From Lysobacterales bacterium 63-13 (GTDB lineage Bacteria > Pseudomonadota > Gammaproteobacteria > Xanthomonadales > Rhodanobacteraceae), in NCBI GenBank assembly GCA_001899855.1, contig MKWR01000032.1:1-46701 (forward strand): 46,701 bases of DNA, given 5' to 3'. The notes beneath the pieces are model-generated. The model did not search any database and was not told the DNA's origin. It saw only the letters and a list, made by a program, of their open reading frames with translations. This document shows, piece after piece, positions 1 to 46,701 of the stretch. A program made the position numbers and the translations under genes. How positions within the stretch are numbered: the first letter of the stretch is position 1; every line of letters begins with the position of its first letter.

Positions 1-43
1 CGTTCACGTGCGGCTTCTTGCGCTCGAATTTCTCTTTGGCCAT
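1..43 (-). CDS. tuf: Elongation factor Tu, N-terminal fragment (cut by window edge)
   Basis: Only the first 14 codons are inside the window. They read MAKEKFERKKPHVN, the canonical N-terminus of bacterial EF-Tu, the GTPase that carries aminoacyl-tRNA to the ribosome. The gene lies 44 bp downstream of tRNA-Thr in a Tyr-Gly-Thr-tuf order, the arrangement of the tufB operon in E. coli and relatives, so it is probably co-transcribed with the tRNAs from the promoter at 801-829. The rest of the gene lies beyond position 1 and cannot be judged. Confidence 0.9.
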   Translation of the reverse strand, partial: MAKEKFERKKPHVN

Positions 44-87
44 GGCAGTGTTCTTCTCGGGAAATCGTTTGGGGGTAGATGGAAAAC

Positions 88-163
<76 letters not shown>

Positions 164-282
164 GGTGTATTTCAGAACCGCATTTCAGCCGACTTCCTGC
201 CGGCGAACCCAGGATCGGCATCCAGCCGACCCGGTAACAAAAGCTTTTTCTCTTCAACCTGCTGCTGTGCGGCCTGATTCTT

Positions 283-356
283 TGGAGCGGGAGAAGGGAA
301 TCGAACCCTCGTAATCAGTTTGGAAAACTGATGTTCTACCATTGAACTACTCCCGC
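283..356 (-). tRNA. tRNA-Gly (TCC)
   Basis: The reverse complement gives a 74-nt cloverleaf starting gcgggagtagttcaa, with anticodon TCC, T-loop GGTTCGATTCC and an encoded CCA. It is the middle tRNA of the tuf operon array, separated from tRNA-Tyr by a palindromic heptad element. Confidence 0.95.
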
Positions 357-362
357 TTTTGC

Positions 363-449
363 GGGAATGGGGAATAGGGAATCGGGAATCGAAAAAGCGG
401 GTGCATACTGCTTCTTTACCGATTCCCCATTCCCTGTTCACTACTCCCG
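363..449. repeat. Palindromic GGGAATC/GGGATTC heptad element, copy 1
   Basis: The left arm (about 363-391) is a run of GGGAAT(C/A)-type heptads. The right arm (about 419-449) is its inverted counterpart (gattccccattccctg...), with about 27 bp between. In RNA this would fold into a long imperfect hairpin. It sits between tRNA-Gly and tRNA-Tyr, so it would be transcribed as tRNA spacer. Elements of the same design are at 2612-2725 and 4083-4157. I recall such heptads from Xanthomonadaceae intergenic DNA but know no formal name. Confidence 0.8.
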
Positions 450-455
450 GCAATT

Positions 456-541
456 TGGTGGAGGGAGGTGGATTCGAACCACCGAAGGCGTAAGCCAGCA
501 GATTTACAGTCTGCCCCCGTTGGCCGCTTGGGTATCCCTCC
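456..541 (-). tRNA. tRNA-Tyr (GTA)
   Basis: The reverse complement gives an 86-nt class II tRNA starting ggagggatacccaag, with anticodon stem-loop GCAGA-CTGTAAA-TCTGC (anticodon GTA), a long variable arm and an encoded CCA. It is the first intact gene of the Tyr-Gly-Thr-tuf unit. A decayed relative of it lies upstream at about 698-783. Confidence 0.95.
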
Positions 542-603
542 AGATTCTTTTCTACGTCGTTGCAGCAGCCTCTTGAATCATGTTGTCCGGGAGTTGGATG
601 ACG

Positions 604-668
604 TCCGGCATTCCGACAACCGCTCCTGCGTTGTTCCACCTCCGGCATCCATGCCGTCGCCTGCCATG
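604..668 (-). repeat. Degenerate, internally deleted relic of the 143-bp repeat
   Basis: On the plus strand, gacaaccgctcctgcgttgttc (about 614-635) matches gacaactgctcctgcgttgctc of the repeat at 46480-46501 at 20 of 22 positions. It is followed by ggcatccatgccgtcgcctgcc (about 644-665), which resembles ggccatccatgccatcgcctgc at 46593-46614. The roughly 80-bp palindromic centre of the full unit is missing. The relic is part of the transcribed leader between the tRNA-Tyr remnant and tRNA-Tyr. Confidence 0.6.
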
Positions 669-697
669 CGTCAATCCGGCCGCGCCGCCTGCGCGTC

Positions 698-783
698 GCG
701 TTGACTCCTGGCGAACCTGGCCGAACCGTCGAAGGTGCAAGCAGGTATGCCGTTGACCCCCGTTGGCCGCCCGGGTGTCCCTC
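698..783 (-). pseudogene. Decayed tRNA-Tyr copy (tRNA remnant)
   Basis: The block 757-783 matches the 5' end of the intact tRNA-Tyr (514-540) at 24 of 27 bases, covering the acceptor 5' strand and the D-arm (ggcggccaacggggg). Weaker similarity continues through the variable arm and a GGTTCG T-loop to about 698. The anticodon stem no longer pairs, the GTA anticodon is gone, and no matching 3' acceptor strand or CCA is present, so it should not give a working tRNA. It begins only about 17 bp downstream of the promoter -10 element, where the first gene of the operon would be expected. Confidence 0.7.
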
Positions 784-800
784 TTGACACGGAGCCGCGC

Positions 801-829
801 ATTTTCACGGAGAGCGCCTTGGGTGTCAA
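801..829 (-). promoter_or_regulatory. Sigma70 promoter of the tRNA-tuf operon, stringent-type
   Basis: The minus strand reads TTGACA (829-824), a 17-bp spacer, then GAAAAT (806-801), followed by a GC-rich discriminator (gcgcggc). A consensus -35, optimal spacing and a GC-rich discriminator are the hallmarks of stable-RNA promoters under ppGpp control. Its position upstream of the tRNA remnant, three tRNAs and tuf fits that role. The regulation is inferred from family knowledge. Confidence 0.75.
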
Positions 830-1007
830 CAGCAAAAGTTGTGCCGAGAGCTGCAATCGAGTGACTTTGTCGAAACAAGTGCGATGCCGGCGTGGCTGAA
901 CAAGCCGCCGCCTGACCTTGCTGCCGCCGGCAATCGAAACGGCTTCGCTCCATTGCCGAGATGCGCCAGCGGGAAAAACAGTCAGCTGCTGCCCCTGGCA
1001 GGCCGAA

Positions 1008-1493
1008 TCAATGGCCTGGACGCAGGGTCGCAGCCTCTTCCTTGATCCTTCGACCAACCTCCATGACCTTGAGGGCATATTGGCCAAGGGCGATATCCTC
1101 CTCGGTCAGCGGAGTCCATCGCGGCACCGGGCTTGGCTTTCCGTCCGGCGCATCCAGGGCCACGAAGGTCATCACGTAATGCGTGGCCAGCCGTTGCCTG
1201 GCGGTTTTCAGGTCGCGCGCGATGACATCGACGGTGATCTGCATGCTGGAAGTCCCGGTATGCACGAGCTTGCAGCGAACCTGAACGAGATCGCCGATCA
1301 GGATCGGGGCAACGAACTCGATGCCACCGACCGCCGCCGTGACGCAGTACCTGCCGCTCCAGGCCACGGCACAGGCATAGCCCGCCTGGTCGATCCAGCG
1401 CAACACCGCCCCGCCGTGCATCTTGCCGCCGAAATTGACATCGGTCGGCTCGGCCAGAAACTGCAGTTCAAGTTCGCGCTGAGTGCCCGGCAT
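1008..1493 (-). CDS. Acyl-CoA thioesterase (hotdog fold, YciA/BACH type)
   Basis: A 161-aa cytoplasmic protein of the hotdog-fold acyl-CoA thioesterase family, which hydrolyses acyl-CoA to free acid and CoA. The signature N-F-G-G-K-M-H-G-G lies at residues 20-28, followed by the catalytic-region Asp35 in 'WIDQAG'. The length is normal for a single-hotdog YciA-like enzyme. It starts 17 bp after the ychF stop on the same strand, so it is probably the distal gene of that unit. The substrate chain length cannot be told from sequence. The gene symbol is left blank because several paralogous families share these features. Confidence 0.85.
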   Translation of the reverse strand: MPGTQRELELQFLAEPTDVNFGGKMHGGAVLRWIDQAGYACAVAWSGRYCVTAAVGGIEFVAPILIGDLVQVRCKLVHTGTSSMQITVDVIARDLKTARQRLATHYVMTFVALDAPDGKPSPVPRWTPLTEEDIALGQYALKVMEVGRRIKEEAATLRPGH

Positions 1494-1510
1494 GGCATTG
1501 CCCCGATCGG

Positions 1511-2602
1511 TCAGACATTGAAGCGGAAATGCAGGATGTCACCCTCCTTGACGATGTAGTCCTTGCCTTCCAGGCGCAGGCGACCCGCCTCCTTGGCGCC
1601 GGATTCGCCACGATACTTGATGAAATCGTCGTAGGCGATGGTTTCGGCCCGGATGAAGCCGCGTTCGAAATCCGTGTGGATGACGGCAGCCGCCTGCGGC
1701 GCGGTGGCACCGACCTTCACCTGCCAGGCACGTACTTCCTTCACCCCGGCGGTGAAATAGGTCTGCAGGCCGAGCAGCTTGTAACCGGCACGGATAACCC
1801 GATGCAGGCCCGGCTCGTCGAATCCCATGTCGGCCAGGAACGCATCGCGATCCTCATCCTCAAGCTGGGACAACTCTTCTTCGATGGCCGCACAGACCGG
1901 CACGACCTCGGCACCCTCGATTGCCGCGCGCTGGCGAACCTGCTCGAGCAAGGGGTTGTCCTTGAACCCGTCCTCGAGAACATTCGCGATATACATCAAG
2001 GGCTTGAGGGTGAGCAGGAAGAGATCGCGAACCAGTGCCAGCTCGTCATCCGCAAGCGCCACCGCACGCGCGGGCTTGCCCTCGTTGAGGGCAGCGGCGA
2101 GTTTCTGCAACACCGGCCGCTTGGCCAGCGCTTCCTTGTCATTGGCCTTGGCCGCGCGCTCAACCTTGTTCAGCGCCTTTTCCACGGACTCCAGATCGGC
2201 CAGGGCCAATTCGGTGTCGATCGTCTCGATATCGGAAATCGGATCGATCCTGTTGGCGACATGGACGATGTCGGGATGCTCGAAACAGCGCACGACATGC
2301 GCGATCGCATCGACTTCGCGGATATGGGCAAGGAACTTGTTGCCAAGGCCCTCGCCTTTCGAGGCACCAGCGACCAGCCCGGCAATGTCGACGAACTCCA
2401 TCGAGGTCGGGATGGTCCTCTGCGGCTTGACGATTTCCGCCAGCGCCTCGAGCCGGGGATCCGGCACGGGCACGACACCCACGTTCGGATCGATCGTGCA
2501 GAACGGGAAATTCGCCGCCGCGATACCCGCCTTGGTCAGCGCATTGAATAGGGTCGACTTGCCCACGTTGGGCAGGCCGACGATGCCGCATTTGATACCC
2601 AT
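1511..2602 (-). CDS. ychF: Redox-responsive ATPase YchF (OLA1 family)
   Basis: This 363-aa protein equals the E. coli YchF length. It is an Obg-related P-loop protein that prefers ATP, binds ribosomes and takes part in the oxidative stress response. Walker A GLPNVGKS is at residues 9-16 and the G3-type DIAG at 72-75, with a coiled-coil middle and a C-terminal TGS domain (about 278-361). It lies downstream of pth, the very common pth-ychF pairing. The heptad palindrome at 2612-2725 fills the gap and ends only about 10 bp before this start codon, so it probably affects the translation initiation region. Confidence 0.97.
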
Positions 2603-2611
2603 GGCTCTTGT

Positions 2612-2725
2612 CCGGGATTCGGGATTCGGGATTCGGGATTCGAAATTCGGGATTCGGGATTCGCAAAGGCCGCACGATGCGCGTGCCTGCTTTTACGAAT
2701 CCCGAATCCCCAATCTCTAATCCCT
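2612..2725. repeat. Palindromic GGGATTC heptad element, copy 2
   Basis: The left arm (2612-2663) carries about seven near-perfect tandem GGGATTC heptads. After a spacer of about 30 bp the right arm (about 2696-2725) carries the inverted form (gaatcccgaatccccaatc...). The right arm overlaps the last codons and TAG stop of pth (2717-2719), and the left arm abuts the ychF ribosome-binding region. A transcript from pth to ychF would contain a strong hairpin here. Confidence 0.85.
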
Positions 2726-3298
2726 GCTTGTGTGCAACTGCTTCATCGCCTCATTGAAATCGCCGCGAACGGCGAGCGGAAGCACGTCGATGGCGGCACC
2801 AATGGCGCCGAGGATGGCCTGTTCGTCATTCGCCCTCGCACGACCCAGCACCCACGAGGTCACGCGATCCTTGTGTCCCGGATGGCCGATGCCGATGCGC
2901 AGGCGATGGAAGCGGCCATGTCCGAGATGGGCAAAAATGTCACGCAAGCCGTTCTGCCCACCGTGGCCGCCATCGAACTTGAGGCGAGCCACACCCGGCG
3001 GCAGGTCAAGGTCATCGTGGACGACCAGCATCTCCTCCGGAGCAATCTTGTAGTAGCGCAATGCCGCGGCCACGGCGATGCCGCTCTTGTTCATGAAGGT
3101 GATCGGTTTCTGCAGCCACAACGGATCACCCTCGACCGCGCATTTCGCCGTCTCGGCATGCAACCGGGACTCGATGCCGAAGCGCACCCGCTGACGATCG
3201 GCGAGGGCATCGACAAACCAGAACCCGACGTTGTGGCGGGTTCTGAGATGCTCGGCCCCGGGGTTGCCGAGGCCGACGATCAAGCGCAGACAGCTCAT
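2717..3298 (-). CDS. pth: Peptidyl-tRNA hydrolase
   Basis: This 193-aa enzyme releases tRNA from stalled peptidyl-tRNA by cleaving the ester bond. All active-site residues of the family are present: His22 (in 'TRHNVGFWF'), Asn70 ('TFMNKSG'), Asp95 ('HDDLDLP') and Asn116 ('GGQNGL'), each two positions later than in E. coli Pth. The ATG at 3298 is chosen over an upstream TTG because it gives the family N-terminus (LRLIVGLGNPG) and has an AGGGAG sequence upstream. It follows rplY by 46 bp, the usual rplY-pth-ychF order. The stop codon lies inside a heptad palindrome, so the last residues (HTSRD) may be partly repeat-derived. Confidence 0.96.
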   Translation of the reverse strand: MSCLRLIVGLGNPGAEHLRTRHNVGFWFVDALADRQRVRFGIESRLHAETAKCAVEGDPLWLQKPITFMNKSGIAVAAALRYYKIAPEEMLVVHDDLDLPPGVARLKFDGGHGGQNGLRDIFAHLGHGRFHRLRIGIGHPGHKDRVTSWVLGRARANDEQAILGAIGAAIDVLPLAVRGDFNEAMKQLHTSRD

Positions 3299-3344
3299 CG
3301 GGATGCGTTTGCTCCCTGCGTCGAACAATCAGGAGACAAGCGAC

Positions 3345-4001
3345 TTACTTGTCGCCATCTGCCTTCTTTTCGCCCGCTGCAGCGGTGCCTTCGACAGCTT
3401 CGGTCGCCTCGGCCTCGACGCGTCCCAGCTTGGCGATGACGACGGCGATATCGTGCTCCTTGCCAAGCTTGAGTTCGACAATCTCCGTGCCCTTCGGCAA
3501 CTTCAATCCGGACAGGTGGATGATGTCGTCGACCTTCAGCTCGGCCAGATCGACTTCAATGAACTCGGGCAGGTCCTTCGGCAAGCAGGAGATTTCGACC
3601 TCGGTCATCTCATGCATGATGATGGCACCGCCGGTCTTGCCGGCTGGCGAGGATTCCTGGTTGATGAAGTGCAGCGGCACGCGCACGCGGATTGCCTCGT
3701 CCTCGTTGATGCGCAGGAAATCCAGATGCAGGATCTGCTGCTTGAACGGATGGCGCTGCATGTCGCGCAACAGCACTTTCTGCACGTCGCCGCCGAGGCT
3801 CAGGTCAAGGATCGCCGAGTAGAACCACTCGTTCTGCGACGCCATGTAGACGTCCTTGTGCGCGATCTGGATGCTGACCGGATCGAGTTTTCCACCACCG
3901 TAGACGATGGCCGGCACGCTGCCCGCGCGACGCAGGCGGCGGCTCGCACCCTTCCCCTCGTCCTTGCGCAGCGTTACCGCTAGTTGATGTGTCTTTGCCA
4001 T
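3345..4001 (-). CDS. rplY: 50S ribosomal protein L25 (Ctc/TL5 long form)
   Basis: A 218-aa 5S-rRNA-binding ribosomal protein. The N-terminal L25 beta-barrel (about 1-95, with RRAGSVPAIVYGGG near the start) is followed by the TL5/Ctc C-terminal domain (about 100-195). The tail is rich in Ala, Glu and Lys. E. coli L25 is only 94 aa; the two-domain form seen here is usual in xanthomonads and many other bacteria. It lies between prs and pth on the same strand. A short hairpin (4050-4071) and a heptad palindrome separate it from prs, so part of the transcription may stop or be processed between the two. Confidence 0.96.
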   Translation of the reverse strand: MAKTHQLAVTLRKDEGKGASRRLRRAGSVPAIVYGGGKLDPVSIQIAHKDVYMASQNEWFYSAILDLSLGGDVQKVLLRDMQRHPFKQQILHLDFLRINEDEAIRVRVPLHFINQESSPAGKTGGAIIMHEMTEVEISCLPKDLPEFIEVDLAELKVDDIIHLSGLKLPKGTEIVELKLGKEHDIAVVIAKLGRVEAEATEAVEGTAAAGEKKADGDK

Positions 4002-4082
4002 TTTCGTGTTGCCTTTTCTTTAGATGATCCGCCTCGCGGCGAATTGGATACTCCCCCGCGACCAGGGGAGTGGTTTGGAACC

Positions 4083-4157
4083 GGGATTCGGGATTTGGGA
4101 TTCGGGATTCGCCAGAGCGAGCAGTCAGCTTCCACGAATCCCCAATCCCCAATCCCC
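4083..4157. repeat. Palindromic GGGATTC heptad element, copy 3
   Basis: The left arm (4083-4112) has four GGGATTC-like heptads and the right arm (about 4135-4157) has inverted gaatccccaatcccc heptads, with about 22 bp between. It occupies the space between the prs stop (4162) and rplY. The orientation matches copies 1 and 2: GGGATTC on the left, its complement on the right. A separate 7-bp hairpin (actcccc/ggggagt, 4050-4071) follows on the rplY side and may help terminate prs transcription. Confidence 0.85.
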
Positions 4158-4161
4158 GCCC

Positions 4162-5130
4162 CTAGTCCACATACAACGAACTCACCGACTCGCCAAATGC
4201 GATGCGGCGAATCGTTTCGGCCAGCAGCTCGGCGACCGAGAGCTGACGGATGGTCGTGCAGGCACGCGCCTCGTCCGACAACGGGATCGAATCGGTGACC
4301 ACCAGCTCGTCGAGCTGGGAGCCTTCCAGATTCCGCAGCGCCGGCCCGGAAAGCACCGCGTGCGTGCAGTAGGCGACGACCTTGCGCGCACCCTGGCGCT
4401 TCAATGCCGCGGCCGCTGCGCACAAGGTGCCTGCGGTATCGACAATGTCGTCGACAAGCACGCAGACCTTGTCCTTGACCTCGCCGATGATGTTCATCAC
4501 GGTCGCCTCGTTCGGTCGCGGACGGCGCTTGTCGATGATCGCCAGATCGGCATCATCGAGGCGCTTGGCGATCGCGCGGGCGCGCACCACGCCGCCGACA
4601 TCCGGACTGACCACGATCAGGTCTTCCCGGGCGTAGTAGCGCCAGATGTCCGCCAGCAACACCGGCGAGGCGTACACGTTGTCGAGCGGAATATCGAAAA
4701 AACCCTGGATCTGGTCGGCGTGCAGATCGACCGTCAGGACCCGATCCGTGCCCACCGCGCCAATCATTTTCGCGGCCACCTTGGCGGTGATCGCGACACG
4801 CGCCGAGCGCGGGCGCCGATCCTGGCGCGCATAACCGAAATACGGCAGCACTGCAGTCACGCTGGCCGCCGAAGCACGCTTCAGGGCATCGACGAGGACC
4901 AGCAACTCCATGAAATTGTCGGCTGTCGGCGCACAGGTCGGCTGCACGACAAAGACTTCCTGGCGGCGCACGTTTTCCTCGATCTCGACCTGCACCTCGC
5001 CGTCACTGAAGCGGCCGACCTGGGCCTTGCCGAGCGGCACGCCGAGCTCGCCGCAAATGGCCTGGGTCAGCGGCCGATTGGCGTTGCCGCTGAACACGAG
5101 GATGCTGGTTGAATTCGCTGACGTGCTCAC
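4162..5130 (-). CDS. prs: Ribose-phosphate pyrophosphokinase (PRPP synthetase)
   Basis: This 322-aa enzyme makes PRPP from ribose-5-phosphate and ATP for nucleotide, histidine and tryptophan synthesis. It shows the class I signatures: the N-terminal FSGNANRPL segment, the [14 protein letters not shown] region and the PRPP-binding loop [12 protein letters not shown]. The GTG at 5130 is preferred: GGAG lies 8 nt upstream, and it gives a protein close to the 315 aa of E. coli Prs. An ATG at 5175 would add 15 residues unlike the family and run toward tRNA-Gln. The order tRNA-Gln-prs-rplY is typical of gammaproteobacteria. Confidence 0.96.
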
Positions 5131-5205
5131 GGCGCCACTCCATGCAACTGATTGTGGCTGCCTGCACGGCAGCATGGATCCAATGCCGCGCCCGGAATCC
5201 GGGAG

Positions 5206-5280
5206 TGGCTGGGGCGGCAGGATTCGAACCTGCGCATGCCAGGATCAAAACCTGGTGCCTTACCGCTTGGCGACGCCCCA
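5206..5280 (-). tRNA. tRNA-Gln (TTG)
   Basis: The reverse complement gives a 75-nt cloverleaf starting tggggcgtcgccaag, with anticodon loop TTTTGAT (anticodon TTG), T-loop GGTTCGAATCC and an encoded CCA. It lies between ispE and prs on the same strand, its common place in this group. A small perfect hairpin (cccgga-a-tccggg, 5191-5203) follows it. Confidence 0.95.
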
Positions 5281-5343
5281 ACAACATAACCGCAATCGCA
5301 GCGGATCAACCGATCGAAAACTGGCGTATCCGCTTCGCCTCAC

Positions 5344-6210
5344 TCAATTGCCGTCGCGATGCAGCGCCAGCAAAGGTGAAACATTGATACCGCGCACGAT
5401 CCAGGCACGCATACCGGCAGGGCAAGCCGCAACGATCGCCTCCGCGTCGTGCATGCCTGCAGGCACGAAAACCACGCCTCCGGTTCCGCTCAGTCGCGCA
5501 TCGCCGAATGCCGAGAGCCAATCCAGCGCCCTGGCGACAGCCGCGTAGCGCGTCCGAACTGCCGGTTCGAACACGTTTTCGGTCTTCGCCCCGCAAATGA
5601 AGCCCGCAATTGTCAGGGGTGCGCTATCGCGTGTCAATTCAGGCGCTTGAAAAAGCGCAGCGGTCGAGACACTGACACCGGGGTCGACGACGACGTAGTT
5701 GCGCTCGGCCAGATCGATCGGCACCAGGCGATCGCCGACGCCCTCGGCAAACGCACTGCGCCCGTGGATGAATATCGGCACGTCGGCACCCAGTTGCAGG
5801 CCCAGGCCGGCAAGCGCGGCAAGGCCCAGGCCGCAGTTCCACAGGCGGTTGAGGGCAACCAGGGTTGCTGCCGCATCGGAACTGCCGCCACCCATGCCGC
5901 CGCCGACCGGGATGCGCTTGTCGATGCGCAGGTCGGCGCCAAGGCGGGATCCGCTTGCCGATTGCAGCAGCCTGGCAGCGCGCACGACCAGGTCGTCGGA
6001 CTCGGGGCCATGCGCGTGTTCGCCGAGGCGGTGTATGGCGCCATCAGTGCGAACCCGGCAATGCAGCGTGTCGCCCCAGTCGAGCAACTGGAACACCGTC
6101 TGCAGGTCGTGATAGCCATCGGCGCGGCGCCCGGTGATGTGCAGGAACAGGTTCAGCTTGGCCGGGGCGGGCCAGGCGCTCCATTCCGACTGCAGCGGTC
6201 CCTCGCTCAC
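5344..6210 (-). CDS. ispE: 4-diphosphocytidyl-2-C-methyl-D-erythritol kinase
   Basis: This 288-aa GHMP-family kinase phosphorylates CDP-methylerythritol, the fourth step of the MEP isoprenoid pathway. Lys18 in 'PAPAKLNLFLH', the glycine-rich ATP loop P101-VGGGMGGGSSDAA, and Asp143 in 'LGADVPIF' correspond to the family active site. The start overlaps the lolB stop by 4 bp (ATGA), so translation is probably coupled. It lies upstream of tRNA-Gln and prs, the conserved lolB-ispE-prs arrangement. Confidence 0.97.
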   Translation of the reverse strand: MSEGPLQSEWSAWPAPAKLNLFLHITGRRADGYHDLQTVFQLLDWGDTLHCRVRTDGAIHRLGEHAHGPESDDLVVRAARLLQSASGSRLGADLRIDKRIPVGGGMGGGSSDAAATLVALNRLWNCGLGLAALAGLGLQLGADVPIFIHGRSAFAEGVGDRLVPIDLAERNYVVVDPGVSVSTAALFQAPELTRDSAPLTIAGFICGAKTENVFEPAVRTRYAAVARALDWLSAFGDARLSGTGGVVFVPAGMHDAEAIVAACPAGMRAWIVRGINVSPLLALHRDGN

Positions 6211-6824
6211 GGCACGCCCCAGTGCTGGATGACCAGACGCACCCTGTAATCGCCGTTGCGGGCAAAGATTCGCCGCGGCATGACCGGCTGGTTCGTCCGC
6301 TCATAATCGCGAAACTCGATGGTCCAGCCGGACTGGCGGATTTCCGCAGGCAGGCCATCCGCCGCGAAAACCACCTCGGCGCGTCCCGGTGCGCGCATCC
6401 CGCGGACCCAGTAGGCGAGTTCCGCCACGGGCACCTTCCAGCCGAGTTCCCGGCCAAGCACCTCGGCCGCACTGCTGCCAAGCACCGGCTGCGCATGCAA
6501 GCCGCTCAGTTGCGCGTGGCTGTCGTCGCCAATCAAGGTCCACGTCTTGCCGCTGACCGGCGCACTCAGGGCAAACCGGAATGCATCGCCTCGCTGGCTC
6601 CAGTCAAGCGAGCCGCTGCCGGAATCCGCGGGTCCGGAAATGGCCATGCGCCCATGCAGCGACCAGTCGCGCTCGGCCAGCAAGGCACGCTCACGTTGCT
6701 CCTGGATGCCCAAGCGTTGCGCGTCCGGACGCAGGCGTGGTGCCGCACACGCGGCCAGCAGCACCGCGACCGTGGCCAGCCAAGCCGCGCGCATCAACAC
6801 GCCTTTGCCCGCCGTGCGACTCAC
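6207..6824 (-). CDS. lolB: Outer-membrane lipoprotein LolB
   Basis: A 205-aa lipoprotein that receives lipoproteins from the periplasmic carrier LolA and inserts them in the outer membrane. The signal peptide ends in lipobox L-A-A-C with Cys26 as the lipidated residue. The next residues (Ala-Pro) are compatible with outer-membrane targeting. The body has the tryptophan-rich features of LolB ('DWSLHGRMAISG', 'RVRLVIQHW' at the end). It overlaps both neighbours by 4 bp (ATGA), giving a tight TPR-lolB-ispE unit. The start could instead be Met11, which leaves a shorter signal peptide. Confidence 0.93.
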   Translation of the reverse strand: MSRTAGKGVLMRAAWLATVAVLLAACAAPRLRPDAQRLGIQEQRERALLAERDWSLHGRMAISGPADSGSGSLDWSQRGDAFRFALSAPVSGKTWTLIGDDSHAQLSGLHAQPVLGSSAAEVLGRELGWKVPVAELAYWVRGMRAPGRAEVVFAADGLPAEIRQSGWTIEFRDYERTNQPVMPRRIFARNGDYRVRLVIQHWGVP

Positions 6825-8560
6825 GATGCCAGGCGCTTGATGGTCTCGATCAGCACCTTGTTGTCGGCATCCTTCTTGCGGCCCTGCTCCCAGATCTGGC
6901 GTGCCTCGTCGCGATCGCCACTGACCCAGAGCACTTCACCAAGATGTGCCGCAACCTCGCTGTCGGGCTGCTTGGCGTAGGCCTGCCGCAACAGCTTCAG
7001 CGCTTCCTCCAGGTTGCCGAGCCGGTACTGGGCCCAGCCGTAGCTGTCGATGATGGCGGCCTCGTCGGGCTTGATCTTGATGGCCTTCTCGATCAGCTCG
7101 ACGGCCTCGCTCAAGCGATCCGTGCGATCGGCCAGGGTATAACCGAGCGCGTTCAGGGCATCGGCACTGTCCGGGTCGCTCGCCAGCACCTTGCGCAGGT
7201 CCTCTTCGCCAGCGGCGAGATTCTCCATTTCAATCGACAACATGGCCCGCGCATAGAGCAGGCGCGGTTCATCCGGATCCAGCGAAAGGGCCCGCGAATA
7301 AGTCGCCAGCGCCGCCTCCTTGTTGCCTTTGGCAAGCAGCATTTCGGCTTCGAGCAAGCTCAGGTCGACGCTCTCGCCGGATGCCGGCACGGCGGCAAGA
7401 CGCAGTTCGCCGAGCTTGCCTGCAGCCAGAGTCGGGTCACCGTTCTTGTCGCTCAACACGACCATGCGCATGCCCGCGGCAAACCAGCGCTCGTCGCCTT
7501 CGGGCACTTGCCGGTACCATTCAATCGCCGCCAGGTTCTTCTTCAGCAATTCGGCAAGCTGGCCGAGCAGGTAAATGCGTTTTCCGCCGCGCGGACTCTT
7601 GTCCGCCTCGATTTCCCGATACAGCACGGCCATCTGCGCCTTGTCATCACTGCGTGCCAGATAGGCAGCGCGCGCTCCGTAGACCACATCGGACTGCTTG
7701 CCGATGGCAAGCGTCCGTGCCGCGGCGGCGTTGTCGCCGCTCTCGCCAAGCAGGGCGGCGTAACCGGTACGCAGGCGCAGGCTGTCCGGATCGCGCTTGA
7801 GGGCCTCGGCAAAGCGCTGCCGGGCGAGGGCCTTGTCCTTGCGATCGAGGGCCAGTTGGGCGCTCCAAGCCAGGGCATCACCGGAGTTGAAGCGTTTGAC
7901 GGATTCAACCGAAAGGCGCTCGGCAAGGGCCTTGTCGTCCAGCTTGAAGGCAAGCTGGCTCATGGCGACCCAATCCTGGTCGTTGTCGCCAAGGCGCTGC
8001 GGAGTGGCCAGTCGCGCCAGCAGGCCAGCCGCGACCTGCTTGTCCTTGGCCGCGATCAGGGCCTGCGCAATCGGTCGCCAGCGGTCTGCGCCACCGCGGG
8101 CGGCGAGTTCGGCGAGGGCCGCATGGGCTGCTTCCACATCATTTTCGGCAAGGGCAATCCAGGCCCGGGCCTGCAGGATGCCGACGGCCTGCGGATCGAG
8201 CTGCTGCCAGCGCTGCAGGATCCCGCCGGCAAGCTGCCACTGCGAACTGGCCAGGGCGAGGCGGGTCGCCTGCTCGGCAATCGAGGCATCCGCGCTCAAC
8301 GCCGAGGCCTCGGCATAACCTTTTGCGGCTGTCGCCAGATCTCCGCGCTGCAGGGCATATTCGGCAGCGATCAGCTTCAGTGGCAGGTCGTCGGATTCAG
8401 CAACGGCGTGGACGCTTTGCACGGCGGCGGCCTGGCGTGGGGTCTCGCGCACCGGCGTCGCGCATGCGCTGAGCAGGGCCGCCATCGTGGCCACTGCGAC
8501 GATTGCGCCACGGCGGCCCGCAGGCAACCCGGATCCATGCTTGATGACTTGCTTTGGCAC
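6821..8560 (-). CDS. Tetratricopeptide-repeat lipoprotein
   Basis: A 579-aa predicted lipoprotein made almost wholly of TPR-type helical hairpins. The GTG at 8560 is chosen because it gives a complete lipoprotein signal (Arg-rich start, hydrophobic run, lipobox LLSAC, Cys33) with a GAGGA ribosome-binding site. An in-frame start 81 codons earlier would bury the signal peptide. TPR proteins with this domain pattern upstream of lolB are standard in gammaproteobacteria and are thought to act as envelope scaffolds, but no specific function can be given. The C-terminal TPRs (residues about 455-570, e.g. 'DSYGWAQYRLGNLEEA') are the most regular. It is transcribed divergently from hemA. Confidence 0.85.
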   Translation of the reverse strand: MPKQVIKHGSGLPAGRRGAIVAVATMAALLSACATPVRETPRQAAAVQSVHAVAESDDLPLKLIAAEYALQRGDLATAAKGYAEASALSADASIAEQATRLALASSQWQLAGGILQRWQQLDPQAVGILQARAWIALAENDVEAAHAALAELAARGGADRWRPIAQALIAAKDKQVAAGLLARLATPQRLGDNDQDWVAMSQLAFKLDDKALAERLSVESVKRFNSGDALAWSAQLALDRKDKALARQRFAEALKRDPDSLRLRTGYAALLGESGDNAAAARTLAIGKQSDVVYGARAAYLARSDDKAQMAVLYREIEADKSPRGGKRIYLLGQLAELLKKNLAAIEWYRQVPEGDERWFAAGMRMVVLSDKNGDPTLAAGKLGELRLAAVPASGESVDLSLLEAEMLLAKGNKEAALATYSRALSLDPDEPRLLYARAMLSIEMENLAAGEEDLRKVLASDPDSADALNALGYTLADRTDRLSEAVELIEKAIKIKPDEAAIIDSYGWAQYRLGNLEEALKLLRQAYAKQPDSEVAAHLGEVLWVSGDRDEARQIWEQGRKKDADNKVLIETIKRLAS

Positions 8561-8805
8561 GCGTTTGCATCCTCGCGAATCAAGTAACTGCTTGAACTTG
8601 CACCATGTCGCCCGCACAATCCCGACACCTCCGGGCACTGGTCGGATCCAGCAGATACGGTCGGAAACAGCATGACTCAGACCGCTCGGCAACACATTTT
8701 GTTCAGCGCCGGACCGTTGGCACCGCATCGCAATTCTACGCAGTCGCCTGCGCGCTTGCCTTCGACCCGACGCATTGACCGGCCGCGGACCGGATTGTTG
8801 CACGC

Positions 8806-10101
8806 ATGGCCCTGATCACTCTCGGACTCAATCACGTTTGCGCACCTGTCGCCTTGCGCGAGCGCGCGGCTTTTTCGGCGGACGCCACCGGCGGTGCCCT
8901 GATCGAGCTGATTGCGCAACCGGGCGTGCGTGAAGCGGCCATCCTCTCGACCTGCAACCGCACCGAGCTGTATTGCAATGTCGAAGCCGGCGCCGAGTCC
9001 TCGCCATTCAACTGGTTGCATCGGCATCGGCAACTGCATGGCGCGAACATCGAGGAATTCCTCTACCGGTACCACGATGCCGACGCCGTGCGCCACCTGT
9101 TCCGGGTGGCCACCGGGCTCGAATCGATGATTCTCGGCGAGCCGCAGATTCTCGGCCAGGTCAAGGATGCCTATTCGATCGCACGCAATGCCCGCGCCCT
9201 CGATGCACCGCTTGAGCGCCTGTTCCAGAACACGTTTTCGGTCGCCAAGCGGGTCCGCTCGGATACGCGCATCGGTGCCAGCACGGTATCCGTCGCCTTC
9301 ACCGCGGTGCGTCTCGCCGAAACCGTGTTCACCGACCTTGCCGAGGCCTGCGTCCTGCTCATTGGCGCCGGCGAGACCATTGAACTGGCCGCCCGTCACC
9401 TGACCGAAGCCAAGGTGCGTCGCCTGATCGTCGCCAATCGCACGCTCGACCATGCCCAAGCGCTGGCCAGTCGCTTCGGCGGCTACGCCATCGCCCTCGG
9501 CGATCTCGAAAAACACCTGGCCGAGGCGGACATCGTCATTTCCTCGACCGCCTCCCGCGAGCCGATCCTGACCACGGCCATGGTCAAGCGCGCCATTGCC
9601 GCGCGTCGACGCCGGCCCATGTTCCTTGTCGATATCGCCGTGCCGCGCGACATCGAGGCGGATGTCGCCAAGCTTGCCGATGTCTTCCTCTACACGATCG
9701 ACGACCTGCGCGAAGTCATCGACGAGAACCTGCGCTCGCGCCAGCAGGCCGCGCGTGAAGCCGAGGCCATGATCGAGCTTTCCGTCGAGCATTTCATGGG
9801 CTGGTGGCGATCGCTGGAATTGCGCAATCCGATTGCCGACGTGCGCGGCGTGGCCGAAGCGAATCGCGACGAGATCCTGCTCAAGGCACGCGGCATGCTC
9901 GCCCGCGGCAGAAGCCCCGAGGAAGCCCTGGAATACCTTGCGCACACGCTGACCAACAAGCTGTTGCACGCGCCCAGTGCCAATCTGCGGGCCGCCGCCC
10001 TGCGCGGCGACAGCGAACTCCTGCAGGCCGCCGAACGCCTGTTCGATACCGGCCTGCCGGCGACTTCGTCGAACAGCAGCGACGACAAGCGCGAGGATTG
10101 A
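8806..10101 (+). CDS. hemA: Glutamyl-tRNA reductase
   Basis: This 431-aa enzyme reduces glutamyl-tRNA(Glu) with NADPH to glutamate-1-semialdehyde, the first committed step of C5-pathway heme synthesis. The catalytic Cys50 lies in S-T-C-N-R-T-E-L-Y, at the same position as in E. coli. The Rossmann NADPH-binding region begins near '[16 protein letters not shown]', and a C-terminal dimerisation helix ends the protein. It is divergent from the TPR-lolB-ispE unit across a 245-bp shared promoter region, and is followed by prfA as in many gammaproteobacteria. I could not pick a convincing promoter in that region. Confidence 0.97.
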
Positions 10102-10110
10102 ATCCCGCGA

Positions 10111-10128
10111 CGCCCCTGCGCAGGGGCG
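10111..10128 (+). terminator. Perfect palindrome between hemA and prfA
   Basis: cgcccctgcgcaggggcg is a perfect 18-bp palindrome starting 9 bp after the hemA stop. There is no T-run after it, so it is more likely a transcript-stabilising or attenuating hairpin than a full intrinsic terminator. Confidence 0.4.
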
Positions 10129-10198
10129 GATTCGGCAAGCGTGCCATCACGTATCATGCGCGCCGCTGCCGCTCGATTGGACGGCCACCAGGACATTC

Positions 10199-11281
10199 AT
10201 GACACCCTCGATCCGGCGCAAGCTCGAACAGCTTGCCGAACGCCACCAGGAGCTCGAACTCGTGCTTGCCAGCGCGGAAGTGGCGGGCGACGCCAAGCGC
10301 CTGCGCGAGCTCTCGCGCGAACATGCCCGGCTCGCCCCCCTGAGCGCGTCGCTGGCCGCCTACGATGCCAACCTCAAGGCGCTGACCGCGGCGCGTGCAC
10401 TGCTCGACGATCCGGAAATGGCCGAGCTGGCCATGGAGGAAATTGCCGCGCTGCAAGCCCGCGAAGCCGAACTCGACGAACAACTCAATCTGCTCTTGTT
10501 GCCCAGCGATCCACGCGACGACGGCAACCTGTTCCTGGAAATCCGCGCCGGCACCGGCGGCGACGAAGCGGCGATCTTTGCCGGCGACCTGCTGCGCATG
10601 TATCTGCGTTACGCCGAACAGCGCCGCTGGCAGGTTGAAATCCTCAGCGAGAGTGATGGCGAACACGGCGGCTACAAGGAAGTCATCGCCCGCATCGAGG
10701 GCAAGGGCGCGTATTCGCGGCTGAAGTTCGAATCCGGCACCCATCGCGTGCAGCGCGTACCGGAAACCGAATCGCAGGGGCGCATCCACACCTCGGCGGC
10801 AACCGTGGCCATCCTCCCCGAACTCAGCGAGATCGATGACGTCGAGATCAACCCCGCCGACCTGAAGACGGATACCTTCCGCGCCTCGGGTGCCGGTGGC
10901 CAGCACGTCAACAAGACCGATTCGGCGATCCGCATCACCCATCTGCCGACCGGCATTGTCGTGGAATGCCAGGATGAGCGTTCGCAACACAAGAACCGCG
11001 CGCGCGCCCTGTCCCTGCTCAAGGCCCGGCTGCTCGACGAGCAACGCAGCAAGCAGAATGCCGAACAGGCCGAATCACGGCGTTTGCAGGTGGGCTCCGG
11101 CGACCGCAGCCAACGCATCCGCACCTACAACTTCCCGCAAGGTCGGATCACCGACCACCGCATCAACCTGACCCTCTACCGCCTGCCCGAGATCATGCAG
11201 GGCGAGCTCGACGAGTTGATCGACACGCTCATCCGCGAAGACCAGACCGACCAGTTGGCCGGCCTGGTTGATCCGCACTAG
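10199..11281 (+). CDS. prfA: Peptide chain release factor 1
   Basis: At 360 aa, identical in length to E. coli RF1, this protein recognises UAA and UAG in the ribosomal A site. The GGQ hydrolysis motif is at 233-235 ([13 protein letters not shown]), exactly the E. coli position. The codon-recognition tripeptide is P188-E-T190, the usual RF1 P-x-T form. The ATG at 10199 is chosen by alignment with the family. prfA is usually followed by prmC, which methylates the GGQ glutamine; here the next gene is a convergent peptidase, so prmC must be elsewhere (the methyltransferase at 38240 is the PrmB type). Confidence 0.97.
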
Positions 11282-11348
11282 GCGGGATCCGCGGCAGGCC
11301 GAGCACTCGACGGAACCACCCACCTGCCCGCACAGCACCCGCGGTCGA

Positions 11349-13412
11349 TCATTGCGCGTCCTTCGAGGTCCAGCGCTTGAGCCAGGCGTTGACCGTGTCG
11401 TGCCATTGCACGCTGTTGTGCGGCTTGAGCACCCAGTGGTTTTCGTCCTTGAAGACCAGCAGCTCGCTGGGGATGCCGCGACGCTGGGCGGCATTGAACG
11501 CGGCCAGCCCCTGCGAGGTCGGGATGCGGAAATCCTTGTCGCCCTGGATGATCAGCATCGGCACCTTCCAGTCCTTGACGTGATTGAGTGGATTGAACTT
11601 CTCGTAGGCTTCGGGGTTGTCGTAGACGGTGCCGCCGTTTTCCCACTCGGAGAACCACAATTCCTCGGTCTCGTAGCCCATCGCGCGGGTATCGAAGACG
11701 CCGTCATGGGTGATCAGGCACTTCCACGGGTCGTTCCAGTTGCCGGCAATCCAGTTGACCATGTAGCCGCCGTACGACGCGCCGAGCGCGCAGGCGCGAT
11801 TGCCATCGAGGAACGGATATTTCTTCAGCGCCGCCGCCCAGCCGAGCTGCAGGTCTTGCAGCGGCTTGCCGCCCCAATCCTGCGAAATGGCGTCGGTAAA
11901 GGCCTGGCCATAGCCGGTGGAGCCGTGGAAGTTGATGGTGACCACGGCGAAGCCTTGTCCGGCATAGGTCTGCGGATTCCACCGGTAATGGAAATCGTTG
12001 CCCATCGCCCCCTGCGGACCACCGTGGATGATGAAGGCGACCGGGTATTTGCGGTTCGATTTGAAGCCTACCGGCTTGACCACATAGCCCTGCACGCTCG
12101 CACCTTCGGCACCCTTGAAGGTGAAGAACTCGTAATCGCCCATGCGCACATCCTGCAGGCGTGCGGCATTGAAGCGGGTGATCTGCTTGAGGTTGCGACC
12201 GCGCAGATCCGCCGCGTACAGATCGGTCGGACGCTTGAGGTCATTGCGCGCAACCAGCAAGGCGCGGGCACCGACATCGAAACCGGCGACCTGGCCATCG
12301 CCGACCAGCTTGCTCACCTTGCCTCTGGCGACATCCACGGCAAACAGCGGATGCTCGCCGTTGTCATCGCTGGTCGTGAACAGGGTCTTGCCATCGGCGG
12401 ATTCCTTGAGCGCGCCGGCGGAACGATCCCAGCCCGGGGCAATCTCGCGCTTGTCGCCGCTGGCCAGATCGAGCGCCATGATGGCAAAGCGATCCGCCTC
12501 GAAACCAGGACGCTGCATGGCCAGGTAGTACAAGGTCCTGCCATCCCGCGAGGGCAGCGGGTTGGCATCCCAGGCCGGATTGTCGGCGGTCAGGTTGACC
12601 GGTTTGGCGGAGCCATCCGCGGCCACCGAGTAGATGTCGAAATTGGTCGACCACGGCTCGCCGGCATTGACATTGCGCACGTCGAAATACACGGTCGATC
12701 CATCCGGCGAAAACGCATATTCGCCGTCATCGCCAAACGGTTTGGAAGGCACGTCACCGTCAATGCTGCCGCTCAGCAGCCTTGGCTCGCCGAGCTTGCC
12801 ATCCGCATCGAAGCTGGCAATCAGCAATTGCGACCGACGTCCATCCATCCATTGATCCCAATGGCGCACAAAGCCTTGCTGATAGAGCATGCCACTGGCC
12901 TTGTCGTCGGCCGGTTTGTCGAGGCGTTTCTTCGTGCAGGCGATCGGCGCGGCATCGGTCGCGCACTCAAGGAAAAGATCCACCGAGAACGCTACCGACT
13001 GGCCATCCGGCGACAGCTTGTAGCTGCCGATGTCCAGGGCCAGGGTTGCCACGGCCTCGGCTTCGCCACCGTCGGCATCGACCCGCCAGAGCTGGTTCAC
13101 GTCATCCTTGGCGGCGAGGAAATACAGGCTCTTGCCATCCACCGACCAGCGCGGCGTGTTGGCATTCAACGCGGCATCGGTGAGCCGGGTTGGCTTGCCG
13201 CCGCTCATCGGCACGGTCCAGATGCTCGACTTGCCCTTGTTCGCCGCATAGTCGGTCTCGCGCAACTGCATGGCGGCCGCGCGGCCATCCGGCGACAGTT
13301 GCGGATCGCCGACCCGGTCCATCATGACCAGATCCTTGACCTCAAACGCATGCGGCGCGGCAATGAGCGTCGCCGGCAGAATCAGCAAGAAGACTGCAAT
13401 CAACGATTTCAT
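11349..13412 (-). CDS. Exported S9-family prolyl oligopeptidase / acylaminoacyl-peptidase-like enzyme
   Basis: A 687-aa serine peptidase with an N-terminal signal peptide (MKSLIAVFLLILPATLIAA). A WD40-like beta-propeller (about 30-400, repeated 'SPDG' turns) is followed by an alpha/beta-hydrolase domain. The predicted catalytic triad is Ser546 (G-A-S-Y-G-G), Asp627 (QGDKDFRIP) and His659 (DENHWV). It probably degrades short peptides in the periplasm. An ATG two codons upstream (13418) is also possible. It is divergent from the M28 peptidase gene with a 187-bp shared region, which suggests joint control of two peptide-degrading enzymes. Exact specificity (dipeptidyl versus acylaminoacyl) is not visible. 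Confidence 0.9.
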   Translation of the reverse strand: MKSLIAVFLLILPATLIAAPHAFEVKDLVMMDRVGDPQLSPDGRAAAMQLRETDYAANKGKSSIWTVPMSGGKPTRLTDAALNANTPRWSVDGKSLYFLAAKDDVNQLWRVDADGGEAEAVATLALDIGSYKLSPDGQSVAFSVDLFLECATDAAPIACTKKRLDKPADDKASGMLYQQGFVRHWDQWMDGRRSQLLIASFDADGKLGEPRLLSGSIDGDVPSKPFGDDGEYAFSPDGSTVYFDVRNVNAGEPWSTNFDIYSVAADGSAKPVNLTADNPAWDANPLPSRDGRTLYYLAMQRPGFEADRFAIMALDLASGDKREIAPGWDRSAGALKESADGKTLFTTSDDNGEHPLFAVDVARGKVSKLVGDGQVAGFDVGARALLVARNDLKRPTDLYAADLRGRNLKQITRFNAARLQDVRMGDYEFFTFKGAEGASVQGYVVKPVGFKSNRKYPVAFIIHGGPQGAMGNDFHYRWNPQTYAGQGFAVVTINFHGSTGYGQAFTDAISQDWGGKPLQDLQLGWAAALKKYPFLDGNRACALGASYGGYMVNWIAGNWNDPWKCLITHDGVFDTRAMGYETEELWFSEWENGGTVYDNPEAYEKFNPLNHVKDWKVPMLIIQGDKDFRIPTSQGLAAFNAAQRRGIPSELLVFKDENHWVLKPHNSVQWHDTVNAWLKRWTSKDAQ

Positions 13413-13599
13413 TGGCATCAATCCCCGAAGTTGAGCACCCGATGTTAAGGCGACCGGGGACTTCGCGAAAGCATCACGCGTCACGAACCGGCACGCTCGC
13501 AGCCGGCCACGCGCCGTGCCAGGCAGGTCGAAAGTCATGGCTCGGGGAATCCGCCTGCCTGCTACCATCGATAGCTTGCCCGAACGAGGAACCCAGCCG

Positions 13600-15252
13600 A
13601 TGAAAACCCTGCTTGCCAGCGCCATGGCGCTTTCCCTGCCGCTGCTGGCGCATGCTGCCGACACACCCCGTTTCGATGGCAAGCGCCTGTCGGAGCAAGT
13701 GAAAACCCTTTCCTCTGATGCCTTCGAGGGCCGTGGCCCGGCGACCGCAGGCGAGGAGAAAACCATTGCCTACGTGGTTGCCCAGATGCAGGAAGCCGGA
13801 CTGCAGCCGGGCGGTGACCTCAAGGACGGCAAGCGCCAGTGGACCCAGGCCGTGCCGCTGTTGCGCGCCGAGATCAAGGGCACGCCAAAGCTGTCGCTGA
13901 CCGTGGGCGGGAAATCGGAAGCACTGAGCCAGGGCGAACAGGTTGCGATCCGCGCCGCCACCGATGGCTCGACCGCCGTCGATGTGAAGAATGTCCCATT
14001 GGTCTTCGTCGGCTATGGCGTGCATGCGCCGGAACGCAAGTGGAACGATTTCGATGGTGTCGACCTGAAAGGCAAGATCGCGATCGCCTTGATCAACGAT
14101 CCGGATTTCGAAACCGGCGAGGGCGATTTCGGCGGCAAGGCAATGACCTATTACGGACGCTGGACCTACAAGTACGAGGAAGCCGCGCGACAAGGCGCGA
14201 TCGGCCTGCTTGTCGTGCACGAGACCGCACCGGCGTCGTATGGCTGGGCAACCGTGAAGAACTCGAACACCAACACCATGTTCGATGTCGTCCGCGACAA
14301 TCCGCGCAGCGTGCATCCGCAAATCGAAGGCTGGATCCAGCGCGATGCGGCGGCAAGCCTGTTCAAGCAGGCCGGGCTCGATTTCGATGCGCTGAAGGCG
14401 CAAGCGCAAAAGCGCGGCTTCAAGGCCGTGCCGCTCAAGGATGCGACGTTCTCGGCCAGCTATGCGGTCGATGCCAAGGTCATCACCTCGCACAACATCG
14501 TGGCGCGCATCGAGGGCAGCAAGCGTCCGGATGAAACCATCATCTACAGTGCGCACTGGGATCATCTCGGCATTGGCCTGGCCGATGCCGAGGGCGACAC
14601 CATCTACAACGGCGCCGTCGACAATGCCACAGGCACCGCGGCGCTGATCGAGATCGGCCGTGCGTTCGCCAAGGCACCACCGCCGCAACGCTCGGTTGTC
14701 TTCCTCAATGTGACCGCCGAGGAAAAAGGTCTGCTCGGTTCCGAGTATTACTCCTCGAAACCACTCTATCCGCTGGCCAGGACCGTTGCCGTGATCAACA
14801 TGGATGCGCTTGATCCGTTCGGCGAATCGCGCAACTTCACCACCTCCGGCAGCGCACAATCCGAGCTGCTCGACGCCCTTGTCGCCGAAGGCAAGGCAGC
14901 CGGCATGACCTACGTCAGCGATCGCCACCCGGAAGCCGGTTATTTCTTCCGCTCCGATCACTTCCCGTTCGCCAAGCGCGGCGTGCCAGCGCTGTCCTGG
15001 GGCTCGGGCAATGACTGGGTCGACGGCGGCACCGAGGCTGGCGAAGCGGCTGGCAAGGACTACGTGGCGAAGCGCTACCACCAGCCCGCCGACGAATGGG
15101 ATGCCAACTGGACCTTTGCCGGCATGGTCCACGACCTGCCGATCCTCTACCGGCTCGGCAATGACCTGGCCAATTCCACGCGCTGGCCACATTGGGGCGC
15201 CGATTCCGAGTTCCGCGCAATTCGCGAGGCAACGGCGGCACAACGCAAGTAG
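13600..15252 (+). CDS. Exported M28-family zinc metallopeptidase with PA domain
   Basis: A 550-aa aminopeptidase-type enzyme with a 20-residue signal peptide ending in 'AHA-A'. A protease-associated domain (about 130-270) is inserted before the catalytic M28 domain. The zinc ligands and catalytic residues are all visible: His319 (SAHWDH), Asp341 (AVDN), Glu374/375 (TAEEKG), Asp402 (NMDA) and His454 (SDHFPF). The ATG at 13600 follows GAGGA and gives the signal peptide directly. It is divergent from the S9 peptidase gene. A strong hairpin follows the stop. Confidence 0.93.
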   Translation: MKTLLASAMALSLPLLAHAADTPRFDGKRLSEQVKTLSSDAFEGRGPATAGEEKTIAYVVAQMQEAGLQPGGDLKDGKRQWTQAVPLLRAEIKGTPKLSLTVGGKSEALSQGEQVAIRAATDGSTAVDVKNVPLVFVGYGVHAPERKWNDFDGVDLKGKIAIALINDPDFETGEGDFGGKAMTYYGRWTYKYEEAARQGAIGLLVVHETAPASYGWATVKNSNTNTMFDVVRDNPRSVHPQIEGWIQRDAAASLFKQAGLDFDALKAQAQKRGFKAVPLKDATFSASYAVDAKVITSHNIVARIEGSKRPDETIIYSAHWDHLGIGLADAEGDTIYNGAVDNATGTAALIEIGRAFAKAPPPQRSVVFLNVTAEEKGLLGSEYYSSKPLYPLARTVAVINMDALDPFGESRNFTTSGSAQSELLDALVAEGKAAGMTYVSDRHPEAGYFFRSDHFPFAKRGVPALSWGSGNDWVDGGTEAGEAAGKDYVAKRYHQPADEWDANWTFAGMVHDLPILYRLGNDLANSTRWPHWGADSEFRAIREATAAQRK

Positions 15253-15268
15253 TCATTGATGTTTCCGG

Positions 15269-15300
15269 CTTCGACCGCGAGGCATGCCACGCGGTCGAAG
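15269..15300 (+). terminator. Hairpin after the M28 peptidase gene
   Basis: An 11-bp perfect stem (cttcgaccgcg / cgcggtcgaag) encloses a 10-nt loop and starts 16 bp after the stop codon. A poly-T tail is absent, so it may be a Rho-assisted or stabilising hairpin. Confidence 0.5.
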
Positions 15301-15433
15301 TTGCTGGCGCAGGCACGGCGACTGCGCTGTCCCGTCAACAACGGCCGATGCGCGCGGCCATGGCCTGCGCGGCCTTGATTGTCGGCGCCGCTGTCCCGAA
15401 CTCCGAGCCATTGATTGCAGAAGAGGATTTCGC

Positions 15434-16306
15434 GTGCCCGAACTTTCCCCTACCGCCAGCGCGGTCGTCGACATCACCCCGGCAAACTTTGAAACCGGAC
15501 TGCTGCAGCCCTCGCTGACGCAGCCGGTGCTGGTGCTTTTCTGGACGCCGCGCAGCGAGACAAGCATCAGCCTCGGCAGCATTCTCGAAACCATCACGGC
15601 TGATTACCGCGGTGCCCTGACCCTGGCGCGGGTCGATGTCGACGCGCAGGCGCAGGTTGCCGCCATGTTTGGTGTGCGCAGCATTCCGACGGTGATCCTG
15701 ATGCGTGAGGGCCAACCGGCCGACGGCTTTGCCGGTGCCCTGCCCGAGGCCGAGATCCGCGAAATGCTTGGCCGTCATGTGGCGCCGCCGAGCATCGAGG
15801 AAGTGGCCGACGACGAAGCAGCGAAGCTGGCCGAAACGCCCGAGCAAGCCATTGCACGCCTGCAACAGGAGATCGCGGCCACGCCGGAGCGGGCCGAACT
15901 GAAACTCGATCTTGCCGTTGCCTTCATGCAGGCCGGCAATGCGAAGGCCGCCGCAGCGGAGCTGGATGCCTTGCCGGCGAACCTGGAAACCGACGATCGC
16001 GCCAAGCGCGTGCGTGGTCAGCTCGAGTTCGCCGCCGCTCTGCGCGACGCCCCGCCCATGGCCGAACTGCAAGCGCGCCTTGCCAGGGATGCCAACGATC
16101 ATGCCGCACGCGACCTGCTAGGCCTGCGCCTGCTTGTCGATGGCCAGACCGAGGCAGCACTCGAACAATTCCTCGACATCCTCAAGGCGGATCGAAACTG
16201 GAATGAAGGCCTCGCCCGCAAGCGCCTGATCGCCGCCTTCCTCGGCATCGATGACGCGGATCTCGTCGCCACCTGGCGGCGTCGCATGTCCTCGTTGTTG
16301 TTCTGA
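15434..16306 (+). CDS. cnoX: Thioredoxin-fold/TPR co-chaperone (CnoX/YbbN family)
   Basis: A 290-aa protein with an N-terminal thioredoxin fold (about 1-110, ending with the cis-Pro segment 'GVRSIPTVILMREG') and a C-terminal TPR-like helical domain of the YbbN type (about 125-290). In E. coli, CnoX protects proteins from oxidative aggregation and hands clients to GroEL and DnaK. The usual W-C-x-x-C site is replaced by 'FWTPRSETS', so no redox cysteine is present there. The GTG start is chosen because AGAGGA lies just upstream and it gives the family N-terminus. It is followed by a DUF4442 gene after only 12 bp. Confidence 0.9.
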   Translation: MPELSPTASAVVDITPANFETGLLQPSLTQPVLVLFWTPRSETSISLGSILETITADYRGALTLARVDVDAQAQVAAMFGVRSIPTVILMREGQPADGFAGALPEAEIREMLGRHVAPPSIEEVADDEAAKLAETPEQAIARLQQEIAATPERAELKLDLAVAFMQAGNAKAAAAELDALPANLETDDRAKRVRGQLEFAAALRDAPPMAELQARLARDANDHAARDLLGLRLLVDGQTEAALEQFLDILKADRNWNEGLARKRLIAAFLGIDDADLVATWRRRMSSLLF

Positions 16307-16318
16307 TCGGACGCCTCG

Positions 16319-16786
16319 ATGAGCAAGGCGCGGCGACTGCGCAGGCTGCTGAACATCTGGCCGCCATTCCTGTTCAGTGGCATCCGCGTGCTCGAAATCG
16401 GCGAGGACTGGCGTCATGCGCGCGTCGTCCTGCGCCGACGCTGGTACAACACCAATTACGTCGGCACGCATTTTGGCGGCAGCCTGTTCGCGATGACCGA
16501 TCCGTACTGGATGATCCTGGTCATGGAATGCCTCGGCCGCGAGTACATCGTCTGGGACAAGGCAGCCGAGATTGAATTCGTCGCCCCCGGCAAGGAGGAC
16601 GTGTTTGCCGAGTTCCACGTCGAGGACACGCTGCTGGATGAAATCCGCGCAGCCACCGCAAGCGGCGACAAATACCTGCGCTGGCTGCCCATCGAAGTGA
16701 AGACCGCATCCGGCGAGCTGATTGCCCGCATCAGCAAGCAGATCTACGTGCGGCGCAAACCTGAAAAACCGGCAAGCCCGGCCTGA
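16319..16786 (+). CDS. DUF4442 hotdog-fold protein (putative thioesterase)
   Basis: A 155-aa protein of the DUF4442 family, hotdog-fold proteins related to PaaI-type thioesterases. The motif region 'NYVGTHFGGSLFAMTDPYWMI' (about residues 46-66) takes the place of the thioesterase active-site helix, including the H-F-G-G turn and a following Asp. There is no signal peptide. It starts 12 bp after cnoX and is probably in the same operon. The biochemical role of DUF4442 is not established, so a specific substrate should not be assigned. Confidence 0.85.
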   Translation: MSKARRLRRLLNIWPPFLFSGIRVLEIGEDWRHARVVLRRRWYNTNYVGTHFGGSLFAMTDPYWMILVMECLGREYIVWDKAAEIEFVAPGKEDVFAEFHVEDTLLDEIRAATASGDKYLRWLPIEVKTASGELIARISKQIYVRRKPEKPASPA

Positions 16787-16920
16787 GCCATACCGGTGCC
16801 AGAATGCCGGCAGCGGATCCAGGCGCGTCGCCAGGCGGCTTCACTGATCCGGATCAAGACAAAGCGGCCAGGCTTGTCGAACAATCAAGGACCCGCTCCA
16901 TCAAGATCAGCAGAAACGGC

Positions 16921-17343
16921 ATGTCCCATTCCATTCCGCTCGAAGAACCGCAAATCGCCCGATTGATCGACCGCTTCTACGACAAGGTCAGCGCCGATCC
17001 GCTGCTTGGCGCGGTTTTCAATCCCGTGGTCCACGACTGGCTCGCCCACAAGCGCCTGTTGACATCATTCTGGTGCTCGGTGGTTCTGCGCGCGGGCACC
17101 TATCGTGGCAACCCGATGGCCATGCACCGGGGCCATGCCATCGGCAGCCAGCACTTTGCACGCTGGCTGCAATTGTGGGGCGAAACCAATCGCGAAATGC
17201 TCGATGCCGAGGCTGCCGACCTGATGATCGAGTTCGCAGGACGCATAGGCCAGGGGCTGCAGCTCGGGCTTGGCATCCAGCCGCAGCCTGCCGGGGCGAA
17301 TCCATTCGCCATTCCAGTGGTCTCCGCCGCTGCGCGGGATTGA
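16921..17343 (+). CDS. Group III truncated hemoglobin
   Basis: A 140-aa 2/2 globin. The N-terminal B helix carries 'IDRFYDKV' with Tyr20. 'HDWLAHKRLLTSFWCSVVLRAG' forms the E-helix region, and the proximal His78 is in 'SQHFARWLQLW'. These are group III (P-type) trHb features. Such globins bind oxygen or nitric oxide and are linked to redox and NO stress, but the ligand role here is unproven. The ATG at 16921 gives a normal family length; the frame is open upstream to 16804 but the extra 39 residues look unlike globin. It converges on the glycine-zipper gene with a 12-bp gap. Confidence 0.88.
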   Translation: MSHSIPLEEPQIARLIDRFYDKVSADPLLGAVFNPVVHDWLAHKRLLTSFWCSVVLRAGTYRGNPMAMHRGHAIGSQHFARWLQLWGETNREMLDAEAADLMIEFAGRIGQGLQLGLGIQPQPAGANPFAIPVVSAAARD

Positions 17344-17355
17344 CTGTCGCCCTGC

Positions 17356-17802
17356 TCAGCGCGCCGGAACGACGTACCCGTTGTCGATGTAGACACGATC
17401 ACCGCGGCGCATGCGGAAATCATCGGGCTGCTCGAAGGAATACGTGCGCCCGCCACGATCCATGCGCACGGTGATGCGGTAGTAGGTGCGCGAATAGCGA
17501 CGTTCCTTCTCGATATCATGGCCGACGGCACCGCCTGCCAGGGCACCAACGATGGTTGCGGCCTTGCGTCCATCGCCCTTGCCAACCTGGTTGCCAAGCG
17601 CACCGCCGACGATGGCGCCCAGCACGGTGCCGCCACCGAGGTGATTGCTGCCACGCTGACCTATCGACTCGATACGGATGATGCGCCCGCAATCCTCGCA
17701 GCCGCGCTCGTAGTAATTGCCACGCGCCTGCACGTTCTGCACCGGTACGCAACTGGCGATCAGAAACAGGGACACGGCTGTCAGCAGGATTCGATTCAAC
17801 AT
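17356..17802 (-). CDS. Glycine-zipper outer-membrane lipoprotein (SlyB/Pcp-like)
   Basis: A 148-aa predicted lipoprotein. The signal peptide ends in L-I-A-S-C (Cys18). The centre has the glycine-zipper 2TM pattern (GTVLGAIVGGALGNQVG, then VGALAGGAVG), which inserts in the outer membrane, and the C-terminal part is a basic small beta domain (RVYIDNGYVVPAR). The ATG at 17802 is chosen because AAGGAG lies 8 nt upstream; another ATG two codons earlier is too close to that site. SlyB-type proteins stabilise the outer membrane and are often stress-regulated, but no regulator site is seen here. Confidence 0.88.
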   Translation of the reverse strand: MLNRILLTAVSLFLIASCVPVQNVQARGNYYERGCEDCGRIIRIESIGQRGSNHLGGGTVLGAIVGGALGNQVGKGDGRKAATIVGALAGGAVGHDIEKERRYSRTYYRITVRMDRGGRTYSFEQPDDFRMRRGDRVYIDNGYVVPAR

Positions 17803-17935
17803 GGTCATTGCTCCTTGGAATGTCCGATCGCCAAAGGACATGACGGCGATCTCTGGGCGCAGAGTGTCAATGCCATGATGAACTCAGGCGGAACCCGCGA
17901 GCGCTGGTGCGCCGGTGCCGCCACCCTCGCCCGGC

Positions 17936-19465
17936 TCAGCCTTGCAGATGGCGTTCCTGCCGCGACGGTGTCGCCTTCTTGCGCCGCGGACGCGGGCTTT
18001 CACGAGCACCATCCCCGCCCTCGAAGCGCAGGCGGCTGCGCCCGCCAGTCGCCTGGTAGTCGGCGATCAAGGCCGCGCTGACCGCAGCCTCGTTCGCCGC
18101 ATCCACCGCGCACAGGTACTCGTGCACCAAGTGCACGAGGCGCTCGTGGGCAAGCGCGTGGGTCTGTCCGGTCCGCTCATACAACCAGTCGCTGAAGGCG
18201 AGGAAGCACGCAAACGGCTGCTCGGCGAGCAGCAATGCAAGGGTTCGCGAAAAGCGCCCGGAATTGGCAACGATGTCCCAGTAACGGGAAAACCGCGACA
18301 GCCTCTGCATCGTGGCAAAGTCGACCGCGTTGGTGGCGAGGATGTTGTACGGCGGATCAGGATTGAAGCGCAGCCCGTATTCGATCGTGTGCCGCGAGAT
18401 GGGCGCACCACGCAGGCGCTTGAGGATGCCGAACTGGATCTCGTGCGGAGCAAGGCCAACGAGGCGGTCGAAACCGGCGGCGAACGTGGCCATGTCCTCG
18501 CCGGGCAGGCCGGCAATCAGGTCGACATGCAGGTGCGCATGGGTCTGCTTGCGCAGCCACTCGATGTTTGCCGCAGCGACATCGTTTTTCTGCCGGCGCG
18601 AGACGCGTGCCTGCACGGCCGGATCGAAGCTCTGGATGCCGATCTCGAACTGCAGGGTGCCTTGCGGAAACAGGAGGATTTTCTCCTTGAGGCGCTCGGG
18701 CAGGTGATCGGGGATCAGCTCCAGATGCACGAACACCGGATCCTGCGGGGTACGGGCGAGCTTGTCGAGGAAGAAATCGAGGATGGCCCGCGACGTGTCG
18801 ATCTTCAGGTTGAACGTGCGATCGACGAACTTGAACTGCCGCGCGCCAAGTGCATGCAGCGCATCCAGATCGGCAAGGAAGCGATCAAGCGGAAACGGCC
18901 ACGCGGTCTTGTCCAGCGAGGAAAGGCAAAACTCGCATTTGAACGGACAGCCGCGTGACGCCTCCACATAGACATTGCGCTGGCGCACGTCTTCCTCGCT
19001 GTACTCGGAATACGGGGGGACAATCGCCGGCAGCGGTGCCTGCACTCCGGCGATGACCTTGTCCAGCGGACGCTGGCCAGCCATCAATTGCGCGACCAGG
19101 CTGGCGAAACTGACATCGCCCCAGCCGGTGATCACGTAATCGGCGAGTGCGCAGATGCGTTGCTCATCGACTTCGTGGCTGACCTCGGGCCCGCCAAGGA
19201 CGATGACGATGTCGGGTGCCAGCGCCTTGAGCTGGGCCACCAGGCGCGTCGATTCCTCGACATTCCATATGTACACGCCAATGCCGATCACCTGCGGCCC
19301 TTCGGCCAGCAGCTTCTCGACGATTTCCTCGGTCTTCTGGCCAATGACGAACTCGCGGATCGCCGAGGACGCGCGCCAGTCGCCAAGGTTGGCACGCAGG
19401 TAACGCAGGCCCAGCGACGCATGCGCGTAGCGGGCATTCAAGGTGGCAAGCAGGATCTCGGTCAT
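17936..19465 (-). CDS. B12-binding-domain radical SAM protein (DUF4080 type)
   Basis: A 509-aa protein. The N-terminal half (about 1-130) is a cobalamin-binding-like Rossmann domain ('IGIGVYIWN', 'IVIVLGGPEVS'). The radical SAM core follows, with the 4Fe-4S cluster motif C173-x3-C177-x2-C180 (RGCPFKCEFC). The C-terminal region is of the DUF4080 type and ends in a basic tail (RPRRKKATPSRQ). The reaction is unknown; relatives act on lipids, RNA or proteins as methyltransferases or methylthiotransferases, but this subfamily is uncharacterised. It is followed on the same strand by no gene until the glycine-zipper lipoprotein. Confidence 0.88.
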   Translation of the reverse strand: MTEILLATLNARYAHASLGLRYLRANLGDWRASSAIREFVIGQKTEEIVEKLLAEGPQVIGIGVYIWNVEESTRLVAQLKALAPDIVIVLGGPEVSHEVDEQRICALADYVITGWGDVSFASLVAQLMAGQRPLDKVIAGVQAPLPAIVPPYSEYSEEDVRQRNVYVEASRGCPFKCEFCLSSLDKTAWPFPLDRFLADLDALHALGARQFKFVDRTFNLKIDTSRAILDFFLDKLARTPQDPVFVHLELIPDHLPERLKEKILLFPQGTLQFEIGIQSFDPAVQARVSRRQKNDVAAANIEWLRKQTHAHLHVDLIAGLPGEDMATFAAGFDRLVGLAPHEIQFGILKRLRGAPISRHTIEYGLRFNPDPPYNILATNAVDFATMQRLSRFSRYWDIVANSGRFSRTLALLLAEQPFACFLAFSDWLYERTGQTHALAHERLVHLVHEYLCAVDAANEAAVSAALIADYQATGGRSRLRFEGGDGARESPRPRRKKATPSRQERHLQG

Positions 19466-19511
19466 CTCGGCATTATCGCCGCTAACCGGCTTGTGCGCCG
19501 GCAGAAGACGC

Positions 19512-20138
19512 TCAGGTACTTTCCGTCAGGGCTGCAGCGATGCTATCGCAGATCGCCGCAATCGCCGCGCTGCACATTTCCGCCTCGGGCAAGGTCGCAT
19601 CGACGATCAGGGTTCCCTCGGGGGCCGGCTCTCGCCGGGCAATGACATCATTGACCGTTTCCGGCGTGCGGTCGGCAGCCACATGGCGTCGTGTCGCCAG
19701 GTCGTGGGCAACCCGCCTGCGCGCCAGCTCCGGCGGGCACTCGATCAACAGCGGAATCGTCACGATGCCGTGTTTCGCGGCCACATCGGCGACGCGATCA
19801 AGCTCGCCGCGGCGCGAGAAGGTCATGCCATCGATGACGCTGCCGACGCCAAGCATGCAATTGATGTCAAGAGCCAGCAACAGGCTTCGATAGGCTGCGC
19901 GCTTTTCCAGGAATGTGTATTTGCATTGCGGAAACATCGCCGCGCGGATCTGGTCGCGGCAGATCCGGCGCAGGCCGAGCTGCTCCTCGATGGCTTTCGC
20001 CACGACGCTTTTGCCGGCACCCGGCAAGCCCATCGTGGCGACCACGAATGGCCTTGGCACCAACTCGCGACGAAGCGGGAAGGCATCACCGCTTGGCGGA
20101 GATCGCGAGGGAACAACCGGGCTGTGTTCGACCGCCAT
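19512..20138 (-). CDS. P-loop AAA-family ATPase/kinase of unknown substrate
   Basis: A 208-aa single-domain P-loop protein. Walker A GLPGAGKS is at residues 37-44, followed by a kinase-like layout (DQIRAAMF, 'VIDGMTFSRRGELDRVADVA', a LID-like Arg-rich segment 'RRRVAHDLATRRHV'). This resembles the small zeta-toxin-like/gluconate-kinase-like phosphotransferases annotated as 'AAA family ATPase'. The ATG at 20138 is the best of several starts but its ribosome-binding site is weak. It lies 46 bp upstream of the radical SAM gene on the same strand, so the two may be co-expressed. No antitoxin is adjacent, which argues against a toxin role. Confidence 0.75.
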   Translation of the reverse strand: MAVEHSPVVPSRSPPSGDAFPLRRELVPRPFVVATMGLPGAGKSVVAKAIEEQLGLRRICRDQIRAAMFPQCKYTFLEKRAAYRSLLLALDINCMLGVGSVIDGMTFSRRGELDRVADVAAKHGIVTIPLLIECPPELARRRVAHDLATRRHVAADRTPETVNDVIARREPAPEGTLIVDATLPEAEMCSAAIAAICDSIAAALTEST

Positions 20139-20272
20139 GCCTGAGCGCCTTCGAAATCGGTGCACATTGGTGACGAGGAGACTGCTCGATCCGCTCGCTT
20201 CGATCAAGCGGCAGCGTTCTGGCCGCCCCGGCCGATTGAGGCGATAATCGCGCAACTGCAACCGGAAACGAC

Positions 20273-20953
20273 ATGGCCAAGCGGCAACTCCATATCAAGC
20301 GATACCTGCTTACCGGCCTGCTCACGATTGTCCCGCTGTGGCTGACCTGGATGGTGTTCAAGTTCGTCTTCGGCCTGCTTTCCGAAGTCAGCGCACCGCT
20401 GGTCGCCGGATTCGTCTCCGTGCTTGGCAGCACCTGGCCGACAACCGGGGAACTGCTGGGCCAACCGTGGCTGATCTCGCTGATTGCCTTCGTCATCACC
20501 CTGGTATCGCTGTACCTGGTCGGCTTCGCCGCCAATTTCGTCATCGGCCGGCGCCTCATCGAGGGCATGGAAAACCTGATCCAGCGCATCCCCGTCGTGC
20601 ACTCGATCTATGGCGGCACGAAAAAGCTGATGTCGGTCCTGCAGAACAAGCCGAGCGGCACGCAGCGGGTCGTGCTGATCAACTTTCCCTCACCCGAGAT
20701 GAAATCGATCGGCTTCGTCACCCGGGTCATGCAGGATGCCTCCGGCCGCGAACTGGCGGCCGTCTACGTGCCGACCACGCCGAATCCAACCGGCGGCTAT
20801 CTCGAGATCGTTCCCGTCGAGCAACTCACCGCCACCGACTGGAGCGTCGACCAGGCCATGGCCTTCCTGCTTTCCGCAGGCGCAGTAGGTGCCGAAACCC
20901 TGCCTTTCGCCGCCGAATGGCCCGGCGCGCAGGCAAATGACCTTCGACACTGA
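20273..20953 (+). CDS. DUF502 inner-membrane protein
   Basis: A 226-aa protein of the DUF502 family. Two membrane segments lie at about residues 11-33 and 64-90. They are followed by the conserved cytoplasmic part with 'IQRIPVVHSIYGGTKKLMS' and the family's 'GFVTR...VYVPTTPNPTGGYLEIVP' region. The function of DUF502 is unknown; plant homologues (LCV/COV) affect vascular development. It is divergent from the P-loop kinase gene with a 134-bp gap. Confidence 0.9.
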   Translation: MAKRQLHIKRYLLTGLLTIVPLWLTWMVFKFVFGLLSEVSAPLVAGFVSVLGSTWPTTGELLGQPWLISLIAFVITLVSLYLVGFAANFVIGRRLIEGMENLIQRIPVVHSIYGGTKKLMSVLQNKPSGTQRVVLINFPSPEMKSIGFVTRVMQDASGRELAAVYVPTTPNPTGGYLEIVPVEQLTATDWSVDQAMAFLLSAGAVGAETLPFAAEWPGAQANDLRH

Positions 20954-21085
20954 CAAATTCCGTTCAGTTTGCCTAGGATGCCCGGCTGAAACCTCGATCC
21001 GGCTGCATCGGCGCCGCTTCCTGGCCATTCACTTTCCATAGCGCTGCGGCTCGCGTCCTGCGCCCCGTTCCTGACAGGAGTTTCC

Positions 21086-23182
21086 ATGAAATCCGATTCA
21101 CTCAAACCGCTGGCGCTGGCCCTCGGCATCGCCTTCGCACTCACCGCCTGCGGCGCAAAGGAAGCAGCTACCGATGCCGGCGCACCCACCGCCTCGGCAC
21201 CGGCCGCAGCCGTCGAGACGCCGAAGCATGTCGCCTTCGACACCAGCGACATCGATACCGGCATCAACGCTTGCACCGACTTCAACGCCTACGTCAACAG
21301 CAAGTGGCTTGCCGCCAATCCGATTCCGGATGACAAGACGCGCTGGGGCGCTTTCGACCAGCTGCGCGAAACCAGCCTGAATACCCAGCACGAGATCGTC
21401 GAGGCTGCAGCCAAGTCGAATGCCGCTGCCGGCTCGATCGAGCAGAAGATCGGCGCGCTGTACAAGGCCGGCATGGACGAAGCCGCCATCGACGCGCTGG
21501 GCCATGCGCCGATCAATCCGGAACTGGCAAAGATCGACGCGTTGAAGACCAGCAAGGATGTGGTTGCCTATCTCAACGACAGTTTCGCGCGTGGCCAGGG
21601 CAGCTTGTTCGCCTTTGGCGCGGAAGCCGATTTCAAGAATTCCAGCCGCAAGATCGCCTACGCCTTCCAGGCCGGCCTTGGCCTGCCGACGCGCGATTAC
21701 TACGACAAGCCCGACCATGCGGCACTGCGTGACGCCTACGTTGCGCACATCGCCAAGACCCTGGAACTGATCGGTGTCGAGGCCAACGAAGCGAAGAAGC
21801 AGGCAGCCAGCGTGCTTGCCTTCGAGAGCCGCCTCGCCAAGGCCTCGCTGGCCCCGGTCGACCTGCGCGTGCCGGAAAACCAGTATCACTTCGTCAGCAT
21901 CGAGGAGGCCAACAAGGTCACCCCGCATTTTGACTGGAACACCTTCTTCGCCGCGCAGAAGGCGGATGTCAGCGATGGCTTCTCGCTGTCGCAGCCGAAG
22001 TTCTTTGCCGAAGTCGACAAGATGCTGGAGAAGACGCCAGTCGCCGATTGGCAGGCCTACCTGCGTTACCAGTTCGTCGATGCTGCTTCGCCGTACCTGT
22101 CCAAGCCGTTCCAGGAAGAGTATTTCGCCTTCCACAAGGCCACCCTCAATGGCCAGAAGGAAGACGAGCCGCGCTGGAAGCGCGTGCTCGGCACGGTCAA
22201 CAGCCAGCTCGGCATGGCCCTTGGCGAACTCTACGTGGCCAAGGCATTCCCGCCGGAATCCAAGGCCCGCGCCCAGGAACTCGTCGACAACGTGCAGGCG
22301 GCGCTCAAGGCACGCATCGAGAAGCTCGACTGGATGAGCGACACCACGCGCGCCAAGGCGCTGGAAAAGTGGTCCACCTTCCTGCCGAAGATCGGCTACC
22401 CGGAGAAATGGCGTGACTGGTCGGGGCTGAACCTGAGTGGCGACAATTATTTCGCCGATGTCGCCGCCGCCATGCAGTTCAACTACGACTACGACATTGC
22501 CAAGATCGGCAAGCCGACCGATCGCAAGGAATGGGGCATGACCCCGCAGACGGTGAATGCCTATTACAACCCGACCGACAACACCATCAACTTCCCGGCG
22601 GCAATCCTGCAGCCACCGTTCTTCGATGCCAAGGCCGACGATGCGATCAACTACGGCGGCATTGGTGGCGTGATCGGCCACGAGGCCAGCCACGGCTTCG
22701 ACGACCAGGGCAGCCAGTTCGATGCCGTGGGCAACAACACCAACTGGTGGTCCGACGAGGACAAGAAGGCGTTTGAAGCACGCACGGCGAAGCTGGTCGA
22801 GCAGTTCAACGCCTACGAGCCGCTGCCGGGCAAGCACATCAACGGCCAGCTCACACTCGGCGAGAACATTGCCGATCTTGGCGGCCTGGCAATCGCCTAC
22901 GATGCCTTGCAGGTTGCCATGGCCAAGGATCCTGGCGAGGCCGGCGAGAAGATCGACGGCTACACGCAAGACCAGCGCTTCTTCCTCAACTGGGCACGCA
23001 TCTGGCGCGGCCACATGCGCGACAAGCGCCTCGAGGTGATGCTCAACACCGATCCGCACTCGCCGACGACCTATCGCGCCATCGGTGCGCCGTCGAACCT
23101 GGACGCGTTCGCCAGCGCGTTTGCCTGCAAACCCGGCGATGCCATGGTCCGCACCGGCGACACCCAGGTGAAAATCTGGTAA
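21086..23182 (+). CDS. M13-family zinc metallopeptidase lipoprotein (PepO/neprilysin-like)
   Basis: A 698-aa endopeptidase. The signal peptide ends in lipobox L-T-A-C with Cys22, followed by an Ala/Pro-rich linker. The N-terminal M13 domain contains the family 'NAYVNSKWLAANPIPDD' signature. In the catalytic domain the zinc site is H532-E-A-S-H536 with Glu593 and Asp597 in GENIADLGG. The usual HExTH is HEASH here, a mild variant. The C-terminus (DTQVKIW) matches the conserved end of the family. It probably cleaves oligopeptides at the cell surface or in the periplasm. A strong hairpin follows. Confidence 0.95.
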   Translation: MKSDSLKPLALALGIAFALTACGAKEAATDAGAPTASAPAAAVETPKHVAFDTSDIDTGINACTDFNAYVNSKWLAANPIPDDKTRWGAFDQLRETSLNTQHEIVEAAAKSNAAAGSIEQKIGALYKAGMDEAAIDALGHAPINPELAKIDALKTSKDVVAYLNDSFARGQGSLFAFGAEADFKNSSRKIAYAFQAGLGLPTRDYYDKPDHAALRDAYVAHIAKTLELIGVEANEAKKQAASVLAFESRLAKASLAPVDLRVPENQYHFVSIEEANKVTPHFDWNTFFAAQKADVSDGFSLSQPKFFAEVDKMLEKTPVADWQAYLRYQFVDAASPYLSKPFQEEYFAFHKATLNGQKEDEPRWKRVLGTVNSQLGMALGELYVAKAFPPESKARAQELVDNVQAALKARIEKLDWMSDTTRAKALEKWSTFLPKIGYPEKWRDWSGLNLSGDNYFADVAAAMQFNYDYDIAKIGKPTDRKEWGMTPQTVNAYYNPTDNTINFPAAILQPPFFDAKADDAINYGGIGGVIGHEASHGFDDQGSQFDAVGNNTNWWSDEDKKAFEARTAKLVEQFNAYEPLPGKHINGQLTLGENIADLGGLAIAYDALQVAMAKDPGEAGEKIDGYTQDQRFFLNWARIWRGHMRDKRLEVMLNTDPHSPTTYRAIGAPSNLDAFASAFACKPGDAMVRTGDTQVKIW

Positions 23183-23194
23183 CAATCAGCGCTC

Positions 23195-23222
23195 GACCCG
23201 CCCCGCACAATCGGGGCGGGTC
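23195..23222 (+). terminator. Terminator hairpin after the M13 peptidase gene
   Basis: A perfect 10-bp GC-rich stem (gacccgcccc / ggggcgggtc) with an 8-nt loop starts 12 bp after the stop codon. There is no T-run, but its strength and position suggest a transcription end or 3' stabiliser. Confidence 0.6.
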
Positions 23223-23321
23223 ACGCGCGAGGATGCATGCGGCACCTGCCTGCCAGACCTCGACAATGCAGGAGCCGAGCGTCTTGATCGCCGATACACG
23301 CCTCTTCACGGCCAGCGCGAC

Positions 23322-24287
23322 ATGAGCGTCGACGCTGTCATCACCTGGGTTGACGGTGCGGATCCCGCGCACCGGCAAAAGCTCGATGCCTGGCTTGCCC
23401 AATCCGGCATGCCCCGCCCGGCCACGGCCGAACCCACGCGCTTCAACGATGCCGGCGAAATCGACTGGTGCATCCGCTCGATCCTGCGCTTCGCCCCGTG
23501 GTTCCGCAAAATCCATATCGTCGTCGATGCTCAGACGCCAGCCATCCTGCAGCGCTTGCGCGAGGGCGGGCTTGCCGATCGCTTCAATATCGTCGATCAC
23601 CGCGAGATCTTCGCCGGATTCGAGCAGCACCTGCCAACCTTCAACAGCCGTTCGATCATCAGCATGCTCTGGCGCATCGATGGCCTCGCCGAGAACTTCG
23701 TCTACTTCAACGACGACATGTTCCTCTTGCGCGATGTGCAAGCGGAGGATTTCTTTCGCGATGGTCGCGTCGTCCAGCGCGGTGAGTGGCGCAGGCAGGC
23801 AGGCAACGGCTGGCCAGCCCGCATCATGCGCCAGCTCAAGCGCCTGCGCGGGGCGCGTGCCGACAAGGTCGGCAATCTCGATGCACAGCAACTCAGCGCA
23901 CGCATTGCCGGCTTCGAGGATCGCTACTACCGCCTTTACCACAACCCGTATCCAATGCGCCGCTCGACCCTGCAAGCGTTTTTCGCCGAGCACCCGGACC
24001 TGCTCGTCAGCAACTGCAGCCACCGGCTGCGCTCCAATGCCCAGTTCAAGACCGAGGCGCTCGCCACGCACCTCGAATTCCTTCACCACAACGCCATCGC
24101 CGACAACCGCCTGCACGTCGTCCAGCTCAAGCCGAGCGAACAACATTCCAGCCGCGTTCATCGCAAGATCGCCAGGGCTGATGCCAGCAACAGCTCCGCC
24201 TTTGTCTGCGTGCAGAGCCTCGAACTGGCACCCGCAGCCGTGCAACAGGCGATCATCGAGTGGCTGGATCGGCGGATCGGTCGATGA
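23322..24287 (+). CDS. Stealth-family sugar-phosphate transferase
   Basis: A 321-aa protein with the conserved regions of Stealth proteins: CR1 at the N-terminus ('VDAVITWVDGADPAH'), CR2 ('FNDAGEIDWCIRSILRFAPW' and 'IHIVVDAQTPAIL'), CR3 ('FVYFNDDMFLLRD') and CR4-like sequence near 200-270. Stealth enzymes transfer hexose-1-phosphate to make phosphodiester-linked polysaccharides, and include capsule polymerases and eukaryotic GlcNAc-1-phosphotransferase. No other polysaccharide gene is adjacent, so the acceptor is unknown. The start ATG (gcgacatgagc) gives CR1 directly at residue 3. Confidence 0.88.
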   Translation: MSVDAVITWVDGADPAHRQKLDAWLAQSGMPRPATAEPTRFNDAGEIDWCIRSILRFAPWFRKIHIVVDAQTPAILQRLREGGLADRFNIVDHREIFAGFEQHLPTFNSRSIISMLWRIDGLAENFVYFNDDMFLLRDVQAEDFFRDGRVVQRGEWRRQAGNGWPARIMRQLKRLRGARADKVGNLDAQQLSARIAGFEDRYYRLYHNPYPMRRSTLQAFFAEHPDLLVSNCSHRLRSNAQFKTEALATHLEFLHHNAIADNRLHVVQLKPSEQHSSRVHRKIARADASNSSAFVCVQSLELAPAAVQQAIIEWLDRRIGR

Positions 24288-24435
24288 CCCGAATCGTGAA
24301 CTGGCGGCTGGATTGCGCAGCCGTCATGAATGAAGATGCCGTGGAGCTTCGCCCTGCCTGGACCCTCCAGCGCCTCGCCACGCGGGATTCCGCTTCGATA
24401 CTGGCAGGTCTGACCCGACATTGGAGATCACGCGC

Positions 24436-25710
24436 ATGCTTCATCCGGAATTCTTCTGCGGCCTCTTCCTTGCGACAGCCATCGGATGCAGCGATGCGCG
24501 TGCCGCGATTCCCGACTACACGCACATCGAGCTGCAGGCGCGCAGCAACCTGCTGGTCAATGACGATGGCTGGAACCTGCCGCCGGGGTCCTCGTTCAAC
24601 AGCATTTCCGCGAGCATCAACAACGCCGGCAAGGTTGCGTTTCCGGTGCAGATCGTGCCGATCAACGGCGACCAGTCAAACACCGGCGTCGGCCTCTGGT
24701 TCGGCACGCATGGCGTCGGCGGGATCGTCGCCCTGCACGAGGCACCGGTCGATGGCATCTCCGATCGCGTCAGCATCAACGCCAGCGGCCAGGTTGCCTA
24801 TTACACCTACGATGATGGCACCAACTATCGACTGCGCCGCTTCGATGAGCTGACATCGACATCAACCCTCGTCAGCACCCTGCCACTGACGCCGACGTCG
24901 TTCGGCGGACATGTCATCAACGTTGCCGGCGTGATCGGCTACCGCGCCGGGCTCGGATCCGGCTACGGGCTGGCCTCGACCGGTGCAGGCAGCTCCGTGC
25001 TGCATATTGTCGACAGCAATGTCGAAGCCGGTCCGTACGCATACATCTACACCCCGGCGATGAATGCACAGCGCCTGATCGCCAGCAAGGTCAGCATCGG
25101 CGACTTCAACCACAACGAGATTCGCAGCTTTGCCAGCAATGGCAGCTACACGACGCTGGCTGTCGATTCGGCAACCGACGGCAGCTCGCCGTACAACCGC
25201 TTCGACAATGGACTTGCCTACAACGATGCCGGCCAGGTTGCGGTGGCGTTGCGCCTGCAGGCCGGCAATGTGCGCGCGATCTACCGGTTCACCCCCAACG
25301 GCAGCAGTGTCGATGCGGTGGAAATTGCACGAGTCGAAGCCAGCGGAACGATTCGCGACATCGAATCGTTTGCGCCCTCGATGAACAACAATGGCCTCGT
25401 CGTATTCCGTGCGCGAGATGCCAACGGCCAGGCGATCTATGCCGGCGACGGCACGAGCCTCGTGCGGGTCATCGGCAAGGAAGACGCGGTAGCCACCGAC
25501 CTGGGGCCGGGGCGGATCGGCCAGCATATCGATGATCCATCTGCCTGGCCGATCTTCAGCGGCGCGCCGGCGATCAACGATGCCGGCGACATCGCCTTCA
25601 TCGCGGCGCTGCATCCGGATGGCGACAGCCAAATCGAGTGGGGTACCGGCGTGTTTGTCGCCTCCGCGGCGGCCGACTCGATCTTCAGCAATGGTTTTGA
25701 CTCGCCATGA
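24436..25710 (+). CDS. Secreted NxxGxxAF tandem-repeat protein with C-terminal 'IFSNGFDSP' tail
   Basis: A 424-aa exported protein (hydrophobic signal near residues 5-25, ending about 'SDARAA'). At least six repeats with the pattern N-x-x-G-x-[VI]-[AV] are visible: INNAGKVAF, INASGQVAY, INVAGVIGY, YNDAGQVAV, MNNNGLVVF and INDAGDIAF. This resembles the family described as 'choice-of-anchor tandem repeat NxxGxxAF-containing', probably a beta-propeller. The extreme C-terminus is 'DSIFSNGFDSP', a short tail I associate with exported proteins of this bacterial group. The ATG at 24436 follows GGAG at about 9 nt; the frame is open upstream to a TTG at 24421. No enzymatic motif is visible. Confidence 0.8.
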   Translation: MLHPEFFCGLFLATAIGCSDARAAIPDYTHIELQARSNLLVNDDGWNLPPGSSFNSISASINNAGKVAFPVQIVPINGDQSNTGVGLWFGTHGVGGIVALHEAPVDGISDRVSINASGQVAYYTYDDGTNYRLRRFDELTSTSTLVSTLPLTPTSFGGHVINVAGVIGYRAGLGSGYGLASTGAGSSVLHIVDSNVEAGPYAYIYTPAMNAQRLIASKVSIGDFNHNEIRSFASNGSYTTLAVDSATDGSSPYNRFDNGLAYNDAGQVAVALRLQAGNVRAIYRFTPNGSSVDAVEIARVEASGTIRDIESFAPSMNNNGLVVFRARDANGQAIYAGDGTSLVRVIGKEDAVATDLGPGRIGQHIDDPSAWPIFSGAPAINDAGDIAFIAALHPDGDSQIEWGTGVFVASAAADSIFSNGFDSP

Positions 25711-25774
25711 TGCTTGACATGTACGGCTGCGGCGCTGCGTTAACGGACAATCGCGCCGGATCGGACAATTCGTG

Positions 25775-25803
25775 TTTATGCCTGCAGCCGGACAGGGGAT
25801 AAT
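25775..25803 (+). promoter_or_regulatory. Possible rapA promoter
   Basis: The -10 GATAAT (25798-25803) is good. The -35 tttatg (25775-25780) at 17-bp spacing matches the consensus at only three of six positions. It lies 31 bp before the rapA start codon. Weak support. Confidence 0.3.
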
Positions 25804-25833
25804 CGCCGACTCCCCTGAATGCACTGAACACTG

Positions 25834-28677
25834 ATGGCTCTGGTTCCTGGTCAACGCTACATCTCGAATGCCGAACCCGAACTCGGACTCGGCACGCTGA
25901 TCCGCATCGAAGGACGCAGCGTGCAGCTGCTCTATGCGACTGCGGGCGTCCTGCGCCAGTACGCGGTGCACAGCGCGCCGATCGCGCGCGCCGAATTCAG
26001 GGTCGGGCAGAAAGTCTCCGGCAAGGGATTCAGCCTGGTCATCGAGAGCGTCGCCGAGGACGACGGCCTGCTGGTCTATCGCGGCAGCGGCAAGACCCTC
26101 AACGAAACCGAGCTGGACGACAGCCAGTCGATTTCCAGGGCCGATGAACGCCTCGTTTCCGGCCGCGTCGATCGCGCCGACCATTTCGATTTCCGCCAGG
26201 AAGCACTGTTGCGCCGTGCCGATGCCTTGCGCTCGCCGGCCTGGGGCCTGGAATCCGCACGCATCGACCTGATTGCGCACCAGTTGCGCGTGGCCGAAAT
26301 CGCCGCCGCGCGGCAACCCTTGCGCATCCTGTTGGCCGATGAGGTTGGCCTCGGCAAGACCATCGAAGCCGGCATGATCCTCGCCCGACTGCTCGCCAGC
26401 GGCCGCGTCGGACGCGTCCTCGTGCTGCTTCCGGAGACACTTGTCTACCAGTGGTTTGTCGAGCTGCTGCGCCGCTTCAACCTGCAATTCTCGTTGTTCG
26501 ACGAGGAACGCTGCGAATCGATCGAGACCAGTGACCCGACGCGCAACCCGTTCCAGGACGAGCAACTGGTCATGGCCAGCATCGGCTTCCTCAGCGACTC
26601 GGCCAAGCGCACAGCGCAAGTCACCGAGGCCGGCTGGGACCTGGTCATTGTCGATGAGGCCCATCACCTGGCCTGGACCGAGGAAACGGCAAGCGCCCAA
26701 TACACGCTGGTGGAAAACCTCGCCGCGCGCACGCCGGGTTTGATCCTGCTCACGGCGACGCCGGAACAACTCGGTCGCAGCGGCCACTTCGCGCGCCTGC
26801 GCCTGCTCGATCCGGCGCGCTACCACGACCTTCGCAGCTACGTGGCCGAAGCCGACAGTTTTACCGGCTTGTCGGAAATCGCCGGCCGTCTCAACGACGG
26901 CGAACCGCTGTCGGGCAACGACGTGAAGGCTCTTGCCGAGCGTTTCGGCGACGACGAGCAGCTCACCAGCCTGCTGGCCAGGCCGCTGGATGCCGCGGCG
27001 ACGAACACCGTGCTTGATGCCCTGATCGATCGCCACGGCACCGGCCGGGTCATGTTCCGCAATCGCCGTGCCCAGGTTGGCGGTTTCCCCCGCCGTATCG
27101 CGCAGCTGGTCACCCTCGATGGCAGCGAGCTCGACGACGCGCAACGCCAGCACCTGCTTGCCGAGTTCCATGCCGACCTGCAGGCCACCGCGCCCGAGAT
27201 CGAGCTGCCCTACGCGAATGATCCGCGCCTGAACTGGCTGCTTGGCATGATCGACCAGCTTGCCACGGAAAAATTCCTGTTGATCTGCCGCAGCCAGGCC
27301 AAGGTACTCGCACTCGAGGAGATCCTGCGCACGCGCAGCGGGGTCAAGGTCGCGCGCTTCCACGAGGGCATGAGCCTGCTGCAGCGGGATCGCAATGCCG
27401 CGTACTTTGCCGAAGCGGATGGCGCACGCCTGCTGTTGTGCTCGGAAATCGGATCGGAAGGGCGCAATTTCCAGTTTGCCCACCATCTCGTGCTGTGGGA
27501 CTTACCGCTTGATCCGGACCTGCTCGAACAGCGCATCGGCCGGCTTGATCGAATTGGCCAGAAGCACGACATCCTCATCCATGCCTGTGCCTTTTCCGGT
27601 ACCGCGCAGCACGCCCTGATGCGTTGGTTCGAGCTTGGCCTCGACGCGTTTCGCAGCAGCCCGTCCGATGGTCGCGAGCTGCTCAAGCGCTATGGCCAGC
27701 GCCTCGTCGAGGTCGCCGAACAGCATGCCCATGGCGGCGAGGATGCCGATTCCGAACTCGATGCGTTGATCGGCGCAACCCGGGCCAGCCACGAGGAGTT
27801 GTCGGCCCTGGTCAACAGCGGGCGCGATCGCCTGCTGGAACTGGCCAGCGCGCGGCAGAGCCACGCCGATCGCCTGCAGCGTGCGCTCGCCGCGGCCGAC
27901 GCCAATCATGGCAATGACGAATTCATCCTGCGCCTATTCGAGCAGTTCGGCATCGAGAACGAGGAACTGGCACCGCGAACGGTCGTGCTCGATCCGGAAT
28001 ATCTCAGCACCGATGGTTTTCCCGGTCTCAAGGACGGCCCGCAGCAAGTCACCTTCGATCGCGGCATCGCCCTCGCCCGCGAGGACCTGCCGCTCTTGCG
28101 CATGGATCATCCCATGGTCAGCGGTGCCATCGACCTGCTGCTTGAAGGCGAACATGGCAACGCTTCGTTCCTGGTCGACGACACCCTGCCCGCGCGCAGC
28201 GCCATGCTCGAATGCATCTTCGTGCTGACCTGCGTCGCCGATCGCGAGCTGGCCGTCGATGGCTACCTGCCGCCGCTGCCGATCCGCATCGTCGTGGATT
28301 CGCGCCTGCTGCCTCGTCACGACTACCAACCCGCTGCGGACGCCGTGAAACGCTCGGCCGAGCGCGCCATCGAGTATTCACGCTATCGGAAACTGCTGGC
28401 CAAGCTGGTCAAGCCAATGCTCGCGCATGCCGAAACCCTGGCCCGAGAACGCGCACAGGTCGAAATCGGCGCGGCACTGACCACGATCGAGCATGAACTC
28501 GGTGACGAACATGCGCGCCTGGTTGCTCTGGCCCGGGTCAATCCGGCCGTGCGCGCAGAGGAAATCGAGGCCATCGATGCCGAACTGGAGGCCTTGCGCA
28601 CCGCGATTCCGCAAGCGGCACCCCGCCTCGACGCGGTCCGCTTCATCTGCAGCACGGATTTCCTCAACCTCGCCTGA
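25834..28677 (+). CDS. rapA: RNA polymerase-associated SWI2/SNF2 protein RapA
   Basis: A 947-aa ATPase that binds core RNA polymerase and promotes its recycling after termination, especially in salt stress. The N-terminal tandem Tudor-like domain (about 1-110, beginning 'VPGQRYISNAEPELGLG') is specific for RapA. Walker A DEVGLGKT is at 169-176 and the DEAH box at 274-277. The second RecA lobe carries 'SEIGSEGRNFQFAHHLV' and 'LEQRIGRLDRIGQ', followed by the large RapA C-terminal domain. Length is close to E. coli RapA (968 aa). It stands alone, converging on accD. Confidence 0.97.
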   Translation: MALVPGQRYISNAEPELGLGTLIRIEGRSVQLLYATAGVLRQYAVHSAPIARAEFRVGQKVSGKGFSLVIESVAEDDGLLVYRGSGKTLNETELDDSQSISRADERLVSGRVDRADHFDFRQEALLRRADALRSPAWGLESARIDLIAHQLRVAEIAAARQPLRILLADEVGLGKTIEAGMILARLLASGRVGRVLVLLPETLVYQWFVELLRRFNLQFSLFDEERCESIETSDPTRNPFQDEQLVMASIGFLSDSAKRTAQVTEAGWDLVIVDEAHHLAWTEETASAQYTLVENLAARTPGLILLTATPEQLGRSGHFARLRLLDPARYHDLRSYVAEADSFTGLSEIAGRLNDGEPLSGNDVKALAERFGDDEQLTSLLARPLDAAATNTVLDALIDRHGTGRVMFRNRRAQVGGFPRRIAQLVTLDGSELDDAQRQHLLAEFHADLQATAPEIELPYANDPRLNWLLGMIDQLATEKFLLICRSQAKVLALEEILRTRSGVKVARFHEGMSLLQRDRNAAYFAEADGARLLLCSEIGSEGRNFQFAHHLVLWDLPLDPDLLEQRIGRLDRIGQKHDILIHACAFSGTAQHALMRWFELGLDAFRSSPSDGRELLKRYGQRLVEVAEQHAHGGEDADSELDALIGATRASHEELSALVNSGRDRLLELASARQSHADRLQRALAAADANHGNDEFILRLFEQFGIENEELAPRTVVLDPEYLSTDGFPGLKDGPQQVTFDRGIALAREDLPLLRMDHPMVSGAIDLLLEGEHGNASFLVDDTLPARSAMLECIFVLTCVADRELAVDGYLPPLPIRIVVDSRLLPRHDYQPAADAVKRSAERAIEYSRYRKLLAKLVKPMLAHAETLARERAQVEIGAALTTIEHELGDEHARLVALARVNPAVRAEEIEAIDAELEALRTAIPQAAPRLDAVRFICSTDFLNLA

Positions 28678-28702
28678 GGCAAGACCCGGCTTCGCGGAGG
28701 AA

Positions 28703-28736
28703 GCGCCTCCAGGCGCGATGCCTTTCAGGGCATCGC
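28703..28736. terminator. Double hairpin between convergent rapA and accD
   Basis: Two adjacent hairpins lie in the convergent gap: gcgcct-cc-aggcgc (28703-28716) and gcgatgcc-tttcag-ggcatcgc (28715-28736, sharing two bases). Being palindromic they can act on transcripts of both strands. The paired-hairpin design also resembles REP-type elements of xanthomonads and pseudomonads, but no second copy is seen in this window. Confidence 0.5.
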
Positions 28737-28795
28737 AAAGCACGCCGTGACATGGTCGCCAAACCCGGCCAGCCTTCTGCCAGAGGCTGCAGCGC

Positions 28796-29659
28796 TCAGG
28801 CAGCTCTCGATTGGCGCATCATCAAGGCGAGCATGTCGGCGAGCTTGTCGCGCATGGCGCGGCGATCGACGATCATGTCGATCGCACCATGATCGAGGAG
28901 GAATTCCGAACGCTGGAAACCTTCCGGCAGCGATTCGCGCACGGTCTGTTCGATCACGCGGGCACCGGCAAAACCGATCAGCGCCTTCGGCTCGGCAATG
29001 ATGATGTCGCCAAGCATGGCGAAACTGGCCGAGACACCGCCCGTGGTCGGATCGGTCAACACCGAGATGAATGGCAGGCCGGCCGCGCGCAGGCGCCCAA
29101 GCGCAGCCGAAGTCTTGGCCATCTGCATCAGCGAGAACAGGCCTTCCTGCATGCGTGCTCCGCCAGTGGCGCTGAAGCAGACCATCGGCTGGCGCTCGGC
29201 CAGGGCAAGCTCGGCACAGCGGGTGAACTTTTCGCCAACGACCGAGCCCATCGATCCGCCCAAGAAGGCGAAATCGAATGCGCAGGCGACCAGCGGTCGG
29301 CCTTTCAGGCTGCCCTGCATGGCAACCATGGCGTCCCTCTCGCCGGTTGCTTTCTGCGAGGCGACAATGCGGTCCTTGTACTTCTTCGAATCACGGAACT
29401 TGAGTGGATCGAGCGGTTCGAGATTGCCGAACACTTCCTCGGCCGTGCCGGAATCGAACAGGGCGAGCAGGCGCTTGCGCGCGCGAATCTTGTGGTGATG
29501 GCCGCATTGCGGGCAAACCATCAGGTTGTTCTCGAGCTCGGGCCCGTACAACACGGCACCGCAACCGTCACATTTTTCCCACAGGCCTTCGGGGACCTTG
29601 CCCTTGCCGGTACTGATGGTGCGAATGCGTGGGGCCATCAATTTCTGCAACCAGTTCAT
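28796..29659 (-). CDS. accD: Acetyl-CoA carboxylase carboxyltransferase subunit beta
   Basis: At 287 aa, this is the beta subunit that with AccA transfers carboxyl from biotin-BCCP to acetyl-CoA, starting fatty acid synthesis. An N-terminal four-cysteine zinc ribbon (Cys30, 33, 49, 52) is followed by the carboxyltransferase crotonase-like fold ('[19 protein letters not shown]', '[15 protein letters not shown]'). The ATG at 29659 gives the conserved start 'MNWLQKLM'; the frame is open far upstream but that part overlaps trpA. It is the last gene of the truA-trpF-trpB-trpA-accD series, 73 bp after trpA. Confidence 0.97.
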
Positions 29660-29732
29660 GTCTTGCTGTCTCCGCTTTCCGCGCGCTGGCGATCGATGAG
29701 GGCTTCGCTGCGCGGTCGATGTCTGAATATGT

Positions 29733-30545
29733 CTATCGTCGAACGGCCTGGTCGAGCGCAGCCCGAATCGGCGCGAGAAATGCATGCGCCGCTGCCAGTG
29801 CCGCACCACGGTCGTTCGCCTCGGCGAGCTTCGCGACGAGTGCGCTGCCAATGACCACCGCATCGGCACTCTCGGCGACCTGCACCGCGCTGGCCGCATC
29901 GCGCACGCCAAAACCAACCGCCACAGGAATCGAACCGCCCTGCTTGATGTGCTCGACGCGCGCGCGCACGGCAACGGGATCGAGTTGGCTGGCGCCGGTG
30001 ATGCCGGCAAAGGAAACGTAGTAGATGAATCCCTCGGCCCGTGCGCGAATCGCCGCAAGGCGGCGATCGGTCGTCGTCGGTGCGACGAGGAAGATTTCGC
30101 GCACGCCTTTTTCACGCAGCAGGGTGACGGTCTCGGCCTCCTCGACCGGCACATCGACGATCAGCACGCCATCGACGCCGGCGGCACTCGCGTCATCGGC
30201 AAAGCGTGCGTGGCCGTAGATCTCGATTGGGTTCAAGTAGCCCATGAGGACGACCGGCGTGGTCGAATCGGTCAAGCGGAATTCGCTGACCCAGGCAAGG
30301 ATCTGCGCGATGCCGACACCGCGCGCAATCGCCCGTTCGCTTGAATGCTGGATGGTCGGTCCGTCGGCAACCGGATCGGAATACGGCACACCGAGCTCGA
30401 TCAGGTCGGCACCGGCGGCAACCAGTGCATGCATGATGGCGACCGTCGCCTCCGGCAGCGGATCGCCGGCGCTGATGAACGGGATCAGGCCCTTGCGCCC
30501 GGCTTGTGCGAGATCGGCAAAGCGTTGTTCGATGCGCTGGCTCAC
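29733..30545 (-). CDS. trpA: Tryptophan synthase alpha subunit
   Basis: This 270-aa subunit splits indole-3-glycerol phosphate to indole and glyceraldehyde-3-phosphate, passing indole to TrpB. Catalytic Glu50 ('[13 protein letters not shown]') and Asp61 ('VADGPTIQ') match the known Glu49 and Asp60. The GTG start at 30545 overlaps the trpB TGA stop in GTGA, a 4-bp overlap that implies coupled translation and 1:1 synthesis with TrpB. Upstream in-frame codons lie inside trpB and are not used. Confidence 0.97.
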
Positions 30546-31762
30546 AATTCGATGCCCTCGCGCGCCGCGATCGTGTGCACATCCTTGTCGCCGCGCCCGG
30601 AAAGATTGCACAGGATCAGCTGATCCTTCGGCAGCTCGCGCGCGAGCTTCATCGCCTGGGCCACGGCATGGCTGGATTCAAGCGCGGCAAGAATGCCTTC
30701 GGTGCGCGCCAGCTCGTGGAATGCGGCCAGCGCCTCGTCATCGGTGATGCCGACGTAGCGGGCGCGACCGCTGTCCTTGAGCAAGGCGTGCTCGGGGCCG
30801 ACGCCGGGATAATCAAGCCCGGCCGAGATTGAATGGGTTTCTGTGATCTGGCCGTTGTCATCACAGATCACATAGGTGCGGTTGCCGTGCAACACGCCGC
30901 GCCGACCGGCACTCAAGGATGCCGCGTGGCGACCGCTGGCGATGCCCTCACCCGCCGCCTCGGCGCCGACCATGGCCACCTCGCGATCATTGAGAAAGGC
31001 GTGGAACAGGCCGATCGCATTGGAGCCGCCACCCACGCACGCGGTCAGCACATCGGGCAGGCGACCATATTCTTCGAGCATCTGCGCGCGTGCCTCGCGG
31101 CCGACCACGGCATTGAAATCACGCACCATCATCGGATACGGATGCGGGCCGGCGACCGTGCCGATGATGTAGAAGGTGTCGGCAACGTTGGTCACCCAGT
31201 CGCGCATGGCTTCGTTGAGCGCATCCTTGAGCGTCTTCGAGCCCGAGACGACGGGGACGACCTTGGCGCCAAGCAGCTTCATGCGATAGACATTGATTTT
31301 CTGTCGCTCGATGTCGACCGCGCCCATGTAGACGATGCAGTCGAGGCCGAAACGCGCGCATACCGTGGCGGTGGCCACGCCGTGCTGGCCGGCGCCGGTT
31401 TCGGCAATGATGCGGCGTTTGCCCATGCGTCGCGCGACCAGGGCCTGGCCGATGGTGTTGTTGATCTTGTGTGCGCCAGTGTGGTTCAGGTCCTCGCGTT
31501 TGAGCAGGATCTGCGCGCCACCGATCCGCCTGGACAGGCGTTCGGCGTGATAGATCGGCGAGGGCCGCCCGACGTAATGCTTGAGATCGCGCTCGAATTC
31601 GGCGATGAATGCCGGATCCTCGCGCATGGCCAGATAGGCCGCAGTGAGTTCTTCAAGCGGCGGCATCAGCGTTTCCGGCATGAAGATGCCGCCGTAATCG
31701 GCAAAGCGCCCGTGCGCATCCGGGTAGGCGTGGAAATCACTGACGGAAATGCGATTGCTCAT
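30542..31762 (-). CDS. trpB: Tryptophan synthase beta subunit
   Basis: A 406-aa PLP enzyme that joins indole and serine to tryptophan. The PLP lysine is Lys99 in '[18 protein letters not shown]', and the glycine-rich phosphate cup '[12 protein letters not shown]' is present. The ATG at 31762 gives '[15 protein letters not shown]'; the frame is open upstream but enters trpF. It is 13 bp after trpF and overlaps trpA by 4 bp. Confidence 0.97.
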
Positions 31763-31775
31763 GTTCGTTGCTTGC

Positions 31776-32402
31776 TCATTCGTGTTGGCTGACGCGTACC
31801 GCATCGATGAAGGCCTGCATGCGCGTCGCATCCTTGATCCCGGGTGCCGATTCGATGCCGCTGGACACATCCACCGCATAGGGCTGCATGCGCCGGATCG
31901 CCTCGCCGACATTCTGCGCATGCAGGCCACCGGCAAGGATAAGCGGGCGGGCAAGCTGCGGCCGTCTCGACCAGTCAAATGGCACGCCCTGGCCACCCGC
32001 TTCACCGCTGCCATGCGCATCGAGCAGAAATCCCGCCGCACCCGGAAATCCAGCCGCATAGCTTGCCACATCCGTGACCGTCGCCATCGGCACCGCCTTC
32101 AGGTATGGCAAGCCGTGACTGGCGCAATCGGCAAGGATCTCGTTGCCATGAAACTGCAGGATCTGCGGCCGGGCAATGGCGATCACCTGGCGGATCCAGG
32201 CGGGCTCATCGTCCATGAACAAGGCCACCGCGCTCAGCAACGGCGGCAGCTCACGGATGATCCGGGCTGCGGCCTGCGGTTCGACGAAGCGCCGGCTTTG
32301 CCGGCTGAACACGAAGCCCAGCGCATCGACGCCAATCGCGGCGGCGAATTGCGCATCCTCGCTCCGCGTGATGCCGCAGAACTTGGTGCGCACGCGGTTC
32401 AT
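31776..32402 (-). CDS. trpF: Phosphoribosylanthranilate isomerase
   Basis: A 208-aa TIM-barrel enzyme for the Amadori rearrangement in tryptophan synthesis. Cys9 ('[12 protein letters not shown]') and the Asp in '[10 protein letters not shown]' are the family's acid/base residues. It is a stand-alone protein, not fused to TrpC as in E. coli. The ATG at 32402 overlaps the truA stop (ATGA), so translation is likely coupled to truA. Confidence 0.96.
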
Positions 32403-33166
32403 CGACTGACCTCGGCCGGCAGTCCGTGGCGGGCCGGATAGATTGGCGCAAGAAAGCACAAACCCGCGGCCGAAGCCGTCGGCCCCGCCTTGCTGCGATC
32501 GCGCCCCGCCAGCAGTTCGCCGATCCAGGCTTCCGCCTGCTCGCCGCGCCCCACCGGCAACAGCGAGCCGACGATGTTGCGCACCATGTGATGCAGGAAC
32601 GCATTGGCCTCGATGTCGATGACGACGCGATCAGCATCACGCGCCACGCGGATCGAATGCACATTGCGATGCGGCGTGCGCGCCTGACAGGCGAGCGTGC
32701 GGAATGCGCTGAAATCGTTTTCGCCGATCAGTGCCTGGCTGGCGCGCTGCATCGCCGCCGCATCCAGCGGCTGCCGCTCCCAGGCGACATAGCGCGAATC
32801 CAGCGCCGGCCGCGCGGCGCGATTGAGGATCGAATAGCGATAGCGGCGCCCGAGCGCGCCATAGCGCGCATGGAAGTCGTCCTCCACGCGTACCGCCCAG
32901 CGCACGGCCACCGACGATGGCAGGCGCGAATTGGCTCCAAGCATCCAGCCACGTTCGCTGCGCAGCGCCTCGCTGTCGAAATGCACGACCTGGCAGAGCG
33001 CATGCACGCCGGAATCGGTGCGCCCGGCACAGGTTACGGTGACCGCATGATCGGCGACAAAACCCAGCGCCTGCTCGACCACGCCCTGCACGGTCGCACC
33101 GTGCGACAGGCGCTGCCAGCCGAGAAAGTCGGTGCCGTCGTATTCAATGCCGAGCGCGATGCGCAC
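32399..33166 (-). CDS. truA: tRNA pseudouridine(38-40) synthase
   Basis: A 255-aa enzyme that makes pseudouridine at positions 38-40 of the tRNA anticodon arm. The catalytic Asp51 is in '[13 protein letters not shown]', and the N-terminus '[17 protein letters not shown]' is characteristic. The GTG at 33166 is chosen over an upstream ATG because GGAG lies 7 nt before it and the extra upstream residues do not resemble TruA. A terminator-like hairpin at 33224-33246 separates it from fimV, so it may have its own promoter. It leads the truA-trpF-trpB-trpA-accD series. Confidence 0.96.
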
Positions 33167-33223
33167 CGCGGTCTCCGTGGCCGGGGATGAACCGACAATT
33201 ATAGGCGGTGCCGCACAAACAAG

Positions 33224-33246
33224 GAGGCCGGGAAAATCCCGGCCTC
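33224..33246 (-). terminator. Terminator after fimV
   Basis: On the minus strand, gaggccggga-ttt-tcccggcctc is a perfect 10-bp stem with a 3-nt loop, followed by a T-rich stretch (cttgtttgt). It starts 22 bp after the fimV stop and is a good intrinsic terminator. Confidence 0.75.
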
Positions 33247-33268
33247 GGTGTGGCATGAACCTGGTGGA

Positions 33269-35851
33269 TCAGCCGATTTCAGCGATCAGCTTGCGCGCCT
33301 CGTCCTGCTGCGCCGGCGCACCTTCGGCGATCACTTCCTCAAGCATCGAGCGCGCGCCATCCGGATCGCCCATGTCGAGATAGGCCTTGGCCAGATCGAG
33401 CTTGGTGCCGATGGCGTCCTCGCCGGCAAAGAACTCGTCGTCGGAAACCTCGGCGACCGGCACCTCGACGGTTGTGGTATCGCGGGCATGGAAATCCGGC
33501 AAGGGCGCGGGTGCAAACGATGGTTCGGGCCTGCTGATGCTTGCTGCCGGCGACGGCTCTTCGAGCGGAGGCAGATCGATGAGGAAATCGGTATCCACGC
33601 TCGGAGCAGGTGCGGGAGCCGGGGGCTGGCTGTCGCCGGAGCCGAAATCAAGTGCATCAAATGTGGGCATGCTTGCCGTCTCGAAGCTTTCCGGTGCCTT
33701 GGGCGCCAGCAATTCGCTCTCGCTCTCGTCGGCAAAATCCGGATAGTCCGGGAATTCCGCAGGCGCGCCCGGCTCGGCGTCATCAAAGTGGTATGGCTCT
33801 GCTTCAGTCCGCTGCGAAAAGTCGTCGACAATCGAGTCCTGATCGCTGAACAAGGGATTGTGCGGTGCCAGCTCCTCGCCCATCTTGCGTACTTCGCGCC
33901 AACTTGCCTGGTTCGGATCGGCCACATACGCATACATCTCTTCGGCACCCGCCTCGAATTTCGCGGCAGCGCCCTGCGCGTAGTACAGGCTCAACAACTC
34001 CAGATGGGCATTTGCATTGCCCGGATCCGCCTTGACCTGGGCGATCAACTCCTGCTCTTCGGCATCATCGTGCCCGGCAACAGCGGCAGCACCGGCCAGC
34101 GGTGAATCACCGAAAGACGCTGCAATCGACTGCCGCGCGGGCTTGGCGACCGGCTTGCGCTTGCGCAATCCAAGCATGCCGAGCACGACGAGAAGCAGGC
34201 CGCCGATACCGGCGACAGCAAGCGCCCAGGGTTGCAGATACCAGGGTGTCGTATCCACCGGTGCGGGCGGAGTGGCGATCGCCGGCGCGGGTTTCGGTGT
34301 CGGTTTCTTGGCTTCCACCGGCTTGGTCGGTGCCGGCTTGACCGGTTCGACCGCGGCGGGCTCCGGCTTGATCTGGGTCGTGCTCGAATCCAGGGCGGGC
34401 GGCGTCGGGGTGGCTTCCGCCGCGGTTGCCGAGGACGGCGGAGCCGCCGCGTCCGCCACCTTCGGCTTTTCGCCTGTCGCGCTGGCATCTCCCCAGATGT
34501 CGTCCTTGCTGACCGTCACTTCGGGCTTGCCGGTGTCGGCCTTGCCTGCGGCCGGGGTCGGCGGGGCAACCGCCGTGCTCAGCGTGGGGGCGGCGGCCGG
34601 CGTGGTCACCGTGGCCGCCAACCCGTCCTTCTCGTCCTGCAGCTTCTTCAGCTTGTCACGCAATTCGGCAAGCTCGGTACTTTGCAGGTTGATCAGCTTT
34701 TCGTTCTTGCCCTTGATCTCCTCAAGGTCCTTGACCCGCGACTTGAGTTCGCCGGATTCCTGCTCCTTGCTGGTCAGCGCCTCCTTGACGCGCGCAAGTT
34801 CCGCTTTCGAGGCGGCATCGCCGGTTCCGCCGGCGCGACCGCCAGTCGGGCGATCGGCAGATCCCTCGTCGGCCTTGCCCTCGCGCGGCGGCACCAGAGC
34901 CAGGCGCTCGCCGGATGAGGTCGAAGTACTTGCACTCGTCGACGCGCGCGGCGTCGACGCCGTGGTATCGGCAACAAGGGTGGGTGCGCTGCTCACGCTG
35001 CCACGCCATTCATCGATCTGCGATCGCACCGCGGCGGCGGCTTCCCGCGCCGAGCCGCTGGCCGCGATCTCCTCGGCAGACGGAATGCGCAACACCGCGC
35101 CGCGCTTGAGCGCATTGACGTTGTCCTTGAAGAACGCCTGCGGATTGTTCTTCAGCAGCGCCACCATCATCTGGTTGATGCTGACCGCATCGTCGGGGCG
35201 CGTGGCGCGGGCGATCTGGCCCAGCGTTTCGCCGGCTGCGACCGGTCCATACTCGCTGCCAGTTGCAGCCCTGGACGGGGCTGGCGGCGGTGGCGATGAC
35301 GGTTTGCCGGCAGCCACTGCCGGTTTCGCCGGAGCCGATGCAGCCGGTGCCGGTCGTGGGGTCGCCGGTTTCGATGGCGGCAGGGCCTCGGTCGAACTGC
35401 GCTCCGGCTCCTTGGCGGCAACCGCGACAGCACTTGAGCCCTTGATTGCCGGTGCCATCACTGGCGGATCCAGCAGGATCGTGTATTCGCGCAGCAAGCG
35501 TCCCTTCGGCCAGTTGGCTTCCAGCAGCATGCCGATGAACGGCTCGCGCACTATTTCCTTGCTGGTGACCTTGATGACCGGTTCGCCGCGCGCATTCTTG
35601 CCGAGGTTGAAGTCGACCGGCACGCCAATCGTCGCGCGATTCATGCCGACCCGCTCGAAATCCTCGGCAGAAGCCAACTGGACGATCAGGCCCTCGGCTT
35701 CGCCGGGTGAACTCTGGATGATCGGAATCTCCGCAAGCAGCGGCTGATTGAGTCCGGACTGGACCTGGATCGCACCCAATCCCAGGGCAAACGCATTGGT
35801 CGCCCCCAGCGCGAGCGCAATTGCCAGCGACAGTTGCAGCGGTCGTTTCAT
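33269..35851 (-). CDS. fimV: FimV/HubP-type polar landmark protein
   Basis: An 860-aa inner-membrane protein. In order: a signal peptide ending at about residue 22 (ATNAFA), the FimV N-terminal periplasmic domain (about 23-135), a Pro/Ala-rich linker, a LysM peptidoglycan-binding domain (about 200-260), a coiled coil (about 348-410), a second Pro/Ala linker, one membrane helix (about 537-562), a cytoplasmic acidic region, and the short C-terminal FimV domain with a TPR motif ('KLDLAKAYLDMGDPDGA'). Homologues organise type IV pili, flagella or chromosome origins at the cell pole. Genes for these partners are not in the window. It lies between asd and truA, as in Pseudomonas and Xanthomonas. 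Confidence 0.94.
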   Translation of the reverse strand: MKRPLQLSLAIALALGATNAFALGLGAIQVQSGLNQPLLAEIPIIQSSPGEAEGLIVQLASAEDFERVGMNRATIGVPVDFNLGKNARGEPVIKVTSKEIVREPFIGMLLEANWPKGRLLREYTILLDPPVMAPAIKGSSAVAVAAKEPERSSTEALPPSKPATPRPAPAASAPAKPAVAAGKPSSPPPPAPSRAATGSEYGPVAAGETLGQIARATRPDDAVSINQMMVALLKNNPQAFFKDNVNALKRGAVLRIPSAEEIAASGSAREAAAAVRSQIDEWRGSVSSAPTLVADTTASTPRASTSASTSTSSGERLALVPPREGKADEGSADRPTGGRAGGTGDAASKAELARVKEALTSKEQESGELKSRVKDLEEIKGKNEKLINLQSTELAELRDKLKKLQDEKDGLAATVTTPAAAPTLSTAVAPPTPAAGKADTGKPEVTVSKDDIWGDASATGEKPKVADAAAPPSSATAAEATPTPPALDSSTTQIKPEPAAVEPVKPAPTKPVEAKKPTPKPAPAIATPPAPVDTTPWYLQPWALAVAGIGGLLLVVLGMLGLRKRKPVAKPARQSIAASFGDSPLAGAAAVAGHDDAEEQELIAQVKADPGNANAHLELLSLYYAQGAAAKFEAGAEEMYAYVADPNQASWREVRKMGEELAPHNPLFSDQDSIVDDFSQRTEAEPYHFDDAEPGAPAEFPDYPDFADESESELLAPKAPESFETASMPTFDALDFGSGDSQPPAPAPAPSVDTDFLIDLPPLEEPSPAASISRPEPSFAPAPLPDFHARDTTTVEVPVAEVSDDEFFAGEDAIGTKLDLAKAYLDMGDPDGARSMLEEVIAEGAPAQQDEARKLIAEIG

Positions 35852-35929
35852 GAAAAGGGCTCCCCAAATACGTTGTCGGTGAGCCTCGGCCGGCATCCTG
35901 CCTGGATGCCCTTCAAAGCTCGAAAATGC

Positions 35930-35938
35930 CTTATAACA
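35930..35938 (-). promoter_or_regulatory. Extended -10 promoter for fimV
   Basis: The minus strand reads TGT-TATAAG (TG at 35938-35937, -10 hexamer 35935-35930), an extended -10 element about 80 bp before the fimV ATG. No good -35 is seen, which is normal for extended -10 promoters. It would let fimV be expressed separately from asd. Confidence 0.45.
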
Positions 35939-35954
35939 CAACCGTAACTATAGA

Positions 35955-36983
35955 TCACAGATACGATTTCACCAATAGTTCGCCGACCTGAACGGCATTC
36001 AGGGCGGCCCCTTTGCGGATGTTGTCGGATACGACCCAGAGATTTATCCCCCGCGGGTGGGAAATATCCTCGCGAATCCGGCCTACAAATACCGCATCCT
36101 GGCCCGCCGCATCACCCGCCGGCGTGGGATAGCCGCCTGACTTGCGTTCATCGATGACGCACACCCCGGGCGCATCTTCCAGCAGTTCGCGCACCCTTTC
36201 GGCCGTGATCTTTTCGCGTGTCTCGATATGCACCGCCTCGGCATGACCGAGGAACACCGGCACCCTGACCGCAGTCGGGTTCACCTGGATCGACTCGTCG
36301 CCGAGGATCTTGCGCGTTTCCCAGACCATCTTCATCTCTTCCCGCGTGTAGCCATTGTCCTGGAACTCGTCGATGTGCGGAATGACGTTGAAGGCGATCT
36401 GCTTGCTGAACTTCTTCGGTGTTGCCGGCTGGAGGTTGATCAAGGCCGTGGTTTGCACGCCCAATTCCTCGATGCCCGAGCGGCCAGCCCCGGAAACCGA
36501 CTGGTAGGTGGCGACATTGATGCGCTCGATGCCGACCGCACGATGGATCGGTGCCAGCGCCACCAGCATCTGCATGGTCGAACAATTCGGATTGGCGATG
36601 ATGCCGCGCCGCCTGTAGCCGGCAATCGCTTCGGGATTGACCTCGCTGACAACCAGCGGGATCTCCGCAACGTTGCGGAACTCCGAAGTGTTGTCGATGA
36701 CCACCGCGCCTGCCGCCGCCGCGCGCGGGGCATGCTCGCGGCTGACGCTGCCGCCAGCCGAGAAGAATGCAATATCCACACCCGCAAAATCGTAACGGGC
36801 AAGATCCTGCACAACCACCTTGCGCCCGCCGAAGTCGATGGTCTCGCCGGCGCTTCGCGCGCTGGCCAGCGGCACGAATTCAGTGATCGGGAACTTGCGC
36901 TCGACGAGGATGCCGATCAGGGCATCGCCAACGGTGCCGGTGGCACCGACCATGGCCACCTTGAATCTGTCTTTCTTGCTCAT
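35955..36983 (-). CDS. asd: Aspartate-semialdehyde dehydrogenase
   Basis: This 342-aa enzyme reduces aspartyl phosphate to aspartate semialdehyde, precursor of lysine, diaminopimelate, methionine and threonine. NADP-binding 'VGATGTVGDALIGIL' is near the N-terminus and the catalytic Cys134 is in 'IANPNCSTMQ'. The ATG at 36983 gives the family start; a short upstream in-frame extension is possible but has no visible ribosome-binding site. It lies 128 bp after aroC and 103 bp before fimV, all on the same strand. Confidence 0.97.
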   Translation of the reverse strand: MSKKDRFKVAMVGATGTVGDALIGILVERKFPITEFVPLASARSAGETIDFGGRKVVVQDLARYDFAGVDIAFFSAGGSVSREHAPRAAAAGAVVIDNTSEFRNVAEIPLVVSEVNPEAIAGYRRRGIIANPNCSTMQMLVALAPIHRAVGIERINVATYQSVSGAGRSGIEELGVQTTALINLQPATPKKFSKQIAFNVIPHIDEFQDNGYTREEMKMVWETRKILGDESIQVNPTAVRVPVFLGHAEAVHIETREKITAERVRELLEDAPGVCVIDERKSGGYPTPAGDAAGQDAVFVGRIREDISHPRGINLWVVSDNIRKGAALNAVQVGELLVKSYL

Positions 36984-37111
36984 TTCGGGAACCTGGGAAG
37001 GAGTGGGCTCAAGCGTGGCAAACACCGCAGCGAACCGGGAACGGGTTGCCTGACCCCATCATCATTGAACAAGACGCCTGCGCGGGAATGTGACGAAATC
37101 GCATCAGCTCA

Positions 37112-38212
37112 TCAATCGGCTGCGCCCGGCAGCAGCGGTTTCGGCGCAGCGACATCGGCGCACTGGGCACGATGGCGCAAGGCATGATCCATCAGGACCA
37201 GGGCAAGCATGGCCTCGACAATCGGCGTCGCGCGGATGCCGACGCAGGGATCGTGGCGACCCTTGGTGCGCACCTCGACCGCCTCGCCGGCGAGATTCAC
37301 GCTGCGCCCCGGGATGAGGATACTCGAGGTCGGCTTGAACGCGGCACTGGCCAGGATCGTCTGGCCGCTGCTGATGCCGCCGAGGATTCCACCGGCATGG
37401 TTGCTGAGGAAGCCCTGCGGCGTCATCTCGTCGCGATGCTCGCTGCCATGCTGGCCGACCACGGCAAAGCCATCGCCAATCTCGACGCCCTTGACCGCGT
37501 TGATCGACATCAGCGCGGCGGCCACGTCGCCATCGAGCTTGCCGTAAACCGGCTCACCCCAACCCGGCGGTACGCCCTCGGCAAGCACGTTGACCCTTGC
37601 CCCGATTGAATCGCCCGACTTGCGCAGGGCATTGATGAAATCCTCCAGTTCGCCAAGCATCGAGGCATCCGGCCAGAAGAACGGATTCTGCTCGACCGCC
37701 TGCCAATCAAAAGCGCGTGGGCGCAGATCGCCCATCGCCGCCAGGTATCCGCGCACGCGGATGCCGAAGTGTTCGGCCAGCCATTTGCGCGCGATGACAG
37801 CGGCGGCGACCCGCATGGTCGTCTCGCGCGCCGAGGCACGCCCGCCACCGCGCGGATCGCGAATGCCGTATTTCTGCCAGTAGGTGTAATCGGCATGGCC
37901 GGGGCGGAAGCTGTCGAGGATCTCGCCGTAGTCCTTCGAGCGCTGATCGGTGTTGCGGATAAGCAAGGCTATTGGCGTCCCCGTCGTGCGCCCGGCAAAG
38001 GTACCGGAGAGGATCTCGACCTCATCGGCCTCGTGGCGTTGCGAGGTGAACTTCGAGCGTCCGCTTGCGCGCCGCTCGAGATCGTGGCGGAAATCCTCGG
38101 CGGCGATTGCCAGACCGGGCGGACAGCCATCGATGACGCAACCAATCGCCGGCCCATGGCTCTCGCCAAAAGTGGTGACCGTGAACAGCTTTCCGAATGC
38201 GTTGCTCGACAT
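37112..38212 (-). CDS. aroC: Chorismate synthase
   Basis: A 366-aa FMN-dependent enzyme that converts EPSP to chorismate, the last shikimate step and the precursor for the tryptophan genes nearby. The family signatures are present: '[20 protein letters not shown]' near the N-terminus, '[17 protein letters not shown]' in the middle, and the C-terminal '[17 protein letters not shown]'. The ATG at 38212 gives '[10 protein letters not shown]'. The prmB-aroC order is shared with E. coli (yfcB-aroC). Confidence 0.97.
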
Positions 38213-38239
38213 GGCGGTTTGAGGATTCCCGGTCTGCAA

Positions 38240-39154
38240 TCAGCGCTGCGCGGCCGCGCGGATCGCGTCGGCATGTTCGACAAGGTCGCCGCGATCGATG
38301 ACGAAGACGCCCATCTGGCCAACCGCGAACTCGACCCAGTTGAACGGCACCTCGGGCAACAATTCAACCAGGGCGCGCTCGCTCTCGCCAACCTCGACAA
38401 TCAACACCCCATCCTCGGTCAACACCTCGGGCGCTTCTCGCAGGATGCGCAGGGCCAGGTCCAGCCCGTCGTTGCCGGCAGTCAAGCCAAGCTTTGGCTC
38501 ATGCGCATATTCGGCCGGCATGGCCGCGTATTCGTCCTCGGTCACATACGGCGGATTGCTGACAATGAGGTCGTAGCGCTCGCCGCGCACACCGTCGAAC
38601 AAGTCCGAGCTGATCGCGCGCACGCGATCGCCGACATTCTGGTACTCGATGTTCTCGCGCGCGAGGGCGAGGGCGTCGTCGCTGACATCGACCAGATCGA
38701 CCAGCCAATCCGGGTAGTGCGAGGCCATGGCAATGCCGATGCAGCCGGAACCCGTGCACAGGTCCAGCGCGCGAAACACCTCGCGGTCATCCAGCCACGG
38801 CGAGAATCCACCGAGTATCAATTCGGCAATCGGCGAACGCGGCACCAGCGCCCGCCTGTCGGAAATGAACTCGAGTCCGGCAAACCAGGCCTTGCCGGTC
38901 AGGTACGCGATTGGCGTGCGTTCCTTGATGCGTCGCTCGATCAAGGCCAGCACGGCGAGCTTCTCTTCGGCGACCAGCCGCGCCTGTCCGTAGGCCGGCG
39001 ACAGGTCATGCGGCAGGTGCAGGGTCTGCAGGACCAGATGCGTAGCCTCGTCGAGCGCATTGTCGTAGCTGTGGCCGAAAGTCAGTCCGGCCGCGGAGAA
39101 CCGGCTGGCAGCGTAACGGATGAAGTCGATGATCGTGGCGAGTTCGGCGGTCAT
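38240..39154 (-). CDS. prmB: 50S ribosomal protein L3 N5-glutamine methyltransferase
   Basis: A 304-aa class I SAM methyltransferase. An N-terminal helical domain (about 1-85) precedes the SAM site 'DLCTGSGCIG' (131-140) and the glutamine-binding N200-P-P-Y203 tetrapeptide. This motif marks PrmB, PrmC and HemK enzymes; the linkage to aroC and the N-terminal 'FIRYAASRF' segment point to PrmB, which methylates L3. The ATG at 39154 has only a weak ribosome-binding site; a TTG ten codons earlier is possible. It is 27 bp upstream of aroC and probably co-transcribed. Confidence 0.93.
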   Translation of the reverse strand: MTAELATIIDFIRYAASRFSAAGLTFGHSYDNALDEATHLVLQTLHLPHDLSPAYGQARLVAEEKLAVLALIERRIKERTPIAYLTGKAWFAGLEFISDRRALVPRSPIAELILGGFSPWLDDREVFRALDLCTGSGCIGIAMASHYPDWLVDLVDVSDDALALARENIEYQNVGDRVRAISSDLFDGVRGERYDLIVSNPPYVTEDEYAAMPAEYAHEPKLGLTAGNDGLDLALRILREAPEVLTEDGVLIVEVGESERALVELLPEVPFNWVEFAVGQMGVFVIDRGDLVEHADAIRAAAQR

Positions 39155-39507
39155 TGAGTATGCGGATCCAGACGTGGTCGGCAATTATAGGCGGGTCGAA
39201 CGACTTGTCAGAACTGGTGATCTCCACGCAGGAATCGGCCTCGGCAAATCGCGGCCACCAAGCCCTGCGGCTCCCACGATCTGGCATGAACGGCTCTTCT
39301 GCGCCGGATTGGCAGCAGCCTGCGAGAAGGGTCTGCAGGCCGTTGCGCATCCACCTGTGCGGCCTCATTGCCCACTTGATACCTCGCCAGCGACCAAAAT
39401 TTCATGTTATGTTCGGGGGTCGGCCCCGCTTTACGAATCAAAACAAAGACGCGCCGAGCGTTACCTTGATATTTTTTTCGCGACCAGACATTTGGGGATC
39501 CAAGAGA
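39155..39507. other. Divergent non-coding gap between prmB and the IPTL-CTERM gene
   Basis: 353 bp without a credible gene. The half near the IPTL gene is AT-richer than its surroundings (39388-39490, with a TTTTTTT run at about 39470), as expected for promoter or leader sequence. I could not fit a convincing -35/-10 pair. The rest shows nothing recognisable. Confidence 0.5.
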
Positions 39508-40272
39508 ATGAACAAGAAGATTATCGCTGCATCCTGCGCCATCGCCTTGAGTATCGCGGGAATCTCCGCAGTCCAGGCCAAGGGTGGCCCGGGATTCGGC
39601 CTGTCCAACGCTACGGGTAATTTCATCAGCGCGTCCGCGGCGACACCACGACCGGCCGGAGTGGCACCGGTATGCCTTTCCGTGGCTGGCCTGACCGGCA
39701 ATGGCGACTGGGGCAGCGGCGATCCGAACAACTCGGTCATCGAGATCAACATCGGTGCCGGCAATGAAATGACCGGTGCCGCCGCAGACGCCTCGATCAC
39801 CGCATTCAGCCCAAGCTGGCTCTCCGAGGCAGGCGTGACTTTTTCCTCATCGACCGCTTTGGATCCGAACGCGATCAATCTCACCATGTCCGCCACCGAC
39901 GCATCGGGCACCGAGGAGACATCCACCGGTGGCGTGCTTCTGTTCGGCGACTTCATGCTTCCGAACATCCCGGTGAATGCCGATGGCATCCTGCGCCTCG
40001 AGTTCAACGAAGGTTTTGACGATGGCAGTGTCAACCCGGATTCCCAATGGAATGACGCCGCTGCTCCGACCACCTGCCAGGGTATCTATCTGACCTGCAC
40101 GGATCAGGCTGCATGCGACGCAGCTGTTGCGGCCATTGGCGGCGGCGGTGGCACACCGCTTGGTGAAACCCAGGAATTGCCGACCTTGAGCCAGTGGGCA
40201 ATGGGTCTCCTCGCACTCGGCCTCGGCATGCTCGCATTCCGTTCGCGCAAGCGCCTGTTCCCGATGCATTGA
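39508..40272 (+). CDS. Secreted protein with IPTL-CTERM-like sorting domain
   Basis: A 254-aa exported protein. Signal peptide 'MNKKIIAASCAIALSIAG...VQA' (about 24 residues), then a Gly/Asn/Asp-rich beta-type body of unknown function. The end is a sorting tail: 'LPTLSQWAMGLL', a hydrophobic helix, then the basic stop R-S-R-K-R. This matches the IPTL-CTERM pattern (IPTLSxWG, helix, basic cluster), recognised by exosortase H in other bacteria. Isoleucine and Gly are replaced by Leu and Ala here. Four cysteines near the end (CQGIYLTCTDQAACDAA) may form disulfides. No exosortase is in the window. It is followed by a strong hairpin. Confidence 0.85.
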   Translation: MNKKIIAASCAIALSIAGISAVQAKGGPGFGLSNATGNFISASAATPRPAGVAPVCLSVAGLTGNGDWGSGDPNNSVIEINIGAGNEMTGAAADASITAFSPSWLSEAGVTFSSSTALDPNAINLTMSATDASGTEETSTGGVLLFGDFMLPNIPVNADGILRLEFNEGFDDGSVNPDSQWNDAAAPTTCQGIYLTCTDQAACDAAVAAIGGGGGTPLGETQELPTLSQWAMGLLALGLGMLAFRSRKRLFPMH

Positions 40273-40301
40273 TCCCAGCACGATCGGATGTTGTGCATTC
40301 C

Positions 40302-40326
40302 TGCGGCCGGGCATGTCCCGGCCGCA
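40302..40326 (+). terminator. Terminator after the IPTL-CTERM gene
   Basis: A 10-bp perfect stem (tgcggccggg / cccggccgca) with a 5-nt loop is followed by ttgctttc. It starts 29 bp after the stop codon and isolates the gene from the SCO-psd pair. Confidence 0.65.
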
Positions 40327-40421
40327 TTGCTTTCAGGCCTCCCCGCAGAATCCGGGATCCGGCACTGAACATGGCGAGTTGCGCGCAGCCCGGAAACCTT
40401 CGGTGCCGTTATACTGCAGCC

Positions 40422-41066
40422 ATGAAATTCGCCCTGATTCGTGGACGCGTCAGCACCACCTCCCTGTTTGTCATCGCCGCCCTGGGCGTCGCCATCGGCC
40501 TCTGGGCGGGAGCACGCTGGATGTCGTCGGATGCCACGCCAAAGACAAACATTGCCGTCATGTATCCGGCTCCGCTGGGCATCCCGGACTTCACCTTGCA
40601 GCGTGCCGACGGACAGGCATTCACGGCCGCCGACCTGCGCGGACACTGGACGATCGCGTTTTTCGGCTTCACGCATTGCCCGGATGTGTGCCCGACCACG
40701 CTGGCGGCGTTCAAGCAGGTCTGGGCCAGGCTGGCCGAGCACGGCAAGACCGAAAAGGTGCAGTTCCTCTTCATCTCGGTCGATCCGCAGCGCGACACGC
40801 CGGAGCAACTCGCGCGCTACATCGCGTTCTTCAACAAGGATTTCATTGCGGCGACTGCTGCCGACGAGGAGTTGACCCGCTTGACCCGCGCCCTTGGCAT
40901 CCTCTATCTGCGTGTCCCCGATCAAGCTGGCGGCTACAGCATCGATCACAGCGCTTCAGCCATGATCATTGATCCTGAAGGTCGCCGCGCCGGCATGTTC
41001 CGCCCGCCGTTCGCGGTGGAGCCGATCAGTGCCGACATCCTCGCCCTGGTCGAAGCATCCCGATGA
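40422..41066 (+). CDS. SCO1/SenC/PrrC-family copper chaperone
   Basis: A 214-aa membrane-anchored thioredoxin-fold protein. One N-terminal membrane helix (about 12-31) is followed by a periplasmic domain with the copper site C86-x3-C90 ('FTHCPDVCPTT') and His176 ('SIDHSASAM'). SCO proteins deliver copper to the CuA centre of cytochrome c oxidase or act in redox sensing. The stop overlaps the psd start by 4 bp (ATGA). No cytochrome oxidase gene is nearby. Confidence 0.93.
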   Translation: MKFALIRGRVSTTSLFVIAALGVAIGLWAGARWMSSDATPKTNIAVMYPAPLGIPDFTLQRADGQAFTAADLRGHWTIAFFGFTHCPDVCPTTLAAFKQVWARLAEHGKTEKVQFLFISVDPQRDTPEQLARYIAFFNKDFIAATAADEELTRLTRALGILYLRVPDQAGGYSIDHSASAMIIDPEGRRAGMFRPPFAVEPISADILALVEASR

Positions 41067-41935
41067 CTCCCGGCATCCTGCTGCAATACCTGCTGCCGCA
41101 CCGCTTGCTGTCGCGAATCGTCTTCCACGCCACGCGCTGGACATGGACACCATGGAAGAACCTGCTGATCCGCCAGATCTCGCAGCGCTTCAAGGTTGAT
41201 CTCGGCGAAGCAGCCGAACCCGACATCAACGCATATGCGCATTTCAATGCGTTCTTCACGCGCGCCCTGAAGCCTGGCGCGCGGCCGATGAGTGCCGATG
41301 CAAACGTGCTCGTTTGTCCGGCGGACGGCCATGTCAGCCAGTCCGGGGCAATCCATGGAGACCGCATCTTCCAGGCCAAGGGCCGGGAATTCAGCGCAGC
41401 CGAGCTGCTCGGCGATGCGCAAGCCGCCGCTGCCTACGCGGATGGCCAGTTCATCACCATTTACCTGTCGCCACGTGACTACCATCGCGTGCACATGCCG
41501 ATGAGCGGGACTTTGGTCGCCACCACGCACATTCCCGGGCGGATTTTCAGCGTGGCACCGAAAGCCGTCGAGTCGATTCCTCGCCTGTTTGCGCGCAATG
41601 AACGCCTCGTCTGTCATTTCGAGGGTGCGCACGGGCCGTTTGCGGTTGTCCTGGTTGGCGCCTTGCTTGTGTCCAGCGTATCGACAGTCTGGGGCAATCT
41701 CGAAATTCCCCCGTATGCCTCCCGCGTGAACAAACGTGACTACCGCGGCCAGTCGATCCAGCTCGAACGCGGGGCGGAGATGGGTCGCTTCAACATGGGT
41801 TCGACGGTCATCCTTTTGCTGCCGGCAGCGGGGCCGTGCCTGGATCCAGGCCTGGTGCCCGAACAGGCGGTACGCGTCCGCCAGGACATGGGTGCGCTCG
41901 GTCCGGGCGCAGAAGACAGAATCGATCAGGCTTGA
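41063..41935 (+). CDS. psd: Phosphatidylserine decarboxylase proenzyme
   Basis: A 290-aa inner-membrane enzyme that makes phosphatidylethanolamine. It self-cleaves before Ser247 in M-G-S-T, forming the pyruvoyl cofactor; E. coli has L-G-S-T, so this is a conservative variant. The processing triad is Asp88 ('CPADGHV'), His144 ('DYHRVHMP') and Ser247. The start lies within the stop of the SCO gene (ATGA), so translation is probably coupled, an unusual pairing of lipid and copper functions. Confidence 0.95.
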   Translation: MTPGILLQYLLPHRLLSRIVFHATRWTWTPWKNLLIRQISQRFKVDLGEAAEPDINAYAHFNAFFTRALKPGARPMSADANVLVCPADGHVSQSGAIHGDRIFQAKGREFSAAELLGDAQAAAAYADGQFITIYLSPRDYHRVHMPMSGTLVATTHIPGRIFSVAPKAVESIPRLFARNERLVCHFEGAHGPFAVVLVGALLVSSVSTVWGNLEIPPYASRVNKRDYRGQSIQLERGAEMGRFNMGSTVILLLPAAGPCLDPGLVPEQAVRVRQDMGALGPGAEDRIDQA

Positions 41936-42052
41936 GGATTTCGTTGAAAGTGTGAATCAGGCATGGCTTTACCCCCCGGAATCCGACTAGAATTGTCAGA
42001 ACATTACACTCCGCGTCACTTGGGCGGCTGTCGAATACCAGGGGGAACATCC

Positions 42053-42490
42053 ATGCAACTGATTACTCGCTTGATTGCACTTACCCGCGGCGTGCAGCTT
42101 CGTCGCCAGTTCAAGGAAATCGAGAAGGTGCTGGAGCAACTGCCAGCCAACTCGCGGCGCCAGCTGGCCGCACTCTCGATGCGCGAGTTCTCGAATGCGA
42201 CGAAATGCGAATACCCGCATCTCTACGCGACGCCACCGGAAGAGAAATATTCGCCGTGGGGCAGCGGTACCGCGATCGGCTACGAGCGAATGAAATCCGA
42301 CAGCTTGCAGGTGCGCCTGCGTGGCCTTGCCCTCTGGCTTACGGTGACCTTCCATGAAACCAAGGATTCCCCGTACGCCGATCAGCGCGAACTGCACCGC
42401 CAGGTCATGCGCACATTGCGCACCTTGAAGGAATCGGTGCCAGCCAGCGAGATGTCGCAACTGCTGGCAAATCATCCCCAGGCAGCCTGA
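42053..42490 (+). CDS. Conserved-looking hypothetical protein
   Basis: A 145-aa cytoplasmic protein that I do not recognise. No signal peptide or membrane segment is seen. The sequence is helical and charged ('QFKEIEKVLEQLPANSRRQLAALSMREF'), with a central aromatic patch ('YPHLYATPPEEKYSPWGSG'). The start ATG at 42053 follows GGGGGAAC at a good distance. It stands between psd and a strong terminator, so it is a real short transcription unit. Its codon use looks like that of its neighbours. Confidence 0.75.
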   Translation: MQLITRLIALTRGVQLRRQFKEIEKVLEQLPANSRRQLAALSMREFSNATKCEYPHLYATPPEEKYSPWGSGTAIGYERMKSDSLQVRLRGLALWLTVTFHETKDSPYADQRELHRQVMRTLRTLKESVPASEMSQLLANHPQAA

Positions 42491-42525
42491 GTCGACACCA
42501 CTCGCAATCAGCAGATTGCAGACAG

Positions 42526-42555
42526 AAAAAGCGCGGCCAAAGCCGCGCTTTTTTT
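42526..42555 (+). terminator. Intrinsic terminator
   Basis: aaaaagcgcggc-caaa-gccgcgcttttttt: a GC-rich stem with A-tract and T-tract on its sides, 36 bp after the hypothetical gene. It is the best canonical terminator in the window and could act in both directions. The 143-bp repeat begins just after it. Confidence 0.9.
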
Positions 42556-42557
42556 AT

Positions 42558-42710
42558 GGCCATGGATGGCCTGTATGCCTGCAACGCAGGACGACTGCAC
42601 GGATGCAGGAGGTACGCATCCATGGATGGATGCGGTAGAACGGCGTCGGGAACGGCCGTCGAGAGCAACGCAGGAGCAGTTGCCGAGCAGTTGCAGGCGT
42701 CATGGAGGGC
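42558..42710 (+). repeat. 143-bp multi-hairpin repeat, single copy
   Basis: From ggccatggatggcctg to about gttgcaggcgtcatggag, this is nearly identical to the reverse complement of the tandem at 46454-46701. It contains the perfect palindrome catccatggatg, a cctgca/tgcagg hairpin, an acggc/gccgt hairpin and a gcaac/gttgc stem. It fills the space between the terminator and the 3' end of mltD. The unit length (143) is not a multiple of three and the reading frames do not resemble a protein. Confidence 0.9.
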
Positions 42711-42753
42711 TGGCAAGCCAGCGTCGTACCACCCCGATCCATATTGCCCTGCC

Positions 42754-44262
42754 CTAGCGCCCGCAAGCTGGCAGACGCAGCCGCTGGCCGGCCTTGATCG
42801 GATAATGCGGCGCGCGGATGTGGTTCAGCTGTGCGATCTCGCGAATCTGGCCCGCGCCGCAGCCGCTCTTGCGTGCAATGGCCGCAAGATTGTCGCCGCG
42901 CCGCACGACATACACATTTGCCGTGGCCGCCGCCTTCCTGGCAACAGCACCTTGCGCCGGTCGCACCGCCGCCGTTGCCGCATTCAGTGTTTTCGCCAGA
43001 TCGACCCATGCTCCGGTGCCGCACTTGCCCGCATAGGCCAGTTGCAGCGGTGCCGGGACTTCCAGGCGTGTTCCAACCGGTAGCTTCGCCTGCGGGTCGA
43101 GCGCTGGATTCAGGTTGCGCAATGCGCGGAACCAGCCATCGTAGAGATTTCCTTCGCTGCCGAAACAGACCGTCAGCTCGGTCAGCGTCGCCGGCACGGT
43201 CAATTCGATGCTTGCAGGGCGGCCGTCAATCTTCGGGAACTCGAGGTTGTAGCGCTCCGGGTGCAGGAACAACCAGGCCGCCGCAAGCACCATCGGCACA
43301 TAGTCGCGGGTTTCATCGGGCAGGATCGAGTAGATCTTCGGATCCCAGAAACTTGTCGATCCGCCTTGTGCGGCGAGTCGGCGCATGCGCCCCTCGCCGC
43401 CGTTGTAGGCGGCAATGACGAGCTCCAGGTTGCCATTGAATACTTTCAGTTGTTCATTGATATAGGCTGCGTTGGCTCGCGCCGACAGGCCTGGATCGAA
43501 GCGCTGGTCGAACCCGTCGCGGGAGCTGAGGCCGAAGCGCAAGCCTGTGGCATACATGAACTGCAACGGCCCCGATGCCCCCGCCCGCGAGACCGCATGG
43601 ACGCGACCATTCGACTCCTTGGCCAGCATGCCGAACAGCAAGGCCTCGGGCAGGCCGGCCTTGTGATATTCCGGCCACATGCGGTAGCGCATGATCTCGT
43701 AGTTGACATAGGTGGTGATGAGGTTGGGCCGGTACTGCGTGAGCCACTGCTCGATGCCGGCGTTGACCGCATCGTTGATGGTCAGGATGTCGGCCAGTTC
43801 GCGCCCATTGAGGAGGGTGATGGTGCGTTTCATCTCCGGCAGGCTGCCGATCACCGGCGAGGTTTCGCCGGCTTCGGTCTTGTCTTCCTCGACAATCCGA
43901 TCCGGATCCTCGGCACTTTCGAGCAAGGGGGCATCCACGCCGAGACGCAAAAGGCGATCGTAGGCCGAGAAAAAGCGCGCCTGATCACAGCCCGCGACCG
44001 TCCCGCAAAGGATCGCCTTGGCCTGCAGATCATCGAGTGCGGCCTTGATCTCCATAGCGGCGCGGTCGCGCTCGCCACTTCGGGCGAGGATCAAACCGGC
44101 TTCAAAGCGCTTGCTGATGCCGTCGAGCTGCGCAAACAGGGCATTGACTGCGGCCTCGTCGACCTTTCCCGTCGCCGTCGGTCGGCTGCCAGTGGTGACG
44201 CCGGCACATGCCGCCAGCATGGCAGCGCACAAGGTCAGGGTGAATCGAAAAAGCAGCGACAT
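42754..44262 (-). CDS. mltD: Membrane-bound lytic murein transglycosylase D-like lipoprotein
   Basis: A 502-aa lipoprotein (lipobox L-A-A-C, Cys19) that cleaves peptidoglycan glycan strands. The SLT domain carries catalytic Glu216 in 'AKESNGRVHAVSRAGASGPLQFM' and the 'AAYNGGEGRMRR' motif. A C-terminal LysM domain (about 450-500, 'YVVRRGDNLAAIARKSGCG') binds peptidoglycan. E. coli MltD has two LysM repeats; one clear copy is seen here. The ATG at 44262 is preferred to a TTG two codons upstream. It is divergent from the HerA-like ATPase gene. Confidence 0.9.
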   Translation of the reverse strand: MSLLFRFTLTLCAAMLAACAGVTTGSRPTATGKVDEAAVNALFAQLDGISKRFEAGLILARSGERDRAAMEIKAALDDLQAKAILCGTVAGCDQARFFSAYDRLLRLGVDAPLLESAEDPDRIVEEDKTEAGETSPVIGSLPEMKRTITLLNGRELADILTINDAVNAGIEQWLTQYRPNLITTYVNYEIMRYRMWPEYHKAGLPEALLFGMLAKESNGRVHAVSRAGASGPLQFMYATGLRFGLSSRDGFDQRFDPGLSARANAAYINEQLKVFNGNLELVIAAYNGGEGRMRRLAAQGGSTSFWDPKIYSILPDETRDYVPMVLAAAWLFLHPERYNLEFPKIDGRPASIELTVPATLTELTVCFGSEGNLYDGWFRALRNLNPALDPQAKLPVGTRLEVPAPLQLAYAGKCGTGAWVDLAKTLNAATAAVRPAQGAVARKAAATANVYVVRRGDNLAAIARKSGCGAGQIREIAQLNHIRAPHYPIKAGQRLRLPACGR

Positions 44263-44386
44263 CGGCAAGCGTCCCGGTCAACAAACACGTCACGGTAACC
44301 GAGGATCGCATCGGCGGCAACGCGCGGACGACTGCTCGTCTACAATCCCTGCATCTGTATTCGGCGAATGACCAAGGAGCCCACCG

Positions 44387-45880
44387 GTGAACGAGATTCT
44401 TGTCGGCAAGAGCGATCAGGACGTCTGGCTGCATGCGAAATACGCCAATCGCCACGGCCTCATCGCCGGCGCCACCGGCACCGGCAAGTCGGTCAGCCTG
44501 ATGGTTCTCGCCGAAGGCTTCTCGAAGCTCGGCGTGCCGGTATTCCTCGCCGACGTGAAGGGCGATCTGGCCGGCCTGGCGCAAGCCGGGACGATGGGCA
44601 AGAAGTTGAAGGAGCGCATCGACAGGCTCGGCATCGACTGGGCACCGAATGCGAATCCCGTCGTGTTCTGGGATATCTACGGCAAGCTCGGCCATCCGGT
44701 GCGCACGACGATCTCGGAGATGGGGCCGCAACTGCTGGGCCGCCTGCTCGAACTCAACGATACCCAGCAGGGCGTCCTCGAAGTCGTGTTCAAGGCGGCC
44801 GATGAGGATGGCCTGTTGATCCTCGATCTGAAAGACCTGCGCGCGATGCTCAATTTCGCCTCGGAGAATGCCAAGGCGATCTCGAAACAATACGGCTTGA
44901 TCAGCCCGGCCTCGATCGCCGCGATCCAGCGTGGCCTGCTTTCGCTGGAGCAATCCGGTGCCGATCATTTTTTCGGCGAGCCGGCACTCGACCTCGCGGA
45001 CTTCATGCGCCAGGACATGTCCGGTCGCGGCATCGTCAACATCCTCGCCGCCGACCAGCTCATCCTCAAGCCAAGGCTGTATTCGACCTTCCTGCTGTGG
45101 ATGCTGTCGGAGCTGTTTGAAAGCCTGCCCGAGGCGGGCGATCTCGACAAACCCAAGCTAGTGTTCTTCTTCGACGAGGCGCACCTGCTCTTCGACGATG
45201 CACCACCCGCATTGATCCAGCGCATCGAGCAGGTCGTGCGCCTGATCCGCTCGAAGGCGGTCGGTGTCTATTTCTGTTCGCAGAATCCCGACGACGTGCC
45301 GCAAGTGGTGCTTGGCCAGTTGGGCAATCGTGTCCAGCATGCCTTGCGCGCCTTTACGCCGCGCGACCAGAAGGCCGTGCGCGCGGCAGCGGAGACTTTC
45401 CCGCCAAACCCGAAAGTCGATGTGGTCGCAGTGATCACCCAACTCGGCGTCGGCGAGGCCCTGGTGACCACGCTGCAGGATCGCGGCATTCCCTTGCCGG
45501 TGCAGCGAACACTGATCGCGTCCCCGGGCTGCCGCATCGGCACGATCACGGACGAGGAGCGGGCAACCATTCGTTCCCGATCCCCGGTTGGCGGAAAGTA
45601 CGACACCGAAATCGACCGCGAATCCGCATTCGAGAAACTCGCGGCGCGCACCGAGGCAGAGGCCGCCGCAGCGCCGGCACCGGCAAGCCGGGGCGCGGGC
45701 CAGGCTCCGGCGGAAGCAGGTGGCGGACTCATGGACAAGGTCAGTGGCATGCTCTTCGGCACCGGTCGTCGCCAGGGCATGCTGGAAGCCATGGCCAAAT
45801 CGGCCGCACGCAATGCCGGTGGACAGATCAGCCGCTCGATCATGCGCGGCGTGCTGGGCGGCATCTTCAAGGGCCGCTGA
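44387..45880 (+). CDS. HerA-like/YjgR ATPase (DUF853)
   Basis: A 497-aa FtsK/HerA-superfamily P-loop ATPase. Walker A GATGTGKS is at residues 28-35 and Walker B '[12 protein letters not shown]' near 260. '[41 protein letters not shown]' is the typical YjgR/DUF853 core. The C-terminal tail is Ala-rich and then Gly/Arg-rich. The GTG start follows AAGGAG at 7 nt. No nuclease partner (NurA, Sir2 or DUF4297) is next to it, so it is the housekeeping YjgR type, not a HerA defence system. Biological function is not established. Confidence 0.92.
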
Positions 45881-45891
45881 ATCCGGCCCGC

Positions 45892-46407
45892 ATGAGCCGC
45901 TGGCGTCCCCCGGCAGAAGCATCCTCGCCGCTGATCACGGCGGCGGGACTCGAGCGCCTGCAAGCCGAGCTTGACGAACTCTGGAATGTGCGTCGCCCCG
46001 AGGTGGTGGCTGCGTTGAGCGCGGCCGCGGCAGAAGGCGATCGCTCGGAAAATGCCGAGTACATCTATCGCAAGAAGCAGTTGGCGGAAATTGATCGCCG
46101 CGTGCGTTACCTCAGCAAGCGCATTCCCGCCCTGCGCCCCGCACATGCGCTGCCGACGGATGCCTCGGCGGTGTATTTCGGGGCCTGGTTCTCGGTCGAG
46201 GACGAGGACGGCAGCACGCATGACTACCGTATCGTCGGTGCCGATGAAACGGACGCGGCACGTGGCTGGATCAGCATTGACGCACCATTCGCGCGTGCCG
46301 CACTCAAGCGCCGTGTCGATGACGAATTCGAGGTGCAGACTCCACAGGGCCTGCGCCGCTGCGTGATCACCCGCGTCGAGTACAGCGAGCCGGCCCACGC
46401 GCGGTAG
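45892..46407 (+). CDS. greB: Transcription elongation factor GreB
   Basis: A 171-aa factor that inserts its coiled coil in the RNA polymerase secondary channel and triggers cleavage of backtracked RNA. The N-terminal coiled coil ('[18 protein letters not shown]' to about residue 85) has the GreB tip acidic motif '[20 protein letters not shown]'. The C-terminal FKBP-like domain follows ('[12 protein letters not shown]'). It starts 11 bp after the HerA-like gene and is probably co-transcribed with it. Confidence 0.95.
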
Positions 46408-46453
46408 TCGTGGCTGCCGGGCACCCATGCCTGCGCGTTGCCGGCATGGTGTC

Positions 46454-46701
46454 ATCCATGGCAATGCCAGCAACTGCTCGACAACTGCTCCTGCGTTGCT
46501 CTCGACGGCCGTTCCCGACGCCGTTCTACCGCATCCATCCATGGATGCGTACCTCCTGCATCCGTGCAGTCGTCCTGCATTGCAGGCATGCAGGCCATCC
46601 ATGCCATCGCCTGCAACTGCTCGGCAACTGCTCCTGCGTTGCTCTCGACGGCCGTTCCCGACGCCGTTCTACCGCATCCATCCATGGATGCGTACCTCCT
46701 G
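46454..46701 (-). repeat. 143-bp multi-hairpin repeat, tandem, continuing past window edge
   Basis: Two units in head-to-tail order with a period of exactly 143 bp (for example caactgctcg at 46471 and 46614). The second unit is cut by the window end. Over the core from 'ctcctgcgttgc' to 'gtacctcctgcat' the units are identical; differences cluster in the outer catccatg(g/c)ca region. The orientation is opposite to the copy at 42558-42710. It begins 47 bp after greB. Confidence 0.92.

Follow-up and report, generated by a model that had tools for sequence, protein, structure and literature searches.

Tandem repeat and inverted copy in the window

The window, that is, the entire stretch of 46,701 bases analysed here, is identical to contig C32 of Lysobacterales bacterium 63-13 (G000, hereafter the source genome) and ends within a tandem repeat. 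Beyond a gene at positions 45892-46407, which we take to be greB-like, a head-to-tail pair of 143-bp units spans positions 46466-46701, with unit 1 at 46466-46608 (+ strand) and unit 2, cut by the contig end, at 46609-46701 (+ strand). In this orientation, the + strand is the TCC or 'M' strand of the repeat and the - strand its GGA strand. Self-comparison returned a direct repeat between 46453-46558 and 46596-46701 (spacing 143, 95% identity across 106 nt), in line with the tandem of 143-bp period described in the initial annotation; the claim that it continues beyond the window did not hold, as the window end is the contig end and the assembly breaks off inside unit 2. The third copy reported in opposite orientation was recovered as an inverted unit at 42556-42698 (- strand; GGA strand +), 97-100% identical to parts of the tandem (42561-42698 versus 46466-46603, 97% over 138 nt; 42606-42699 versus 46608-46701, 100% over 94 nt).

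The ten best places for the repeat in the source genome, the query itself excepted, gave E-values of 1e-82 to 7e-53, which excludes chance. An assembly artefact, for which the location of the tandem at a contig end might speak, is refuted for the unit by 13 units at 10 loci with differing flanks and by a third copy internal to the contig; chance or artefact thus retains practically no probability, only the array length at the contig end being left out of this verdict. A separate repeat type, the heptamer CGGGATT in tandem arrays with inverted partners nearby, is found at 2613-2663 and 4082-4111 of the window.

Nested hairpin architecture

When set against simpler copies, the 143-bp unit resolves into nested layers of hairpin modules. 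Its host layer is a 48-bp unit consisting of hairpin H1 (9-bp stem, loop TGCTCCTGC), a short linker and hairpin H2 (loop ATCCATG); across the family, the H1 loop is TGCTCCTGC and the H2 loop ATCCNTG. In unit 1, read on the + strand, array comparison places the arms of the outer H1 stem at 46466-46474 (5' arm, GCCAGCAAC) and 46579-46587 (3' arm, ATTGCAGGC), followed by the H2 of the host unit at 46593-46605, whose stem is one base shorter than usual. The outer H1 loop is occupied by a 95-nt insert (46478-46572; 42592-42686 on the - strand in the third unit), delimited by comparison with simple 48-bp units and by the exact 47-nt insertion seen in Methylobacter and Methylovulum. This insert is a 47-nt H1-H2 module that itself carries a 48-nt H3-H2 module: an inner H1 (ACAAC-TGCTCCTGC-GTTGC, 46481-46499) is followed by the nested H3-H2 module (46502-46549) and then by the H2 of the 47-nt module (46556-46569; CTGCATCCGTGCAG, opposite strand CACGGATG). 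Sequence and folding place H3 (ACGGC..GCCGT, loop GTTCCCGAC) of the nested module at 46505-46524 and its H2 (GCATCCATCCATGGATGC) at 46531-46548, and the same order, H1-H3-H2-H2, recurs in Methylobacter oryzae (L143). The four hairpins listed in the initial annotation all find a place in this scheme, gcaac/gttgc as H1, acggc/gccgt as H3, and catccatggatg and cctgca/tgcagg as H2-type hairpins, and the near-duplicate 11-12-mer noted there corresponds to the outer and inner H1, i.e. to the nesting itself.

At two loci of the comparison (L017 and L019), the insert at the same point consists of the 47-nt H1-H2 module only. Among 16 entries compared, with the first L019 entry comprising two units and the second L014 entry re-reading the first, the outer arms form pairs across the insert; they have changed in concert in some copies (GCCTGCAAC/GTTGCAGGC versus GCCGACAAC/GTTGTCGGC) and are mismatched in others, such as both copies at L011. 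A CRISPR array was rejected, since the units adjoin directly, with no unique spacers between repeats.

The stems of H1 and H2 covary, with fixed loops. In a set of 33 modules (A1), 99.7% of cells were paired (shuffled 86.6) and double-change cells numbered 41 versus 11.0, with two of five measures not above shuffling (pairs with a double change, 4 versus 3.8; pair types, 8 versus 9.0). For 19 Dokdonella-type units (A3), the values were 92.1% of cells paired (shuffled 87.0), 18 versus 6.9 double-change cells and 4 versus 2.3 pairs, with one measure not above shuffling (pair types, 11 versus 9.5). As H1 was fixed by the search pattern in A1 and H2 was required to hold TCC at selection, A1 informs mainly on the H2 stems and A3 on H1. 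Unit 1 folds better than its shuffles both as RNA of the - strand (z -2.1) and as DNA of the + strand (z -4.3), as do four single modules (z -2.5 to -3.1). Since stems could also come to covary through the repair of imperfect palindromes, the covariation demonstrates the hairpin and not, by itself, an RNA.

Copies in the source genome and across the Gammaproteobacteria

At least 51 BLAST matches were obtained in the source genome (40 of 70 first-look candidates scored). The 143-bp kind accounts for 13 units at 10 loci (93-100% identity over the matched part), one without its 5' end (contig C4) and another truncated where the contig stops; the remaining matches are shorter pieces, and the common piece, read in context, is TCGGCAAYTGCTCCTGCRTTGCTCTACCTCCTGCATCCATGCAGTCG (47 nt). 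A degenerate H1 pattern occurred in 32 of 398 genomes of the order (reversed control, 0) and in at least 118 stretches of the species collection. Nearly all of the 80 matches listed with titles were gammaproteobacterial, and among the matches listed were Methylobacter, Methylomonas, Shewanella, Endozoicomonas, Pseudoalteromonas, Cellvibrionaceae, Solimonas and others; two listed from outside this class (L097 and L129) are without H2 and look like chance. A covariance model (E <= 0.001, at most 150 candidates scored per genome) returned 49 matches in the source genome, 34, 40, 13 and 12 in four congeners, 30 in one genome of another family, 116 in Shewanella KJ10-1 and 140 in Methylobacter tundripaludum SV96. 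Tandem 47-bp arrays reach eight copies in Shewanella KJ10-1. The 143-bp unit itself gave no match in five of the nine congeners searched (G001, G002, G006, G008 and G009). In two others (G005 and G007; loci L035, L044 and L050), the module lies, by eye, inside a larger palindromic repeat common to both.

In searches of phages, the module was not found, and matches occurred in seven of 72,556 plasmid records and two of 5,426 E. coli genomes. A 36-nt part of the module lies within annotated pglX genes (BREX) of two plasmids and two E. coli genomes (L421, a Salmonella plasmid, and hits H11-H14). Rfam returned only three tRNAs for the window at the gathering threshold and six chance-level matches for six loci at a relaxed threshold, nothing relevant in either case, and one open-licence library, searched with sequence words, for REPs or repeats together with CsrA/RsmA and for loop insertion, yielded no report of such a repeat family among the entries listed. 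For Rfam and a text search of this library, the earlier statement that no named family has this sequence therefore holds.

Exact insertion at filled and empty sites

A ~200-bp repeat of Methylobacter and Methylovulum occurs both with and without the module. Among 20 stretches of this repeat, six were filled with exactly 47 nt, one was filled and further interrupted, and 13 were empty, with a clean and constant junction (GCC/AAAA, the stroke marking the junction). Comparison of filled and empty sites in these 20 stretches revealed no target-site duplication, a feature for which the initial annotation had proposed to look; a duplication of TTCGTG suspected by eye was withdrawn once the empty sites were seen. 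More broadly, empty counterparts were found in the fetched sequences for 12 of 56 distinct junctions (28-mers, up to two mismatches; seven tandem or nested matches left out), representing five host types, with nine from two of these. Some empty sites could stem from precise loss.

The sequences that host the module include a AAAAGAAAG palindrome, a CTTCGTG repeat and the loop of another H2 (L083 and L385). In Shewanella, the module sits in the middle of a MITE-like repeat, in 1 to 8 tandem copies; by eye, it lies inside a larger repeat in 19 of 20 stretches, 17 or 18 of them belonging to one MITE-like kind, so that it appears to have spread there as a passenger. A further host, again by eye, is the orfA/orfB junction of a transposase gene (L338 and L342-L344), presumably of the IS3 family. 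At these four loci of M. tundripaludum (L338, L342, L343 and L344), the GGA strand of the module is, by eye, sense to the transposase, an arrangement in which CsrA control of the insertion sequence would be possible.

The flanks of the module pair with each other above chance. Of 133 modules, 76 sites remained after removal of short, near-duplicate and nested flanks, and stems of at least 8 bp were formed at eight of them (0.6 expected from mispaired flanks) and stems of at least 7 bp at 14 (2.6 expected). Duplex energies differed weakly (median -17.6 versus -16.3 kcal/mol), and longest-stem counts were used instead. Given this weak energy difference and the 62 of 76 sites without a flanking stem of at least 7 bp, insertion at hairpin tips is a preference and not a rule.

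Genomic setting of the arrays

A terminator-like hairpin with a T-run lies 3' of the gene at 41963-42490 in the window (42526-42555, + strand), as judged from sequence and array-end comparison, and the array containing the third unit starts directly after it. At 18 of 24 script-picked array ends in the source genome, an A-run comes next, together with a fold that reaches at least -8 kcal/mol in stability, a combination present at 2.4% of 6000 random positions and at 18 of 878 other ATGGC sites. The A-run was required because 84% of random positions pass the threshold of -8 kcal/mol, which makes fold energy alone useless as a terminator test. The other six ends also meet a hairpin by eye, five with a broken or absent A-run and the sixth (L032) one unit further. 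On the opposite strand, an A-run and hairpin at the array end mean that the array begins just after a terminator-like T-run.

According to simple ORF calls, 17 of the 24 arrays have the 3' end of a gene 53-289 nt beyond, with the GGA strand sense to it (the other seven being without a clear gene call), and 11 lie between convergent genes. Neither window locus bears the motifs in nine congeners (0 of 18 orthologous loci), indicating that either the arrays were gained in this lineage or all nine congeners lost them; in G002 and G003, a similar terminator, recognised by eye, stands at the place of the third copy, with no array.

Y1 transposase genes in carrier genomes

A Y1 match was found in 18 of 20 carrier genomes (five of six carriers of the order, 13 of 14 others) and also in many non-carriers (30 of 40 relatives in all). 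The two carriers without one, G005 and G412, have 13 and 3 copies of the module, respectively, and Shewanella KJ10-1, with 116 copies, has one partial match. Y1 genes are thus common but do not follow module copy number. None of 24 Y1 matches from five genomes, inspected with exact motifs, is bounded by H1-H2, and a RAYT as tied mobiliser was rejected for these; in the 14 other carriers, Y1 genes were inspected where a module-bearing locus held them. Taken together, the module-bearing loci contain 15 Y1-like ORF entries, some of them redundant, one of which lies less than 1 kb from a module, on one side. This gene of ~310 codons, from Methylomicrobium sp. wino1 (G405, L261), lies between the module, 127 bp away, and a GGGGTCAGGCCTTACG repeat.

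The initial annotation had proposed to look for a RAYT or other transposase gene. The only Y1/RAYT-type gene of the source genome is, however, flanked not by the 143-bp repeat but on both sides by another tandem repeat (GTGGGTTCGATC..GATCGAAC hairpin with GTCAGCGCACAGCGCTGAC); matches to TGCTCCTGC beside this gene proved to be part of other tandem repeats. The gene (L236, G000:C4:165400-169800, positions 1300-2830) lies within a tandem ~120-bp repeat with two hairpins, which is also interspersed in some H1-H2 arrays (e.g. L023 and L027) and is perhaps the RAYT's own REP. Two further Y1 genes, L238 (G003) and L241 (G004), lie amid plain GTAG repeats.

Discussion

The exact insertion, nesting, dispersal, tandem copies and stem covariation observed here, together with arrays beside A-run/hairpin terminator-like sites, make it probable that the 143-bp unit consists of non-autonomous, REP-like mobile elements nested in one another and built on a two-hairpin base element of ~47 nt that inserts exactly. 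The earlier view of a dispersed, mobile and structured repeat is supported by genome-wide copies, filled and empty sites and covarying stems; the overall interpretation stands in part, and the nesting and the spread of the module through the Gammaproteobacteria go beyond it. The base element comprises H1 (loop TGCTCCTGC) and H2 (loop ATCCNTG), whose stems can vary as long as both arms change together. It inserts exactly and without target duplication, and its insertions fall more often than expected at the tip or in the linker of other palindromes, those of its own relatives among them. Single-strand insertion at hairpins is the likeliest route of movement: insertion may act on single-stranded DNA exposed at hairpins, with a transposase supplied in trans, and tandem arrays may grow by slippage or recombination. 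In the source genome, arrays would have landed at two places, beside the terminator of the gene at 41963-42490 and past the greB-like gene, and the 143-bp form, nested by then, would have spread afterwards. With exact sites, both filled and empty, for so small a mobile element spread across the Gammaproteobacteria, the movement of REP-like sequences becomes directly testable.

We regard the repeat as a class-wide, nested mobile hairpin element of REP-like character, with a testable link to CsrA. Non-autonomous elements derived from IS200/IS605 have hairpins, make no target duplication and follow a single-stranded DNA logic, and the module likewise inserts exactly and without target duplication. 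It differs from them in that no Y1 gene with matching ends was found among those inspected, and perhaps in its target, for which no fixed tetranucleotide was seen: the base before TCGG is C in 80% and the one preceding it C or T in 83% of cases. Y1 genes are absent from two of the 20 carriers. REP, BIME and REPIN sequences of the GTAG and CGTC families are likewise short covarying palindromes that are intergenic, lie downstream of genes and form dimers and clusters, and some REP dimers of A. variabilis, T. roseum and H. neapolitanus are inserted within other palindromes (PMC3733652). In contrast to these families, the module joins two unlike hairpins in one 47-nt unit, inserts exactly, nests in its own loops and has a loop common across the Gammaproteobacteria, with no tied RAYT among the 24 Y1 matches inspected. 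It does consist of short palindromes with covarying stems, and the 47-nt module has (G)TAG beside H1 on the GGA strand, the last base in two thirds of cases (GTAT in the Dokdonella-type unit), bases that may correspond to a REP tag; a RAYT gene flanked by the repeat was not seen among the 24 matches of five genomes, and the Y1 gene of G405 has a module on one side only. The label 'BIME-like' fits in spirit, the arrays being a mosaic of palindromes beside terminators. Like MITEs, as characterised in PMC3733652, the module is small, non-coding and dispersed, but it is without terminal inverted repeats and target duplication and can sit inside a MITE-like repeat.

It is rather unlikely, though possible, that the repeat is a classical REP/BIME moved by a RAYT, a Y1 HUH transposase. 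The palindromic and intergenic nature of the element, the lack of target duplication, the GGA-strand bases resembling (G)TAG that adjoin H1 (on the M strand, C in 90%, T in 91%, A in 85% and C in 66% of 108 sites), the prevalence of Y1 matches among carriers and the module 127 bp from the G405 gene, on one side only, are consistent with such an origin. The Y1 gene of the source genome is, however, surrounded by another repeat and one each in G003 and G004 by true GTAG REPs, no inspected match is bounded by H1-H2, and two carriers are without any. Still less probable is that the stacked hairpins serve to reinforce terminators or to protect mRNA 3' ends, with their spread being incidental. While the frequency of A-run/hairpin sites at array ends (18 of 24, against an expected 2.4%) and the 11 arrays between convergent genes would suit this function, it accounts neither for the fixed loops nor for modules located within MITE-like repeats and an IS-like gene, and in G002 and G003 a similar terminator occurs without an array.

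A CsrA-binding role of the modules is plausible but unproven. CsrA/RsmE is known to recognise an ANGGAN hexaloop and to bridge sites 10-63 nt apart (PMC7652899), and CANGGANG features as an apical hexaloop in PMC4894983 and also appears in PMC6849547. The GGA-strand sequence of H2 is CANGGANG in 84 of the 106 even-length cases among 116 model matches (100 of the at least 118 loci given to the search), a count that arises partly by selection, since A1, the source of the model, required TCC in H2; variation falls mostly on the two N positions that the CsrA/RsmA consensus leaves open. Each module further offers, on this strand, two apical GGA hairpins ~22 nt apart, and the distance is 21-22 nt in five module kinds whose linkers and stems differ: the 47-nt module has 21 nt, and a value of 22 nt applies to its long-stem form, two Dokdonella-type units, the L143 H3-H2 module and a divergent M. 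tundripaludum module. For the window's own H3-H2 module, the value is 22 or 18 nt, because two GGA occur in its H2. Together with two CsrA matches in the source genome and the 17 of 24 arrays that lie, GGA strand in sense, 53-289 nt from a gene 3' end, these features could mark the modules as putative CsrA/RsmA-binding RNA hairpins, transcribed arrays acting as a sponge or 3'-end control site, a reading that we regard as unlikely. The same doubt attaches to its wider form, in which 47-nt elements with a two-site CsrA/RsmA landing pad (an ANGGAN hexaloop and a second apical GGA ~22 nt off), inserted cleanly into hairpins and even an IS3-like transposase gene, would be class-wide mobile RNA-regulator sites whose nested and tandem arrays rewire or titrate Csr.

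Several observations weigh against a role in CsrA binding. The fixed loop could equally be the recognition sequence of a transposase, the constant spacing could reflect shared ancestry, the arrays of the source genome lie after a terminator, and H1 reads CAGGAGC, short of the full consensus and held fixed by the search pattern. The leading A was kept in 10 of 21 cases in which position 7 is not T and, by a loose count, in 85 of ~85 T-partnered cases; as many of the non-T cases are hairpins other than H2, this point is weak. Across 158 loci from many genomes, evaluated with simple ORF calls, 30 tandem settings had the GGA strand in sense orientation and 18 in antisense; relative to the nearer of two convergent genes, the split was 5 sense to 16 antisense, and inside ORFs it was 10 to 15; orientation across the family thus does not clearly favour CsrA binding. 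Like CsrB/RsmZ-type small RNAs and RsmU (PMC7694677), the module has several GGA motifs, repeated in apical loops; unlike them, it is mobile, has no known transcript and is without an Rfam match for the window and six loci. RsmU of Xanthomonas is described as a 3'-UTR RNA that binds RsmA and still did so with its four GGA motifs changed (PMC7694677). Should CsrA bind the GGA loops, transposition could serve to establish a global post-transcriptional regulon. AuGGA was found in CsrA RIP-seq of Pseudoalteromonas (PMC11882849). In Pseudoalteromonas Bsw20308, whose public CsrA RIP-seq reads are deposited as PRJNA1134920 (SRR29791929-SRR29791952), 11 model matches fall on replicon CP013139.1, with four strong ones at 724211-724258, 785710-785758, 600818-600866 and 526423-526470; the first of these (L420, NZ_CP013139.1) lies between two same-strand genes.
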